A stretch of 64,000 nt of DNA, taken from assembly GCF_029318635.1 (NCBI RefSeq), contig NZ_CP119676.1, positions 2,493,001-2,557,000 on the forward strand, written 5' to 3'. The first letter of the stretch is position 1, and the number at the start of each line of letters is the position of its first letter. The notes under the pieces were generated by a model. The model had not been told where the DNA came from and did not search any database. It was given only the letters and a program-made list of their open reading frames with translations. This DNA comes from Varunaivibrio sulfuroxidans (lineage in GTDB: Bacteria > Pseudomonadota > Alphaproteobacteria > Rhodospirillales > Magnetovibrionaceae). Positions 1 to 64,000 of the stretch are shown piece after piece. A program made the translations under genes and the position numbers.

Positions 1-1
1 T

Positions 2-1657
2 AACGCGGCGGATTTCGGCGATCTACTGCTTCATTGCGTGACCATATTTCAGGCCGCGCCCGATGTTCTGGCGCGCTATCAAGAGCGGTTCCGCTACATC
101 CTGGTCGATGAATACCAGGACACCAACGTCGCCCAGTATCTATGGCTACGCCTGCTTGCGCAGAAGCACAAAAATATTTGCTGCGTCGGCGATGACGATC
201 AGTCGATTTATTCGTGGCGGGGCGCCGAGGTCGGCAATATTCTGCGCTTCGAGAAGGATTTTCCGGGCGCCGTGATTATCCGTCTGGAACGCAATTACCG
301 ATCGACGCCGCATATCTTGGCGGCGGCGTCGGGCCTGATCGCACACAACCAGGGACGCTTGGGAAAGACCTTGTGGACCGATCTTGACGGCGGCGAGAAA
401 GTCCGTGTGCGGGGTGTCTGGGACAGTCCCCAGGAAGCCCGCGCCATCGGCGATGAGATGGAGACCCTCCACCGCCGGGGCGACCCCCTCAGTTCGATGG
501 CGGTGCTGGTGCGCACAGGCGCGCAGACCCGCGAACTGGAAGAATGCCTAATAACCATGGGCATCGCTTACCGTGTGGTCGGGGGATTGCGCTTTTATGA
601 ACGCCAGGAAATTCGCGATGTGGTGGCGTATCTGCGCGTGATCGCCCAACCCGACGACGACCTAGCGTTCATGCGCATCGTCAACCTTCCCAAAAGAGGG
701 CTGGGCGAGGCGTCCCTGCGCGATGTCCACCTGTACGCCCGCGCCCAGGGCATTTCCCTGTATCGAGCGGCCGGACGCTTGGTCGAAACCGACGAATTGC
801 GCCCCGCCGCCCGGCGCGCCCTGGGTGCGCTGATCGCGCACTTCGAAGCCTGGCGCGGGCGGAGCGCCGAAATCAAACTGGCGGAACTGCTCGATCAGGT
901 GTTGAACGGTTCGGGATATCTGCAGATGTGGCGCGAGGACAAGGCGCTGGACGCCCCGGGCCGAGTCGAAAACCTAAAGGAATTAACGGTCGGGATCGAG
1001 CCGTTCGAGACTTTGGAAATGTTTCTCGAGCACGTCGCCCTGGTGATGGAGAACGAAACCGCGAGCGAGGACGACAAAGTCACCTTGATGACGCTGCACG
1101 GCGCGAAAGGCCTGGAGTTCGACACCGTTTTCATGCCCGGCTGGGAAGAGGGCCTGTTCCCGCATCAGCGCGCGCTGGACGAAACCGGAACCCGGGGGCT
1201 CGAAGAGGAACGCCGTCTGGCCTACGTCGGCTTGACCCGCGCGCGTCAACGCGCGGTGATTTTATTCGCCGCCAACCGGCGTATTTTTGGGCAATGGAAA
1301 AGTGCGCTGCCGTCGCGGTTTCTCGAAGAATTGCCCGGGGAGCATGTCGAGCGCATCGTCGAGACGGGACTGTACGGCAACGCGGGGATCAACGCCGGGT
1401 CGGGTGGACCGGGGGTTCCCGTGGCGTTTCCCGCCAGATTGCGCGCGGCCCCCCGTACCGGGCAGGAAGCGTCGCGGCGGCGGACGCAAGGCGCGGACGA
1501 CGATGCGCCGTTCGGTGTTGGAGTGCGGGTGTTTCATCAAAAATTCGGTTACGGTCGCGTGCGCGCCGTTGACGGCGATAAACTGGAGATCGCCTTCGAT
1601 AAAGCGGGCGTCAAAAAGGTCATGACCTCCTTTATACGCCCCGCCGACGCACTTTAA
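2..1657 (+). CDS. uvrD: UvrD/PcrA-type ATP-dependent DNA helicase, 5' end outside window
   Basis: Superfamily 1A 3'-5' DNA helicase, which unwinds DNA in nucleotide excision and mismatch repair. The reading frame is open from the window edge, so the Walker A motif and domain 1A are missing here. Visible motifs in order are LVDEYQDTN (Walker B/motif II), VGDDDQSIYSWRGA (III), LERNYRS (IV), TLHGAKGLEFDTVF (V) and EERRLAYVGLTRARQ (VI). The C-terminus has a basic linker and the Tudor-like tail (VFHQKFGYGRV ... KVMTSFI) typical of PcrA/UvrD. Family members are about 700-780 residues, so roughly 200 residues lie upstream. PcrA and UvrD cannot be told apart from this fragment. Confidence 0.95.
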   Translation, partial: NAADFGDLLLHCVTIFQAAPDVLARYQERFRYILVDEYQDTNVAQYLWLRLLAQKHKNICCVGDDDQSIYSWRGAEVGNILRFEKDFPGAVIIRLERNYRSTPHILAAASGLIAHNQGRLGKTLWTDLDGGEKVRVRGVWDSPQEARAIGDEMETLHRRGDPLSSMAVLVRTGAQTRELEECLITMGIAYRVVGGLRFYERQEIRDVVAYLRVIAQPDDDLAFMRIVNLPKRGLGEASLRDVHLYARAQGISLYRAAGRLVETDELRPAARRALGALIAHFEAWRGRSAEIKLAELLDQVLNGSGYLQMWREDKALDAPGRVENLKELTVGIEPFETLEMFLEHVALVMENETASEDDKVTLMTLHGAKGLEFDTVFMPGWEEGLFPHQRALDETGTRGLEEERRLAYVGLTRARQRAVILFAANRRIFGQWKSALPSRFLEELPGEHVERIVETGLYGNAGINAGSGGPGVPVAFPARLRAAPRTGQEASRRRTQGADDDAPFGVGVRVFHQKFGYGRVRAVDGDKLEIAFDKAGVKKVMTSFIRPADAL

Positions 1658-1773
1658 GGTCGCGCAATTCTTTTTTCTCGTTTCATAGGGACGGCTATCG
1701 GAGGGGCGGTTATCGGATAAAGTTTCGCCCCCCCGTTTCAGGTTGGAGCCGCGTTCAGAACGGCGCCGAGGCG

Positions 1774-1821
1774 AAAAAACGTGTCTCCAGGGAAGCCTTG
1801 GGCGGCAACCTTGGAAACACG
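1774..1821 (-). terminator. Rho-independent terminator of the small-peptide gene
   Basis: On the minus strand the arms CGTGTTTCCA and TGGAGACACG pair over 10 bp (one G-U), with a 22-nt loop, followed directly by six T. The T-run is on the minus strand only, so it terminates leftward transcription. The only leftward gene upstream of it is the 27-codon ORF at 1910-1993. Confidence 0.75.
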
Positions 1822-1833
1822 ATAGCAGGACTT

Positions 1834-1867
1834 CCCCTCAGTTTTATGCCCCCCTCGGTTTTACGCC
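1834..1867. repeat. 17-bp tandem repeat, two copies
   Basis: CCCCTCAGTTTTATGCC is followed directly by CCCCTCGGTTTTACGCC, differing at 2 of 17 positions. The pair lies between the small-peptide gene and its terminator and would be part of the 3' untranslated RNA. Confidence 0.7.
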
Positions 1868-1909
1868 CCGAGAAAAGACGCGCCGGATCCGGATGAAGAG
1901 GTCCTGACC

Positions 1910-1993
1910 CTAATAAAAGACAGCGACAAATACCGCCATCGCGAGCAACCCAACCATGGGGAGACCGTACTTATCTAGCATCTCAGACATCAT
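1910..1993 (-). CDS. 27-residue single-span membrane peptide, unknown function
   Basis: A very short ORF that begins with two ATG codons (1993-1988) and ends in TAG. It is preceded by AGGAGGGT at an ideal Shine-Dalgarno distance. The product has a short acidic/polar N-terminus (MMSEMLDKYG) and then one hydrophobic helix (LPMVGLLAMAVFVAVFY), as expected for a single-pass inner-membrane microprotein. A sigma70-like promoter lies 43 bp upstream and an intrinsic terminator lies downstream, so it forms a complete monocistronic unit of about 250 nt between two rightward genes. I do not recognise the family. Small subunits of transporters and oxidases have this architecture, but none is encoded next to it. 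The alternative is that the transcript acts as a small RNA. Confidence 0.65.
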   Translation of the reverse strand: MMSEMLDKYGLPMVGLLAMAVFVAVFY

Positions 1994-2035
1994 TACACCC
2001 TCCTGTATACATTATTAGTGTTTTTAACCGCAGTA

Positions 2036-2065
2036 ATTGTAGCATAACTTAATGTTTGCACGCAA
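2036..2065 (-). promoter_or_regulatory. Sigma70-like promoter for the small-peptide gene
   Basis: The minus strand reads TTGCGT, 18 bp, TACAAT (5 of 6 matches to the -10 consensus). Transcription would start near 2028, giving a leader of about 35 nt that contains the strong ribosome binding site. Confidence 0.55.
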
Positions 2066-2268
2066 ATCATGGCTGTTAGTATTAGAGTTTTTGTATATTC
2101 AACTTTAGTAATATTTTAGTATTTTGTTCTAAAATGAAAAACGTGCATTTGTTGCGTTGGTTGGCCGGCCTTATTGATCAAATGAAAAAAACAAACGTAT
2201 TTTTTTATTTTAATTTTTTGTGTGAAGGGCATTGACGGGCAGATAAAGCTCACGCATACCGGAGGGGA
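2066..2268. other. AT-rich intergenic segment upstream of prmA
   Basis: Markedly richer in A/T than the rest of the window, with runs of T and A around 2185-2220 and an 8-bp palindrome TTGATCAA near 2174. It should hold the prmA promoter, but I cannot assign a convincing -35/-10 pair. A long leftward ORF overlapping this segment is the antisense shadow of prmA. Confidence 0.5.
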
Positions 2269-3243
2269 ATGGCCCACGCACAAGCACAGAAAGTATGGCG
2301 GGTCGAGATTCGCGTGCCGCGCGATGTCGTCGCCCAGTTTGAAGGCGCGCTCGAGCCCTATTGTCAGGTAATTACCTGGTACGTCGAGGACGATGCCGCT
2401 TCCTGGCGTATGGAGGGATTTTGCGCCGACGCGCCCTCCGACGACGCCCTTGCCGCGGCGTTGAGCCGGGCGGCGAAGGCGAATGCCGTGCCCTGTCCGG
2501 CGTTTGCCGTGCAATGCCAGCAAAGCGACGACTGGGTCGCGGAAAATCAAAAACAGTTTCCACCGTTTTCCGTCGGGCGATTTTTTATCCACGGCACGCA
2601 TTTTGACGCCGCCGCTCCGGTTGGAAAAATGGCGATGTGCATAAATCCGGGGGCGGCGTTCGGATCCGGCCAACATGCGACGACGGCGGGATGCCTGCGC
2701 GCCTTGGACGATCTGGCCAAAGAACGCAAGTTCGCTCGTCCGCTGGATATGGGGTGCGGTTCGGGTATCTTGGCGATGGCGATGGCGCGGTTATGGCGGG
2801 TGCGGGTTATCGCCGTCGATATCGATCCCATCGCCATTCCCGTTACCGTGGAAAACGCCGGGCGCAATGCTCTCGGGCGCTACGTGCGCGCCTTTCAAAG
2901 CCATGGGTATCGTTCTCGTGGCGTTTGCCGAGGCGGCCCTTACGACCTTATCGTATCGAATATTCTGGCGCGGCCTTTAATGAAGATGGCCAACGCGTTA
3001 GAGTGCCATCTAGCGCCGGGAGGCGTGGCTGTTTTATCCGGGCTTTTGGAGCGCGACACGTCCCGTGTTTTGGAAGCCTATCGCAGGCGGGGGCTCTTTT
3101 TAATGAGAAAAATCAGCATGGATGGATGGGACACCCTGGTTTTATCGCGTCCGGGCGGGGCGCCGTGGGGCCGCCCCTCTCCGCCGGGCGCATGCCCCCG
3201 CCCGGACGGATCGTTTAGGGCGTCAATCCCCGGGAAAAAGTGA
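2269..3243 (+). CDS. prmA: Ribosomal protein L11 methyltransferase
   Basis: SAM-dependent methyltransferase that trimethylates lysines and the N-terminus of ribosomal protein L11. The N-terminal substrate-binding domain (about residues 1-105) precedes the Rossmann domain. The SAM motif LDMGCGSGILAMAMA is near residue 162, the acidic motif VIAVDID follows, and the PrmA signature VSNILARPLM is near 228. GSGQHATT just before motif I is also typical. The start is set by CCGGAGGGG 4 nt upstream. At 324 residues it is slightly long because of a proline/glycine-rich tail of about 30 residues. The next gene begins 12 bp downstream. Confidence 0.93.
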   Translation: MAHAQAQKVWRVEIRVPRDVVAQFEGALEPYCQVITWYVEDDAASWRMEGFCADAPSDDALAAALSRAAKANAVPCPAFAVQCQQSDDWVAENQKQFPPFSVGRFFIHGTHFDAAAPVGKMAMCINPGAAFGSGQHATTAGCLRALDDLAKERKFARPLDMGCGSGILAMAMARLWRVRVIAVDIDPIAIPVTVENAGRNALGRYVRAFQSHGYRSRGVCRGGPYDLIVSNILARPLMKMANALECHLAPGGVAVLSGLLERDTSRVLEAYRRRGLFLMRKISMDGWDTLVLSRPGGAPWGRPSPPGACPRPDGSFRASIPGKK

Positions 3244-3255
3244 AAAGCGCAGGAC

Positions 3256-6200
3256 ATGCACGAGCGTCAGGACATGCATTTTCTGATTATCTCCGCGCAA
3301 CCGGAAACGGTCGCGAGAGTCAAGGACGCCTTGGGGTGGATGGCCGAGGGTGGCGTGCGCACGGCGCACAGTCTGGGCGAGGCGCTGGATATCCTCAAAG
3401 GGCGCGACGCCGACACAATCGGTGGGTTGATCGTCGATCCCAAGTTTGCCGATCGCGCGCCCGATGAAGGATTGATCGAACTGCGCCGGGTGGCTCCAAA
3501 AAAAATGCTCCTGGCGATTTTGCGGGCGGGCGGGGTGCGCATCGCGCCCAAGCCGATGTCGGCGGTGATCGACCATGTTTTGGATATGGATGGCCTTACT
3601 CATGAAAAAATGGTGTGGGCCGTCCAATTCGCCGAGCACAGGCGTAAAAAATCCGACGTGCGTCTGCGCAACTCTCGGCGCTATCGCCACTTCACCCTGG
3701 CATCGACAGATTGGCTGTGGGAGATGGATAGCGAGCTACGGTTCAGCTATCTCTCGCCACATTTCGAGGCGGCGACGGGGTTGCAAACCAGCGCGGTGAT
3801 CGGCCTATCGCGCCCCGATCTGATTCGCTCTGTGCGCGAACCGGGGGCTTACGAAGCCCATCTTGAGCAATTGCGTAAACACGAACCCTTCAGCAATTTT
3901 CAATATGTGACCGAAATTGCCGATGGCAAGGAGGCGGTTTTTGAATTGAGCGGGGTTCCCGTATTCTCCAGCGACGGTTCTTTCGAAGGTTACCGGGGGA
4001 CCGGCGCCAATGTCACCGAACGCATTCGGGCCGAGGAGCGGGAGCGGGAAAACGCGGAAAACCTGCGGGCGTTTCTCAATGCGACCCCGGATCCCGCGGC
4101 CCTGATCGATCTCGATTTCAAGGTTCTGCTCGTCAACGACGCGATGGCGCGCTGGCGGCAAAAACCTGCCCAAGCTATTCTTGGAGAGACTTTTTTCGAT
4201 CACCCCCAGGCAAAGCTAAACCGGCAGCGTCTGTCGTGGATTCGTGAGGTGATCGCCCGGCGCAACCCGGTCAAAGGGGTGGTGACGGTGCGCGGGGCGT
4301 GGTTCGAGGATAACTACTATCCGGTTTTCGATGACACCGGAAAGGTTACGCGGATCGCCATCTACGCACGTAATATTTCCGCCGAACGCGCGGCATTGGA
4401 GGATTTGCGCCGTTCGGAAATGCGCTTCACCAAGGCCTTCATGGCCAGTCCCAATCTGATGGTGATTTCGACACTGAAGGACGGCGTGCATTTCGATGTC
4501 AATGACGCCTGGATCAATACGCTAGGGTACAGCCGGGAAGAGGCGCTTGGCCACACCGCCCAGGAAATCGGCGTTTGGCCCAGTCTCGGAGAACGTGAAC
4601 GCTTCGTTCAGGCCTTTCACGCCAACCAGGGCGCATTTCGCGACTTGGAGGTGCAATTTTGCTGCAAATCCGGGGAAATTCGAGATTTCTTGCTGTCGGG
4701 TGAAAAAATCAATCTCGACGATAGCGAAGACGATCTCGTTCTTCTGGTCGCACACGATATCACGGAACGCAAAAGGGTCGAAAAACAACTGCGCCTAGGC
4801 GCGACGGTTTACGATAATACAACCGAAGCGATCATGGTTAGCGACAGCGACAATAACATCATCGACGTCAACCCGGCTTTCACCACGATCACCGGTTACA
4901 GTCGCGAGGAAGGCATCGGCCGCAAGCCGAGCATGCTTCAGTCCGGGCGTCACGACAAAGCCTTCTACGAGGCGATGTGGACGACGCTTCTTGCGCAGGG
5001 CAATTGGCAGGGCGAGGTCTGGAACCGGCGTAAAAACGGCGAACTCTATCCCGAATGGCTGTCCATTTCGGTGATCGAAAACGGCGCGGGCGCGGTCGAT
5101 AGTTATGTCGCCTTGTTCAGCGACATCAGCAAGCTCAAACAGGATGAAGAGCGTATTCGTTATCAGGCCAATTACGACGCCTTGACGGGGTTGCCCAACC
5201 GAACGTTGTTCATGGACAGGCTGTGGCAGACCTTGGAGATTTCGCGCCGGGAAAATCGCATGGCGGCGCTGATGTTCATCGACTTGGACCACTTCAAGCT
5301 GATTAACGACACTCTGGGTCATGCCGCCGGCGACATGCTGTTGCAGGAGGTCTCGCGCCGTTTGACCAACTGCGTGCGCGGCGAGGATACGGTGTCGCGT
5401 CTGGGCGGTGACGAATTCACCATCACGCTGCCGTCGATCGCCAAGGAGATGGCGGCGACAGTGGTTTCGGGCAAGGTTCTCGCCGCCCTGAGCGAGCCGC
5501 TGTTCATCGACGGCGCCGAGGTGCATGTTACGGCCAGCATCGGCATTACGCTGTTTCCTCGCGATGGCGACACCCCCGAGGAGTTGCTCAAAAACGCCGA
5601 CGCCGCGATGTATCGGGCCAAGGACGTGGGACGCAACACCTACCAGTTTTTTACGATGGAACTGCAAGAGCAGGTGCTCGAACGGATGCTTCTCGAGCGC
5701 GAGATGCGTCATGCCATCACCCGCGATGAACTCGAACTGTACTATCAACCCCTGGTCTGCGTGCAGCGGGGCAGGGTCATCGGGGCCGAGGTGTTGTTGC
5801 GCTGGAACCATGCCGTGCGCGGCCAGATCGCGCCCGCCGATTTCATTCCCCTCGCCGAGGAGACCGGGCTGATCGTCGATATTGGGAAGTGGGTTCTGGA
5901 GCAGGCTTGCGCCAGGCTTGCACGATGGAACGAGGAGGGCATCGCCCCCGACAAACTGGCGATCAATTTGTCGGTGCGTCAGTTCAAGCAAGGCAACCTC
6001 TTGGAAATTATCCAGGACGTCATGGAAAGGCACAGCGTCGGTGGGCACCTTTTGGAAATGGAAATCACCGAATCCCTGCTTGCCGACGACTCCACAAATA
6101 TCATGGGGACCTTGAAAGCCTTGCGCGGAATGGGCGTGCAGTTGTCGATCGACGATTTCGGCACCGGCTATTCGTCGTTCGCCTATTTGAAGATGTTTCC

Positions 6201-6507
6201 CATCGACACCATAAAAATCGACAGAGCCTTCATCTGCGACATGACGGAAAAAGAGGAGAGCGCCTCGATCGTGCGGGCGATCATCGCCATGTCGCACAGC
6301 CTTAATCTGAAGGTCGTCGGCGAGGGGGTCGAGCATCTGACGCAATTCGACTTCCTGCGTGAATTGGGTTGCGATCTTGCGCAGGGGTATTATCTGGGAC
6401 GACCAATGTGCGCGGTCGATTTCGAGGCCTCGCTGCGCAGCCCGACCCTCGATTGCGTCGGGGATAAAAACCGCGTGCGCGCGGCCGAGGGGAACGCCGA
6501 CACTTAA
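3256..6507 (+). CDS. Multi-PAS GGDEF-EAL cyclic-di-GMP signalling protein
   Basis: A 1083-residue soluble sensor protein. Residues 1-130 resemble a degenerate receiver-like domain without an obvious phospho-acceptor. Four PAS domains follow at about 140-257, 265-380, 383-513 and 514-638, then GGDEF (RLGGDEF, residues 717-721) and EAL. The GGDEF signature is intact, so diguanylate cyclase activity is possible. The EAL signature reads EVL (residue 845 onward), a variant found in active phosphodiesterases. The other metal and catalytic motifs NLSVRQF, EITES, DDFGTGYSS, KID and GEGVE are all present. There is no membrane segment. Start may be ATG 3256 or ATG 3274; neither has a strong Shine-Dalgarno. 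Probably co-transcribed with prmA. Confidence 0.93.
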   Translation: MHERQDMHFLIISAQPETVARVKDALGWMAEGGVRTAHSLGEALDILKGRDADTIGGLIVDPKFADRAPDEGLIELRRVAPKKMLLAILRAGGVRIAPKPMSAVIDHVLDMDGLTHEKMVWAVQFAEHRRKKSDVRLRNSRRYRHFTLASTDWLWEMDSELRFSYLSPHFEAATGLQTSAVIGLSRPDLIRSVREPGAYEAHLEQLRKHEPFSNFQYVTEIADGKEAVFELSGVPVFSSDGSFEGYRGTGANVTERIRAEERERENAENLRAFLNATPDPAALIDLDFKVLLVNDAMARWRQKPAQAILGETFFDHPQAKLNRQRLSWIREVIARRNPVKGVVTVRGAWFEDNYYPVFDDTGKVTRIAIYARNISAERAALEDLRRSEMRFTKAFMASPNLMVISTLKDGVHFDVNDAWINTLGYSREEALGHTAQEIGVWPSLGERERFVQAFHANQGAFRDLEVQFCCKSGEIRDFLLSGEKINLDDSEDDLVLLVAHDITERKRVEKQLRLGATVYDNTTEAIMVSDSDNNIIDVNPAFTTITGYSREEGIGRKPSMLQSGRHDKAFYEAMWTTLLAQGNWQGEVWNRRKNGELYPEWLSISVIENGAGAVDSYVALFSDISKLKQDEERIRYQANYDALTGLPNRTLFMDRLWQTLEISRRENRMAALMFIDLDHFKLINDTLGHAAGDMLLQEVSRRLTNCVRGEDTVSRLGGDEFTITLPSIAKEMAATVVSGKVLAALSEPLFIDGAEVHVTASIGITLFPRDGDTPEELLKNADAAMYRAKDVGRNTYQFFTMELQEQVLERMLLEREMRHAITRDELELYYQPLVCVQRGRVIGAEVLLRWNHAVRGQIAPADFIPLAEETGLIVDIGKWVLEQACARLARWNEEGIAPDKLAINLSVRQFKQGNLLEIIQDVMERHSVGGHLLEMEITESLLADDSTNIMGTLKALRGMGVQLSIDDFGTGYSSFAYLKMFPIDTIKIDRAFICDMTEKEESASIVRAIIAMSHSLNLKVVGEGVEHLTQFDFLRELGCDLAQGYYLGRPMCAVDFEASLRSPTLDCVGDKNRVRAAEGNADT

Positions 6508-6589
6508 GCCGAGCGAAAAAGCGCCCCGCGAAAAAACAGTCGAAAACCAAAGGGTGCGCCCTTAACGGGCGTGCCGTTTCCGTCGGACG

Positions 6590-6934
6590 TTACCCGGAGC
6601 GACGCAGTGAGGCATCGAGAAATTGCGACGGAACATAGCGCTGTTGGGGCGTTCGGATGTCCTCGGTCGGGTATTCGTCGCCCTGGGGCGCGTCGTGCTC
6701 TTCGGCGGCGTGGCGGCTTTTTCGTTCCAGGGCGATAAGCGTTTCTTGGCGGCGGCGGTATTGGCGACGAAGGGCGCCGGTTTCGCTTTCAAGCCTGGTG
6801 ATGCGCTGGGACGCCTTGAACATTTGCGCTTCGAGATGCAGACACCTCTGGCTTAGGCGGCGCATGGCCTCGCTGCTGACCAGCAATGCGCTAAGGCCGA
6901 TAAGAAATCCGAATAAAGCAATGATTTCAACCAT
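6590..6934 (-). CDS. Membrane-anchored coiled-coil protein, unknown function
   Basis: A 114-residue protein with one N-terminal transmembrane helix (about residues 3-20, IIALFGFLIGLSALLV), then a basic heptad-rich coiled coil (about 25-75) and a polar tail with several acidic residues. The topology suggests a bitopic inner-membrane protein with a cytoplasmic coiled coil. I do not recognise a family. The start ATG 6934 is chosen because the hydrophobic segment begins there; the same frame runs further upstream into the azlD/azlC region without coding character. It converges with the GGDEF-EAL gene. Confidence 0.6.
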   Translation of the reverse strand: MVEIIALFGFLIGLSALLVSSEAMRRLSQRCLHLEAQMFKASQRITRLESETGALRRQYRRRQETLIALERKSRHAAEEHDAPQGDEYPTEDIRTPQQRYVPSQFLDASLRRSG

Positions 6935-7053
6935 TTCTCTCAGCTTTGCTTTCTGCGTTACTGTCCGAACGCCCCGCGGCATACTCGACGATAAGACGCA
7001 ATTCGTCAAAAAAGTAAAGATTTCGGAAAGGTCGTTAGGCTTGTAATCCCGGC

Positions 7054-7383
7054 TTACCACAACACATAAACAAAGACCCCAACCCCGATGGTCAGGCTTA
7101 GCAAAAGATTTCCGCGCGACACGGCGAAAACGATAAAGGCGATCGCGGCCGTGCCCAGGCGCGTTCCCAATCCCGTGGACGCCAGCGCGCCCATGGGGAA
7201 CAAAATCATGCGGACGATCAGCGCCGCCAACAAGGCGTAGGTGACGCACGATACCCACGCGAAGGCCGCCGATTGGGGGGAAATGCGTCCCGACAGCGCG
7301 GCGCCCAAAAAGCGAGAGGCGTAGGTCGCCAACGCGCTGCACGCCAGCACGATCCACGGCCAATGGTCGTTCAAGGCGATCAT
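7054..7383 (-). CDS. azlD: AzlD-family branched-chain amino acid export subunit
   Basis: A 109-residue integral membrane protein with four hydrophobic segments, matching the small AzlD partner of AzlC (YgaZ/YgaH-type L-valine exporters). The characteristic ATYASRFLGAALSGRI stretch is near residue 20. Its ATG overlaps the azlC stop in an ATGA arrangement, indicating translational coupling. The longer ORF upstream of this ATG is azlC read in another frame. Confidence 0.85.
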   Translation of the reverse strand: MIALNDHWPWIVLACSALATYASRFLGAALSGRISPQSAAFAWVSCVTYALLAALIVRMILFPMGALASTGLGTRLGTAAIAFIVFAVSRGNLLLSLTIGVGVFVYVLW

Positions 7384-8147
7384 GCGTCGTCCGCCTTGGC
7401 GGCGGAACGGGTCCGCGGACCCCTTGCGGGTAACGCGCGATCCACCGCGAAGGCCAAGGTACCCGCGCCCAGTCCGGCGATGAGAAGGCTCCAATCGGGG
7501 ATGATTTTATAAAGCACGGGCCCGCTAAGCGCACCTAGGAGGAGCGATAAAATTCGCCCGCGATGGCGTAGGTCCTGCGTGAACAACAAGGCGAAATACA
7601 ACGGATTGAGAAACATCAGGCCCAGCGAAACCGGCAGGGGAACCGATCGTGACAGATAAAACCCGAAGACGAAGGCGAATTGAGACACCCCCCACAACAA
7701 CAGCGCGAAACCGGCGAAATAAGGCAAGCGTTGCTCGCGCGGAAGCGTGGGGTTGCGGCGCATGGCTCCAATCCATCCCGTCGCGGCGACGAGATGGGCG
7801 AGCGGATAATAGACCCATTTCGGGGTGGTTGGATTGCGGATTATCGGAAATAGGGTCACCGTCAGGGGTAAAAGTCGGGCATTGGTCAGCCCCACCGCGA
7901 GAACGATGACGAACAGCGACGCTCCGGCGTGATACAGTTCGACCATCGCGATTTGCCCGGGCAGGGCCCATGTGGTGATGGTCGAAAACAGGCCGTGCCA
8001 GATCGTCCAGCCATCTTCCTGCATCAACGATCCAAAGCCTACCATGCTTGCGCCAAGGACGATCGCGGGGGTGCCCAGGGCATCGCGTAGGCCGCCCCAA
8101 AAGGCGTTCTTAATCGTGGCGTAGGGGTGCAGGGGTGCGTGCGTCAT
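7380..8147 (-). CDS. azlC: AzlC-family branched-chain amino acid permease
   Basis: A 255-residue inner-membrane protein with multiple hydrophobic helices and the AzlC-type N-terminal region (GLRDALGTPAIVLGASMVGFG). AzlC and AzlD homologues form a two-subunit exporter of branched-chain amino acids. The gene lies directly upstream of azlD with a 4-bp overlap. Its C-terminus has a short arginine-rich cytoplasmic tail. No regulator gene lies next to it. Confidence 0.87.
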   Translation of the reverse strand: MTHAPLHPYATIKNAFWGGLRDALGTPAIVLGASMVGFGSLMQEDGWTIWHGLFSTITTWALPGQIAMVELYHAGASLFVIVLAVGLTNARLLPLTVTLFPIIRNPTTPKWVYYPLAHLVAATGWIGAMRRNPTLPREQRLPYFAGFALLLWGVSQFAFVFGFYLSRSVPLPVSLGLMFLNPLYFALLFTQDLRHRGRILSLLLGALSGPVLYKIIPDWSLLIAGLGAGTLAFAVDRALPARGPRTRSAAKADDA

Positions 8148-8218
8148 GTCTCATGATTACTGGATTTCATCTTCTTTGAAAACGCCGCAATTGTTGCAGG
8201 ACAATGCCAGCTCTCCAT

Positions 8219-9445
8219 TCAAAGGCTGCGCCGGACGATGGCGGCGATTTCCGCGTCGCTTAAGGCGACGGGATTTGTCTTCATGCTCGATCCTCGGCTG
8301 TTGGCGACAAGCCGCGCGATATCGTCCGGGCCCACGCCAAAATGGCCCAGACGGGGAATGTTCAAGGTTTCGGTCCACCCGCGCAGGGTAACGCACAGCG
8401 CCTCCAGGGGGTCGCCGGGGGGCGTGTCGTCTTCGCCACCGCCGATCAGCGTTCCGGCGCGGGCGTACAGGTCGAGGGCCGGGTTCTCCGGGTCGCGCTC
8501 GCGCAGGGCCTCGATATTTACCATCGTCGCCGCCGCCAGAACCGCCGCGCAGGCGACGCCATGGGGAATTTGAAAAAACGCGCCTAATGGCGCGGCCAGA
8601 CCGTGAACGGACCCGAGGCCGGTCTGCGCCAGGCAAATCCCCGAAATCATCGCGGCATAGGCGAGGCGCTGCAAGGCGTGGCTCCGCCGGGGCGTCGGCG
8701 TGTCGCCGTCGGCGCTTCGCCAGGCCGTCCATAAACCGTCATTGAAAGCCTCTAGTCCCGACCAGGCGAGCGCCCGTGTCATCACATTGGCGCGCGTCGA
8801 AACCAGCGATTCCAGAAGTTGGGTGAAGGCGTCCATGGCGTTGGCGGCGACGACGCTTTTCGGACACGAGAACAATAAATCCGGATCGACGATCGCCAGC
8901 CGCGCCACAAGGGCGTCGGACCGGAAGGATTTTTTAAACCCTTCCGGTCCGTGGCGACCGAGCACGGCGTTCTTGGTCGCCTCGCTACCGGTGCCCGCGG
9001 TGGTCGGCACGGCGATAAAGGGCAGGGCGGGGCCGCGGTAGGGTCGTTCGGGACCGACGCCTTCGAGAAAGTCCATCACGCTGTCGCCGCTCGTAAGCAG
9101 GCCGGCGATGGCCTTGGCCCCGTCCAAGGCGCTGCCGCCGCCGATGCCGACCACCGCCTCGACGCCGGCGCCCTTATATTGGCGTACGGCGTCGTCGATC
9201 AACTCGGGCGACGGCTCACCGGCAATCGCGAGTTGGAAATATTTAGCGCCGGATCTCGTCACTTCGGCCAGCAGCGGGGCGCAGTGCGGTCCCTCCATGA
9301 ACGATCGCCCCCCGGTGACGATCAAAACCCGCCGCCCCAGGGCCGCGATCTCGCCGGGCAATTGGGCGATGGTCCCCGCCCCGAACACGAGGCGCGGTAG
9401 ACGGGCGATGGTAAACGGCGGCAGAGGCGCGCGCGGGCTGGGCAT
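8219..9445 (-). CDS. Iron-containing (group III) alcohol dehydrogenase
   Basis: NAD(P)-dependent dehydrogenase of the Fe-ADH superfamily, 408 residues. The N-terminal dinucleotide-binding half contains GIGGGSALDGAKA and VPTTAGTGSE. The metal site is NAMDAFTQ, VHGLAAPLG and IPHG. The usual first His ligand in DALTH is Gln here, and the second His in VHxxAH is Ala. The ligands Asp, His (VHG) and His (PHG) remain. The Gln form occurs in a known subgroup, so activity is not excluded, but the metal may differ or bind weakly. Start ATG 9445 has GAAAGGTG upstream; the frame extends 22 codons further. The substrate cannot be deduced. Confidence 0.85.
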   Translation of the reverse strand: MPSPRAPLPPFTIARLPRLVFGAGTIAQLPGEIAALGRRVLIVTGGRSFMEGPHCAPLLAEVTRSGAKYFQLAIAGEPSPELIDDAVRQYKGAGVEAVVGIGGGSALDGAKAIAGLLTSGDSVMDFLEGVGPERPYRGPALPFIAVPTTAGTGSEATKNAVLGRHGPEGFKKSFRSDALVARLAIVDPDLLFSCPKSVVAANAMDAFTQLLESLVSTRANVMTRALAWSGLEAFNDGLWTAWRSADGDTPTPRRSHALQRLAYAAMISGICLAQTGLGSVHGLAAPLGAFFQIPHGVACAAVLAAATMVNIEALRERDPENPALDLYARAGTLIGGGEDDTPPGDPLEALCVTLRGWTETLNIPRLGHFGVGPDDIARLVANSRGSSMKTNPVALSDAEIAAIVRRSL

Positions 9446-9576
9446 GAGAACACCTTTCAGACGGGCGACCTTCCTCGGTGTGGCTAACGGGGGATGGGGC
9501 GCGAAGGTCATCGTACATCACCCCCCGGCGCGCCGAAAGCCCGTCGCTCGGTGTCGGACCGACAGGCGCGCGCGCC

Positions 9577-9622
9577 AAAAAAAGCCACCGTCCCGTCCGC
9601 ATCGGCGGCAGGTGACGGTGGC
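9577..9622 (-). terminator. Rho-independent terminator after tRNA-Gln
   Basis: On the minus strand GCCACCGTC pairs perfectly with GACGGTGGC across a 21-nt GC-rich loop and is followed by seven T. It begins 11 nt beyond the tRNA 3' CCA and separates the tRNA from the dehydrogenase gene. Confidence 0.9.
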
Positions 9623-9632
9623 ATGATCGGAT

Positions 9633-9707
9633 TGGCTGGGGCGGCAGGATTCGAACCTGCGAATGCCGCTACCAAAAAGCGGTGCCTTACCACTTGGCGA
9701 CGCCCCA
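9633..9707 (-). tRNA. tRNA-Gln (anticodon TTG)
   Basis: The minus strand folds as a full cloverleaf: acceptor TGGGGCG/CGCCCCA, anticodon stem CCGCT/AGCGG with loop TTTTGGT giving anticodon TTG, and a T arm with GGTTCGAATCC. Discriminator G is followed by an encoded CCA (9635-9633). TTG reads CAA/CAG glutamine codons. Confidence 0.96.
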
Positions 9708-9794
9708 CCAAGGAGAGCGCAACATAAGGGCAAATCGAGCGCGCCGCAAGCCGTCAATGCGCAAAAAAAACGATCACCCGACGGGCACGGAAAA

Positions 9795-10685
9795 TCACGG
9801 TGCGGGGCGGCTCAACGTTCCGGTGTCGCAGATCAGGGAACCGGTCTTAACCCACCATCCGGGGTGGTCTTTATCCAGGGCCATGGTTGTCTGAATGGCG
9901 GCGTCGGCGGTGTCGAACAGGGCGAAACAGGTCGCCCCGCTGCCCGACATCCGGGCGAGACGGCAGCCTGGTCGGTCTTTCAGCGCCTTCAGGACATCGC
10001 CAATCACCGGGGCCATCGTCAATGCGGAGACGTGCAGGTCGTTGGTGCGCTCGGCTAAAATGGCGGCCAGCTCGGCGCCGTCGGCGGGGGCGTAATCGAA
10101 GCGGTTGGGTCTGGAAAAATCGCCCTCCCGTGCGGCGAAAACGGTGGGCGTGGACAGCGGGACACCGGGATTGACCAGAACCACCCAGCTTTCGGGCAAT
10201 TTCGGCGCGGGGGTCAGTTCTTCGCCGATGCCGCCGACGAAACAGGCCTGCCCGGCCAGGCATACGGGAACGTCGGCGCCCAGTTTTAGCGCCAGCGCCA
10301 TCAGTTCGTCGTCGGCGGGGGCGTCTTTCCACAATTGCATCAGGGCCGATAGGGTGGCCGCCGCGTCCGCCGAGCCGCCGCCCAGGCCGCTGGCCACCGG
10401 CAGGCGCTTGACCAAGGTGATCTTGGCCCCCATCGGCGCTTCCAGCTTTTCGCGCAGCGCCAGCGCGGCCTGCAGAACGATGTTCTCCTCGCCGTGCGGA
10501 ACGTCATCTTTGAACGGTCCCTCGATGTCCAGCGTCAGGCCCCGGCTTTCTTCGACCCGGATCATGTCCTGAATGCCCGCGAAGGCGACCAGCGAATCGA
10601 GCGTATGATAGCCGTCCGGGCGTCGCCCCGTGACGTGAAGATAGAGGTTGAGTTTGGCCGGTGCGGCGACGGTGAGGGCGCTCAT
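9795..10685 (-). CDS. ispE: 4-diphosphocytidyl-2-C-methyl-D-erythritol kinase
   Basis: GHMP kinase of the non-mevalonate (MEP) isoprenoid pathway; it phosphorylates CDP-methylerythritol with ATP. The 296-residue product has the N-terminal APAKLNLYLHVTGRRPDGYH signature, the ATP-binding loop LPVASGLGGGSADAAA near residue 93, LGADVPVCL, and the C-terminal GHMP motif RMSGSGATCFALF. The ATG overlaps the stop of the upstream TPR gene (ATGA), so the two are probably translationally coupled. The frame continues upstream but only as a shadow of the TPR gene. Confidence 0.96.
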   Translation of the reverse strand: MSALTVAAPAKLNLYLHVTGRRPDGYHTLDSLVAFAGIQDMIRVEESRGLTLDIEGPFKDDVPHGEENIVLQAALALREKLEAPMGAKITLVKRLPVASGLGGGSADAAATLSALMQLWKDAPADDELMALALKLGADVPVCLAGQACFVGGIGEELTPAPKLPESWVVLVNPGVPLSTPTVFAAREGDFSRPNRFDYAPADGAELAAILAERTNDLHVSALTMAPVIGDVLKALKDRPGCRLARMSGSGATCFALFDTADAAIQTTMALDKDHPGWWVKTGSLICDTGTLSRPAP

Positions 10686-12511
10686 ATGGATGGAGCCTCC
10701 GGCTTGACGTCGCCCGGCGCGTCGGTCTTGGAGGATGATTTGGGGGACAGTTTGGGGGTGGCGTTTCTGGGAACCTTGTGCGGGGGAAGGCCGTTTTTCA
10801 GTTTGTTTTCGATGGATTTTTTCAAGGCGGCGTCGGCGCCGAAAAATAAGGCGTGGTTCCATTGAAAACGCGCTTCCTGGCGTCGGCCCACTTGCCAATA
10901 GACATCGCCCAGGTGGTCGTTGATCACGGGGTCTTCGGGAACCAGAAGCACGGCGCGTTCCATCTCTCGGACGGCCTCGGCGTAATGTCCGATCCGATAC
11001 AGCCCCCAACCCAGGCTATCGACAATATAACCGTCACGTGGGCGTAAAAGTACGGCCTGACGGACCATCTCCAGGGCGCGATCGAGATGCTCGCCCTGTT
11101 CCATCCACGAATACCCCAAATAGTTGAGTACATTGGGCTGATTGGGGTTGAGTGACAGCGCCTTTAGCAGGTCGGCTTCGGCGCGCGGCCATTGCTTGGC
11201 CTGTTCCAGGGCGACGCCGCGTGCATAATACAGCGACCAGGATCGCTCGTCGGGGTTTTTGATCCGTGCAAAGGCCCGGTCGTAGGCGTTCACCGCCTCT
11301 GAGAAACGCCCGGCGTGGCGCAGAATGTCGCCCATCTGAATCAAGGGGGCGGGTCTATCGGGATAGGCCTTAGCCTGCGCTTCGAGCAGCTTGAGGGCGT
11401 TTTTGATTTGCCCCAGGGCGTTGAGATTGTCCGCCATCCGTAATTTGGCGTCCCAGGCGAAGGCCGACGCCGGGTCGATTTGGCGGTAGACGGCGTTCGC
11501 CGCTTGGATTTGCCCCTCTTGCTCGTAAATATCGGCGAGTAAAATTTGTGCGGCGGGAAAATGCGGGCGTGCAACCAACGCCATGCGGGCGAAATCCAGC
11601 GCCGGTTCATTGACGTGATCGCGGCGCAGCGAACTGGCGATCCCGAATAGCCCCTCGGCAAGGCCGTCCGTGGCGTTTCTGATCGCCGGCGCGGGTTTGC
11701 GCCCGCTTTTCAAACGCGCCATGGCGTCGTCAAGTAGGTATCCCGACCGGCTCTGCGTGATGTAGTTTTGGTACACGCGGCGCGCCTGGTTGGGCTTTCC
11801 CGCCCGTTCATAAAGGTTGCCTAAAATGATCGTGGTGCGGTAGCTGGGGCCGTCCTCGCCGTTATTTGCTTGTTCGAGTAATTTTTCCGCCTTGTCCTGG
11901 TGCCCCCACAAAGCCTGGATCATGCCTTCGTGCATGGCGTACAGGGGCTGGATGTCTTTTTTCTTCGACAGCGGGCGGAGCGCCTTCAACGCGCCGTCGT
12001 AATCCTTGCTTGCGACCTTGATCCAGGCGCGAATCAAGGGGCGCAAATACATATGCAGGCCTTGACTCGGGAGACCCGATAATATGGCGTCGGCTTGCTT
12101 CATGCGCCCCTTGACGAGATCATCGACGGGAACCAGATACGCCTCGTAGGCGACATTGATATGGTTTTTAAGGAGGAGGCGCGCGAACGCGGTCGCCTGA
12201 TTCATGTCGCCGCCCGACAGGTTGAGGACATAGAGCAATTTCCACAAATAAACGTCGTCGGGTCTTTGTTTAGCAATGGTCTGAAAATAGTCGATCGCGC
12301 GTGGGATATCTCCGCGCGCGTTGGCGTGCATGCCTGAAAGATAATTGCCACTGATCGAGGCCGCCGGGATAAACGCCGGTTGCTCGTGCGCCGTCGTCGT
12401 GCCCGCCGATGCGCATGCCGCGAGGACCAACAGGGCAGGGGCGATGATCGCGGCGCGGCCAAAACGGCGCGGCTGTTTTTTCGATGGGAATATCGAGCGC
12501 GGAGTCGGCAT
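10682..12511 (-). CDS. TPR-repeat lipoprotein
   Basis: A 609-residue secreted lipoprotein composed mostly of tetratricopeptide repeats. It starts with a lipoprotein signal peptide: basic n-region, hydrophobic AAIIAPALLVLAAC and a lipobox LAAC. At least ten TPR-like helical pairs follow, the clearest being about residues 330-540 (for example LNYLGYSWMEQGEHLDRAL and DSLGWGLYRIGHYAEAV). Alphaproteobacterial homologues commonly precede ispE. The start ATG 12511 (AAGAG upstream) places the signal peptide best; the frame stays open to a TTG at 12571. It is likely an envelope scaffold or assembly factor, with no specific role deducible. Confidence 0.85.
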   Translation of the reverse strand: MPTPRSIFPSKKQPRRFGRAAIIAPALLVLAACASAGTTTAHEQPAFIPAASISGNYLSGMHANARGDIPRAIDYFQTIAKQRPDDVYLWKLLYVLNLSGGDMNQATAFARLLLKNHINVAYEAYLVPVDDLVKGRMKQADAILSGLPSQGLHMYLRPLIRAWIKVASKDYDGALKALRPLSKKKDIQPLYAMHEGMIQALWGHQDKAEKLLEQANNGEDGPSYRTTIILGNLYERAGKPNQARRVYQNYITQSRSGYLLDDAMARLKSGRKPAPAIRNATDGLAEGLFGIASSLRRDHVNEPALDFARMALVARPHFPAAQILLADIYEQEGQIQAANAVYRQIDPASAFAWDAKLRMADNLNALGQIKNALKLLEAQAKAYPDRPAPLIQMGDILRHAGRFSEAVNAYDRAFARIKNPDERSWSLYYARGVALEQAKQWPRAEADLLKALSLNPNQPNVLNYLGYSWMEQGEHLDRALEMVRQAVLLRPRDGYIVDSLGWGLYRIGHYAEAVREMERAVLLVPEDPVINDHLGDVYWQVGRRQEARFQWNHALFFGADAALKKSIENKLKNGLPPHKVPRNATPKLSPKSSSKTDAPGDVKPEAPSI

Positions 12512-12691
12512 GAGGTAACTCTTTTTCTGAGGCATGCGGCGAGGGGCCTGTTTCCTGTGGAAAAAATCCAAAATGCAAGGGTGCGGAACATGGGACGGTC
12601 CGCACCCGTCGGAGTGTAGCGATAAGCTGGGCGGCTTACAAATCGGAACTGAGTCGCATCGGCGTCCTCGGCGGCGACCTTTCCGCTCTGC

Positions 12692-14329
12692 TCACATGTT
12701 GGGGTAATTCGGCCCTCCGCCGCCCTCGGGCGCGCGCCAGGTGATATTTTGCGTCGGATCCTTGATATCGCAGGTTTTACAGTGCAGGCAGTTTTGGGCG
12801 TTGATCTGCAACCGTTTTCGCCCTGCGCCGTCCGGTTCGGGGTCGAGAAATTCATACACCCCGGCGGGGCAATAGCGGCTTTCCGGCCCGTCGTAGAGGG
12901 CGAGATTGACGTCGATCGGCGTCGCGTCGTCGTTTAGGCGCAGGTGGCAGGGCTGATTTTCTTCATGGTTGGTGTTGGAGATGAACACCGAGGACAATTT
13001 GTCGAAACTGACTTTCCCGTCGGGTTTGGGATAATCGATCTTGTGCGCCTGCGCCGCCGGCTTTAGGGCTTTGTGGTCTTCTCGGTGTGTGAAGGTCCAC
13101 GGCGCGCGGCCGCGCAGCACATAGGTGTCGATCGCCGAATAGGCGATTCCCGGCCACAGTCCCTTGTGGAAGGCCGGGCGGATGTTGCGTGCACGGTACA
13201 GTTCGGTCCATACCCAACTTTTTTTCAGGGTTCTCGGATAATTTTCGAGGATCGCCGGCGCGCCGTCATCCAGGCCCTGGAAAACCGCCTTCGCCGCCTC
13301 CAGCGCCGATTTCATCGCGGTGTGCGAGCCTTTGATGCGCGGCACGTTCATGAACCCCGCCGCCGCCCCGATCAGCGCTCCGCCGGGGAAAATCAGCTTG
13401 GGAATCGACTGGAACCCGCCTTCGTTCAGCGCGCGCGCGCCGTATGCGATCCGCTTTGCGTCTTCGAAAAGCGGGCGGATCGCCGGATGGGTCTTGAAAC
13501 GTTGCATTTCGTCGAATGGGCTCAGATACGGATTGGCGTAATCCAGCCCGACGATCAGCCCGACGGCGACTTGATTATTTTCAAGATGGTAGATGAACGA
13601 CCCGCCGTAGGTGTCGCTTTGCAACGGCCAGCCGACGGTGTGCGTAATCGCGCCGGGGCGGTGCTTGTCCGGGGCGACTTCCCACAATTCCTTGACGCCC
13701 AACCCGTAGGTCTGCGGCGCGCGCCCGTGGGCGAGGCTGAAATGGGCGATAATTTGCCCGCTGAGCGAGCCTCGGCACCCTTCGGCGAACAGGGTGTAAC
13801 GGGCGTGCAGTTCGACGCCCGGTTCGAAATGTGGACCCGGCGTCCCGTCGGCGTTTCGTCCCATGTCCGTGGTCGCGACCCCCTTCAGCCGTCCATCGGC
13901 GTCGAACAAATTTTCCCCGGCGCTGAAGCCGGGGAAAATTTCGACCCCCAGCGCTTCGCCCTGCCGGGCCAGCCAACGGGCCAAATTGCCCATGCTGATG
14001 ACATAGTTGCCGTGATTGCGCATCTGCGGCGGGGTCGGCAAGCCGACCGCCTTGGTCGGGGTAAGGTATTGAAAACGGTCTTCTGTGGCGGGGGTGTTCA
14101 GCGGCGCGCCCATCTCGCGCCAGTCGGGAAACAGTTCTTCCAGCGCGATCGGATCGAAGACCGCCCCGGACAGAACATGGGCGCCGACCTCCGAGCCTTT
14201 TTCGAGCACGCAAACCGAAACATCTCGACCGGCCTTGCCCGCCAGTTGCTTGATGTGAATGGCCGCCGTCAGCCCGGCGACGCCCGCCCCGACGACGACG
14301 ACGTCAAATTCCATCGCTTCGCGTTCCAT
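12692..14329 (-). CDS. Electron-transfer flavoprotein-ubiquinone oxidoreductase
   Basis: Membrane-associated FAD and 4Fe-4S enzyme that passes electrons from reduced ETF to ubiquinone. The 545-residue product has an N-terminal FAD motif VVVVGAGVAGLTAAI, a middle quinone-binding region (GAAAGFMNVPRIKGSH), and a C-terminal ferredoxin-like domain with CPAGVYEF and CLHCKTCDIKDPTQNI supplying the cluster cysteines. The start ATG 14329 has GGAGG 5 nt upstream. It is the partner of EtfAB encoded at 27.6-29.3 kb and links methylsuccinyl-CoA dehydrogenase and other acyl-CoA dehydrogenases to respiration. Confidence 0.96.
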   Translation of the reverse strand: MEREAMEFDVVVVGAGVAGLTAAIHIKQLAGKAGRDVSVCVLEKGSEVGAHVLSGAVFDPIALEELFPDWREMGAPLNTPATEDRFQYLTPTKAVGLPTPPQMRNHGNYVISMGNLARWLARQGEALGVEIFPGFSAGENLFDADGRLKGVATTDMGRNADGTPGPHFEPGVELHARYTLFAEGCRGSLSGQIIAHFSLAHGRAPQTYGLGVKELWEVAPDKHRPGAITHTVGWPLQSDTYGGSFIYHLENNQVAVGLIVGLDYANPYLSPFDEMQRFKTHPAIRPLFEDAKRIAYGARALNEGGFQSIPKLIFPGGALIGAAAGFMNVPRIKGSHTAMKSALEAAKAVFQGLDDGAPAILENYPRTLKKSWVWTELYRARNIRPAFHKGLWPGIAYSAIDTYVLRGRAPWTFTHREDHKALKPAAQAHKIDYPKPDGKVSFDKLSSVFISNTNHEENQPCHLRLNDDATPIDVNLALYDGPESRYCPAGVYEFLDPEPDGAGRKRLQINAQNCLHCKTCDIKDPTQNITWRAPEGGGGPNYPNM

Positions 14330-14536
14330 CGTTTCCTCCGCCTGTCGCCGCGCCCGCCGATGCTTGGACCGGGCGTTCGTTGTTTTTATGATGCAACCGA
14401 TTTAACAGGATGGGGCATTATGCTGCAACCGCGAAATCCTTGCCGAGGCGACCCGCTTTGATGTGCGCTTGTTTGTGCGCTTGTTATTGAGGGTAGAAGG
14501 CTCGCGAAGTCGCTTTGGCCATGATACCATGGTCCT

Positions 14537-15478
14537 ATGCGCACAATGGCCCCTCCCGAAAATTCTTCCGGCGCGATGTTCGGCGAAGACATGATGTCCG
14601 ACGAGGATGTTTTGCGTTGGTACGTCTTGGCCGGCGTTGACGAGACGATCGACGACGCCGCTCATGACCGTTTCGCCGAGGCGTTGTCTGGACGGGGCGA
14701 ACCCGGACGGCGCGTCTATCGCTCGGAGAGCCAGGCCTCGGCGATGCCCCTTGCGTCGTCGTCCCCGCCGTCCCCGCCGCCGTCGTCCACTTTCGATCCG
14801 TCGGTTTCCGCGCCACAAATGCAAGGGGGGGGCCGGGGGTCGATTCCGGGCGCCGACGCGTCGGTAAAAAGCGCCGTCGCCTTGGCGCGTGCGGCTGAAA
14901 CCCTGGAGGCGTTGCGCGCGGCGGTGACCGATTTCGACGGCTGCCCCTTAAAGAGGACGGCAATGTCAACGGTGTTCGGCGACGGCGCGCCCGATGCCAA
15001 GTTGGTGTTGATCGGCGAGGCCCCGGGTGCGGACGAGGACCGCCAGGGCGTCCCCTTCGTCGGCGCCAGTGGACAGTTGCTCGATCGTATGCTGGCGTCG
15101 ATCGGCTTGGACCGAAGCACGGTGTTTATTTCCAACACCGTGTTCTGGCGCCCCCCCGGTAACCGCACGCCGACGTCATCGGAAATCGCGGTATGCCAGC
15201 CCTTTGTCGAACGCCTGATCGAGTTGATCGATCCCCGAATCCTGGTTACGGTGGGGGGGCCCGCGAGTCATTCCCTATTGGCGCAGAAAGGCGGAATGAG
15301 CCGCTTACGTGGGCGCTGGTTCACCTTTTCGACGCCGCGCCTGGGACACCCCGTTCCCGCTACCGCGATTTTTCATCCGGCGTATTTGCTGCGCTCGCCG
15401 GAACAAAAACGCTTGGCATGGCGCGATTTATTAGCGATTCGCGAAAAACTCGAACACGAAGAATCGGCCCCGTCGTGA
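14537..15478 (+). CDS. Family 4-like uracil-DNA glycosylase with incomplete Fe-S ligand set
   Basis: Base-excision repair enzyme that removes uracil from DNA. After a variable Ser/Pro-rich N-terminal 110 residues the catalytic core shows GEAPGADEDRQGVPFVG and the second active-site motif HPAYLLR. By my recall-based alignment with the classic thermophile family 4 enzyme, two of the four cluster cysteines are replaced: the first by Phe (FDGCPL keeps only one Cys) and the third by Trp (VFWRPP). The Cys of AVCQPF remains. An intact 4Fe-4S cluster is therefore unlikely. Similar Trp-containing sequences are usual in alphaproteobacteria. The ATG 14537 has no strong Shine-Dalgarno; ATG 14546 is possible. 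Confidence 0.85.
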   Translation: MRTMAPPENSSGAMFGEDMMSDEDVLRWYVLAGVDETIDDAAHDRFAEALSGRGEPGRRVYRSESQASAMPLASSSPPSPPPSSTFDPSVSAPQMQGGGRGSIPGADASVKSAVALARAAETLEALRAAVTDFDGCPLKRTAMSTVFGDGAPDAKLVLIGEAPGADEDRQGVPFVGASGQLLDRMLASIGLDRSTVFISNTVFWRPPGNRTPTSSEIAVCQPFVERLIELIDPRILVTVGGPASHSLLAQKGGMSRLRGRWFTFSTPRLGHPVPATAIFHPAYLLRSPEQKRLAWRDLLAIREKLEHEESAPS

Positions 15479-15623
15479 ACCCGCGCCAGCGTCTTCCCCC
15501 GAACATCGCCGAGGTTGTCAGCGCTTGCGGCATCGCCTATAAATCGAGACGAGTTCGAAAAATATTTTTTTAGGGAAAATTCCGCTGTCGTTCGATTGTC
15601 TCTCACGGAAAATATGCGCGACG

Positions 15624-17480
15624 TTGGTGCTGGCTTTCGCCCTTGGCGGAGGGGCCGCGCGCGCCTACGCCCTGGACCGCACGCCTGTTCAGGGGCAGGG
15701 CGATGCGTCGGCGTTCGCCGGCGACCTTCAGGCAGGCTTTGACGCCGCACTTTCTTCTTCTCAAATCGGCGGCGTTCCGAAAAGTTCCCATGCCGAGCTT
15801 CCCTCGGTTCTCGGCGCCGCCGATGTGGGGCGTTATCGGCGAATTTTCGCCGTGCAGGAGGCTGGTGATTGGAAAACCGCCGATCGCTTGATCGCCAAGC
15901 TCGATGACCGGGTGTTAATGGGGCATGTCCTGGCGCAACGCTATTTGCACCCGACTAAATATCGCTCCCACTATAAAGAATTGAAACGCTGGCTGGCGCG
16001 ATACGCCGATCTTCCCGAGGCCGACCGAATTTATAAGCTGGCGCTCAGGCGTAAGCCGAGGAATTGGCGCGCGCCAAACCGGCCAAAGGGCGTTCCTGCG
16101 CTGCGCCCGGTCAAGGATGTCGGTGCGTCGCGTGGGCAGGCGGCGCGAACGTACGCGCGCAACTTGACCTATACCGGATCGCGCAGGGTGCGCGCCTACA
16201 AACGTAAAATACGCAGTCTGCTGCGTAGCGGCTGGACGAAGTCAACAAAGCGCTTGATCGAAAGCAAGGCCGTGCGGCGGGCTTTTTCCTCCGCCGACAT
16301 GGATTGGGCGCGCGCCCGTCTGGCGCAAGGCTACTTCAGCGCCGGGCGCGATAGCTGGGCCTTGCAATGGGCCGAAAAGGCGGCGCGACGCTCTGGCGAC
16401 AAGGTGCCCGACGCCCATTGGTTCGCGGGTCTGGCGGCGTGGCGACTGGGCAAGTTTCAAATTGCGGCGGATCACTTCGAACAAGCCGCCAAGTTTGAAG
16501 ATTCGCCATGGACGGTCGCCGCTGCGGCGTTCTGGGCGGCGCGGGCGAACTTGGTGGCCCGTCGGCCCGGGCGGGTCGAAGATTATCTGCGTGAGGCGAG
16601 CGCGCAAGGGCATACCTTTTACGGAATTTTGGCGCGCCGGGTGCTTGGTCTTCCCTTGGGGTTCGACTGGTCGGTGCCGGCATTGAGCGGGGATGTCCGC
16701 GCGCGTCTTATCGCCAACCCCGGCGCGCGCCGGGCTCTCGCTCTTTTAGAGGTGGGTGACGCGGCGCGCGCGGGGCGCGAACTTTTGCTCGCCGCCGCCC
16801 GCGGTGGCGACGCGCTGGCCAAGGATGTCATGGCGCTGGCGGTACGCGCCGATATGGCTTCGCTGGCGGTGCGGCTGTCCTCGGCTTTGTATCCATCCGG
16901 TGGCGGCTATGACGGGGCGGCCTACCCGGTGCCCTATTGGCGGCCCGAAGGTGGGTTCCAAGTCGATCGGGCGTTGATTTACGCCTTGGTGCGCCAGGAA
17001 TCGCGCTTTAATCCACGCGCCAAAAGTTCCGCCGGCGCGCGCGGCCTGATGCAACTGATGCCGGGAACCGCAAGCTTCATCGCCGGCGACGGAGGCTATC
17101 GACGGAGCAAGCGCAAACACCTGTTCAGCCCCGAGCGCAATTTGAAATTAGGACAAAGCTATGTCGAGTTTCTTTTGTCCGACAGTAAAATCAACGGTGA
17201 CCTTTTCTTGATGGCGGCGGCCTGGAACGGGGGGCCGGGGAATCTCAACAAGTGGCGGCGCAACACCGACGACATGGACGACGCGCTTTTTTTCATCGAA
17301 AGCATTCCGTCCCGTGAAACGCGGGATTTTATCGAACGGGTGCACGCCAACCTGTGGGCTTATCGCGATCGCCTGGGCCAGCCCTCGCCCTCGCTTGACG
17401 CCCTTGCCGCCGGAAGGTGGCCGGTTTACACGGCCTTGGGACAACAATCTGTAGTGGTGGCGGAAAATGTCAAAAATTGA
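15624..17480 (+). CDS. slt: Soluble lytic murein transglycosylase (Slt70 type)
   Basis: Periplasmic muramidase that cleaves peptidoglycan with formation of 1,6-anhydroMurNAc. An alpha-superhelical region (about residues 50-400) precedes the C-terminal SLT domain: VRQESRFNPRAKSSAGARG with catalytic Glu, LMQLMPGTA, and AAAWNGGPGNLNKW. The N-terminal signal peptide is clear (RKICATLVLAFALGGG), but its basic residues lie upstream of the first TTG/GTG codons at 15624/15627. The frame is open from 15543 with no ATG, so the true start may be a non-standard codon such as CTG 15585, preceded by AGGGA. The end overlaps moaB by 14 bp. Confidence 0.9.
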   Translation: MVLAFALGGGAARAYALDRTPVQGQGDASAFAGDLQAGFDAALSSSQIGGVPKSSHAELPSVLGAADVGRYRRIFAVQEAGDWKTADRLIAKLDDRVLMGHVLAQRYLHPTKYRSHYKELKRWLARYADLPEADRIYKLALRRKPRNWRAPNRPKGVPALRPVKDVGASRGQAARTYARNLTYTGSRRVRAYKRKIRSLLRSGWTKSTKRLIESKAVRRAFSSADMDWARARLAQGYFSAGRDSWALQWAEKAARRSGDKVPDAHWFAGLAAWRLGKFQIAADHFEQAAKFEDSPWTVAAAAFWAARANLVARRPGRVEDYLREASAQGHTFYGILARRVLGLPLGFDWSVPALSGDVRARLIANPGARRALALLEVGDAARAGRELLLAAARGGDALAKDVMALAVRADMASLAVRLSSALYPSGGGYDGAAYPVPYWRPEGGFQVDRALIYALVRQESRFNPRAKSSAGARGLMQLMPGTASFIAGDGGYRRSKRKHLFSPERNLKLGQSYVEFLLSDSKINGDLFLMAAAWNGGPGNLNKWRRNTDDMDDALFFIESIPSRETRDFIERVHANLWAYRDRLGQPSPSLDALAAGRWPVYTALGQQSVVVAENVKN

Positions 17481-18003
17481 AGGACACCGGGACTTTCTTC
17501 CGGTCAATATCGCGGTGCTCACGGTTTCCGACAGTCGGACCCTGGACGAGGATCGTTCGGGGCAAACCCTGGTCGATCGTATCGAAAAGGCGGGCCATGT
17601 CGTCGTCGCGCGCGACATTGTTCGCGACGAAATCTCCCTGATTACGGCGCGCCTAAAGTCATGGATCGTCGATCCCGGCGTCGATGTCGTGATTTCGACG
17701 GGCGGAACGGGGGTCACCGGGCGCGACGTCACGCCGGAGGCCTTCCGCGCCGTGTTCGAAAAGGAAATTCCGGGTTTCGGCGAGGTCTTCCGCTGGATCA
17801 GCTATCAAAAAATAAAAACCTCGACGATTCAATCGCGCGCCGTCGCCGGGGTCGCGGGAGGCACCTATCTGTTCGCCCTGCCCGGATCGCCCGGCGCGTG
17901 CAAGGACGCCTGGGACGAAATCCTGGTGCAGCAGCTCGACGCCCGCTTCAAGCCGTGCAACTTCGTCGAACTGATGCCCCGCCTGCAAGAGCATCTTTCC
18001 TAG
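17467..18003 (+). CDS. moaB: Molybdenum cofactor biosynthesis protein MoaB
   Basis: MoaB/Mog-family molybdopterin adenylyltransferase-like protein, 178 residues. Family motifs are VLTVSDSRT near the N-terminus, STGGTGVTGRDVTPEA for molybdopterin binding, and FALPGSPGACKDAWDEIL. It overlaps the transglycosylase by 14 bp. Its TAG stop lies inside the CTAG that marks the left end of the 135-bp repeat element. Removing the element and one CTAG restores TCC TAG, so the protein length is unchanged by the insertion. No other molybdenum cofactor genes are in the window. Confidence 0.93.
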   Translation: MSKIEGHRDFLPVNIAVLTVSDSRTLDEDRSGQTLVDRIEKAGHVVVARDIVRDEISLITARLKSWIVDPGVDVVISTGGTGVTGRDVTPEAFRAVFEKEIPGFGEVFRWISYQKIKTSTIQSRAVAGVAGGTYLFALPGSPGACKDAWDEILVQQLDARFKPCNFVELMPRLQEHLS

Positions 18004-18134
18004 TGGTTTGAGTTTAACATTTGAGTCCGATGCAATTGGACACAAATGTGTGAAGAAATCAAACTGCAACAAAAAGATAGATAGTGGTCGGCCCGATGGT
18101 TCGCGGGAGCGAAACGTCGGAGTCGATCCACTAG
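18000..18134 (+). mobile_element. MITE-like element, copy 1
   Basis: A 135-bp sequence bounded by CTAGTGG and its inverse CCACTAG. About 97% identical to the reverse complement of 32108-32241; differences are two substitutions and a small replacement near the right end (GGAGTCGAT versus GGCCCGAT). It is too short to encode a transposase and has an internal hairpin TTCGC-GGGA-GCGAA. Ends in CTAG and target duplication of CTAG or TA resemble IS630/IS427-type non-autonomous elements. Here it sits exactly on the moaB stop codon. Confidence 0.85.
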
Positions 18135-18253
18135 GGTCAGGTCCTCTTTATCTGGTGCGTCTGGATCTGGTGCGTCTGGCGGAGATGAATTTAAACGCGG
18201 ATGTCGTTGGAAAACCCTTGCAATGAAGGTCGTTGCGGCGGGTTTTCCGCCTA
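18135..18253. other. Intergenic segment with tandem repeat and hairpin
   Basis: Contains a perfect 15-bp tandem duplication (ATCTGGTGCGTCTGG, 18150-18164 and 18165-18179) and a GC hairpin GGCGG-GTTTT-CCGCC (18237-18251) immediately beyond the stop of the leftward gene. No T-run follows the hairpin on either strand, so it is at best a weak terminator. No gene is seen. Confidence 0.6.
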
Positions 18254-18862
18254 TTAGCCATCGCGCTTGCGCGCCCGCCAGGCGCGCCAAGCGGGGCCGT
18301 CATCGACGTCGTGCAGGATGTCGCACAATCCCCAGGTCCATCCCTTGGGGATGTTGGCCAGGGTGTCGGCCAGGGCGTCGGGGCCTGACCAACGAACCCC
18401 GGTGAAGGGATCGACGATTGTCGGCATGCGGCGTTGGCCGAATAACCAAAAACCACCATCGCCCGCCGGTCCGAACGCCATATGGTGACGTTTCAATGCC
18501 TGAAACGCCCGCCAGATGTGGCGAATTGAAACATCGGGGATATCGCCACCGATCAGCACCACGGGGCCGGGCGGCAGACGGTGCATCGGTCGCATCATTC
18601 GCCGGGCGATATCGCCGTCGCCCTGGGCCAGTGGGCATACCGTGCGCGGCCAGAAACGGCGGTCGCGTGCGGCGCGATCGGGGGTCAAGGCGAGCCAGGT
18701 GCGCCATCTGGGATCGCGCCCCAGGACGCGTAGGGTCCGCGCCAGGATTAGGCGGGAAAAACGAACCGCCTGAAGATCGCCGATATCCCGGGCGAGGCGG
18801 CGCTTGCCCTGCCCCATTTGTGGCGCGCGCGCCAGAATGACAAGGTGACGAGAACGTCTCAT
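18254..18862 (-). CDS. TIGR04282/DUF2064-family glycosyltransferase-like protein
   Basis: A 202-residue protein of the nucleotidyltransferase-fold DUF2064 family (CofC/GT-A like). The N-terminal LVILARAPQMGQGKRRLARD matches the nucleotide-binding loop of this family. VVLIGGDIPDVS provides the acidic metal-binding motif and FGPAGDGGFWLFG is the family signature. It partners with the adjacent family 2 glycosyltransferase, with which it shares an ATGA overlap. This pair recurs across bacteria, but its sugar donor and product are unknown. The frame extends upstream only as a shadow. Confidence 0.85.
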   Translation of the reverse strand: MRRSRHLVILARAPQMGQGKRRLARDIGDLQAVRFSRLILARTLRVLGRDPRWRTWLALTPDRAARDRRFWPRTVCPLAQGDGDIARRMMRPMHRLPPGPVVLIGGDIPDVSIRHIWRAFQALKRHHMAFGPAGDGGFWLFGQRRMPTIVDPFTGVRWSGPDALADTLANIPKGWTWGLCDILHDVDDGPAWRAWRARKRDG

Positions 18863-19578
18863 CGGTAGAGTCTCGCGATCCAGGCGTTCGGAACGCCGAG
18901 AAAATAAAGCGCCAGACAGCCCAGGTTTTTCAAAGGGCGCGCCCACCAACCGTCTTTTAGATAACGCGCCTGCGAGGTTATCGCGACGCCCTCCAAAATG
19001 GCGATGTGGGATCTGCCGATACGTCGGACAAAATCGACGTCTTCCATGATCTGCAAAGGGCGAAACCCGCCGGTGGCGGCGTAAAAATCCCGCCCGATCA
19101 GCAACCCCTGATCGCCGTAGGGCAGGGCGAAAACGCGGGTCCGCCAGTTGGCGAGGGCGGCGACGCGCCGCGCCTGGGCGGAGACGCCGGCAAAGCGCAG
19201 GGTAAAAACCCCGGCGCACCGCACCATCGTTCCATCGGCCATGTGCCGGGAAATGGCGGACCGCCAGTTACCGTCAAGGCGGGTGTCGCCATGGAGGAAC
19301 AACAACCAATTCCCGCGCGCCGCCGCCGCCCCCGCCGCCAATTGCCGTCCGCGCCCCGGCGCGGTGCTTACGATCCGGCAGCCATGGGCGGTGGCGATGG
19401 CCATGGTGTCGTCGGTCGATCCGCCGTCGGCTATGATAATCTCGCGCAGCAGTGCCGGATCGCCGAGGGCGCGGAGCGTTTCATCCAGGCCCGCCCCGGC
19501 GTCGAGCGTCGGGATGACGACACTGAGCGTCGAGAGAGGCGTGGGTGGTATTTCGGGGGCGTTCACCGGGTTCAGCAT
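18859..19578 (-). CDS. Family 2 glycosyltransferase (TIGR04283 type)
   Basis: A 239-residue cytosolic GT-A glycosyltransferase. Motifs are LSVVIPTLDAG at the N-terminus, IIADGGSTDDT (the first acidic motif), LLFLHGDTRLD (metal-binding), GDQGLLIGRDFY and MEDVDFVRRI. The short C-terminal hydrophobic stretch (LGCLALYFLGV) may touch the membrane. It forms a two-gene operon with the DUF2064 gene. The start is ATG 19578; the frame stays open to a TTG at 19602. Substrate is unknown. Confidence 0.88.
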   Translation of the reverse strand: MLNPVNAPEIPPTPLSTLSVVIPTLDAGAGLDETLRALGDPALLREIIIADGGSTDDTMAIATAHGCRIVSTAPGRGRQLAAGAAAARGNWLLFLHGDTRLDGNWRSAISRHMADGTMVRCAGVFTLRFAGVSAQARRVAALANWRTRVFALPYGDQGLLIGRDFYAATGGFRPLQIMEDVDFVRRIGRSHIAILEGVAITSQARYLKDGWWARPLKNLGCLALYFLGVPNAWIARLYR

Positions 19579-19644
19579 CCTATCGGGGCGCGAAGGCCCC
19601 AAAAGTTCTTGAAATGTTCTTGTTTCTTACGCTACGTTTACGCC

Positions 19645-20736
19645 ATGGAGCATATCCCCGAAATGCGCGCACGAAAAGGCCGGGGCGCGGTGAGCAACGC
19701 CAGTGGACGGTTCGAACCGTGCGCGCGGGTGGCCGTGGACGACGGCTGGCCGGCCGACGACGATGCGCCACCGCCCCGGATCGCCACCGAGGTGACGATG
19801 GAAACCGTGCGCACGGTGATCAGCCATAACGCCTCGCCGGATTTGCCGTTCGACCGTTCGATCAATCCCTATCGCGGTTGTGAGCACGGCTGCGTGTATT
19901 GCTACGCCCGTCCCAGCCATGCCTATCTGGGACTGTCGCCGGGGTTGGATTTCGAAAGCCGTCTGTTCGCCAAACCGGGCGCGTCCGAGGCGTTGGCGCG
20001 CGAACTGTCCAAGCCCGGATATCGTGTTCGTCCGATCATGGTGGGGGCGAACACCGATCCCTATCAGCCGATCGAAGGGCGCCTTGAGGTCACCCGTGGG
20101 ATATTGCGGGTGTTGGACGCCTTCAGCCACCCGGTGATGATCACCACGAAGTCCGACCGGATCGTTCGCGACCTCGACCTACTGGGGGCCATGGCGCGGC
20201 GGGGCTTGGTCAGTGTGGCGATTTCGCTGACCACTTTGGGGCCGACCCTGGCGCGTACGTTGGAGCCGCGCGCTCCGACGCCGTCCAAACGCCTGACGGC
20301 GATCGAACGGTTAAGCGCCGCCGGCGTTCCGCTCGTCGTGCTCGCCGCCCCGATGATCCCCTGTGTCAACGACCACGAATTGGAGCGAATTTTAAAGGCG
20401 GCGCGCGACGCCGGGGCGGTGGGCGCGGGCTATGCGATGCTGCGCTTGCCGCTCGAATTAAAAGACATCTTTACCGAATGGCTGGACGCTCATGTCCCAG
20501 GCAAGACTCGCCATGTCTTGAGTCTGTTGCGCCAAAGCCGTAAGGGCGCGCTGTATGATCCGTCGTTTGCGACGCGGATGCGGGGCGCGGGGCCGCACGC
20601 CGACCTGCTGGCGCAGCGTTTCGCGGTGTCCTGTCGGCGCTTGGGACTGTCCCGGGGGATGCCCACGGTCGCGGCGTTGCGCGGCGACCTTTTTGCCGTG
20701 CCGCCGCGCAAGGGCGACCAATTGTCATTGTTCTAG
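19645..20736 (+). CDS. Radical SAM protein, PA0069/SplB-like family
   Basis: A 363-residue radical SAM enzyme of the Rv2578c/PA0069-type subgroup related to spore photoproduct lyase. The 4Fe-4S motif CEHGCVYCYA (CX3CX2C) follows SINPYRGC. Downstream are MVGANTDPYQPIE and MITTKSDRIVRDLD, typical of the family. Homologues in many bacteria have no established reaction. The start ATG 19645 is chosen because upstream codons in the same frame overlap the divergent glycosyltransferase and lack coding character. Confidence 0.87.
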   Translation: MEHIPEMRARKGRGAVSNASGRFEPCARVAVDDGWPADDDAPPPRIATEVTMETVRTVISHNASPDLPFDRSINPYRGCEHGCVYCYARPSHAYLGLSPGLDFESRLFAKPGASEALARELSKPGYRVRPIMVGANTDPYQPIEGRLEVTRGILRVLDAFSHPVMITTKSDRIVRDLDLLGAMARRGLVSVAISLTTLGPTLARTLEPRAPTPSKRLTAIERLSAAGVPLVVLAAPMIPCVNDHELERILKAARDAGAVGAGYAMLRLPLELKDIFTEWLDAHVPGKTRHVLSLLRQSRKGALYDPSFATRMRGAGPHADLLAQRFAVSCRRLGLSRGMPTVAALRGDLFAVPPRKGDQLSLF

Positions 20737-20823
20737 GGGTCGGGTTTTAGGGGGCGGTGTGCCGCGCATGAGCGTCCTATTATCATTATAGGCGCGGGCG
20801 CGGCGTGATGGTACGCTTGCCCC

Positions 20824-22185
20824 ATGGAAACAGCAGCACATACCGATTTGACCGGAGTCGCTCTCGTCGTCGTGGCCGCCTTGTTGTGCGGCGTGGGGAT
20901 GGAACGCCTGCGCCAGCCCGCCCTGATCGGCTATATGCTGGCCGGGGTCATTCTTGGCCCGTCGGGACTCGCCCTGGTCGAGGATCGCGCTCGGGTTGAC
21001 GCCCTGGCCGAGCTTGGGGTGCTTCTGCTGCTGTTCGTGGTCGGCTTGGAGCTCTCGCTCAGGGTATTTCGGCGAATTTGGAAAATTACCGTGGTGGCGA
21101 CGCTGGGTCAAATCGTCGCCAGTGTCGCGATCACGGTCGGTTTATCGTACGTCCTTAACTGGCCTTGGCGTCAAGGCGTTCTGATCGGGTTCGTCGTCGC
21201 CATGTCCAGCACGGCGGTTGCGATCAAGGTTCTGGAAGAGATCGGCGAGTTGAGGTCCCGCGCCGGGCGGATTACCGTTGGCGTCCTGATCGCCCAGGAC
21301 CTCGCGGTGGTGCCGATGATGTTGATCGTTTCGGTCATGGGCACCAATGTCTTCGATTGGCTGGCGGTCGTCCGCCTAGCCGGTTCGGTGGGGTTGCTGG
21401 GGGGGTTGGTCTGGTATCTCGGTCGCGGCCGCAAGGTGCGGATTCCATACCTGGATCGAATCGCCAAAAATGATGAGTTGCCGCCGTTAACGGCACTGGC
21501 GTTTTGTTTCAGTGGGGCCGCCGCATCCGGGGTCTTGGGGTTGTCGCCGGCCTACGGCGCGTTCATCGCCGGATTGGTGCTCGGAAATTCGACCCAACGT
21601 CGGGTTTTCGAAACCAATATCATGCCCATTCAAAACGTCCTGATGATGGTGTTTTTCCTATCCATCGGGCTGTTGATTGATTTGGGTTTTATCTGGAATC
21701 ACTTGGGCACGGTGTTGTTGCTGTTGTTCGTCGTCGCCATCTTCAAGACCGTCCTTAACGCGGGATTGTTGCGGATGTTGGGGCAAGATTGGCCGCAGGC
21801 CTTTCTGGCGGCGGTGATGTTGGCGCAAATCGGTGAATTCTCGTTCCTGCTGGCGATGCTGGGGCTAAACAATGGGGTCATCGATCCCGAAGGCGCGCGT
21901 CTGGTGATCGCGGTGACGGTCTTGAGCCTTGCGCTTAGCCCGCTTTGGGTGGTGACGGCGCGACGCTTGCATAACGTCGCCTCCGAAGGGGTGTCTTCGG
22001 CGAAGGAGGTTCTGACCCTGATCTATGGGCGTGAAGTGGATATCGTCGGTGTCGGGGTTGGCGGCGTGCGCGTCTATCTGGTTCGTCTATCGCGCGTCAT
22101 CATGAGAAAGCGCGGTGAGCGCCGCGCGCCGGCGGCGGACGATAGCGCCGACGCCGACGCGCATCATTCCCCCTTGGAGAAATAG
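20824..22185 (+). CDS. Monovalent cation:proton antiporter (CPA2 family, KefB-like)
   Basis: A 453-residue inner-membrane antiporter with about 12 hydrophobic helices. The pattern GYMLAGVILGPSGL, ELGVLLLLFVVGLELSL and MSSTAVAIKVLEE is characteristic of CPA2 K+/H+ or Na+/H+ exchangers, and IAQDLAVVPMM carries the conserved acidic residue of the ion site. The soluble tail is short (about 60 residues) and lacks the RCK/TrkA_N domain of full KefB/KefC, so regulation by NAD or glutathione is not expected. Gene stands alone. Confidence 0.9.
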   Translation: METAAHTDLTGVALVVVAALLCGVGMERLRQPALIGYMLAGVILGPSGLALVEDRARVDALAELGVLLLLFVVGLELSLRVFRRIWKITVVATLGQIVASVAITVGLSYVLNWPWRQGVLIGFVVAMSSTAVAIKVLEEIGELRSRAGRITVGVLIAQDLAVVPMMLIVSVMGTNVFDWLAVVRLAGSVGLLGGLVWYLGRGRKVRIPYLDRIAKNDELPPLTALAFCFSGAAASGVLGLSPAYGAFIAGLVLGNSTQRRVFETNIMPIQNVLMMVFFLSIGLLIDLGFIWNHLGTVLLLLFVVAIFKTVLNAGLLRMLGQDWPQAFLAAVMLAQIGEFSFLLAMLGLNNGVIDPEGARLVIAVTVLSLALSPLWVVTARRLHNVASEGVSSAKEVLTLIYGREVDIVGVGVGGVRVYLVRLSRVIMRKRGERRAPAADDSADADAHHSPLEK

Positions 22186-22280
22186 AGCGATAAGCATTGG
22201 CGCGGCGATCTTCATCTTTTAAAACGCGTCCGTCGTCGGTGCGTGCGCCGATATGAAGCGAGGAATAAAAACAGAACGTC

Positions 22281-22888
22281 ATGGCGGATTTTATCCTGGA
22301 GGAAGGGGCATGGGCCGAGGGCTATCGGCGGGTGTGCGGCGTCGATGAGGCGGGCCGGGGGCCGTGGGCGGGGCCGGTCGTCGCCGGTGCGGTGGTTCTC
22401 GATCCTCTGACCCTGCCCGGCGCGTTGCGTCTGGGGTTGGACGATTCGAAAAAATTGACGGCGAAAAAGCGCGAACGGCTGTGGGCGGTCCTCGGTGAAC
22501 ACGCCGATATCGGCCTCGGCGTCGCCACCGTCGAGGAAATCGACCGCCTGAACATCTTGCAGGCGACCTTTCTGGCGATGCGCCGCGCCGTCGAGGCGTT
22601 GTCCGGGGAACCGGATTTCGCCCTGGTTGACGGTAACCGCGTCCCCGAATTGCCGTGTGTGGCGCGGTGTGTGGTGAAGGGCGATGGGCGCTCGTTGTCG
22701 ATCGCCGCGGCGTCGATCGCGGCCAAGGTCAACCGCGACGCGATGATGACGGAACTGGCCCAACGCCACCCCGGATACGGCTGGGAGAAGAACGCGGGGT
22801 ACGGCGTGAAGGCCCATGCCGACGCCTTGCGGCGGCTTGGCGTGACCCCGGCGCACCGAAAAAGTTTCGCGCCCATTCGCAAGATGTT

Positions 22889-22901
<13 letters not shown>
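22281..22901 (+). CDS. rnhB: Ribonuclease HII
   Basis: Endonuclease that cleaves RNA in RNA-DNA hybrids and removes single misincorporated ribonucleotides. The 206-residue product has the catalytic motif [20 protein letters not shown] (first Asp and Glu), [18 protein letters not shown] with the third Asp, and [18 protein letters not shown]. It lies 86 bp upstream of ccrM, a gene order common in alphaproteobacteria. Its last codons contain one of the GANTC sites that cluster before ccrM. Confidence 0.96.
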
Positions 22902-24081
<1,180 letters not shown>

Positions 24082-24198
24082 GCGGGTAGGCGTAGCGGCG
24101 CGGTCTGTCCATCCCTCGTGCATCGCTTCGAGTTATGCGTGTTTGCCCCGTTAATGCGCCCCATTAATGCGTTGGCGGGGCGCGAAGGGAGGATTGGG

Positions 24199-24678
24199 AT
24201 GTCGGAAAAATGGGATGCGCGCTTCGTGCGTCTGGCGCGGGAAATTTCGAGCTGGTCGAAAGACCGTTCGACCAAGGTCGGCGCGGTCATCGTCGCCGAC
24301 GATAAAACGCCGGGTCCCTATGGTTACAATGGGTTTCCCCGCACCATCGACGACGACCTGGACGAGCGCCATCAACGCCCGATTAAGTATGACTGGACCG
24401 AACACGCCGAACGCAATGCGATCTATAACGCGACGCGGACCGGGATGGCGTTGAAGAATTGCACCATTTACGTCACCCATGTGCCCTGTCCCGACTGTGC
24501 GCGCGCGATCGTTCAGGTCGGCATCACCCGCGTCGTCGTCGATGAGGCCTCATTGGCCAACGCTGACTTTGGCGCACGCTGGGACGATAGGTCCAAGGTG
24601 TCGATGGCGATGCTCAAAGAGGCCGGGGTCACATTGGATTTCGCCTCGATCGAGGCGGCCGCCGCCGATCATCTATAG
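24199..24678 (+). CDS. Deoxycytidylate (dCMP) deaminase family protein
   Basis: Zinc-dependent deaminase of 159 residues converting dCMP to dUMP, a route to dTTP. The zinc site is visible as EHAERNAI (His plus catalytic Glu) and PCPDCARAI (two Cys). The N-terminal DARFVRLAREISSWSKDRSTKVGAV segment is typical of the family. Start ATG 24199 is fixed by GGGAGG 7 nt upstream; the frame runs 27 codons further without a ribosome site. It may equally act on other deoxycytidine nucleotides. Confidence 0.9.
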   Translation: MSEKWDARFVRLAREISSWSKDRSTKVGAVIVADDKTPGPYGYNGFPRTIDDDLDERHQRPIKYDWTEHAERNAIYNATRTGMALKNCTIYVTHVPCPDCARAIVQVGITRVVVDEASLANADFGARWDDRSKVSMAMLKEAGVTLDFASIEAAAADHL

Positions 24679-24700
24679 CTTTTCGGTGGTTCGTAAAACC

Positions 24701-25567
24701 CTACTCCGCCGCCGCATCGTAAAGGGTGGCCCGATCCGCCGCCGCGCCGTCCCTGGGGCGGCCCAGAATATCGCTCAGGCCCCTGGAGACGGCGTCGTGG
24801 CTGTGCTGGGCGAGGGTCTTGCGGTCGGCGAAATCGTGGGCGGCGACGGCGCGATGAAAGCGCACATCGACAATCGCCCCGGGCAGCATGAACACCCGTA
24901 GAAGGTGGCCGAACATTTCCATGTCCCCATACCAGGCATAGCGGTCCCGCTCGACGGGGCCAAGCCGCCGTCCCTTACGGTCCGTGGCGTAGGCGATCGT
25001 CACCGGCTGCACCCGAAGGGCGAGGGTATTGCGCATGTGGGCGGGGGAGAACAAGGCGCTTTTGAACGGACCGACGAGGCTGCCGTCGCTGCTGGTGCCT
25101 TCGGGGAACAGGAAAAAATTTTCACCCGCGTTCAGACGTTCGGCGAGGATATTGCGTTCGTCGTTTAATGTGGCGTTGATCCGGCTGACGAATACCGTGC
25201 CGCTGAGACGGGCGAGGGGGCCGAAGACGGGCCAGCGCGAGACCTCGCCCTTGGCGATGAAGGTGCCCCGGCAGAGCGCCCCCAACACCGGGATATCCAA
25301 ATAAGAAACATGGTTGGCGACGAAAAGCACGGGGCCGTCCCGATTCGCCGCCCCGGCATTCGTCGCGCCCGACACGCGTAGGCGCAGACCCGTCAGGGCG
25401 ACGCATCCGCGAAAATACAAGCGCGCGATCCCGTCGCGACCGAGGCGGCCCAGCGGATAGACGAGAAGGTAGGGTGGAACCAGAAGGACCGTCAGCGCAA
25501 CGAAGGCGCCGGCGCGGGCGGTCATGCGCACGATCGCAAGAAGCCGTAGGGCGGTTTGCGTTTTCAT
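24701..25567 (-). CDS. olsA: Lysophospholipid/lyso-ornithine-lipid acyltransferase (OlsA-like)
   Basis: PlsC-superfamily O-acyltransferase, 288 residues, with an N-terminal membrane segment (FVALTVLLVPPYLLVYPLG). The catalytic NHVSYLD (HX4D) and acceptor-binding FPEGTSSDGS motifs are intact. It overlaps olsB by 4 bp (ATGA), the classic olsBA arrangement: OlsB N-acylates ornithine and OlsA adds the second fatty acid to give ornithine lipid. A role in phosphatidic acid synthesis alone cannot be excluded, but the tight coupling to olsB favours ornithine lipid. Confidence 0.85.
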   Translation of the reverse strand: MKTQTALRLLAIVRMTARAGAFVALTVLLVPPYLLVYPLGRLGRDGIARLYFRGCVALTGLRLRVSGATNAGAANRDGPVLFVANHVSYLDIPVLGALCRGTFIAKGEVSRWPVFGPLARLSGTVFVSRINATLNDERNILAERLNAGENFFLFPEGTSSDGSLVGPFKSALFSPAHMRNTLALRVQPVTIAYATDRKGRRLGPVERDRYAWYGDMEMFGHLLRVFMLPGAIVDVRFHRAVAAHDFADRKTLAQHSHDAVSRGLSDILGRPRDGAAADRATLYDAAAE

Positions 25568-26373
25568 ACGCGAATCGGCGCGGCGGCGTGCTGGGGCAGC
25601 TTGTCGCGGCTATAGTGGCGCAGGTATTTTTCGGTGACCTGTGTGGTTTCAACCAAAATGCAGACGTCCACGGTGTTAAACTGGTGGTCGATCACCGCAC
25701 CGTCGCCGATGAAGCCGCCCAGCCGCAAGTATCCCTTGATCAATGGCGGCAATTCGTTCAACGCGCGCTTAACGTCGATGCGCTTCTTTTTGATCATGTC
25801 CATATCGACGTAGCGATGCGCGACGGCGCGCGGGCGTAACGTCTTCGGCGCTTTGTGGTAATGATGTAAGTACGACAACGGGAGCTTCATTTCCGTGGGG
25901 TCGTCGCCGGGAATGCTGGCGCAGCCGAACATGATGTCGATGTCATGGACGTTGATGTACTCGGCGATACCGCGCCATAGCAACTGCATGGTGTTGCGCT
26001 TGCGATAGTCGGGATCGATGCACGAACGGCCCAGCTCCAGAACCTCACCCGGGTGTTCGAACAGGGGTGTCAGTTGGAATTCATCTTCGGAATAAAAACC
26101 GGCGCTGGCTTCGGCGATCGTGCGCCGGAGCATGCGATAAGTCCCCACCACGCAGGGGGCGCCAAGCGTGGAACGGGCGCGGTCGATCACCAGAAGATGG
26201 TCGCAAATTTCGTCGTAAGGGTCGCAGTCGCGCCCGCTGAGCCGCATGGCGGGAGTCGGCAGGGCGCCCATTTCTTGATAGAAAATTCGATAGCGCAGGG
26301 CCTGCGCGGCGTCGATTTCCGCAGCGTTTTGGGCGAGACGGACTTCGAGCGTATTGAAAATAAGCGTGTCCAC
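25564..26373 (-). CDS. olsB: L-ornithine N(alpha)-acyltransferase
   Basis: GNAT-fold acyltransferase of 269 residues using 3-hydroxyacyl-ACP to acylate ornithine, the first step of ornithine lipid synthesis. Family features include ALRYRIFYQEMGA near residue 25, the CDPYDEICDHLLVID block and VLELGRSCIDPDYR, the core acyl-binding segment. Translation starts at GTG 26373 behind AGGGGAAG. It overlaps olsA by 4 bp. The upstream spacer carries three ATTACA-type repeats that may be regulatory. Confidence 0.9.
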   Translation of the reverse strand: MDTLIFNTLEVRLAQNAAEIDAAQALRYRIFYQEMGALPTPAMRLSGRDCDPYDEICDHLLVIDRARSTLGAPCVVGTYRMLRRTIAEASAGFYSEDEFQLTPLFEHPGEVLELGRSCIDPDYRKRNTMQLLWRGIAEYINVHDIDIMFGCASIPGDDPTEMKLPLSYLHHYHKAPKTLRPRAVAHRYVDMDMIKKKRIDVKRALNELPPLIKGYLRLGGFIGDGAVIDHQFNTVDVCILVETTQVTEKYLRHYSRDKLPQHAAAPIRV

Positions 26374-26490
26374 GAGACTTCCCCTTCACCTGGATCCGAT
26401 GTCTCCATTGAAGACGAAGGGGGGCGGTGGCTCAAATTACGCTTCGATGAACAGTTGGGGGCGGTGATATGTCGAACGCGTGATGAAAAT

Positions 26491-26535
26491 ATTACACCGG
26501 GGGGTATTACATTGGCGCGCATTACACCGGCGTGG
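26491..26535. promoter_or_regulatory. Three 15-bp direct repeats upstream of olsB
   Basis: ATTACACCGG, ATTACATTGG and ATTACACCGG begin at 26491, 26506 and 26521, exactly 15 bp apart. They lie 118-162 bp upstream of olsB and just beyond the 3' end of hbd, in a 246-bp spacer with no gene. The regular spacing suggests a multimeric protein-binding site controlling olsBA; the protein is unknown. Confidence 0.45.
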
Positions 26536-26619
26536 GGGCGGGAGGTCTTTCTGGCGTTATGGCGTTCGTCGTTCGCCCCGTTCCTCTTTTGAGGCGGGCG
26601 TGGCGGACGGTAGTTGAGG

Positions 26620-27504
26620 TTATCGTGTCGGAACGGGTTGATCGGCGGAATAGTCGTAAAATCCGCGCCCGGTCTTGCGCCCCAGCCAGCCCGCTTCGAC
26701 ATATTTGACCAGCAGAGGGCAGGGCCGGTACTTGGTATCGGCAAGGCCGTCGTGGAGGACGTTCATCACCGAAAGACAGGTATCCAGGCCGATGAAGTCG
26801 GCCAGTTCCAAAGGTCCCATGGGATGATGGGTGCCCAGTTTCATGGCGGTGTCGATGGCGAGTACGGAGCCCACGCCCTCGTAAAGCGTGTATACCGCCT
26901 CGTTGATCATCGGCAGCAAAATGCGATTGACGATAAAGGCGGGAAAATCCTCGGCGCTGACCGGAATCTTGCCCAACTTGACCGCCAGGGCGCTGATGGT
27001 CTTGAAGGTGTTCTCGTCGGTGGCGATGCCGCGGATCATTTCCACCAGTTCCATCGCCGGCACCGGGTTCATGAAATGCATGCCGACGAACTTGCCGGGA
27101 CGGTCGGTTTTCGCCCCCAGGCGGGTGATCGAGATTGACGAGGTGTTCGAGGCGATGATCGTGTCGGGCTTGATATGGGCGCAAAGCTCCTTGAGAATTT
27201 CGCGCTTAATCTGTTCGTCCTCGGTGGCCGCCTCGATGGCGAAATCGCAATCGGCGAAGCCGTCATAGCCGGTGCCGGTGGAGATGCGCTTGAGGGCGGC
27301 GTCCTTGTCGACGGCGCTGATTTTTTCCTTGCGCACCTGACGGGTCATGTTGGCGTCGATGGTTTCAAGGGCGGCGGCGACGGCGCTCTCGTTGAGATCC
27401 ATCATATAAACGTCGAAACCGGCAAGGGCCGAGATATGGGCGATTCCATTGCCCATTTGCCCGGCGCCCACGATCCCAATTTTCTTGATGTCTTCTATCG
27501 ACAT
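26620..27504 (-). CDS. hbd: 3-hydroxybutyryl-CoA dehydrogenase
   Basis: NAD(P)-dependent 3-hydroxyacyl-CoA dehydrogenase, 294 residues. The Rossmann motif IGIVGAGQMGNGIAHISA is at the N-terminus, the conserved ASNTSSISIT is near residue 115, and the catalytic His/Glu region HFMNPVPAMELVEMI is at about 140. The C-terminal domain carries GVGSVLAIDTAMKLGTHHPMGP. The start has GAGGGGA at 7 nt. In this organism it can feed crotonyl-CoA formation for the ethylmalonyl-CoA pathway or act in polyhydroxybutyrate metabolism. It follows etfBA on the same strand, 100 bp downstream. Confidence 0.95.
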   Translation of the reverse strand: MSIEDIKKIGIVGAGQMGNGIAHISALAGFDVYMMDLNESAVAAALETIDANMTRQVRKEKISAVDKDAALKRISTGTGYDGFADCDFAIEAATEDEQIKREILKELCAHIKPDTIIASNTSSISITRLGAKTDRPGKFVGMHFMNPVPAMELVEMIRGIATDENTFKTISALAVKLGKIPVSAEDFPAFIVNRILLPMINEAVYTLYEGVGSVLAIDTAMKLGTHHPMGPLELADFIGLDTCLSVMNVLHDGLADTKYRPCPLLVKYVEAGWLGRKTGRGFYDYSADQPVPTR

Positions 27505-27604
27505 ATTCCGTTCCCCTCAATCCGTTCCCCTCGATCCGTTTTTCCGAGTCTGGGGCGCAAGCCCGAGCGCAAGATGTGAAAAAACGCCAACCCAGGGGTC
27601 ACGG

Positions 27605-28543
27605 TTATTCGCGATTGAGCGCTGCCGTCAGTTCGGGCAGCGCCGTGAACAAGTCGGCCACCAGACCGTAATCGGCGACCTGAAAAATGGGAGCCTCTTC
27701 GTCTTTGTTGATGGCGACGATAACGCGAGAATCCTTCATTCCGGCCAGATGCTGGATCGCGCCGGAGATGCCGACCGCCACGTAGAGGTTGGGCGCGACG
27801 ACTTTTCCGGTCTGTCCGACCTGGTAATCGTTGGGCACATAGCCCGCATCCACCGCGGCGCGCGAGGCTCCGACGGCGGCCCCCAGGGTGTCGGCGAGAT
27901 TTTCGATCAGCTTGAAGTTCTCGGCGGAACCCAGGCCGCGACCGCCGGAGACGATAATTTTGGCGTCGGTCAGTTCGGGGCGTTCCGAATGGCTCAGTTG
28001 TGCGCCGACGAAGCGTGACGGCGCGTCTTGCGGGACAAAAGCAAGGGTGTCGATCGGGGCCGGCTCGTCCGCCCCGGAGGGTGCGGCGTCGAACGCCGTC
28101 GTGCGCACGGTGAGCACCTTGATGCGGTCGCTTGAGGTTACCGTCGCGATTGCGTTTCCGGCATAAATCGGGCGTTTGAAGGTGTCCGGACCGAGGACGG
28201 CGATAACATCCGAAATTTGGGCGACATCGAGCAGCGCGGCGGCGCGCGGCAGGGTGTTCTTGCCGGTGGTGGTCGCGCCGGCGAGCACGGCCTCATAGTT
28301 TTCGGCGAGAGAGACCAGAAGGGGCGCGACGACCTCGGCCAGGGGATGGGCGAAAGCGGGATCATCGACGACCAAGACCCGCCGTACGCCCGCCGCCGCC
28401 GCCGCCTGCCGGGCGGGCTGATCGCAGTTTTCGCCGGCGATCAGGACATCCACCGCACCCAATTGCCCAGCGGCCGTGATGGTATGTAAGGTGGCGGCCT
28501 TCAGGTCCCGATTGTCATGTTCGCCAAGAACCAGAACGTTCAT
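27605..28543 (-). CDS. etfA: Electron-transfer flavoprotein alpha subunit
   Basis: FAD-binding large subunit of ETF, 312 residues. The C-terminal FAD domain shows [57 protein letters not shown] and [12 protein letters not shown]. Its ATG overlaps the last base of the etfB stop (TGATG). ETF receives electrons from acyl-CoA dehydrogenases and hands them to the ETF-quinone oxidoreductase encoded at 12.7-14.3 kb. Confidence 0.97.
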
Positions 28544-29292
28544 CAGATCACCTTTGCTTCGTTCTTTAGTTTATCGACCAGTTCGTCCACGGATGAGACG
28601 CGATGACCGGCATGACGCAGGGGCGGTTCTTCAACCGAAACGGTCCTAACGCGGAGGCGTATATCGACCCCCAGATCCTCGGCGGCGACGGTGTCGATGG
28701 TTTTCTTTTTCGCCTTCATGATGTTGGGTAGCGATGCGTAACGCGGCGTGTTCAGGCGCAAGTCCGTGGTCACGATGCAGGGCGTTTTCACGGCGATCGT
28801 TTCCAGGCCGCCGTCCACTTCGCGGGTCACTTTCGCCTCGCCATCCTCGATTTTGAGGGCGGAGGTGAAGGCGCCTTGCCCCCAACCTAAAAGGCCCGCC
28901 AGCATCTGACCGGTCTGGTTGGCGTCGTCGTCAATGGCCTGTTTGCCCACAATCACCAAATCGGGGGTTTCTCGCGCGACCAGAGTTTTTAGAATTTTAG
29001 CGGCCCCTAGCGGTTCGATCTCGTCGTCGCATTGAACATGGATGGCCCTGTCCGCGCCCATGGCGAGCGCCGTGCGCAAGGTTTCAAGACAACCCGCGGG
29101 GCCGATCGACACCGCGACCAACTCCTGCGCCACGCCGCCTTCCTTCAGGCGAATGCCTTCTTCGACGGCGATTTCGTCGAACGGGTTCATGGACATTTTG
29201 ACATTGGCGGTCTCGACGCCCGATCCGTCCGCTTTGACGCGAATTTTGACGTTGTAATCGATGACCCGTTTGACCGCGACGAGAACTTTCAT
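28543..29292 (-). CDS. etfB: Electron-transfer flavoprotein beta subunit
   Basis: AMP-binding small subunit of ETF, 249 residues. It begins [17 protein letters not shown] and contains [18 protein letters not shown], the adenine-nucleotide region [20 protein letters not shown], and the recognition loop [20 protein letters not shown], the ETF-beta signature. ATG 29292 is preferred over a GTG two codons upstream because it gives the conserved N-terminus. First gene of etfB-etfA-hbd. Confidence 0.97.
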
Positions 29293-29419
29293 GAACACTT
29301 AAAACCCGTAATCGAAGTTGCATTCAAGGAAATCGAGGCGTCCCTCATCGGGCGCGCCCCATGCGTAAGGCGTGGATTTTATGGGAGAAGACGGTGGCTG
29401 GCAAATCCTTTCGCACATG

Positions 29420-29443
29420 CACAACGTCAGGCACAACGTCAGG
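29420..29443. repeat. 12-bp tandem repeat, two copies
   Basis: CACAACGTCAGG occurs twice head to tail in the 173-bp spacer between the adenosyltransferase gene and etfB. No clear promoter or terminator was identified there. Confidence 0.6.
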
Positions 29444-29465
29444 CTGTATCGTGCGCTTTCATTTT

Positions 29466-30029
29466 TTAACGTTCGGCGCCGGGACGCCATAAAACATCAT
29501 CCTCGCCGCGTCCGTTGTGGTGGCGCGCGAGCACGAACAGGAGATCCGACAACCGGTTCAGATACATCAGGGCAGGGGCGGAAATTTTCTCCCGGCATGC
29601 CAGCGCCGAGGCCGCGCGTTCGGCGCGGCGCACCACCGTTCGGGCGAAATGCAAATGGGCGCCGGCGGCGCTTCCTCCTGCCAAAACGAAGGAATTCAGC
29701 GGTTTTAGTTGGGCGTTGTAGGCGTCGATGTCCTGCTCTAGGCGCGTGACCTGAGCGGTGACGATGCGCAGGGCGCCTTCGTCCGCGCGGCCTTCGGCGG
29801 GCGTGGAAAGGTCGGCGCCCAGATCAAAAAGATCGTTCTGAATGCGGCTCAATAAGGCGTCGGTTTCCCGGGGGCAGTGCAGTCGCGCCAATCCGATCGC
29901 GGCGCCGGCCTCATCGACGCAACCATAGGCGGCAACGCGAAGATCGTGCTTGTCCCGTCGGCTACCGTCGGTCAGCGATGTCTGGCCGTTATCGCCGCCT
30001 CGGGTGTAAATTTTTGTCAGTTTAACCAT
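29466..30029 (-). CDS. Cob(I)alamin adenosyltransferase, PduO type
   Basis: ATP:corrinoid adenosyltransferase that makes adenosylcobalamin, 187 residues. The N-terminal MVKLTKIYTRGGDNGQTSL carries the ATP-binding loop. VAAYGCVDEAGAAIGLAR and the C-terminal RTVVRRAERAASAL and YLNRLSDLLFVLAR are the family's core. Adenosylcobalamin is needed by two enzymes in this window, ethylmalonyl-CoA mutase and NrdJ. It is upstream of etfBA on the same strand. Confidence 0.95.
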   Translation of the reverse strand: MVKLTKIYTRGGDNGQTSLTDGSRRDKHDLRVAAYGCVDEAGAAIGLARLHCPRETDALLSRIQNDLFDLGADLSTPAEGRADEGALRIVTAQVTRLEQDIDAYNAQLKPLNSFVLAGGSAAGAHLHFARTVVRRAERAASALACREKISAPALMYLNRLSDLLFVLARHHNGRGEDDVLWRPGAER

Positions 30030-30065
30030 CGTGTACGCCTATGGATGAGTGTCCGTCGCCCCGAA

Positions 30066-31691
30066 TCACGCTTCGGCGACGTGAAACCGGCTGCCCGGCT
30101 CCTGTTTGGATTTATACATGGCGATGTCCGCCTTGCGTAGGGGGGTTGAAATGTTGTCGTCGCGTCCCGAAAAAGTGGAAATACCGATACTGATACACAC
30201 GCCGAGAGAGACGCCGCCGTGTTCGAAGGGCGGGTTTATCGCCCGAATAATATTGCCGGCGACCTTAACGGCGCCCCCGACATCGTGAATGTTTTCCAGG
30301 ATAAGACAGAATTCGTCTCCGCCCATGCGCGCCAGCAGATCCGTTCCTCGGGCGGTGTCACCGATGCGCTGCGCGATCTCTCGTAAAACCCAGTCCCCGA
30401 ATTCATGGCCGTGGGTATCGTTAATGTTTTTAAAATCATCGACATCAAAATACAACAGGGCGCCCGGAACGTTGGAGCGATTCGAGCGCGCCATCGCGTG
30501 TTCGAGAAAAATTTCGAATTGCCTACGGTTGGCGATGCCGGTTAGGTCATCTTGCATCGCCATACGTTCGAGACGCTTTCGCGTTTCGACCAGTTCCGTG
30601 ATATCGCGCATGGATCCTTCGACCCCGGTGGGGGTATGAGGGGGGGCGTATATGAAATGGGCGTTTATGGAAGCCCACAATTCGCGGCCGTCCTTACGGC
30701 GCATGAGGGCTTCGTAGTTTTTGATGCGTCCTCCTCTCTGTTCAAGTGTTTGGAGGAATTTTTCGCGCCCCAACGGATCGGCGTACAAAGACGCCATGTG
30801 TAGGCCGATAGCCTCGTTCAGGGGATAGCCGGTGAGGTCCTCGATGGAGGCCGAAGCCATGATGATGCGACCGCTCAAATCGGTGCGGTAGAACAGATCG
30901 CTCATATTGTCGAGGATCGTGCGCACGTTTTTTTCCGAACGGCGCAGGGCCTCCAGGGTGCGGTTGTGGCGCGACATATCGCGAACGACGGAATGGAAGG
31001 CGGGTTCGCCCATGAATACCGTTGCTCCCGACGTTACCTCGGCGTCAACGCTTGCGCCGTCCAGGCGCAGGAGGCGGATCTCGGTGGTCGGCAGTTCTTG
31101 CTTGCCGTCGTACAACGCACTCAGGCGTTGCTTGGTTTTCTCGATTGAATCGGGGTGTGCAAAATCGAGAAGATTGCGACCGAGGAGATCGACGGACGAA
31201 TGCCCGCCCATCAGTTTTACGGCGGCGGGATTGACGTAGACGATAATATGTTCGCGGTGAATGACGATGGCGTCGGGCGAGAGCACGATAAGATCGTTAA
31301 GTTGACGCTGCTCGTCACGCAATGCGGGCGCACGGCGGAACTTCGCCTTTCCCGAGCGTGTGGGGTTCCAGGAAAACAAGCCGACAAACACGAGGGCGGC
31401 GCCCAAAACATAGCCAATGGATTTTCCGATGAAGGCTTTTTGTATAGTGCCGTTAGAGGATAGAAAAGGATTGATCGCGTCCAAGGTTCCGCTATCCGGT
31501 CCTCCTCTATTTAGGGTGTCTATCGTGTCAAAAAGACTGGTCAGGGAAAAGAGGCCGAGTCCGACCACCAGAAGATACCAGCCGCGCCGCGCGCCCAGTT
31601 TATTTGCGCGTCCGGCGAACAGCACGTAAACGAAAAGACCGAAGATCAGGATGGAGCGGAAAATTTCGATGATGGCGTCGGTTGGAAGCAC
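30066..31691 (-). CDS. Membrane PAS-PAS-GGDEF diguanylate cyclase
   Basis: A 541-residue membrane-bound signalling protein. Three hydrophobic segments lie in the first 115 residues (about 8-27, 37-55 and 88-108), followed by two PAS domains (about 135-260 and 265-390) and a GGDEF domain with intact ARMGGDEFCLI and upstream DLTGIANRRQFE, so cyclic-di-GMP synthesis is likely. Translation starts at GTG 31691 with GAAGG 8 nt upstream. No EAL domain. Neighbours give no clue to the signal. Confidence 0.92.
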   Translation of the reverse strand: MLPTDAIIEIFRSILIFGLFVYVLFAGRANKLGARRGWYLLVVGLGLFSLTSLFDTIDTLNRGGPDSGTLDAINPFLSSNGTIQKAFIGKSIGYVLGAALVFVGLFSWNPTRSGKAKFRRAPALRDEQRQLNDLIVLSPDAIVIHREHIIVYVNPAAVKLMGGHSSVDLLGRNLLDFAHPDSIEKTKQRLSALYDGKQELPTTEIRLLRLDGASVDAEVTSGATVFMGEPAFHSVVRDMSRHNRTLEALRRSEKNVRTILDNMSDLFYRTDLSGRIIMASASIEDLTGYPLNEAIGLHMASLYADPLGREKFLQTLEQRGGRIKNYEALMRRKDGRELWASINAHFIYAPPHTPTGVEGSMRDITELVETRKRLERMAMQDDLTGIANRRQFEIFLEHAMARSNRSNVPGALLYFDVDDFKNINDTHGHEFGDWVLREIAQRIGDTARGTDLLARMGGDEFCLILENIHDVGGAVKVAGNIIRAINPPFEHGGVSLGVCISIGISTFSGRDDNISTPLRKADIAMYKSKQEPGSRFHVAEA

Positions 31692-31895
31692 GCGTATACC
31701 TTCAGTTCATCAACGGAAACTCACTAGAGGTGGGCGGTTCTCCGGCGTTCCGGGCGTCTATCGAAAAATCGGTCGGCCACGGTGCGTGGAAGTCTCTTCG
31801 ACCATCATTGTCCCATCATTGTCCCATCCTCGAATTTAAACAAGACATTCGTGCCGTGGGGGCGATCGCCATCGGGACGGGTCTGGACGCGACGT

Positions 31896-32409
31896 TTAAT
31901 GTCGAACCGTCATGAGGAGAGCGATCGCTCCGCCTGCGAGCAGGCTCCATATCGCGATGATAATCGTGGCCGCGGTTATGCTTTTCGGTCGGTGTTTTTC
32001 GAAGCGAACGACGGCTTCTTGGCGCAAATCGCTCATAACGACCGGGGGAATTAAGGAGATGACCAGTAAAATGCCAAGCGGCAGCAGTATGGCGTCATCC
32101 AGATAGCCTAGTGGATCGGGCCGACGTTTCGCTCCCGCGAACCATCGGGCCGACCGCTATCTATCTTTTTGTTGCAGTTTGATTTCTTCACGCATTTGTG
32201 TCCAATTGCATCGGACTCAAATGTTAAACTCAAACCACTAGGATCGGGATGACGTCAGGAATAAAATCAATGGGACTTAGGGCATAACCGGCGACAACCC
32301 CGGCTAAGATTTTCGCGCGCCATCGAACCCTCTTATCTCGCGTGGCCAAGTATAGGGCTAAAATATCGCGCTTGAGGGCTTTGGTCCATGCCTTTAGGAG
32401 GAGCCACAC
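31896..32409 (-). pseudogene. DUF1232 (YkvA-like) membrane protein gene disrupted by a MITE
   Basis: Read on the minus strand, the left part encodes LKRDILALYLATRD, GVVAGYALSPIDFIPDVIPI and then runs into the inserted element, where it stops at TGA. Beyond the element the frame resumes with GYLDDAILLPLGILLVISLI and ends at TAA 31896. Deleting the element with one CTAG restores a continuous DUF1232 protein of about 127 residues with its SPIDxIPD signature. No ATG is present near the expected N-terminus; GTG 32409 is the best start. The gene is therefore recently broken but otherwise undamaged. DUF1232 proteins are small membrane proteins of unknown function. Confidence 0.85.
32108..32241 (-). 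mobile_element. MITE-like element, copy 2, inside the DUF1232 gene
   Basis: A 134-bp sequence, the near-identical reverse complement of 18000-18134. It starts and ends with CTAG; the uninterrupted target reads ATC CTA GGC TAT in the DUF1232 frame. Only one CTAG belongs to the host, which shows a target duplication of CTAG or TA. The left segment introduces a stop four codons in. No transposase gene is in the window. Confidence 0.88.
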
Positions 32410-32578
32410 GATATAATACCCGTAAAAAATCGAGGAAGCCGAACCAAATCGTGGGCGTCCGCCACGAAGGTGAATGTACCGTCAACGTTGAAATGGTTGC
32501 TCGAAATCCGTCGGTTGGGCGTATCCGTTTCTCGAAACTGACGCACGAGAATAATTTCACACGGGGCCATCGGTTTTC

Positions 32579-34273
32579 TCAGTCCCCTGCTTGACGCACA
32601 AGGCCTCGCGCGATGACCTGGGCCTGGATTTCCGCCGCCCCCTCGAAGATGTTGAGAATGCGCGCATCGACCAGAATCCGCGAAATGGGGTATTCCAGGG
32701 CATAGCCGTTGCCGCCGTGAATTTGCAAGGCGGCGTCGGCGTTCGACCAAGCGACGCGCGCCGCCAGCAACTTGGCCATGCCCGCCTCGATGTCGCAGCG
32801 CCGCCCGCCGTCTTTCTCGCGGGCGGAGAAATAGGTCAGTTGCCGGGCGATCATGGTTTCCACCGCCATCCAGCCGATTTTTCCGGCGACGCGGGGGAAG
32901 GCAAAAATGGGTTGGGCGAACTGTATCCGATCGTGGGCGTATTTGAGGGCCTCTTCCATGGCGTTCTGGGCGACGCCGACGGCGCGCGCCGCGGTTTGGA
33001 TGCGCGCCGCTTCGAAGGTCGCCATTAGGTGCTTGAACCCCTGTCCCTCGGCGCCGCCGAGCAGACTGGCCGCCGGGGTTTCAAGGCCGTCGAAGGCGAT
33101 TTCGTATTCTTTCATGCCGCGATAGCCGAGCACCCCGATTTCGCCGCCGTCGATGTGTGCATCGGGAAACGGGGACTTGTCGTCGCCCCGGGTCTTGTCC
33201 ACCAGGAACATGGAAAGACCCCGATATCCCTTGTCTTCGGGGTCGGTGCGCGCCAGCAGGGTCATCATGTCCGAGCGCGCGCCGTGGGTAATCCAGGTCT
33301 TGTTGCCGGTGATGCGGTAGGCGTCGCCGTCCCGGGTGGCGCGGGTCTGCAAGGAGGCGAGGTCCGATCCGGTGTTCGGTTCGGTAAACACGGCGGTGGG
33401 CAGGATTTCACCGCTGGCCAGGCGGGGCAGGTAGTGGGCGCGCTGTTCGTCGGTGCCGCCCAGGCCGATCAGTTCGGCGGCGATTTCCGAACGGGTGCCC
33501 AGGGATCCGACGCCAATGTAGCCGCGCGACAGTTCCTCGGTGACCACGCACATCGCGGTCTTGCCCATTTCCAGGCCGCCGAAGGCCTCGGGGATGGTCA
33601 ACCCGAAGACGCCCAGTTCGGCCATTTGTTCGATCACGGCGATCGGAATCAGGGTGTCGGCGAGGTGCCAGTCGTGGCAGAACGGCGCGACCTGATCCTC
33701 GACGAAGCGGCGGAATTGTTCGCGCACCAGATCCAGGGTTTCATCGCCCAGGCCAAGATCGCCGAAGCGCCCGCCGTCGAGATCGAGCAGGACGGCGATA
33801 CGCACCCGCAGGGCGGGGGCGTTGCCCATACGCATCAGGCGATGGGCCTGAATATTGAGAATTTCCTCCACCGTGTCGTCTTCGATCCCCATGTCGCCGG
33901 GCCGTACGATTTCCACCTGACTCATGGCGATTCCGGTGGTCATCTGGCTCAGGTATTCGCCGAAGCCGACCTGGAGGATCAGGCGCTCCAACTCGCCCAG
34001 GCGGCCCGCATCGTCGAGGCGCTCGGCCCAACCCAAAAGCTGAGCCAAACCCTCGCCATAGGTCGCCAGCCACGCCAGACCGTGGGCGGCGACCTGCTCG
34101 CGCTCAAGCAAGGCGGGATCGATCGTTCCGCCCGGCGCGATCAGGTCGGCGACGCCCTGGCGGGCGGCCTCGACCAGTTTTTCGGCCACGCTCAACGCCG
34201 CGCGGCAGTCTTCCAGCAGCGCCGGAAAGAGCGCACCGGTATCGGTATCGGGGGTGGGATTTGGGGCGTTCAT
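32579..34273 (-). CDS. mcd: (2S)-methylsuccinyl-CoA dehydrogenase
   Basis: FAD-dependent acyl-CoA dehydrogenase of the ethylmalonyl-CoA pathway, oxidising methylsuccinyl-CoA to mesaconyl-CoA. At 564 residues it is longer than ordinary acyl-CoA dehydrogenases because of the N-terminal extension of about 150 residues typical of Mcd. The core has VFTEPNTGSDLASLQTRA, KTWITHGARSDMM and the C-terminal IHGGNGYALEYPISRILVDA. It follows ccr by 52 bp on the same strand, supporting the assignment. Start ATG 34273 is used; the frame reaches 34348 but would overlap ccr. Confidence 0.93.
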   Translation of the reverse strand: MNAPNPTPDTDTGALFPALLEDCRAALSVAEKLVEAARQGVADLIAPGGTIDPALLEREQVAAHGLAWLATYGEGLAQLLGWAERLDDAGRLGELERLILQVGFGEYLSQMTTGIAMSQVEIVRPGDMGIEDDTVEEILNIQAHRLMRMGNAPALRVRIAVLLDLDGGRFGDLGLGDETLDLVREQFRRFVEDQVAPFCHDWHLADTLIPIAVIEQMAELGVFGLTIPEAFGGLEMGKTAMCVVTEELSRGYIGVGSLGTRSEIAAELIGLGGTDEQRAHYLPRLASGEILPTAVFTEPNTGSDLASLQTRATRDGDAYRITGNKTWITHGARSDMMTLLARTDPEDKGYRGLSMFLVDKTRGDDKSPFPDAHIDGGEIGVLGYRGMKEYEIAFDGLETPAASLLGGAEGQGFKHLMATFEAARIQTAARAVGVAQNAMEEALKYAHDRIQFAQPIFAFPRVAGKIGWMAVETMIARQLTYFSAREKDGGRRCDIEAGMAKLLAARVAWSNADAALQIHGGNGYALEYPISRILVDARILNIFEGAAEIQAQVIARGLVRQAGD

Positions 34274-34325
34274 GGCCGGGGGCTCCGTTCGAGGGGGCTT
34301 GCGATCCGTGGTCCTGCGCGCCGTC

Positions 34326-35609
34326 TCATTCTTCGATGCAGTCTTCAAGGGTGCGCCGTCCCGGTTTGAGGGCCTGGATCAGGACCGCCATGTTGCCCGG
34401 TTTGTGTTTGTTGTTCATCATCTTGACGTGCGCCATGGGAATGTCGTCCCACGAAAACACTTCCGACATGCACGGGTCGATGCGTCGTTCGATCATCAAC
34501 TGATTGGCTTGGGAGGCTTGCTTTAAGTGGGCGAAATGGCTGCCCTGGATGCGTTTTTGGCGCATCCACACGAAGCGGGCGTCGAAGGTCAGGTTATAGC
34601 CCGTGGTGCCGGCGCAAAAAACCACCATGCCGCCGCGTTTGACGACGAAACACGACACCGCGAAGGTCTGCTCGCCGGGATGTTCGAAAACGAAATCGAC
34701 ATCGCGCCCCTTGCCGGTAATTTCCCAGATCGCCTTGCCGAAGGCGCGCACCCTTTTCATGTAATCGCCATAGGCCGCGCCGTCATCGACATCGGGCAGT
34801 TGTCCCCAACAGTCGAAGTCGCGCCGGTTGACGACCCCCTTGGCGCCCAGGCCGAGGACGAATTCGCGCTTGTCCTCGTTGGAAATGACGCCGATGGCGT
34901 TGGCCCCGGCGGTGGCGATCAGTTGCACCGCCATCGAACCCAGACCGCCCGACGCCCCCCACACCAACACGTTGTGGCCGGGGCGCAAAATATGCGGGCG
35001 GTGGCCGAACAGCATGCGGTACGCGGTGGCCAGGGTCAGGGTATAGCACGCGCTTTCTTCCCAGGTCAGGTGGCGCGGGCGGGCCATGACCTGTTGCGCC
35101 TGGACGCGGGTGAATTGGGCGAACGAGCCGTCGGGAGTCTCGTAACCCCAGATCCGCTGCGAGGGCGAAAACATGGGGTCGCCGCCGTTGCATTCCTCGT
35201 CGTCGCCGTCATCTTGGTTGCAATGGACGACGACCTCGTCGCCGACCTTCCAGCGCGTGACTTTCGAGCCCACCGCCCAGACGATGCCGGCGGCGTCGGA
35301 CCCTGCGATGTGAAACGGCGCCTTGTGGACGTCGAACACGGAAATCGGCTTGCCCAGCGCCGCCCACACCCCGTTGTAATTGACCCCGGCGGCCATCACC
35401 ATGACCAGCACCTCGCCGGAATCGATGCTGGGAACATCGACGACCTCGACCTGCATCGCGGTGTCCGGCGCGCCGTGGCGTTCGCGACGGATGACCCAGG
35501 CGTACATCTGCTTGGGGACATGACCCAAGGGCGCGATCTCGCCGACCTCATAAAGGTCCTTTTTCGCCGCGCCGGGCGCGGGGGAGGGGGCTTCTGTGGC
35601 CTCGGTCAT
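34326..35609 (-). CDS. ccr: Crotonyl-CoA carboxylase/reductase
   Basis: NADPH-dependent reductive carboxylase making ethylmalonyl-CoA from crotonyl-CoA and CO2, the key step of the ethylmalonyl-CoA pathway. The 427-residue MDR-family protein shows VMAAGVNYNGVWAALGKP, the loop HCNQDDGDDEECNGGDPMFS, the cofactor motif VLVWGASGGLGSMAVQL, and FVFEHPGEQTFAVS. These match Ccr rather than simple enoyl reductases. It is transcribed divergently from ecm and is followed by mcd. Confidence 0.96.
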   Translation of the reverse strand: MTEATEAPSPAPGAAKKDLYEVGEIAPLGHVPKQMYAWVIRRERHGAPDTAMQVEVVDVPSIDSGEVLVMVMAAGVNYNGVWAALGKPISVFDVHKAPFHIAGSDAAGIVWAVGSKVTRWKVGDEVVVHCNQDDGDDEECNGGDPMFSPSQRIWGYETPDGSFAQFTRVQAQQVMARPRHLTWEESACYTLTLATAYRMLFGHRPHILRPGHNVLVWGASGGLGSMAVQLIATAGANAIGVISNEDKREFVLGLGAKGVVNRRDFDCWGQLPDVDDGAAYGDYMKRVRAFGKAIWEITGKGRDVDFVFEHPGEQTFAVSCFVVKRGGMVVFCAGTTGYNLTFDARFVWMRQKRIQGSHFAHLKQASQANQLMIERRIDPCMSEVFSWDDIPMAHVKMMNNKHKPGNMAVLIQALKPGRRTLEDCIEE

Positions 35610-35791
35610 TGTGTTTTCCCGATAATGTCATACACGCAGTGTGGGTAAAATTATGTCGCAAGCACTCTTTTTTCGCAATGCACAAATTGCTACAATTAGC
35701 GGACTTGGGGTGCGATTTGAATATTTTCACGCGTTAAAACATACAATTAATGCCCCTTTTGCGGGGCAGTGAAAAACGGGGACGAAAAACC
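35610..35791. promoter_or_regulatory. Divergent ccr/ecm promoter region with inverted repeat
   Basis: The spacer between two ethylmalonyl-CoA pathway genes is AT-richer than its surroundings. It holds an inverted repeat GCAAT-GCACAA-ATTGC (35675-35690) and a related half site TCGCAAGCAC (35656-35665). TTGAAT near 35718 could be the -35 box for ecm. A shared regulator binding the inverted repeat is plausible; TetR-type CcrR controls ccr in Methylobacterium, but no regulator gene is adjacent here. Confidence 0.45.
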
Positions 35792-37861
35792 ATGGACGAG
35801 ACATTCGCAAACGCAGCAAAATCGCGCGATCGGCCATGGGTGTTTCGCACCTATTCGGGGCACAGTTCGGCGGCGCAATCGAACGCGCTGTTTCGCACCA
35901 ATCTGGATCGTGGCCAGACCGGATTGTCGATCGCCTTCGATCTGCCGACCCAGACCGGATATGACTCCGATCACCCGTTGGCCCAGGGCGAGGTCGGCAA
36001 GGTCGGCGTGCCGGTGCGCCATCTCGGCGATATGGAAACCTTGTTCGAAGGCATCCCGCTGGAACGGATGAACACGTCGATGACCATCAACGCCCCGGCG
36101 GCGTGGTTGCTGGCGCTGTATATCGCCACCGCCGAGCGCCGCGGCGTCGCCCGCAAAGACCTGTCGGGCACGGTGCAGAACGATATCATCAAAGAATATC
36201 TGTCGCGGGGCACCTATATTTTCCCACCGGGGCCAAGCCTGGGCCTGATCGCCGATATGGTCGAATTTTGCGTGGGCGAGCTCCCCAAATGGAACCCGCT
36301 CAACGTCTGCTCCTACCATCTGCAGGAAGCCGGCGCGACGCCGGTCCAGGAATTGGCGTTCGCCTTGGCGACGGCGATCGCGGTGCTCGACGCGGTGCGT
36401 GATCGGGGGGACGTCGCCGCCGAGGATTTCCCCAAGGTGGTGGGGCGGATTAGCTTTTTCGTTAACGCCGGCATTCGTTTTGTCGGCGAAGTGTGCAAGA
36501 TGCGGGCGTTCGGCGAGCTGTGGGACGCCATCACCCGCGAGCGTTATGGCGTCGAAGACCCGAAGATGCGGCGTTTTCGCTATGGCGTTCAGGTCAATTC
36601 TCTAGGCCTGACCGAACAACAGCCGGAAAATAACGTTCATCGTATCGCCTTGGAGATGTTGGGGGTCGTGCTGTCCAAGGACGCCCGCGCGCGCGCGGTG
36701 CAGCTCCCGGCATGGAACGAGGCCTTGGGACTGCCCAGGCCCTGGGATCAGCAGTGGTCTTTGCGCTTGCAGCAGATCGTGGCCTATGAGACCGATTTGT
36801 TGGAGTACGGCGACATTTTCGCCGGATCGACGGTGATCGAGGCCAAGGTGGCCGAACTCAAAAGCGGTGCGCAGGCCGAATTGGAGCGCATCTTGGAGAT
36901 GGGCGGCGCGGTGGCGGCGATCGAAAATAGCTACATGAAGCAACGTTTGGTCGAAGCCAACGCACGGCGTTTGGCGGCGATCGAAAGCGGCGCGCAGGTC
37001 GTGGTTGGGGTCAACCGCTTCCGCGAGGGAGAACCGTCGCCCCTGGTGGGCGGCGAAACGGCGTTTCTCAGTGTCGATCCCGATGTCGAGGCGCAGGAAA
37101 TCGCCGCCCTGGCGGCTTGGCGCGACGGGCGCGATGATGATGCGGTGCGCGGCGCCTTGGCGGCGCTGTCCGCGGCGCTGAAAAAGGGCGAAAACATCAT
37201 GGAGCCTTCGATCGCGTGCGCCCACGCCGGGGTGACGACGGGCGAATGGTCGGCCGCCTTGCGCGCCGTTTTCGGCGAATACCGGGCGTCCACGGGGATT
37301 GGCGCCGCCGCGCCGGGGGGGATTGGCGCCGCCGCGCCGGGGGAGATCGCCGCCGCCGCGCCGGGGGAAACGCCGGGCGCCGCCTGGGAAGAGGTCCGCG
37401 CCCGGATCCAAGACCTGGAGCGCCGCTATGGGGTGCGGCCCAAATTGTTGATTGGAAAGCCTGGTCTGGACGGCCATTCCAACGGGGCGGAGCAAATCGC
37501 CATGCGCGCGCGCGACGCCGGCTTCGAAGTGATCTACGAGGGCATTCGCCTGACCGCCGACGACATCGCCCATACCGCCCTGCAAGAAGGGGTCCACGTG
37601 ATCGGGCTGTCGATCCTTTCAGGGTCTCACGGCGCGTTGGTGGGTTCGGTTTTGGGCCGTCTGCGGGAACTTGGGCTTGGTGATGTGGCGGTCGTCGTCG
37701 GGGGAATTATCCCCGAGGACGATGCCCGCGCGCTGATGGATCAGGGCGTCGCCGGGGTTTATACGCCGAAAAACTTCGACCTGACGGCGATCGTCGGCGA
37801 CCTCGTCGTTCTTGCGCAAGAGCACTTGGCGCGCGGCGAGAAATCCCGATCGCGGCGCTAA
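35792..37861 (+). CDS. ecm: Ethylmalonyl-CoA mutase, B12-dependent
   Basis: Adenosylcobalamin-dependent mutase converting ethylmalonyl-CoA to methylsuccinyl-CoA, 689 residues. The N-terminal substrate barrel has PWVFRTYSGHSSAAQSNALF and QTGLSIAFDLPTQTGYDSDH. The B12-binding domain has the DXHXXG motif in PGLDGHSNGAEQIA near residue 560 and later GLSILSGSH. A Gly/Ala/Pro linker encoded by three 24-bp repeats joins the two. The start ATG 35792 gives the usual short N-terminus; an in-frame ATG lies 14 codons upstream. Divergent from ccr, so the pathway genes share one control region. Confidence 0.95.
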   Translation: MDETFANAAKSRDRPWVFRTYSGHSSAAQSNALFRTNLDRGQTGLSIAFDLPTQTGYDSDHPLAQGEVGKVGVPVRHLGDMETLFEGIPLERMNTSMTINAPAAWLLALYIATAERRGVARKDLSGTVQNDIIKEYLSRGTYIFPPGPSLGLIADMVEFCVGELPKWNPLNVCSYHLQEAGATPVQELAFALATAIAVLDAVRDRGDVAAEDFPKVVGRISFFVNAGIRFVGEVCKMRAFGELWDAITRERYGVEDPKMRRFRYGVQVNSLGLTEQQPENNVHRIALEMLGVVLSKDARARAVQLPAWNEALGLPRPWDQQWSLRLQQIVAYETDLLEYGDIFAGSTVIEAKVAELKSGAQAELERILEMGGAVAAIENSYMKQRLVEANARRLAAIESGAQVVVGVNRFREGEPSPLVGGETAFLSVDPDVEAQEIAALAAWRDGRDDDAVRGALAALSAALKKGENIMEPSIACAHAGVTTGEWSAALRAVFGEYRASTGIGAAAPGGIGAAAPGEIAAAAPGETPGAAWEEVRARIQDLERRYGVRPKLLIGKPGLDGHSNGAEQIAMRARDAGFEVIYEGIRLTADDIAHTALQEGVHVIGLSILSGSHGALVGSVLGRLRELGLGDVAVVVGGIIPEDDARALMDQGVAGVYTPKNFDLTAIVGDLVVLAQEHLARGEKSRSRR
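37295..37366 (+). repeat. Three 24-bp in-frame repeats in the ecm linker
   Basis: Two identical 8-codon units encoding GIGAAAPG are followed by a third diverged unit encoding EIAAAAPG. They form a flexible linker between the catalytic and B12-binding domains. The in-frame period means copy number could vary by slippage without breaking the gene. Confidence 0.85.
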
Positions 37862-38304
37862 GCGCTAGGATTCTTGGGTTCGCCGCCGGGGGAAAACACC
37901 GCGATGGGGTGGGTTTCTTGGGGCCATTCGTCGCGGGTGGGGACCAGAGGGTGCAGGGTTTCTTCTAGGTAGCGCACGACGCCGCTGCGAAATTCCTTGA
38001 GCACGAACGACCATGTGACGAAAAGACCGCCGTTAACTTCGAACGACAAAATATCTTTGTCGTTTCCCACCATATGCAAGGTCCCGGCGAGGTCGTCGGA
38101 CTGCCCGACGTAGACCCATGCGGGCTGTACGCCGGCGTGCCAGATGACAAAGACGCCGCCCTTTCCGTTGAGGCCGGCCTCCTCGGGATCTAGGGGAAGG
38201 AAACGGTGAAAGCGCCCCCGGGAATCACGCGCCCAAACCGGATCGACGGGTGGGCCTATGGGGGCGTTGGAACCTTTTTGCTGCGAACGACCGAACAACG
38301 ACAT
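37858..38304 (-). CDS. Hypothetical protein with GIY-YIG-like motif spacing
   Basis: A 148-residue soluble protein with a strong ribosome site (CAGGAG, 1 nt before ATG 38304 region). Residues about 50-75 read GVFVIWHAGVQPAWVYVGQSDDL, recalling the GIY...YIG pattern of GIY-YIG nucleases, but the usual catalytic Arg/Glu are not obvious. The rest (FEVNGGLFVTWSFVL, GVVRYLEETLHPLVP) is unfamiliar. It overlaps the 3' end of ecm by 4 bp, tail to tail. Function unknown. Confidence 0.7.
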   Translation of the reverse strand: MSLFGRSQQKGSNAPIGPPVDPVWARDSRGRFHRFLPLDPEEAGLNGKGGVFVIWHAGVQPAWVYVGQSDDLAGTLHMVGNDKDILSFEVNGGLFVTWSFVLKEFRSGVVRYLEETLHPLVPTRDEWPQETHPIAVFSPGGEPKNPSA

Positions 38305-38372
38305 GCTCCTGATTACCTCATACCCTTTAACTTACTCTACAAAAAGGAGAAAAAGAAGCATTTCCGGACACC

Positions 38373-40253
38373 TCATGGACGTTGGCGCCGGCGCGCGTCG
38401 TCGGTGGCGCCCAAAACGGCGCAGGCGCGAGCGAGCCAAGCGCGGCAATCCGCGTCCAGTCGTGGGGCGAGGGTGTCGTAAACGCGGTGGTGATAGGCGT
38501 CGATCCACGCAACCTCATCGCCGTTTAAAAGGGTGAGGTCGATCAGATCGCGATCGATGGGGGCCAGGGTCAGGGTGTCGAAACAGAGCATTTGCAGCCC
38601 GTCATGGTCGCCGGGGCCGCCGGGGTGATCGAACCCGGAATGTCGGGCGACCGCAACCAGATTTTCGATACGGATGCCATAGGCGTCGGGGGCGTAATAG
38701 CCCGGTTCGTTGGACAGGACCATGCCCGGTTCCAAGGCCACCGTGCCGGGGGATTTAGAGATTCGCTGCGGCCCTTCGTGAACACCCAGGAAACAACCGA
38801 CGCCGTGCCCGGTGCCATGATCGTAATCGAGGCCCGCTTCCCACAACGGACGGCGCGCGAAGGCGTCGAGTTGGGCTCCCGTCGTGCCCTTGGGGAAGAC
38901 GGCGCGGGCCAGGGCGATGTGCCCTTTTAAAACCAGCGTGAAATGCGTACGCATCGCGGCGTTGGGCGCGCCGATGGCCAGTGTTCGGGTGACGTCGGTG
39001 GTGCCGTCCAGATACTGCCCGCCGGAATCGACCAGATACAGGCTGCCCGTCTCCAGGGCGCGGTTGCTGCGGGGGTCGGCGGTATAATGGACGATCGCGC
39101 CATTGGGGCCGGCGCCGGATATGGTGGGGAAACTGAGCCCTTCGAACGCGTCGTTTTCGCGGCGAAAGCCTTCCAGCGTGTCGGCGGCGGAAATTTCGTC
39201 GATCCCGCCCGCGGCGGCGGCGGTCTTGATCCACGCCAGGAAACGCGTGAGCGCCGCGCCGTCGCGCACGTGGGCGGCGCGCATGCCGGCCAACTCGACG
39301 TCGTTTTTAATCGCCTTGGGCAATTGACAGGGATCGTCGCCGGGGTCCGGGCGCGCCCCGGCGGCGCGCAGGGTCTCTACGATCCAGGCGTTGACGCCGT
39401 GCGGCGTACGCACGGTTTTCGCGCCCTCTCCCAGCGCGCCCAGGGCGGCGGCGAAATCTTCGGGCGCAAGAACCCGAACGGCGTCACCCAGGTGAGCGAT
39501 CAAGGCGTCGGAGGTTTTGCGCCGGTCGATGAACAGATCGACCTTGCCGTCGTCGTAAAGAATGGCGAAAGCCAGGGTGACAGGCATGTAAGGAAGATCG
39601 CCGCCGCGCACGTTCAGCAGCCAGGCGATGCTATCGGACGCGCCGAGGACGACGGCGTCCTGCTTTGCCGCGCGCAGGGTTTGGGCGATCCGCGCGCGTT
39701 TGTCGGCGCTTTCGCGTCCGGCGTAGCGCACCGGATAAGGCCGCATCGGCGTCATCGGCGGTGACGGCCGGTCGCGCCATACGGCGTCGATGGGGTTGCC
39801 GTCTTGGGGGGCGAGGCGCGCCCCGGCTTTCCGGCAGGCTTTGTCGAGGGCCGCGACCTGGGCCGTCGTATGCAGGCGCGGATCGTATCCCAATACGTCG
39901 CCGGGGCGAAGATTTCCGGCGATCCAATCCATGGGTGGGGACCGGGTCAGATGGTGGATTTGAAAAAGTGCGCTATCGACCTGATCGCCGACCTGAAGCG
40001 TGTAGCGCCCATCGACGAAGATCGCGGCGGCGGCGGTGGTGACGACGGCGCTGCCCGCCGATCCGGTAAAGCCGCTGAGCCGCGCCAGGCGTTCCGCCGA
40101 GGGGGGCAGGTATTCGCCTTGGTGTTCGTCGCTGTGCGGGATGATGAAGGCGTCGAGGGCGCGCCGCGCCAATTCCGCGCGCAGGGCCGTTAGGGCGCCG
40201 CCGGTATCGTGGGCCGCAGGGGGGGGCGTGGTTTCGTTCATGTTCGTGTCCAT
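38373..40253 (-). CDS. pepP: Xaa-Pro aminopeptidase (M24 family, long form)
   Basis: Metallopeptidase removing N-terminal residues before proline. The 626-residue product has two creatinase-type N-terminal domains and a C-terminal pita-bread domain. Metal ligands are seen in LVDSGGQYLDGTTDVTRT (two Asp), DHGTGHGVGCFLGVHEGP (His), SNEPGYY (Glu) and IRIENL (Glu). The long form with three domains resembles cytosolic aminopeptidase P. Start is ATG 40253 or ATG 40241; codons upstream of these overlap the neighbouring gene's end. Confidence 0.92.
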   Translation of the reverse strand: MDTNMNETTPPPAAHDTGGALTALRAELARRALDAFIIPHSDEHQGEYLPPSAERLARLSGFTGSAGSAVVTTAAAAIFVDGRYTLQVGDQVDSALFQIHHLTRSPPMDWIAGNLRPGDVLGYDPRLHTTAQVAALDKACRKAGARLAPQDGNPIDAVWRDRPSPPMTPMRPYPVRYAGRESADKRARIAQTLRAAKQDAVVLGASDSIAWLLNVRGGDLPYMPVTLAFAILYDDGKVDLFIDRRKTSDALIAHLGDAVRVLAPEDFAAALGALGEGAKTVRTPHGVNAWIVETLRAAGARPDPGDDPCQLPKAIKNDVELAGMRAAHVRDGAALTRFLAWIKTAAAAGGIDEISAADTLEGFRRENDAFEGLSFPTISGAGPNGAIVHYTADPRSNRALETGSLYLVDSGGQYLDGTTDVTRTLAIGAPNAAMRTHFTLVLKGHIALARAVFPKGTTGAQLDAFARRPLWEAGLDYDHGTGHGVGCFLGVHEGPQRISKSPGTVALEPGMVLSNEPGYYAPDAYGIRIENLVAVARHSGFDHPGGPGDHDGLQMLCFDTLTLAPIDRDLIDLTLLNGDEVAWIDAYHHRVYDTLAPRLDADCRAWLARACAVLGATDDARRRQRP

Positions 40254-40299
40254 GAACTTGAAGCTAAGACCGGAAAACGCCGTGTGCAAGCGGGAGAGA

Positions 40300-41340
40300 T
40301 TAAAAAACCTTTTGCGGCGGAACGAATTCGGCGACGACGGGCGCATGAAAAGACTGCGGCGTGTCCGGGACCACGGCGGGGGTGGCGAACTCGTCGTTTA
40401 GGTCTTCGTTGTGAATTTCTATTCTGGAAAACCACGCCATCAAGGCCTGCGAGGCGAGCATGTGATCGACCATCTGTTTACGCCCGCCGTGAATGACGGA
40501 AAAGCGCTGTGACTGGGCGAGGGCGTTCTCAAGAGGGACCAGGATGCGCGAACGCAACGCGCCGTTGGCGCAATCCTCGTCATCGCCGCGGATCATGCGC
40601 AGTGGAATTTCATGGGCGTCGGCGTTGAAATCTCCGGTGACGAGAATTAGGGCCTGGGAGTCTTCGTCGAACAGGGTTTCCAGAAACAGGCGAACTTCCA
40701 AGGCCTGCCCCGCGCGTTTCACCGCCGCCAGAAAGAACCCTTCGGACCATCCGCCCAAGGTGTTCCAGGTTTGGGCGTTGTCCTTGCAGCCGGGAACGAA
40801 CGCGGCGCGCGGCGCGCGTAGGTGAACGTTGATAATGTGCAGGCGCGCCCCGGTGGGGGTCGTGATGACGCCGTGCTGGAAAGGACGATCCCAGCGCACC
40901 GGTTGAGGGTCCTCGGGGGCGGGGGGATCGGCGCAGGAAAGGCGGTACAAGGGCGGGTCGATATAGTGGTGATGAATTTGCGCGCTGTGGGCGAAGGCGG
41001 TGCGGCTGAGGATCACCAAATTATGCCTGTCCATGGCGGCGCTGGCCGAGGGATTGAAGGTGTGGACGCGATGATATTCGCCATAGGGGGTGCCTTTGAC
41101 AAGCGCGTCAAGGGCCGCCAGGGTGCGTTCGGGAGGCGGGGTTCCTTCTTGTTTCGCCGTAACGTCTTGGCCGGTGGAGGGACGGTGTTGCGCGTTGACC
41201 TCTTGAAGGCACAGAACGTCGGCGTGGAGGCGAAGCAACTGGGGACGCAATTGTGCGATGCGCCGCTCAAGGGCGCTCTCGTCGGCGGCGTCCAGGTTTT
41301 CCAGATTGAAGGTGGCGATGCGAAATTCCGTGACGTCCAT
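40300..41340 (-). CDS. Endonuclease/exonuclease/phosphatase family protein
   Basis: A 346-residue protein of the EEP (DNase I-like) fold. It begins FRIATFNLENLD, with LCLQEVNAQH providing the metal-binding Glu. INVHLRAPRA, VTGDFNADAHEIP (Asp/Asn) and VDHMLAS (Asp-His) complete the catalytic set. No signal peptide is present, so it is cytoplasmic. Substrate may be nucleic acid or a phosphoester and cannot be decided. It lies between pepP and the histidine kinase gene on the same strand. Confidence 0.85.
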   Translation of the reverse strand: MDVTEFRIATFNLENLDAADESALERRIAQLRPQLLRLHADVLCLQEVNAQHRPSTGQDVTAKQEGTPPPERTLAALDALVKGTPYGEYHRVHTFNPSASAAMDRHNLVILSRTAFAHSAQIHHHYIDPPLYRLSCADPPAPEDPQPVRWDRPFQHGVITTPTGARLHIINVHLRAPRAAFVPGCKDNAQTWNTLGGWSEGFFLAAVKRAGQALEVRLFLETLFDEDSQALILVTGDFNADAHEIPLRMIRGDDEDCANGALRSRILVPLENALAQSQRFSVIHGGRKQMVDHMLASQALMAWFSRIEIHNEDLNDEFATPAVVPDTPQSFHAPVVAEFVPPQKVF

Positions 41341-41374
41341 GTCCGCCAGTGTAGCAAAGGAAGGGCATCCGGCC

Positions 41375-44194
41375 CTAAACTTTTTGCGGGTCGATCACCC
41401 GTTCGGTAGGGAGCATTATGGTGACGTTCGTGCCTTGGCCGGGGGTGCTGTCGAGCAAAAAGCGACCGCCGTGCATTTCCACGAAGTTCTTGGCGAGGGG
41501 GAGACCCAGTCCCGTCCCCTCGTACTTGCGCGATAACGTGCTGTCCACCTGGCCGAAGGGCGTTATTGAAAGATTAATTTCGTCGGACGACATGCCGATG
41601 CCGGTATCGGCGATGGAGATGACGAACGCCCCCGTGCGGTCGATGGCGGCGGTTAGGGTGACGCGTCCGCCTTCGGCGGTGAACTTGACGGCATTCGACA
41701 GCAGGTTAAGTAAGATTTGCCTGAACCGTCGGGCATCGACGCGGATCGGGGGCAGGCCGTCTTCGATATGCACGACGAGTGCGATCTTGGCGGCGTCGGC
41801 GTCTGGACGTACCAACCCCACTGCGGCGTCGATGGCGTCGAGGGGCGCGATAATGTCGTCGTTCAGTTCGAGTTTCCCGACCTCGATGCGCGAAACGTCC
41901 AAGATATCGTTGATCAAACCCAAAAGATGGGCTCCCGAGTCGTGGATGCTTTGGATGTAGTCCTGGTAACGGGCGTCGATTTTGCCGAAAAGACCGGTGC
42001 ACATGATGTCGGAAAAGCCGATGATCGCATTCAACGGGGTGCGCAGCTCATGCGACATGTTGGCGAGAAATTCGCTTTTTACCCGATTGGCGACCTCGGC
42101 GGTTTCCTTGGCCTTTTTAAGGGATTTTTGAAAGGCGACGCGCTCGGTGACATCGCTGAGCGAGCCCGCGATGCGGTACGCCCTGCCGGTCTCGTCGCGT
42201 AGCGCCTTACCGCGTTGGCGAACCCAGCGCATGCCCATGTTTTTGCTGTTGAGGCGATATTCGATGGAGAAAATTTCACTTTTCCCCTTGAGGTGTTGCA
42301 AAAGGCTTCGGCGGAAGCGCTCGCGGTCGGCGGGATGGATCGTTTTCATCCAACTGCGCGATTTGATCCGATTGGACTTGTACGACAGCATATTCCTGAG
42401 AACATCGGAGGTGTAAACGCAATCTTCGGGGAGATTCCAGTCCCAAATACCCTCGGCGGCGCCGTCGATCGCCAGAGCGTAGCGTTCCTCGCTGTCGCGC
42501 AGCGCCTTTTCGGCCTGCTTGCGGGCCCTAAGGTCGCGCACCACGCCGATCAAAAGGGTGGAGTCGTTGCGCGACAATTCGCTGAGAGTCAGTTCGAGGG
42601 GAAATCGCGTTCCGTCCTTGCGAATGCCGATGAGTTCCCGGTTTTTTCCCATGATCTTGGTTTTATCCAAGGTGAGGGTTTGGCCTTTTTTCCCGCGCCT
42701 TCGCTTCGAGGCGTCTTTGGGCGGGGCGTCGGCCATCAACTGCGCCGCGGGACAACCGACGATTTCGTATTCCCCGTATCCGAAAATTTTCTCCGCGGCG
42801 GCGTTCAGCGATAAAATGACCCCATCGGCGTCGATCGAAATGATGCCGGCGATGACGGCGTTCATGATTCCGCGCAATCGCGCCTCGCGGTCGAGCAGGG
42901 TTCGGGCGGTGTGGTTATGCACGGTGATGTCACGGGCCATGATCATCACCTCGCCGTCGGGTCGTTCGCAATGGCGCCGTTCGCCGTCGGGATAGGGTCT
43001 CAAAGAAATCTCGACGTCGAAAAACGACCCGTCCGCGCGGATCATCTTAATCGGCACGCCGTCTCTGGCGGTGGAGAGCGTCTCGAATTCGTTATCGGTG
43101 ACGATTTGGTAATCGGGGTGGACGATGTGATTGAGCGGTTTGCCCACGACATCCCCGGCGTCCCCGACGGCGAGCATACGCACGCCCGCAGGATTGAGCC
43201 AAGTGATATTCCCGCCGCGCACGGTACAGATCATGTCGGGAATCAGGTTTACCAGCTGGCGGTAACGGGCGCCGCTTTCGCGGCCTTTTTGCATGTGTTT
43301 GCGTCGCTCGGTAATGTCGGTATGCATGCTGATGACATTGCCGTCGGCGCTCACCAGTTCGCTGATTCGCCACCACCTTCCGTCGCGAAAAATTTCCTGT
43401 GGGCCGCTTGGGGGGCGTAGGCGTTCGTCGAGTTTACGCGCGACCCAGCGCTCCGGACTTTCGGACGCCGCGCCGATATGCAGCCGGCGCGCGGCGGCGT
43501 GGAGAATGTCGCCGAGTGCGGCGCCGGGTCTGATCAGGTCGCGCACGGCGGGGTAGAGCGCCGCATATTGCGGGCTGGCCGCGATGATCCGTCCATGCGG
43601 GTCGTAGACGACGAATGCGTCGGGGTCGGCGGCGGGCGAGGAGAGGGGCGCTTCTACGCCCCCCTGATCGCGAGGGGATGGCGCAATCTGAGGGGGGGTC
43701 GGCGCGGGTTGCTCGTCGCATGAGCGCTTTTCATCATAGTAGTGACGCCGAAAAGCAAGAAGGGGCGTGATGTTGCAGGCCGTCCCGCTATAGCCGAGGA
43801 AAATGCCGCCGTCGGCGAATCTGGGCGCGCCGCTCAGGGCGATGTGGACAATGTTGCCGTGCGGGTCGAGCAGTGAACAAGCGACATTCTCAAAGGGCTT
43901 CAGGTTCTCCAGGAGATTAAATGTCCGTCCCTCACCCAAACCGGCTTTGTCGTCGGCTAGGGTCAATGCGGGCAGGGTGCGCCCGAGGACGGTGCTTTCA
44001 AGAAGGGTGCAGGTCTGGGAGAAGCGCTCGGAGATGAAGGTGATTTCAAGGCGATCGTCCGTTTCCCAAGTCCAGTCGCACAGTAGGGAGGACATATGCG
44101 GGAAGTGGTGATCGGCGAGATATGCCTCCAGCCTGCCGGCTTGACCCGCGTCGAGAGAAAATCGGTGGTCGCGAACTTTAGTTTCGTTGGCCAT
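41375..44194 (-). CDS. Soluble multi-PAS sensor histidine kinase
   Basis: A 939-residue two-component kinase without membrane segments. Five PAS-like domains occupy about residues 35-145, 195-300, 305-425, 440-570 and 575-700. The HisKA phospho-acceptor motif MSHELRTPLNAI is near residue 713, followed by the HATPase domain with NLLSNAVKFT (N box), ISIADTGIGM (G1) and YEGTGLGLPLAKNFVEMHGG (G2). The catalytic motifs are complete. No cognate response regulator is adjacent, so it is an orphan kinase. The signal is presumably cytoplasmic. Confidence 0.93.
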   Translation of the reverse strand: MANETKVRDHRFSLDAGQAGRLEAYLADHHFPHMSSLLCDWTWETDDRLEITFISERFSQTCTLLESTVLGRTLPALTLADDKAGLGEGRTFNLLENLKPFENVACSLLDPHGNIVHIALSGAPRFADGGIFLGYSGTACNITPLLAFRRHYYDEKRSCDEQPAPTPPQIAPSPRDQGGVEAPLSSPAADPDAFVVYDPHGRIIAASPQYAALYPAVRDLIRPGAALGDILHAAARRLHIGAASESPERWVARKLDERLRPPSGPQEIFRDGRWWRISELVSADGNVISMHTDITERRKHMQKGRESGARYRQLVNLIPDMICTVRGGNITWLNPAGVRMLAVGDAGDVVGKPLNHIVHPDYQIVTDNEFETLSTARDGVPIKMIRADGSFFDVEISLRPYPDGERRHCERPDGEVMIMARDITVHNHTARTLLDREARLRGIMNAVIAGIISIDADGVILSLNAAAEKIFGYGEYEIVGCPAAQLMADAPPKDASKRRRGKKGQTLTLDKTKIMGKNRELIGIRKDGTRFPLELTLSELSRNDSTLLIGVVRDLRARKQAEKALRDSEERYALAIDGAAEGIWDWNLPEDCVYTSDVLRNMLSYKSNRIKSRSWMKTIHPADRERFRRSLLQHLKGKSEIFSIEYRLNSKNMGMRWVRQRGKALRDETGRAYRIAGSLSDVTERVAFQKSLKKAKETAEVANRVKSEFLANMSHELRTPLNAIIGFSDIMCTGLFGKIDARYQDYIQSIHDSGAHLLGLINDILDVSRIEVGKLELNDDIIAPLDAIDAAVGLVRPDADAAKIALVVHIEDGLPPIRVDARRFRQILLNLLSNAVKFTAEGGRVTLTAAIDRTGAFVISIADTGIGMSSDEINLSITPFGQVDSTLSRKYEGTGLGLPLAKNFVEMHGGRFLLDSTPGQGTNVTIMLPTERVIDPQKV

Positions 44195-44425
44195 CGTCTA
44201 TCCGTCGGTTGGGCGCGATTTCTTTCGAAGAGAGGAAATTGTCGTTCGTCGTGAGGGAGCCGGTATTTCCCGTGCGATTAATTCCCATCGTCATTGATAT
44301 CAATTTATACGCGAAAAAACAACTCTCTCCAAGGCATTCTACCATACAATCTTATGATTGTTGTTCGTTTTCACGATAATCGCATGACGTAGCAAGGCGC
44401 GCGCGCCGGTAGGGGCATCTATTCA

Positions 44426-45034
44426 TTACCGCCGCGCCGAGGTAAGATCGGGCGGGGTGTCCAGAAATTTTAGAATCGTCTTGATATTTTCCGGACTATC
44501 CCACTCGGCGATGCCGACGATGCGCCCGATTTCACGGCCCTGGGCATCGACGATGATGGTCGTGGGCAGGCCTTGTATATCCAACTTGCGCGCGACGGCG
44601 CCCCTGACGTCCTGAAACACTTTAAGGTTGGTAAAACCTCTTTTGTCGATAAAGCGGGATATCTTTGAAAAGGGGGCGCGATCGACCGACAGGGCGAGGA
44701 CGGGGATGCCCTTGTCACGTAGGATGGCGCTTAGGTTGTTCAGGGTTGGCATCTCACGCTGGCAGGGAATGCACCACGTCGCCCAGATGTTGAGCAGGAA
44801 TCCTTTGCCCTGAAACTCTTTGAAGGTATGTTCCCTGGCGTCGGCGTCGAAAAAGGCGATATCGGGCAAGGCGTCGCGCGGGGATTTCAGGTCGATCTTT
44901 CGGGAAATTTCAGAATTCGCGGTGGCGGCGTCATCTCCCCTTGCAAGCGGCGAGGATATGGCCACAATTGCGAACGCGAGAACGACCGCCCAGGAGGGAA
45001 AGCGTTCGGGAAAATGACGATGTGGACGTTTCAT
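44426..45034 (-). CDS. TlpA-like periplasmic thioredoxin
   Basis: A 202-residue exported thioredoxin-fold protein. The N-terminal signal sequence (WAVVLAFAIVAISSPLA) is followed by a TlpA/ResA domain with the active site ATWCIPCQREMPTL and the cis-Pro loop IQGLPTTIIVDAQGREIGR. Such proteins reduce disulfides in apocytochromes c or copper sites; two multihaem cytochrome genes lie 3.5 kb away. The start ATG 45034 gives the right signal peptide length. Divergent from argH. Confidence 0.9.
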   Translation of the reverse strand: MKRPHRHFPERFPSWAVVLAFAIVAISSPLARGDDAATANSEISRKIDLKSPRDALPDIAFFDADAREHTFKEFQGKGFLLNIWATWCIPCQREMPTLNNLSAILRDKGIPVLALSVDRAPFSKISRFIDKRGFTNLKVFQDVRGAVARKLDIQGLPTTIIVDAQGREIGRIVGIAEWDSPENIKTILKFLDTPPDLTSARR

Positions 45035-45132
45035 GTAAATTCCACCGACACGGCGCCGACACATGGTCATTGGCGTGCACGGCGCCGGCGCGTGGTCATG
45101 CATATTGAAAACACGAGAGCCGAAATCATAAG

Positions 45133-46575
45133 ATGACAGATCATAACGATAAAAACCGCGATGACGAAAGTAAAATTCCGATGACGGAGGGGGCGACCAG
45201 TTCAATTTGGGGCGGGCGCTTCGCCGCCGGGCCTTCGGCCCTGATGGAGGCGATCAACGCCTCGATTGGTTTCGATCAGCGCCTCTACGCCCAGGATGTC
45301 GCGGGCTCCAAGGCGCACTGCGTCATGCTGAAAAACCAAGGCATCATCCCCGAAGACGACGCCCTCAAGATTCTCGACGGCTTGGATCGCGTGTTGGATG
45401 AAATCGAGGCGGGAGAGTTCGCTTTTTCTCCGGCCCTTGAAGACATCCACATGAATGTCGAAAATCGGCTGCGCGAGCTGATCGGCGACGGCGCCGGGCG
45501 GCTGCATACCGCCCGTTCGCGCAATGACCAGGTGGCGACCGATCTGCGCTTGTGGGTGCGCGATACCCTGGACGGCTTGGACGGCGCGCTAAAAGGCATG
45601 CAACGCGACCTGATCGACCGCGCCCGGGAACACCATGACGACGTGATGCCGGGGTTCACCCATTTGCAGGCCGCCCAGCCGGTGACCCTGGGGCACTATC
45701 TGCTGGCTTATTGCGAAATGCTGGGCCGCGATCGCGGGCGGATCGCCGATTGTCGGGCGCGGATGAACGAAAGCCCGTTGGGGGCGGCGGCGCTGGCGGG
45801 CACCTCGTTTCCCATCGATCGTTTGGATACCGCACGCAGGCTGGGCTTCGACCGCCCGACGGCCAACTCCCTGGACAGCGTGTCGGATCGCGATTTCGCC
45901 CTGGAATTTTTGAGCTTGGCGGCGATCATCGCCGTACATCTGTCGCGCATGGCCGAGGAATTCGTGCTGTGGTGTTCGGCGCAATTCAACTTCATGCGAG
46001 TATCGGACGAGTATTCGACCGGCAGTTCGATCATGCCGCAAAAGCGCAACCCCGACGCCGCCGAGTTGGTGCGCGGCAAGGCGGGCCGGGTGATCGGCGA
46101 TCTGACGTCTTTGCTGGTCGCCCTGAAGGGGCTGCCGTTGAGTTACGGCAAGGACATGCAGGAGGACAAGGAGCCGGTCTTCGACGCCGCCGATACTTTG
46201 GAGCTATGTATCAGTGCAATGTCGGCGATGGTGCGCACGGCCATCTTCAATACGGAACGTATGAAGAAAGACGCCGGCAAGGGCTTTACCACCGCGACCG
46301 ATCTGGCCGATTGGCTGGTGCGCGTGCTGGCGATGCCGTTTCGCGACGCTCATCATGTCACGGGGGCCCTGGTTAAAATGGCGGAGGACAAGGGGGTCGG
46401 CCTGGAAGACCTTTCCCTGGGCGAGATGCAGAGCGTCGCGCCGGGGATTACGGAAGAAATCTACAATGTCCTGGGCGTTGAAAATTCGGTCAAGAGCCGT
46501 ACCAGTCACGGCGGAACCGCGCCGGAAAACGTCCGCCGCGCGGTCGATGAGGCGCGGCGCAGGTTTTTGGATTGA
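45133..46575 (+). CDS. argH: Argininosuccinate lyase
   Basis: Last enzyme of arginine synthesis, splitting argininosuccinate into arginine and fumarate. The 480-residue fumarase-superfamily protein has [39 protein letters not shown]-type region [20 protein letters not shown] and the signature [20 protein letters not shown]. An ATG 16 codons downstream (45181) would remove a variable charged leader and is a possible start. Followed by lptM and lysA. Confidence 0.96.
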
Positions 46576-46627
46576 ATGCCGCGGGCGCGGGGGTGCGATC
46601 CGCGAAACTGATCGAGGAGAGCGTGAT

Positions 46628-46804
46628 ATGACGCGAACCGATGGAAGATATAAGATCCAAGGCCGTCGCTTTTGGGCGGCGAAGGGCATCGTGATCGTCT
46701 GTGCGCTTATGGTGATGACGGCGTTGGCGGCTTGTGGTCGCAAGGGATCGCCGCAACCGCCCAGTGGCGCCACCTATCCCCAAGAATATCCCTATAATCA
46801 GTAA
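46628..46804 (+). CDS. lptM: LptM-like small lipoprotein (YifL family)
   Basis: A 58-residue lipoprotein between argH and lysA, the conserved location of this family. A basic n-region, the hydrophobic IVIVCALMVMTALAAC with lipobox LAAC, and the mature N-terminus CGRKGSPQPP match LptM/YifL, which in E. coli assists assembly of the LptD/LptE outer-membrane complex. GAGGAG lies upstream of ATG 46628. The frame is open further upstream as an argH shadow. Confidence 0.87.
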   Translation: MTRTDGRYKIQGRRFWAAKGIVIVCALMVMTALAACGRKGSPQPPSGATYPQEYPYNQ

Positions 46805-46840
46805 TTCCTTGTCTCTTAAAGAATTAGCGAAAGATTCCCG

Positions 46841-48118
46841 ATGGACCACTTTGCCTACAAGAATGGCTGCCTGTACGCCGAAGACGTCGCCCTTAGCGAT
46901 ATTGCGCGGCAGGTCGGCACGCCTTGCTACGTCTATAGCGAGGCCACCATCCAACGACACTATCGGGTCTTCGACGACGCCCTCGATGGGCTGGAACGCA
47001 CGGTGTGTTTCGCCCTGAAGGCCAACTCCAACCTCTCTGTGGTGCGGACCCTGGCGGATATGGGCGCCGGGGCGGATGTGGTCTCGGGGGGGGAACTGCG
47101 TCGCGCGCTGATGGCTGGAATTCCTGCCGAAAAGATTATTTTCTCTGGAGTTGGAAAAACTGACGAAGAGCTTTCCTCTGCCCTGGATGCGGGGATTTTG
47201 CAAATCAACGTCGAATCCGAACGGGAACTGGAACTCCTGGACGCGATCGCCGTCGAAAAGGGCGTCAAGGCGCGCATCGGTATTCGCATCAATCCCGATA
47301 TCGACGCCAAGACCCACGAAAAAATCTCGACCGGGAAAAAAGAAAATAAATTTGGGATCGAGTGGACCCGCGCGCATGAAATTTACGCCCGCGCCCGTGA
47401 TATGAAAGGGATCGAGGCCCGCGCCATGGCGATCCATATCGGATCGCAGCTCACCGATTTGGCGCCGTTTCGCGACGCCTTCGTGCGCACCCGCGACCTG
47501 ATCGCGATGTTGCGCGCCGATGGGCACGAGATCACACACTTGGATTTGGGCGGGGGGCTGGGCGTTCCCTACGAACCGCGTCACGCGGACGGTGCGCCCA
47601 TTCCCTCGCCCCAAGCGTATGGCGAGGTGGTGCGCGCGTGCGTCGGCGATCTCGGCTGTCATCTGATCTTCGAGCCGGGCCGGGTGCTGGTCGCCAACGC
47701 GGGCGTTTTCCTCACGCGCATCGTACGCACCAAGGAGGGGACGACGCGCAATTTCGCCATCGTCGATGGGGCGATGAACGATTTGATCCGCCCAACCCTA
47801 TATAACGCCTACCACGAGATCGTGCCGGTTCGCGAACCCGGCGGCGACGCGAAAATGGCGCGCTACGACGTCGTCGGACCGATCTGCGAAAGTGGCGATC
47901 TGTTCGGCAAGGACCGCCTTCTGCCGCCGCCGGACGATGGCGATCTGTTGGCGATCCGCACCGCCGGGGCCTACGGCGCGGTGCAGGGTTCGATGTATAA
48001 CACCCGCGCTCTCGCGCCCGAGGTCTTGGTCCGCGGCGATCAATTCGCCCTCATTCGTCGCCGCCTCACCGTCGATGACATTCTCGCCTTGGAGACGCCC
48101 GCGCCCTGGCTGGCGTAA
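46841..48118 (+). CDS. lysA: Diaminopimelate decarboxylase
   Basis: PLP-dependent alanine racemase-fold enzyme that converts meso-diaminopimelate to lysine, 425 residues. The PLP lysine lies in CFALKANSNLSV near residue 65. HIGSQLTDLAPF, the glycine-rich phosphate loop LDLGGGLGVPYE, EPGRVLVANAG and the C-terminal CESGDLFGKDR (active-site Cys across the dimer) are all present. Last gene of argH-lptM-lysA. Confidence 0.97.
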   Translation: MDHFAYKNGCLYAEDVALSDIARQVGTPCYVYSEATIQRHYRVFDDALDGLERTVCFALKANSNLSVVRTLADMGAGADVVSGGELRRALMAGIPAEKIIFSGVGKTDEELSSALDAGILQINVESERELELLDAIAVEKGVKARIGIRINPDIDAKTHEKISTGKKENKFGIEWTRAHEIYARARDMKGIEARAMAIHIGSQLTDLAPFRDAFVRTRDLIAMLRADGHEITHLDLGGGLGVPYEPRHADGAPIPSPQAYGEVVRACVGDLGCHLIFEPGRVLVANAGVFLTRIVRTKEGTTRNFAIVDGAMNDLIRPTLYNAYHEIVPVREPGGDAKMARYDVVGPICESGDLFGKDRLLPPPDDGDLLAIRTAGAYGAVQGSMYNTRALAPEVLVRGDQFALIRRRLTVDDILALETPAPWLA

Positions 48119-48141
48119 ATAAAGTCGTCGAAAACTCGGCG

Positions 48142-48717
48142 TTAACCCTGGTCGTCCTTGTATCCCTTGGGTAAGTGGTGCGCGATGCCCTTATGGCAGT
48201 CGATGCATGTTTTACCCTCTTTCATCGCCGCCTCCATTTTTCGCGCCGCGCGGCGATTTTGTTTGTGAAAATCCATGCTTTTAAAGCTGTGGCAACTGCG
48301 GCACGCGCGCGAATCGTTGGACTTCATGGTCGCCCAGACGATTTTCGCCAGTTCGAGGCGTTTGGCTTCGAATTTTTGCGGCGTGTCGATGGTGCCCGTA
48401 AGCTTGTGAAAGACCTCGTTTGAGGCTTCGATTTTACGGATAACCTTCGGCCACCATTGTTTGGGAACGTGGCAATCCGAACATTTGGCGCGCACGCCGG
48501 CGGCGTTTTTATAGTGGGGCGATTTTTTGTACTCTGGATAGACGGTCTGGCTCATTTCGTGGCACGAAACGCAAAATCCGATGGTGTTGGTTTGTTCCAT
48601 CAGGGTGTCGAAACCGCCGAGTGCGAACGCGCCGCCAACACCGCCGATAACGAGGATCAATCCCCATCCATAGCGCGACGTGGGCGAAAAAAACCATTTC
48701 CACAAACGTGAAAACAT
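48142..48717 (-). CDS. NapC/NirT-family tetrahaem cytochrome c
   Basis: A 191-residue membrane-anchored quinol-oxidising cytochrome. One N-terminal helix (about residues 18-36, GLILVIGGVGGAFALGG) is followed by four CXXCH haem sites: CVSCH, CSDCH, CRSCH and CIDCH, with the family motif FCVSCHEMSQTVYPEY. NapC/NirT proteins pass electrons from the quinol pool to periplasmic reductases. None is encoded here; the next upstream gene is a dihaem cytochrome likely to be its partner. Confidence 0.93.
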   Translation of the reverse strand: MFSRLWKWFFSPTSRYGWGLILVIGGVGGAFALGGFDTLMEQTNTIGFCVSCHEMSQTVYPEYKKSPHYKNAAGVRAKCSDCHVPKQWWPKVIRKIEASNEVFHKLTGTIDTPQKFEAKRLELAKIVWATMKSNDSRACRSCHSFKSMDFHKQNRRAARKMEAAMKEGKTCIDCHKGIAHHLPKGYKDDQG

Positions 48718-48833
48718 GTCGGGGTATCCTTTTGATCATGGTGTTAGGCAAAGCGTGACCGGCCCTAGAGCGCGCTCCACCCCGACTCTCCATAGTCATG
48801 AAGGGAGAGGGTGGGTCACGCATCGTCGGGTGG

Positions 48834-49541
48834 TTATCTTTTGTTCGGAAGGGTTTGAGCGTAGCTCAGAATATCGGCGGAAAGCTGCGGTCCGAAAGCC
48901 CTGAGCGCGGGCATGACCTCGCCGGGTTCGCCGTTCATGATCTTATGCAGGGCTTCCCATGGGCTTTCATTGGTGATCGCGCCCATGACGCTGTCCCAAT
49001 CCTTGGGCTTCTTTCCATCGAGGCCATGACACTTGGCGCAAATCGTATTGTAGTAAATCACGCCGTTTTCCTTGTTTCCCTTGGCCTTGCCACTGGCGCG
49101 GTCGATATATTTATCGACGTCGAACTGCCCCTTGGTGATGAAATTGGCGAGGTCGGTAAGGTCCTGCTGCGAAAACTCGTCGGCCATGGCGTGTTTTTTA
49201 CCCTTGAGCACGGCGATGACCTTGGCGGGGTCGGCGTCCTTCAGCTTGGTTAGACCGGGCATGCCGTTGTCGCCTTTAAGGTCCCAGCCATGACACGATG
49301 CACAGCGCCATGTGTTGGCGCCCTTTTCTTGCGTGTTGGCGGTTGGCCATAGGGGGTGGTTTTCTTTCGGTTTTCCCGCCTTAAGTACGGTATACCAATT
49401 GTCGTACAGCATGCCGCCACGGGCGATCGAGGAGACGACCTCCTTAGCCGTCGCCGTTCCCGGGAGAGTTGCCGCGCCAAGGACGCCGACAAAACCGGCG
49501 ATGATCCATAGCGACAGCAAATAAAAATATTTTTTAATCAT
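48834..49541 (-). CDS. Periplasmic dihaem cytochrome c
   Basis: A 235-residue secreted protein with a signal peptide (YLLSLWIIAGFVGVLGAATL) and two cytochrome c domains with CASCH (near residue 80) and CAKCH (near 169). The N-terminal block GGMLYDNWYTVLKAGKP and HPLWPTANTQEKGANTWRC precede the first haem. A strong GAGGAG is 8 nt before ATG 49541. Upstream of the NapC/NirT gene by 116 bp on the same strand, so probably co-transcribed. It may accept electrons from the tetrahaem protein; the terminal acceptor is unknown. Confidence 0.9.
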   Translation of the reverse strand: MIKKYFYLLSLWIIAGFVGVLGAATLPGTATAKEVVSSIARGGMLYDNWYTVLKAGKPKENHPLWPTANTQEKGANTWRCASCHGWDLKGDNGMPGLTKLKDADPAKVIAVLKGKKHAMADEFSQQDLTDLANFITKGQFDVDKYIDRASGKAKGNKENGVIYYNTICAKCHGLDGKKPKDWDSVMGAITNESPWEALHKIMNGEPGEVMPALRAFGPQLSADILSYAQTLPNKR

Positions 49542-50246
49542 AATTTAGGCTCCTCGTCTTTTGCCGTCCCTCCCCTTAATGTTTGTAAACACTTTTCTCC
49601 ACCACCAGCGTGCGAAAAAGCGCGCTTGACGGCGTTCCCTGCTGTTTCACGCCCATGTTTGTCGTGGGCTGTCGTTATGATTTCCGTGTCTTCGGCGTCT
49701 ATGGGTATGCGCCGCGCACACGCGTCTTTACGGCGGAAGACCCAACCCTTCTGGGATGGCGCGCCGATGTCGATGGTGTGGCGCGCCTATGCAAAAACGC
49801 GCCGGAGGACGCGCCCCCTGCGCAAACGGGCCGCCCAAGCAGGCGGTCCGCTCACAACGCGGCTTTCGCCAAACGGGTTTCGTTCGGCTTCGACCAGTAG
49901 GCCATTTGGAACGATTTCCAACAACAAAATAATGTAAAATTTATTTATTGAAATACGACAAATAAAGGTAGATTATCCCGTAGGGACTTTCCGCGTTCGC
50001 GGCTCTCTTCCTGTCGTGTCATGCCCCCCCTCAAGAAAGATCAAAAGAGGGCGGGGCGTTCAAAGAGTGGGAGGGGTGAGGCTTTATCTTTCCGGACCCA
50101 CCCGCTTTTTAACGGCGCACGGCCTGCCGCGCCAACGGCTCGCGGCGGACAGCGCCCTGCGATGGACCGTGGTGTGTGAGGGCGCACGCGATACGGAGCG
50201 GTGGCGTTGGATACAGGCCCAGGGACGACGGTTCCCGGGGACGGGT
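49542..50246. other. Gene-poor 705-bp spacer
   Basis: I see no supportable gene. It contains a 12-bp palindrome TGTTTGTAAACA (49580-49591) in the upstream region of the dihaem cytochrome gene, and a sigma70-like pair on the plus strand (TTGAAA 49948, 17 bp, GATTAT 49971) that leads to a small GC hairpin (CCGCG-TT-CGCGG) but no convincing coding sequence. The ORFs open here lack ribosome sites and recognisable protein features. Confidence 0.5.
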
Positions 50247-51302
50247 TCAATGCGCGGCGGGTTTGTCGGTTCCGGTGTCCTGCGCGCCCGATGATTTCCC
50301 CCCCATATCGGGGGTGTCGGTGAAGTTGACCGACATTTTGCGCGCGATCGCGGGTGGGCTCGCGATTTCAGCCTCGAAGCTGGTTTTCTCGGTCGGCGGA
50401 AGTCGTTTGTCGGCAACCTCGACATTGACGCCGACAACTTCCGTGCCGTCTACCTTGAGCAGGGATATCCGCACCGTCGGTACCGTGATCGGCATGTCGG
50501 TGACGTTTTTCACCTCGCCTTTAACCACCAGAATTTCGGCCCCGTTTCGGGTAATCTGCGATGGTTGTATGTTCTCGATCGCCAAACCTTCGCCTAGGGC
50601 CGGGCGGCCGACACCGAGCATGGCGTAGATATCCTTGGCCGGAGGGTAGAGCCGTACGATGGTCGGTCTGGCGAAGAAAATGCCGCCAATCACGGCCAAC
50701 AGCAAGACCGCGACGGCGATGGCGATCCGCTTGCCCGATCCCTTTTTCTTGGCCGGGGTGTTCCGTCCGCCGGCGCGACGCGGTTTCGAGGCGAAGTCAT
50801 CTTTGGCCGTGTTGAAGACTTCGGGGATCGGCTCGGGGTCGGGAAGGTCGTCGGGATCGATGGGCGCGCTTTGTTCATCGCCGCCGTCGTCGATCAAGGG
50901 TTTGACGTCGGGAACATCGTCCTCGCCGCCGAAAAGCGAATCCAAATCGTCCTGAGACAATTCTTTTTCCCCATCCGCCTTGGGCGCGCTTGCTTGCGCG
51001 GGTTCAGTTTCCTGTTCCGGCTTTGTTTCAGGTTCCGGCTCGGGCTCGGGCTCGGGTTCCGGCTCAGGCTCGGGTTCCGGCTCAGGCACCGGTTCTGGAA
51101 TCGGCGCTACCGGCGCGGGCTGTTGCGGTTGCGCGGCGGGCTGCGGCGCGGCGACCTCGACGGTCTGGCGTTCGATGGTATGGATGACCGATTGCTGCCA
51201 CATATGGCCGCAGCGCGCGCAACGCATCATGGTGCCGGTGGGCTGGATGCTTGCGGGGTCCACGCTATATCGTGTCCCGCAATTTGGGCAGGTGATAAAC
51301 AT
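50247..51302 (-). CDS. MJ0042-type zinc-ribbon membrane protein
   Basis: A 351-residue protein. The N-terminal zinc ribbon has CPNCGTRY and CARCGHMW (two CXXC pairs). An acidic proline-rich linker follows with an unbroken Glu-Pro repeat (about residues 70-95), then one transmembrane helix (IAIAVAVLLLAVIGGIFFA, near 210) and a periplasmic C-terminal domain related to DUF3426 (EVKNVTDMPITVPTVRISLL). The family is conserved beside ftsEX in alphaproteobacteria and has no defined role. ATG 51302 gives the usual N-terminus; ATG 51314 is possible. Confidence 0.85.
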   Translation of the reverse strand: MFITCPNCGTRYSVDPASIQPTGTMMRCARCGHMWQQSVIHTIERQTVEVAAPQPAAQPQQPAPVAPIPEPVPEPEPEPEPEPEPEPEPEPETKPEQETEPAQASAPKADGEKELSQDDLDSLFGGEDDVPDVKPLIDDGGDEQSAPIDPDDLPDPEPIPEVFNTAKDDFASKPRRAGGRNTPAKKKGSGKRIAIAVAVLLLAVIGGIFFARPTIVRLYPPAKDIYAMLGVGRPALGEGLAIENIQPSQITRNGAEILVVKGEVKNVTDMPITVPTVRISLLKVDGTEVVGVNVEVADKRLPPTEKTSFEAEIASPPAIARKMSVNFTDTPDMGGKSSGAQDTGTDKPAAH

Positions 51303-51495
51303 CGGCGTCCGCATCTGTTTAAGCTTTGGATGTTTATAGGCTTTTGCCGGTGGCGACGCAAGCGGATGCGGGCATATTGGGGGCATTGAATTCGAGGGGG
51401 CGACCGTGCCATTGTAGGGCGGGACTCGCGCCCGGCGCCCGGAGGACGGAACACGACGTCGGACGCAGGGTGGCATCAGATGAAAAGTGAGAGTG

Positions 51496-52206
51496 ATGGC
51501 GGCGCAGGAGAGTATCGTAAATTTCGAAAATGTCGGATTGCGGTACGGGCTGGGGCCGGAGGTCCTACAAGACGTTTCGTTTTCCTTGGCGCCGGGGTCC
51601 TACCATTTCCTGGTCGGCCCCAGCGGGGCGGGAAAATCGTCTTTGCTGAAACTGATGTATCTTGCCCTCAAACCGTCACGGGGATTGATTACGATGTTCG
51701 GGCGCGACATCGCCACGACGGCGCGTGACGACTTGACGTTGTTGCGCCGGCGTGTCGGCGTCGTGTTTCAGGATTATCGCCTGCTCGAACACCTGTCGGC
51801 CTTCGATAATGTGGCGCTTCCCCTGAGGGTCGCCGGCGTGCGCGAAGACGATGTGCGCAAGCATGTCGGCGAGATTTTGGCCTGGGTCGGTCTGCAAGAT
51901 CACATGCAGGCCCGCCCGCCGACCCTTTCCGGTGGCCAGAAACAGCGGGTGTCGATTGCGCGCGCGGTGATTTCGCGACCCGATCTTCTCCTCGCCGACG
52001 AGCCGACCGGAAACGTGGACGATATGATGGGGTTGCGTCTCATGCATCTGTTCGAGGAAATGAATAAACTGGGGACGACGATCGTCGTCGCCACGCACAA
52101 CGAATCCCTGGTGGACCGTTTGGCCCATCCCGTCATGCGCTTGCAAAGCGGTGACGTCGATATCATTCCCGGCGATCATCCATCCCGCACGCAAGGGGTC
52201 GCCTGA
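51496..52206 (+). CDS. ftsE: Cell division ATP-binding protein FtsE
   Basis: ABC-type ATPase that with FtsX activates peptidoglycan hydrolases at the septum, 236 residues. Walker A GPSGAGKSSLLKL, Q-loop VVFQDYRLL, signature LSGGQKQRVSIARA and Walker B LLLADEPTGNVDD are intact. ATG 51496 is preferred; a GTG three codons upstream is possible. ftsX begins 1 nt after the stop, and the gene is divergent from the zinc-ribbon gene. Confidence 0.96.
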   Translation: MAAQESIVNFENVGLRYGLGPEVLQDVSFSLAPGSYHFLVGPSGAGKSSLLKLMYLALKPSRGLITMFGRDIATTARDDLTLLRRRVGVVFQDYRLLEHLSAFDNVALPLRVAGVREDDVRKHVGEILAWVGLQDHMQARPPTLSGGQKQRVSIARAVISRPDLLLADEPTGNVDDMMGLRLMHLFEEMNKLGTTIVVATHNESLVDRLAHPVMRLQSGDVDIIPGDHPSRTQGVA

Positions 52207-52207
52207 A

Positions 52208-53086
52208 ATGTTTCAAGGACGCAGCGACCTTCCCCTCGATCGTGACGCCTTAAGCCGATTTCTGCCGTGGCTGATCGCCTTCATGGTGTTTTTGGCGGCC
52301 CTGGCCCTGGCGGGGATGTTGGCCTTAAGCACGATGACCGCGCGCTGGAACGCCAATATGAACGCGACGTTGACGGTGCAGATACCGCCCGGCGCGGATG
52401 ACGCCGCCACCTTGCGGCGTACCGAGCAGGCGCTGCGTCTGATTCGCCAACAACCTGGAATCGTCCAGGCTCATGAAATTCCCGAACGCGACGTCCTGAC
52501 GCTTTTAAAACCCTGGTTGGGCGCGGCGGTGGTCGGCGATCTCCCGTTGCCGGTGTTGATCGATGTTACTTTGGACCGCCAGGGGAACTTCAATGGCGAC
52601 GTCTTGACGCGGCGTTTGACGATCGCGGTGCCCGGTGCGGTCGTCGATGACCATCGGATATGGTTGGACCGTTTGATACGTTTGGTCGGTTCGGTAAAAA
52701 TCCTGGCCTGGGTCGTGTTGGGGTTGATCGCATCGGCGACCACGGGCACCGTGATTTTCGCCACGCGGACGGGACTGTCCATCCACCAAGAAGCGATCGA
52801 GGTCTTGCATTTGACGGGGGCCCGCGATTCTTACGTTGCGAAGCAATTCGCCCGGCGCGCCATGGCGTTGGGCTTTAGGGGCGGCATGATTGGGTTGCTT
52901 CTGGCGGCGCTGACGATAGGGGGGATCGGGCGGTTGGCTTCTTCTCTTCAATCGGAAATGGTTCCCGACTTGTCGTTGGGGGTGGGGCAGTGGCTTTCGT
53001 TGGCGGCGTTGCCCGTCGCCGTCGCCGGACTTGCCATGATCACGGCGCGTCTCACGGTGATGCGTAATCTTTCGAAGATGCTTTAG
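52208..53086 (+). CDS. ftsX: Cell division protein FtsX
   Basis: Integral membrane partner of FtsE, 292 residues. It has the FtsX topology: a first helix (WLIAFMVFLAALALAGMLA), a periplasmic loop of about 110 residues, and three further helices including the FtsX/MacB-like region VLHLTGARDSYVAKQFARRA. AAGGGG lies before ATG 52208. Likely translationally coupled to ftsE and in an operon with the two downstream genes. Confidence 0.93.
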   Translation: MFQGRSDLPLDRDALSRFLPWLIAFMVFLAALALAGMLALSTMTARWNANMNATLTVQIPPGADDAATLRRTEQALRLIRQQPGIVQAHEIPERDVLTLLKPWLGAAVVGDLPLPVLIDVTLDRQGNFNGDVLTRRLTIAVPGAVVDDHRIWLDRLIRLVGSVKILAWVVLGLIASATTGTVIFATRTGLSIHQEAIEVLHLTGARDSYVAKQFARRAMALGFRGGMIGLLLAALTIGGIGRLASSLQSEMVPDLSLGVGQWLSLAALPVAVAGLAMITARLTVMRNLSKML

Positions 53087-53099
53087 GGACGATTTATTG

Positions 53100-53738
53100 A
53101 TGGTTCGTTTTGTTCGCCGGCCTAATATTTTTCAGCGCGTTGCGAAATTCGCCTTGCGCGTCGCCGTGGTCGTCGTCGTGGCGTGGGGTGTGGGGTTTTA
53201 TTTTTTCGCTCACAACCTGCCCAAGAAGGTTGACGATACGCAAACCCATACCGACGCCATCGTCGTTTTGACCGGGGGACGAGGGCGTCTGGAAAACGCC
53301 TTGGACCTTTTGTCCAAAGGATTTGCCGGCAAATTGTTCGTGTCGGGGGTGTACAGGGGTGTCGATGTCGCCAAATTGCTTGAATTGACCCAGCGCGCGC
53401 CTAAGGAACTGTCGTGCTGTATCGGCATCGGCGAGGCCGAAAACACCATCGCCAACGCCAGCGAAACCCGCGATTGGGCGATCAAGAACGGCGTGCACAG
53501 CATTCGGTTGGTAACTTCGGCGTATCATATGCCCAGGGCGCTTTTGGAATTCAACTATGCGATGGCCGGTTTTACGATCATCCCTCACCCCGTTTTCAAT
53601 GAACACGTTAAATTGAAAAAATGGTGGCTTTGGCCGGGGACGGCGAGCCTTGTCGCCAGCGAGTATAATAAGTTTCTGGTGGCGTGGGTTCGGGTGACGA
53701 TCCTAAGTTCCTTCGCGCGCGCGCGCGCCGTGATTTAA
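53100..53738 (+). CDS. YdcF/SanA-like DUF218 membrane protein
   Basis: A 212-residue protein with one N-terminal helix (ALRVAVVVVVAWGVGFYFF) and a DUF218 domain: DAIVVLTGGRGRLENALDLL, KLFVSGVY, ENTIANASETRDWA and VTSAYHMPRALLEF. DUF218 proteins are associated with envelope integrity and vancomycin sensitivity, with unknown chemistry. It lies 13 bp after ftsX and 8 bp before plsC, consistent with an operon. Confidence 0.88.
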   Translation: MVRFVRRPNIFQRVAKFALRVAVVVVVAWGVGFYFFAHNLPKKVDDTQTHTDAIVVLTGGRGRLENALDLLSKGFAGKLFVSGVYRGVDVAKLLELTQRAPKELSCCIGIGEAENTIANASETRDWAIKNGVHSIRLVTSAYHMPRALLEFNYAMAGFTIIPHPVFNEHVKLKKWWLWPGTASLVASEYNKFLVAWVRVTILSSFARARAVI

Positions 53739-53746
53739 GGCCGGGC

Positions 53747-54490
53747 ATGCTTTATCTGCGGTCCTTCATTTTCAATCTGGCGTTTTATGCTTTTTCGACG
53801 GCGCTTACGATTGCGATGCTTTTCGTCGTACCGTTTTCGGGGAAGAACGTCCATCTCTCGTTCGGTTTTTGGATTCGCGCCATGGCGGCGATGCTCAAGG
53901 GGATCGTCGGGCTGGACCATCAATTCCTGGGGCTGGAAAACCTGCCCGAGGGAAAGGCGATCATCGCTTGTAAGCACCAGTCGGCCTGGGAAACGGGTAT
54001 TTTTTATCTCCTATCGAAATATCCCGCGTATGTTTTGAAGAAAGAGCTTCTTTCCATCCCCATTTATGGTCAGTGCCTGAAAAAAACAGAAATGATCGCG
54101 GTCGATCGCGGAGCCGGCGGGGCGGCGTTGAAAACCCTTTTACGCGGGGCGAATCGGGCGTTGAAGGATGCCCGTCAGGTCATCATTTTTCCCGAGGGCA
54201 CGCGGGCGTCGCCCGATGTTCCCGGCGCCTATCACCCCGGAATTTGGGCGCTGTACAAAAGCGCCGGCATTCCGGTGATCCCGGCGGCCGTGAATTCCGG
54301 TCTTTTTTGGCCCCGGCGCAGTTTTTTAAAACGTCCGGGCCGCATCACCATGGAATTTTTGGAGCCGATCGCCCCCGGTTTGGACCGAGAGACGTTCATG
54401 AAGACCTTGCGCACCCGTATGGATGAGGCGACGGCGCGTCTTGTCGCCCAGGCCCGCGCCACCTATCCCTCGGCGCTGCCGCCGGCGTAA
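53747..54490 (+). CDS. plsC: 1-acyl-glycerol-3-phosphate acyltransferase family protein
   Basis: A 247-residue membrane-associated PlsC-family acyltransferase acylating lysophosphatidate to phosphatidate. The catalytic motif is KHQSAWET, giving HX4E instead of the usual HX4D; this variant is common in proteobacterial members. FPEGTRASPD is present. Start ATG 53747 is preceded by AAGG; the frame opens earlier inside ydcF. A second PlsC-type gene (olsA, 24.7 kb) probably serves ornithine lipid synthesis instead. Confidence 0.9.
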   Translation: MLYLRSFIFNLAFYAFSTALTIAMLFVVPFSGKNVHLSFGFWIRAMAAMLKGIVGLDHQFLGLENLPEGKAIIACKHQSAWETGIFYLLSKYPAYVLKKELLSIPIYGQCLKKTEMIAVDRGAGGAALKTLLRGANRALKDARQVIIFPEGTRASPDVPGAYHPGIWALYKSAGIPVIPAAVNSGLFWPRRSFLKRPGRITMEFLEPIAPGLDRETFMKTLRTRMDEATARLVAQARATYPSALPPA

Positions 54491-54788
54491 AATAAATTCC
54501 GTTCCGCCACCCCCAAGGAAGACCGTGTAAAGTGGGGATAACGCCGCTTTCCCCCGGCATGGGGAAGGGCGGCGGGAGGGTGGCGGAAGGACGGCGCGGC
54601 CCCGTCCTGGGGACAACTTCGTGGAAACATAACAAGAACAAAACCTTTGCCGCGGGTCACGTGCTCCTCTACACTATGGCCCCCACCCCGGAGCGGGCGC
54701 ACGCGGCGCGTGCGTGGGCCGAATGTTTCCGACGAATAAAGCCCGATCGAGAGTGGGCGACGTGGAATTTCTGCAGGAGAGGACGTCG

Positions 54789-57700
54789 ATGGCGCAAATG
54801 GCATCCATATCGCATCAAATCTGGGACATGAAATACCGACTCAAAGATGCCGACGGACACCCGGTGGACAAGGGCGTCGCCGATACCTGGCGGCGTATCG
54901 CCAAGGCCGTCGCGGCGAGCGAACGAAATCCCGGCGATTGGGAAGATCGTTTTTACCGAGCGATGGAGGATTTTCGCTTCCTTCCCGCGGGCAGAATCGT
55001 CGCCGGAGCGGGGGCCGGGCGCCAGGTGACGCTGTTCAACTGCTTCGTCATGGGCGATATTCCCGATGACATGGGCGGTATTTTCGACGCCCTGAAAGAC
55101 GCCGCGCTGACCATGCAGCAGGGCGGTGGGATCGGGTACGATTTTTCCACGTTGCGTCCCAAGGGCGCGCGGGTTGGGGGCGTCGGGGCGGATGCTTCGG
55201 GACCGCTGCCGTTCATGGACGTTTGGGATTCGATGTGCCGCACGATCATGAGCGCGGGCTCTCGGCGCGGCGCGATGATGGGCGTTTTGCGCTGCGATCA
55301 TCCGGACATCGAAGACTTCATCGACGCCAAGTGCGCGCCAGGGCGGATGCGGATGTTCAACCTGTCGGTCCTGGTCAGCGACGATTTCGTCCGCGCGGTC
55401 AAGGAAAACGCACCCTGGGATCTGGTCTTCGACGGCGTGGTCTATCGTACCGTTAAGGCGCGCGATTTGTGGGACAAGGTTATGCGTGCGACCTACGCCT
55501 ACGCCGAACCCGGTGTGATCTTCATCGACCGCATCAACCGCGCCAACAATCTGTGGTATTGCGAAACCATCCACGCCACCAACCCGTGCGTGACGGCGGA
55601 CACTTGGGTGCAGACGGATCAAGGCCCCCGCCAAGTCGCGCAACTGCACGGTGGGCCATTTCGAGCCATTGTCGATGGCCGCCCTTATGAAAGCGCGAAA
55701 CAGGGATTTTTCTCGACGGGGGTGAAGAATATCTTGCGCCTGACGACGAAGGAGGGGCATGCCCTGCGCCTGACGGCGAATCATCCGGTGCGCAAGGTCG
55801 TCCGTAAGACGCGCCATACGCTGGATAGCGATTGGGTGCCCGCCGGGAATTTAGCCCCGGGCGATGAAATCGTGTTGCACGATCATCGTTCATACGGCAC
55901 ATGGGGTGGGCGCGGGTCCGAACAAGAAGGCTACCTTCTAGGTCTGCTGGTCGGTGACGGCGCGTTGAAGCAAGACAAGGCCGTCTTGAGCGTCTGGCTG
56001 GCGCGTTCTGTGGTGAACGGCGGGAATGGCGCGGCGGGCGCACACGGCGTCATGGACGCGGCCCTCGCGGCGGCGCTGACCCTTCCTCATCGTGCGGATT
56101 TCCGGGGATGGACGGAGGTTAAAGGCCGGGATGAGTTCCGCATGAGCCCGGGTGCGCTGAAAACCCTGGCGCATGACATGGGGATGGCGCCCGGAGCGAG
56201 AAACGTTACGCCCGAAATCGAACGCACATCGTCTGATTTTTATTGTGGATTTTTGCGTGGCTTTTTCGATGCCGACGGCTCCGTTCAGGGGGCGCAGAAA
56301 AAGGGCGTCAGCGTCAGGCTGGCGCAAAGCGATCTCGAACGGCTGCGCGCGGTTCAGCGTATGCTGCTGCGCCTGGGCGTCAATTCCACCATCTATCAAG
56401 ACCGCCGTCCCGCCGGGAAACGCTCCTTGCCCGACGGTCGGGGGGGGCGGCGGGAATATGAGTGCGCGGCGAATCACGAACTCGTGATTTCCGGCGCTAA
56501 TCTTGAGGGGTTTGCCGAACGGATCGGTTTTGCCGATATAGATAAAATGCTGCGCTTAAAAAGCGCGCTGTCGGGCTATAAGCGCGTCTTGAACCGGGAG
56601 CGCTTCATCGCAACCGTCGATGTGCTTGTGGCGGATGGAAGCGAAGAGGTTTTTGACGTCCAAATACCGGGCGCAAATGCGTTCGACGCCAATGGCCTGT
56701 ATGTTCACAACTGTGGCGAACAGCCATTGCCGCCCTATGGGGCGTGCCTTTTAGGGTCGATCAATCTGGCGAAGATGGTCGGCGATCCGTTCACCGACGA
56801 TGCCGCGTTGGATGTGGTGGCGCTGCGCGCCGTCGTCGGCGATGCGGTGCGCTTTTTGGACGATGTCATCGACGTGTCTAATTTTCCACTGCCCCAGCAA
56901 CGCCACGAGGCGTTGTCGAAACGGCGGATCGGCCTCGGCGTGACCGGCCTTGCCGACGCGCTGATCTTGTGCGGCGCGCGCTACGGCTCGGCGCGGGGCG
57001 TCGCGCTGTGCGAAACCTGGTTTCGCGAGATCGAGCGGGCGGCTTATTTCGCGTCGGTCGAGATCGCCAAGGAAAAGGGCCCGTTCCCTCTTTTCGATCG
57101 GGAAAAATATCTCCGGGGTGAAAAGATCAAAGGGCTCGACGCCGATCTGCGCGCCGCGATCGCCGAGCACGGCATACGCAATTCGCACCTCACGTCGGTC
57201 GCGCCGACGGGGACCATCTCGCTGTATGCCGATAACGTCTCCAGCGGTCTGGAGCCGGTGTTCAGCTTCAAATACAGCCGTAACGTCCTGCAACCGGACG
57301 GCGCCCGCCGCGCCGAAGATGTGGTCGATTACGCCTATCGTCAATTCCACAGGATCAAGGGAGAAGATGCGCCGCTGACGGAGGCCTTCGTTGACGCCAT
57401 GGACCTGAGTCCGAAAGACCATCTGGTGATGCAGGCGGCGGCGCAGCGCTTTGTTGACAGTTCGATTTCGAAAACCATCAACGTGCCCGAAGACATTCCT
57501 TTCGACAGCTTCAAGGACATCTACATGCAGGCCTTCGACGCCGGTTGCAAGGGGTGTACGACGTATCGCCCCAACACCGTCACCGGGGCGGTGCTGGAAG
57601 TCAAGAAAGAGCGCAAGAAGCCCGCCCCGGTCGAACCGGAGCTGCCTTTCGCCACGCCGGGCATGGCCACCACCAACATCCGCCCCAAGGATATCGGCGA

Positions 57701-58277
57701 CAGCGGGGCCGTCGCCCGGCTTTTCCGACCGCTCGACCGTCCCGACGCCCTGCCGGGGGAAACCTACAAGGTGCACTGGCCGGAAAGCGACCATGCCATT
57801 TACATCACGCTGAACGATTTGATCGACGAAAACGGTCGTCGCCGCCCGTTCGAGGTGTTCATCAACTCGAAAAACATGGAACACTACGCCTGGACGGTGG
57901 CCCTGACGCGGATGATCTCCGCCGTCTTCCGTCGTGGCGGCGATGTTAGCTTCGTGGTCGAGGAACTGAAGGCCGTCTTCGATCCCCGTGGCGGGCAATG
58001 GGTCAAGGGCAAGTACGTACCCTCGTTGCTGGCGGCGATCGGCGACATCATCGAACAGCATATGATCGCCACGGGATTTTTGCACGCCTCCTGGTCGGGC
58101 GGCGGCGGGCAAAACCCGGAGCCCGAAACGCCGCCGCAAAGCGCGAACAACCCCGGCGATGTCGAGGGGAAGGGGGGGGCGCGCTTTAAGACCTGCCCCA
58201 AATGCGCCCAACCGGGCTTTATCCACCAGGAAGGTTGCGACAGCTGCCTGTCGTGCGGCTATTCGAAGTGCGGCTAG
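54789..58277 (+). CDS. nrdJ: Adenosylcobalamin-dependent (class II) ribonucleotide reductase precursor with intein
   Basis: Makes deoxyribonucleotides using adenosylcobalamin, in the cytoplasm. The 1162-residue precursor contains a 375-residue intein (residues 267-641); the spliced enzyme would be 787 residues. Host motifs before it are QQGGGIGYDFSTLRPKGA and MSAGSRRGAMMGVL; after it CGEQPLPPYGACLLGSINL, GVTGLADALILCG and SVAPTGTISLYADNVSSG. A TSCPD domain (about 1010-1110) and a C-terminal cysteine cluster (CPKCAQPG, CDSCLSCGY) follow. ATG 54789 is chosen behind AGGAGAGG. Its B12 need matches the cobalamin genes in the window. Confidence 0.95.
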   Translation: MAQMASISHQIWDMKYRLKDADGHPVDKGVADTWRRIAKAVAASERNPGDWEDRFYRAMEDFRFLPAGRIVAGAGAGRQVTLFNCFVMGDIPDDMGGIFDALKDAALTMQQGGGIGYDFSTLRPKGARVGGVGADASGPLPFMDVWDSMCRTIMSAGSRRGAMMGVLRCDHPDIEDFIDAKCAPGRMRMFNLSVLVSDDFVRAVKENAPWDLVFDGVVYRTVKARDLWDKVMRATYAYAEPGVIFIDRINRANNLWYCETIHATNPCVTADTWVQTDQGPRQVAQLHGGPFRAIVDGRPYESAKQGFFSTGVKNILRLTTKEGHALRLTANHPVRKVVRKTRHTLDSDWVPAGNLAPGDEIVLHDHRSYGTWGGRGSEQEGYLLGLLVGDGALKQDKAVLSVWLARSVVNGGNGAAGAHGVMDAALAAALTLPHRADFRGWTEVKGRDEFRMSPGALKTLAHDMGMAPGARNVTPEIERTSSDFYCGFLRGFFDADGSVQGAQKKGVSVRLAQSDLERLRAVQRMLLRLGVNSTIYQDRRPAGKRSLPDGRGGRREYECAANHELVISGANLEGFAERIGFADIDKMLRLKSALSGYKRVLNRERFIATVDVLVADGSEEVFDVQIPGANAFDANGLYVHNCGEQPLPPYGACLLGSINLAKMVGDPFTDDAALDVVALRAVVGDAVRFLDDVIDVSNFPLPQQRHEALSKRRIGLGVTGLADALILCGARYGSARGVALCETWFREIERAAYFASVEIAKEKGPFPLFDREKYLRGEKIKGLDADLRAAIAEHGIRNSHLTSVAPTGTISLYADNVSSGLEPVFSFKYSRNVLQPDGARRAEDVVDYAYRQFHRIKGEDAPLTEAFVDAMDLSPKDHLVMQAAAQRFVDSSISKTINVPEDIPFDSFKDIYMQAFDAGCKGCTTYRPNTVTGAVLEVKKERKKPAPVEPELPFATPGMATTNIRPKDIGDSGAVARLFRPLDRPDALPGETYKVHWPESDHAIYITLNDLIDENGRRRPFEVFINSKNMEHYAWTVALTRMISAVFRRGGDVSFVVEELKAVFDPRGGQWVKGKYVPSLLAAIGDIIEQHMIATGFLHASWSGGGGQNPEPETPPQSANNPGDVEGKGGARFKTCPKCAQPGFIHQEGCDSCLSCGYSKCG
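55587..56711 (+). other. Intein with LAGLIDADG homing endonuclease in NrdJ
   Basis: In-frame 375-residue insertion between ATNP and CGEQPLPPYG. It starts with Cys1 (CVTADTWVQT, block A), has the block B motif TANHPVRKV, two endonuclease motifs EGYLLGLLVGDGAL and GFLRGFFDADGSV, and ends in block F/G VFDVQIPG ... NGLYVHN followed by Cys of the host. All splice-junction residues (Cys1, terminal His-Asn, Cys+1) are present, so self-splicing is expected. Both LAGLIDADG motifs keep their acidic residues, so homing activity is possible. Confidence 0.95.
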
Positions 58278-58352
58278 GCGCTCAATAGGTTCTGAGCCCA
58301 AAGGGGCGGCGCCGTTTTTTCCATGGAGAGGGCGTTGACGGCGCGACGACTT

Positions 58353-58381
58353 GAGAACACCTTAAATGCGAGGGTGTTCTC
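58353..58381. promoter_or_regulatory. Perfect 9-bp inverted repeat upstream of htpX
   Basis: GAGAACACC and GGTGTTCTC flank an 11-bp spacer. It could be an operator (layout like CIRCE but different sequence) or an RNA hairpin in the htpX leader or nrdJ trailer. No T-run follows. Confidence 0.5.
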
Positions 58382-58412
58382 GGGGTGGCTTCGGTCGCCG
58401 AGGGCGCGCTTT

Positions 58413-58446
58413 TTGTCTGTATTTGTGGCTTGTCTGTATTTGTGGT
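58413..58446. repeat. 17-bp tandem duplication in the htpX leader
   Basis: TTGTCTGTATTTGTGGC is followed directly by TTGTCTGTATTTGTGGT, ending right before the GAGG ribosome site. A recent duplication that would sit in the 5' untranslated region. Confidence 0.8.
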
Positions 58447-58459
58447 GAGGAATCGGACC

Positions 58460-59467
58460 ATGAGTTACCTGCGCACGGCGATTTTATTGGCGGGCATGAC
58501 GGCCCTGTTTATCGGGGCGGGGTATCTGATCGGCGGGCAGGGAGGGATCGCCATCGCCTTGATGGCGGCTTTGGCGATGAATGTCTTCGCCTATTGGAAT
58601 TCCGACAAGATGGTGCTGTCGATGTATGGCGCGCGCCAAGTCGGGGCGCACGACGCGCCGGAATTTCACGCCATCGTCGCCCGCCTCGCTCGGAACGCCG
58701 GTTTGCCGATGCCCAAGGTCTATGTCATGGACAATCCTCAGCCCAACGCCTTCGCGACCGGACGCAACCCCGAAAACGCCGCCGTCGCCGCGACCACGGG
58801 CCTGCTTTCGAGCCTAAGCGCCAATGAGATCGCCGGGGTGATGGCCCACGAATTGGCGCACGTCCGCGCCCGCGATACCTTGACCATGACCATCACGGCG
58901 ACGATCGCGGGGGCGTTGTCCATGCTCGCCAACTTTGCGTTCTTTTTTGGCGGCGGCAGCCAGAACCGCAACAATCCGTTCGGGGTCGTCGGTGTAATTT
59001 TGGTCATGATTTTGGGGCCAATCGCCGCCATGGTGGTGCAGATGGCGATCTCGCGGACGCGCGAATACGAGGCCGACCGCGTCGGCGCGGAAATTAGCGG
59101 TCATCCGCTATGGTTGGCGTCGGCATTGGAAAAATTACACGGCGCAGCGCACAGGGTCGATAACCCTATCGCCGAGGATCATCCCGCGACGGCGCATCTG
59201 TTCATTGTCAACCCGCTGCATGGCGGTACGATGGATTCGCTGTTTTCCACCCACCCCAGCACCGAAAATAGGGTGCGTCGATTGCGCGAGATGAGCGGGA
59301 ATTTCCCCACCGCGAAGACGTCCACGTCGCCTTGGGAGGGGAGGCGTCACGGTGGAACCGAGTACGAGAATGGCGATGAGCACGATAATGGCGATGAGTA
59401 CGATAATTATGGTGGCGGGAATCATGGCGGCGGGCGACCCTCCGGGCGCACAGGGCCTTGGGGGTAA
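58460..59467 (+). CDS. htpX: Membrane metalloprotease HtpX
   Basis: M48-family zinc protease in the inner membrane that degrades misfolded membrane proteins, 335 residues. Two N-terminal helices are followed by [12 protein letters not shown] (HEXXH zinc site), two more helices around residues 150-195, and [11 protein letters not shown] supplying the third ligand. The C-terminal 35 residues are low-complexity ([16 protein letters not shown] then Gly-rich), a feature beyond the usual family length. Start ATG 58460 has GAGG upstream. Heat-shock control is usual for the family, and an inverted repeat lies 80 bp upstream. Confidence 0.93.
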
Positions 59468-59750
59468 GAAGGCGAAAGGGGCGTGAGGAACCCTCTAAAG
59501 AGTGGGTGCGGCGTGGTGTTTTACCGCTTTTGGGTGCGCGGGGCCACGGCGGGGCGTTGTCCTCTTGTGTATCGCGCCCGTATTCTTCTATAGTCATTAG
59601 GGTCAGGACCTAGTCAACGGATCAGGTCGCGCCCTCAACTGTGAGAGCGCGACCCGGAGAAAGGGTGGGATTCTCTCGGTGGGGAGGAGGTACGAAGTCG
59701 TCCGGCCGAAAGAATCCCTGAACAGGTATAAAGCAAGGAGAGAGAGAGGG
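59468..59750. other. Convergent intergenic region with a strong hairpin
   Basis: Between the ends of htpX and the copper chaperone gene. It has a 12-bp hairpin (59625-59654, GGTCGCGCCCTC-AACTGT-GAGAGCGCGACC, one mismatch) and a 16-mer AGGTCCTGACCCTAAT (minus strand, 59611-59596) also found at 1899-1914. The hairpin has no T-run on either side. No gene is seen. Confidence 0.55.
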
Positions 59751-60341
59751 TTACTTCATACCGTTCATCTTTTTGGAGGCATCGTCCATTTTCTGTTTCA
59801 TGCCGTCCATTTTCGAGTGTTCCATGTCTTTCGAGTGGTCCATGTCGCCCATCTTCATGTCGCCCATACCGCCCATGTCACCCATGTCGCCCATGGATTT
59901 CGGGCTAAGAACATCGACTGTGACCTTCTTTTCCCCGGCCTTTTTAAACTCCAGGGTCAAGGCGAAGTGCTGGCCTTCCTTGAGCGGCGCTTTCAATCCC
60001 ATGAACATGATGTGATACCCACCGGGTTTTAAATCGGTCTCACCATGGGCCGGAACCGGGATGTTGGGCACCTGGCGCATTTTCATGATGCCGTTTTCCA
60101 TTTTGTGTGTGTGCAGTTCCGTTTTTTTGGCGATATCCGACTTTGCCGCGATGACTTCGTCATCGGCGGCCGACATATTCTTGATGGTCATGAAGGCGGC
60201 TCCGGCGTGCGCCATTCCCGCCGAGGCGCGCGCCCACGGTTTCACAATCATGATGTCGTCCGCGTGAGCCGCCGTTGTAAACGCCGCGCCAAGCAAGGCG
60301 GCGCCGAGGGCGAGAGTGGAAGCATAAGCTTTAAGTGTCAT
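59751..60341 (-). CDS. PCuAC copper chaperone with Met/Asp-rich tail
   Basis: A 196-residue periplasmic copper(I) chaperone of the DUF461/PCuAC family, which delivers copper to cytochrome oxidase. A signal peptide (ALGAALLGAAFTTAAHA) precedes the domain with HAGAAFMTI, HTHKMENGIMKMR and PGGYHIMFMGL, which supply the His/Met copper ligands. The last 48 residues are a repeat-like tail (MGDMGDMGGMGDMKMGDM and DHSKDMEHSKMDGM) rich in Met, Asp and His, probably extra metal binding. AGGGA lies upstream of ATG 60341. It follows a DUF2946-like gene on the same strand. Confidence 0.9.
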   Translation of the reverse strand: MTLKAYASTLALGAALLGAAFTTAAHADDIMIVKPWARASAGMAHAGAAFMTIKNMSAADDEVIAAKSDIAKKTELHTHKMENGIMKMRQVPNIPVPAHGETDLKPGGYHIMFMGLKAPLKEGQHFALTLEFKKAGEKKVTVDVLSPKSMGDMGDMGGMGDMKMGDMDHSKDMEHSKMDGMKQKMDDASKKMNGMK

Positions 60342-60456
60342 AATTCTAAAGTCCCTGAAATACGAAGGTTGCTCTGACGGATCACTCCCAAGCGCGCTCA
60401 TGCGAACGCGGCTTCCCTTGAGACGAGAGGATTCGTTGAAAAAAGTCGAGGGGAGG

Positions 60457-60957
60457 TTAGGCGCGCGACGGCGGCCCACGGGGCAGCGAGGGCGTGGCGA
60501 GCCATACGCTACGTTGATCATCGTGCATCGGCACGCTGAAGGTCATCGTGACGACCGTCGGAACGGTCAATACGACGGGCATGACGGGGCCGAGAAGATT
60601 GGCGGCGGTGGATAGCTTGCAGACGGTGCAGCTTTGGTAGCGATTGAGTTGATCCGCGAGACCGCCGTTATCGCCCGGCAAGGTCTTGTAGCCATAGGCC
60701 GAACAAACAACGAGGAGAGCGCGATTCAGGGCTTGGTAAGATTGATCGACGCCATTGGCGTCGTCGCCCCGTTCGCTCGTTGAGGGCAGCGTCAACAACG
60801 GCGCGGCGTGCACGGCGGGAATCATGACCTGCATCATCAAGGCGAACATGCCGACGGTGGCCATGATCATGCGCCGGCGCATGATCACAGCGCGCGGCGA
60901 ACGTTTCGCCGCGGTGCGCGGTGATCGTCGCCCGGGTTTTCCGACGGCTTGTACCAT
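60457..60957 (-). CDS. DUF2946-like protein, probable copper-related
   Basis: A 166-residue protein with a basic N-terminus and one hydrophobic helix (MIMATVGMFALMMQVMIPAVHA, signal or anchor), then a CTVCKLSTAANLLGPVMP motif typical of DUF2946-type proteins, which often lie beside copper chaperone genes. It is 115 bp upstream of the PCuAC gene, suggesting an operon. ATG 60957 or the internal ATG 60882 may be the start; the latter would leave a normal signal peptide. Function unknown. Confidence 0.7.
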   Translation of the reverse strand: MVQAVGKPGRRSPRTAAKRSPRAVIMRRRMIMATVGMFALMMQVMIPAVHAAPLLTLPSTSERGDDANGVDQSYQALNRALLVVCSAYGYKTLPGDNGGLADQLNRYQSCTVCKLSTAANLLGPVMPVVLTVPTVVTMTFSVPMHDDQRSVWLATPSLPRGPPSRA

Positions 60958-61097
60958 GTGAAAAACTCACCCTCCCATTCAGAGATGAACTTTAAAGGTT
61001 GGCCACGGAAGTGCAAGATAAAAGTGCTTGTTGATGCGCGGCGATCGCATCGTCCGGGTGTGTTTTTGCCGGCGGCGAGGTCTGTTTTTCGCCTTTC

Positions 61098-62960
<1,863 letters not shown>

Positions 62961-62978
62961 GACCTTGCCCGTGCCGTC

Positions 62979-63977
62979 CTACAGGACCACTTTGGCGTTG
63001 CCGACGGCGTCGGGAAGGTCCTCGTTAAAGCAGCGCTGATAATACTCGGCGACGATGGGGCGCTCCAATTCGTCGCACTTGTTGAGGAAGCTGAGACGAA
63101 AAGCGAAGGTTAGGTCGCCGAAAATGTCGGTATTTTCGGCCCAGGTCATCACGGTGCGGGGCGACATGACGGTTGAAATGTCGCCGTTGACGAAGCCTTG
63201 GCGGGTCAGGTCGGCGACCTCGACCATCGCCGATATTTTGGCCCTGCCGTCTTCGGTGTTGAAGGTGGGCAGCTTGTTCAACATGATGTTGACCTCGTCG
63301 TCGTGGGGCAAATAGTTAAGCGTGGCGACGATGCTCCAACGGTCCATCTGGCCTTGATTGATTTGCTGGGTGCCGTGATACAGCCCCGTGGTGTCGCCCA
63401 GGCCGATGGTGTTGGTGGTCGAAAAAAGGCGAAAATAGGGATGCGGCTTGATGACCCGGTTCTGGTCGAGCAGGGTCAGCTTGCCTTCGACTTCGAGCAC
63501 GCGTTGAATGACGAACATCACGTCGGGGCGTCCGGCGTCGTATTCGTCGAAGACGATGGCCACCGGGCGCTGCAACGCCCAGGGCAAAATACCCTCGCGG
63601 AACTCGGTGATCTGCTTGCCGTCCTTGAGCACGATGGCGTCCTTGCCGACGAGGTCGATGCGGCTGACGTGGCTATCCAGATTGATGCGCACGGTGGGCC
63701 AGTTGAGGCGCGCGGCGACCTGTTCGATGTGGGTCGATTTTCCGGTGCCGTGATAGCCTTGGATCATGACCCGGCGGTTGTGGGCGAACCCGGCCAGGAT
63801 CGCCAACGTGGTGTCGTGATCGAACTGATAGGCGGGGTCGATGTCGGGGACGTGTTCCTCGCCCCGGCTGAACGCGGGAACGACAAGATCGGAATCGATC
63901 TTGAACGTTTCGCGCACCGACACCGTGGTGTCGGGCTTATCGAGCGGGAAGGCGTTAGATTCGGTTGGCGTGCTCAT
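62979..63977 (-). CDS. cobS: Cobaltochelatase subunit CobS
   Basis: AAA+ ATPase subunit of the aerobic cobaltochelatase, 332 residues, working with CobT and CobN. Walker [14 protein letters not shown], Walker [13 protein letters not shown], sensor region [18 protein letters not shown] and the second-region motif [17 protein letters not shown] are intact. ATG 63977 starts close to the window edge and gives the normal CobS N-terminus. Probably the first gene of a cobST operon. Confidence 0.96.
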
Positions 63978-64000
63978 GGGGCGTGGCTCGTACTCGGTTG

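Follow-up and report, generated by a model that had tools for sequence, protein, structure and literature searches.

The window analysed here is a stretch of 64,000 nucleotides from the genome of Varunaivibrio sulfuroxidans, which is a single contig of 3,066,297 bases. On the forward strand of the window, an open reading frame (54714-58277) runs across 1187 codons without a stop. The longest form of this frame starts at a GTG (54714) and would give a spliced product of 812 residues; a start at the ATG (54789) gives a computed 787 residues after splicing, the length stated in the initial annotation. Read from the ATG, the frame is made up of an N-extein of 266 residues ending in ATNP (54789..55586), an intein of 375 residues from Cys1 to Asn375 (55587..56711), a C-extein of 521 residues (56712..58274) and a stop codon (58275-58277), all on the forward strand. 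The N-extein is supported by alignment to T. maritima NrdJ and by TIGR02504, and the C-extein by the open frame, Pfam and the T. maritima alignment. The limits first given for the intein proved right to the base, as the frame and junctions confirm, and chance or artefact as the source of the call is ruled out by the agreement of frame, junctions and relatives.

Against TIGR02504, a model of adenosylcobalamin-dependent reductase, the host precursor reached 560.5 bits (cut-off 400), and its barrel domain matched PF02867 at 2.6e-121. Based on these matches and the T. maritima alignments, the host, which had been named as NrdJ, is by its sequence a class II (B12-dependent) ribonucleotide reductase NrdJ. 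It departs from none of the 117 near-invariant columns of the small-NrdJ alignment. Cys85 (81 of 81 letters) and Cys278 (83 of 83 rows) are conserved in the same alignment and are taken by us to be the redox pair, and Cys761, Cys764, Cys775, Cys778, Cys781 and Cys786 are presumably the C-terminal redox cysteines. Some 3 kb downstream of nrdJ are genes for the cobaltochelatase subunits CobT and CobS (61098-63977, reverse strand), and no class I small subunit was found in the genome; both features are consistent with the predicted adenosylcobalamin dependence of NrdJ. Rfam gave a single match across the window, a tRNA gene (9636-9707, reverse strand).

The intein is preceded by ETIHATNP and followed by CGEQPLPPYG, so that Pro(-1) (55584..55586, forward strand) stands at its N-terminal splice junction and Cys(+1) directly after it. 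Its assignment draws on the junctions, Pfam, the alignment of relatives, an AlphaFold2 model and PDB matches. Block B is represented by T-A-N-H (Thr63 and His66; 55773..55784), the first LAGLIDADG motif by GYLLGLLVGDG (Asp124; 55929..55961), the second by FLRGFFDADGS (Asp230; 56250..56282) and the C-terminal splice junction by His374-Asn375 (56706..56711), all on the forward strand. Cys1, Thr63, His66, Asp230, Asp357 (F block), His374 and Asn375 are invariant in all 86 aligned family inteins, and Asp124 has its counterpart in 85 of them. Every class 1 splicing residue is thus present in the window intein, and the complete splice junctions and two endonuclease motifs noticed at first hold up against the 86-intein alignment. 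A decayed copy is ruled out on sequence, as the invariant residues are present in both intein and NrdJ.

In Pfam, LAGLIDADG_3 (PF14528) matched the intein at 7e-27. The Intein_splicing match (1.1e-8) covers it from residue 39 on only and falls 0.4 bits below the cut-off, and the score for TIGR01445 (intein N-terminal region) is also slightly below the cut-off. An AlphaFold2 prediction of the intein with 12 flanking residues on each side, made from 37 aligned sequences, reached a mean pLDDT of 89.5 and a pTM of 0.89. In a Foldseek search of the PDB with this model, the top ranks were occupied by intein-endonucleases (TliVMA, PI-SceI and PI-PfuI; 7qsu at 3.6e-20), with I-DmoI next, at whole-chain TM-scores of about 0.5 to 0.6 and an rmsd of 6 to 13, which indicates that the domains match and that their relative placement is not close. 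The model thus has a predicted intein-endonuclease (Hint) fold, and the insert is, as judged from its residues, a class 1 intein that carries an endonuclease of the LAGLIDADG type; both protein splicing and DNA cutting are predicted for it.

In T. maritima NrdJ (1xjk/1xje), residues 131-321 are matched by the best stretch of the N-extein and residues 322-638 by the C-extein. Since one alignment ends at 321 and the other begins at 322, the insertion point of the intein falls precisely between the counterparts of these two residues. Cys(+1) (56712..56714, forward strand) is Cys267 of the spliced NrdJ, whose NPCGE finger loop occupies residues 265-269, and corresponds to T. maritima residue 322, which we take to be the thiyl cysteine. 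This Cys of NPCGE is invariant in all 83 aligned small-NrdJ rows. In passages of PMC9669993, the thiyl radical is placed on the finger-loop cysteine, and the class II motif is given as NPCXE, found in 3,175 of 3,347 sequences. By this motif, the +1 residue of the intein is the catalytic (radical) cysteine, in agreement with the initial annotation, which had the residue after the intein serving both as splicing nucleophile and as catalytic residue. From the position of the insertion, unspliced NrdJ should be inactive. Reviews describe inteins in general as favouring active sites (passages of PMC7765530 and PMC5874633). The present locus offers a clear example of a mobile element at the single residue that its host enzyme cannot alter, with 14 empty family alleles available for comparison.

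A scan of one-per-species genomes found 468 encoding loci, of which the best 80 were retained by intein similarity and the motifs CVT[AS]DTWV and [DE]E[IV][MV]LHDH; owing to this choice, the conservation of the intein start is partly by construction. Together with six viral loci, L008, L009 and the window, these made up the 89 loci examined; a partial match (L128) was left out. The junction NP/C...HN/C, where the slash marks an intein boundary, occurs in 88 of the 89 loci, including the best 80 of 468, and in 86 of 87 distinct inteins, as two pairs hold an identical intein. Pro(-1) is likewise present in 88 of the 89 loci, and Cys(+1) in all of them. Inteins at this reductase site in other organisms, mentioned in the initial annotation, are thus confirmed. 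The exception to the junction is the viral L127, inside another protein. The 86-intein alignment left out L127 for its different host, L042 (contig shared with L008) and L123 (the same intein as L122). L127 (5001-6005 of its viral contig) is a 31% relative with the flanks WHQ/CEVG, and by these flanks its host is not a reductase. The viral hosts L122, L124, L125 and L126 match the monomeric class II reductase model TIGR02505, with scores below the cut-off because only C-exteins were supplied.

The distribution of the intein is sporadic. Relatives were recognized in 17 of 225 genomes of the window's order, and a search for relatives in 41 genomes recovered the intein from four, the copy of G039 being spread over two contigs. 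Two genomes of one genus (G181 and G182) hold relatives that are 60% and 45% identical to the window intein. No close phage or plasmid source was found, all matches in phages (49 records) and plasmids (2 records) being below 60% identity, and among viral contigs (seven loci) the best match reached 47%. Of 2415 pairs, formed from the 70 of 82 rows with sufficient length, 1519 were more similar in the intein than in the exteins, a count that is biased by the selection for intein similarity.

The initial annotation proposed a survey of relatives for empty alleles, and such alleles turned out to predominate in the window's family. A search covered 18 genomes of this family, and the small NrdJ could be read in 17: in 14 it is empty, and in three (G000, which is the genome of the window, G013 and G015) it carries the intein. 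All 14 finger-loop motifs of the large NrdJ, described below, that were read in this family are uninterrupted. On the tree of the 17 small NrdJ rows, the presence of the intein requires three changes, and the well-supported branches also force three. The nearest host relatives of the other two carriers are empty, namely G016 for G013 (91.7% identity) and G006 for G015 (92.9%).

Host and intein trees were also built from 28 hand-chosen rows. The host tree rejects a clade of the window and G013 (log-likelihood loss 118.8, p-AU 2.3e-5), whereas the intein tree unites them at 97/91, and the two are 74% identical in their inteins and 69.5% in their exteins. All three family inteins form one group in the intein tree (100/99). 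However, an intein tree constrained to the host-like grouping of G013 with G015 is not rejected (p-AU 0.167), and a recent transfer is therefore not proven. A comparison of intein and host phylogeny had been suggested at the outset; the best topologies of the two trees disagree, at a strength that leaves the host-like alternative open to the intein. Within the family, the intein may have been lost repeatedly or passed between members.

The GC content of the intein (0.606) is close to that of the exteins (0.613 and 0.623), and its GC3 (0.675) is lower than theirs (0.763 and 0.791); a foreign composition was considered and set aside, as neither value gives a strong sign of recent arrival. Among close pairs whose dS is informative, each of the two intein domains has a dN well under its dS, and the five Rhodanobacter loci gave dN of 0.016-0.059 and dS of 0.25-0.58. 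Three pairs (L092/L098, L085/L089 and L102/L115) have a very low and uninformative dS, including L092/L098 with a dN/dS of about 0.5 to 0.8. Between the window and G013 (L008), synonymous sites are saturated or nearly so, and dN is 0.115 for the endonuclease (window 55923-56561), 0.243 for the splicing domain and 0.240 for the exteins. The endonuclease is thus about twice as conserved in this pair as the splicing part and exteins. A sliding comparison of the same pair showed no sharp break that would point to recombination inside the intein.

The genome contains a second class II reductase, which is complete at 1225 residues (L004 3241-6918, reverse strand, equal to G000:C1 399240-402917). It scored 2195 bits against PRK07562 (cut-off 1737), and its NPCSE motif is uninterrupted and free of an intein. 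This large NrdJ is present in most family relatives too, at 74-79% identity to the copy in V. sulfuroxidans. No class III reductase was found in the genome. As the second class II reductase is intact and intein-free, no essential function of V. sulfuroxidans has to depend on the splicing of this intein. The initial annotation had named a second functional reductase together with decay of the intein copy as contrary to its reading; the second reductase does exist, and the intein copy shows no decay.

A different situation was met in some other carriers. Forty hand-chosen genomes among the best 80 of 468 loci were surveyed, the completeness of their assemblies not being given. In 33 of these, two or more places matched PF02867, and in seven the single place was the one enclosing the intein. 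These seven comprise two named strains (Halospina denitrificans DSM 15505 and Methylobacter marinus A45), Ca. Contendobacter odensis and four MAGs (Mariprofundaceae, Tepidiphilus, Ectothiorhodospiraceae and a gammaproteobacterium). No class III reductase, monomeric class II reductase or above-threshold small-subunit gene was found in the seven, one of which (G070) has a sub-threshold small-subunit-like match of 20.8 bits. All seven keep Pro(-1), Cys(+1) and an intein without a stop. As the intein-bearing NrdJ is the sole reductase detected in these seven of 40 carriers, splicing there is probably obligatory, and it must take place in vivo if the assemblies miss no other reductase. In M. marinus A45 (L077 5001-6131), the first LAGLIDADG Asp is replaced by Asn, the one exception among the 86 inteins, with all splicing residues retained; this pattern would be expected where splicing, but not homing, is required. 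The sole-reductase carriers, the second intein-free class II reductase and the Pro before the intein are the new points of this analysis. The initial annotation contained neither the last two nor the NrdJ-1 split intein situated one residue further on.

Taken together, we consider it very probable that the insert is a class 1 intein of the LAGLIDADG type, placed at the NP/C site of a class II NrdJ, which splices by means of the radical cysteine and homes into empty nrdJ genes. In the precursor, Cys1 would attack the carbonyl of Pro(-1), and the N-extein would be passed by transthioesterification to the future radical residue, Cys(+1). Cyclisation of Asn375, assisted by His374, would release the intein, and an S-to-N shift would restore the NPCGE finger loop. 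One side chain would then act once as splicing nucleophile and afterwards as radical carrier in each turnover; given this double use, the precursor should be inactive. The endonuclease would spread the intein by cleaving empty nrdJ genes across their finger-loop codons, while the conserved finger-loop stretch may supply targets and make imprecise loss costly. The Pro at -1, the second reductase, the unrejected host-like grouping of the inteins and the splicing-domain scores below their cut-offs count against this explanation.

The intein may alternatively be a redox or oxygen switch, in which a disulfide between Cys1 and Cys(+1) would hold back splicing, and the oxygen-independent reductase would become available under reducing conditions only. 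Both cysteines are indeed present in all 89 loci; however, the Pro and Cys at the junction are fixed by the host motif, and their conservation therefore says nothing on regulation. Moreover, no NrdR-like palindrome was found within three mismatches near either nrdJ, no Rfam riboswitch was found in the window, and modern inteins are regarded as likely parasites in passages of a review (PMC4031507), so that we think such a switch improbable. Still less credible is an intein that cleaves only or does not splice at all, leaving this NrdJ a silent passenger and the supply of deoxynucleotides to the large intein-free NrdJ: the second reductase, the warning about Pro(-1) in PMC13123727 and the long branch (0.5 to 0.7) of the window's small NrdJ would all fit, but extein and intein have no stop, frameshift or lost catalytic residue and no near-invariant NrdJ column is altered, the divergence of the large NrdJ makes the long branch at least partly genome-wide, and the same junction occurs in genomes in which no other reductase was detected.

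The intein at the NP/C site of NrdJ is ordinary for the window alone, and its useful part is the Pro at -1. In passages of PMC13123727, Pro or Asp at -1 compromised splicing of NrdJ-1 (native exteins NPC and SEI), and both were called incompatible; prolyl thioesters are described as poor acyl donors in passages of PMC8883728. In the family of the window intein, Pro precedes the intein as a consequence of the NP-C motif of the host, and several bacteria seem to depend on splicing after the residue called incompatible. In the literature passages searched, neither Pro(-1) nor the identity of the +1 and radical cysteines was found stated for this intein, and we do not claim absence from print. That this lineage is specialised for a prolyl N-junction, with the radical Cys as nucleophile, and forms the sole gate to deoxynucleotide supply in some bacteria, appears to us evenly balanced between true and false. 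If true, the first acyl shift at Pro-Cys would be handled differently from that of model inteins. Chemistry after proline is directly testable, and it could yield tools for joining after this residue.

Among known systems, the Methanothermobacter RIR1 mini-intein of a class II reductase shares the native Pro(-1) and Cys(+1) with the window; it differs in that it is not known to have an endonuclease, and its Pro(-1) has reportedly been changed for work in E. coli. An NrdJ intein of the present type is already in print: according to passages of PMC4465626, Azotobacter chroococcum NrdJa, a B12-dependent reductase, also has a LAGLIDADG_3 intein, of 370 residues (321-690), which is absent from A. 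vinelandii. Unlike that of the window, this host is gammaproteobacterial. The Rhodanobacter loci examined here have the same junction as the window. The NrdJ-1 split intein (passages of PMC13123727) also interrupts the finger-loop motif of an NrdJ, but it is split, lies one residue after the radical cysteine, has Ser(+1) instead of Cys(+1) and is impaired by Pro(-1). The Aquifex aeolicus NrdB intein, for which splicing and an insertion between metal ligands are demonstrated in passages of PMC8772380, is likewise a LAGLIDADG intein that splits an active-site motif of a reductase with a Cys after the junction; its host is a class I small subunit, and di-iron ligands are separated there rather than a radical cysteine.

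Residues 42-375 of the window intein align to positions 941-1241 of the 1684-position NCBIfam model PRK08332 (1.7e-17). The match of the full precursor runs on into the C-extein, which suggests a homologous intein built in at the corresponding place. Distant homologues are placed at SNL/C in the class Ib NrdE of SPbeta, Miltoncostaea and a Staphylococcus SPbeta-like phage. The SPbeta BnrdE intein and its kin (about 23% identity) lie just before the class I finger-loop cysteine in SNL/C(S/T)E and share Cys1 and Cys(+1) with the window, but they differ in the class Ib NrdE host, Leu(-1) and a terminal Gly-Asn instead of His-Asn. As the NrdJ and class Ib NrdE inteins are correspondingly placed, members of this intein lineage share the position just before the radical cysteine in different reductase classes. 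In the NrdE genes of SPbeta (L129), the Miltoncostaea plasmid (L130) and the Staphylococcus phage (L131), the full pattern is SNL/C...GN/C(S/T)E, with Gly in place of His before the last Asn.
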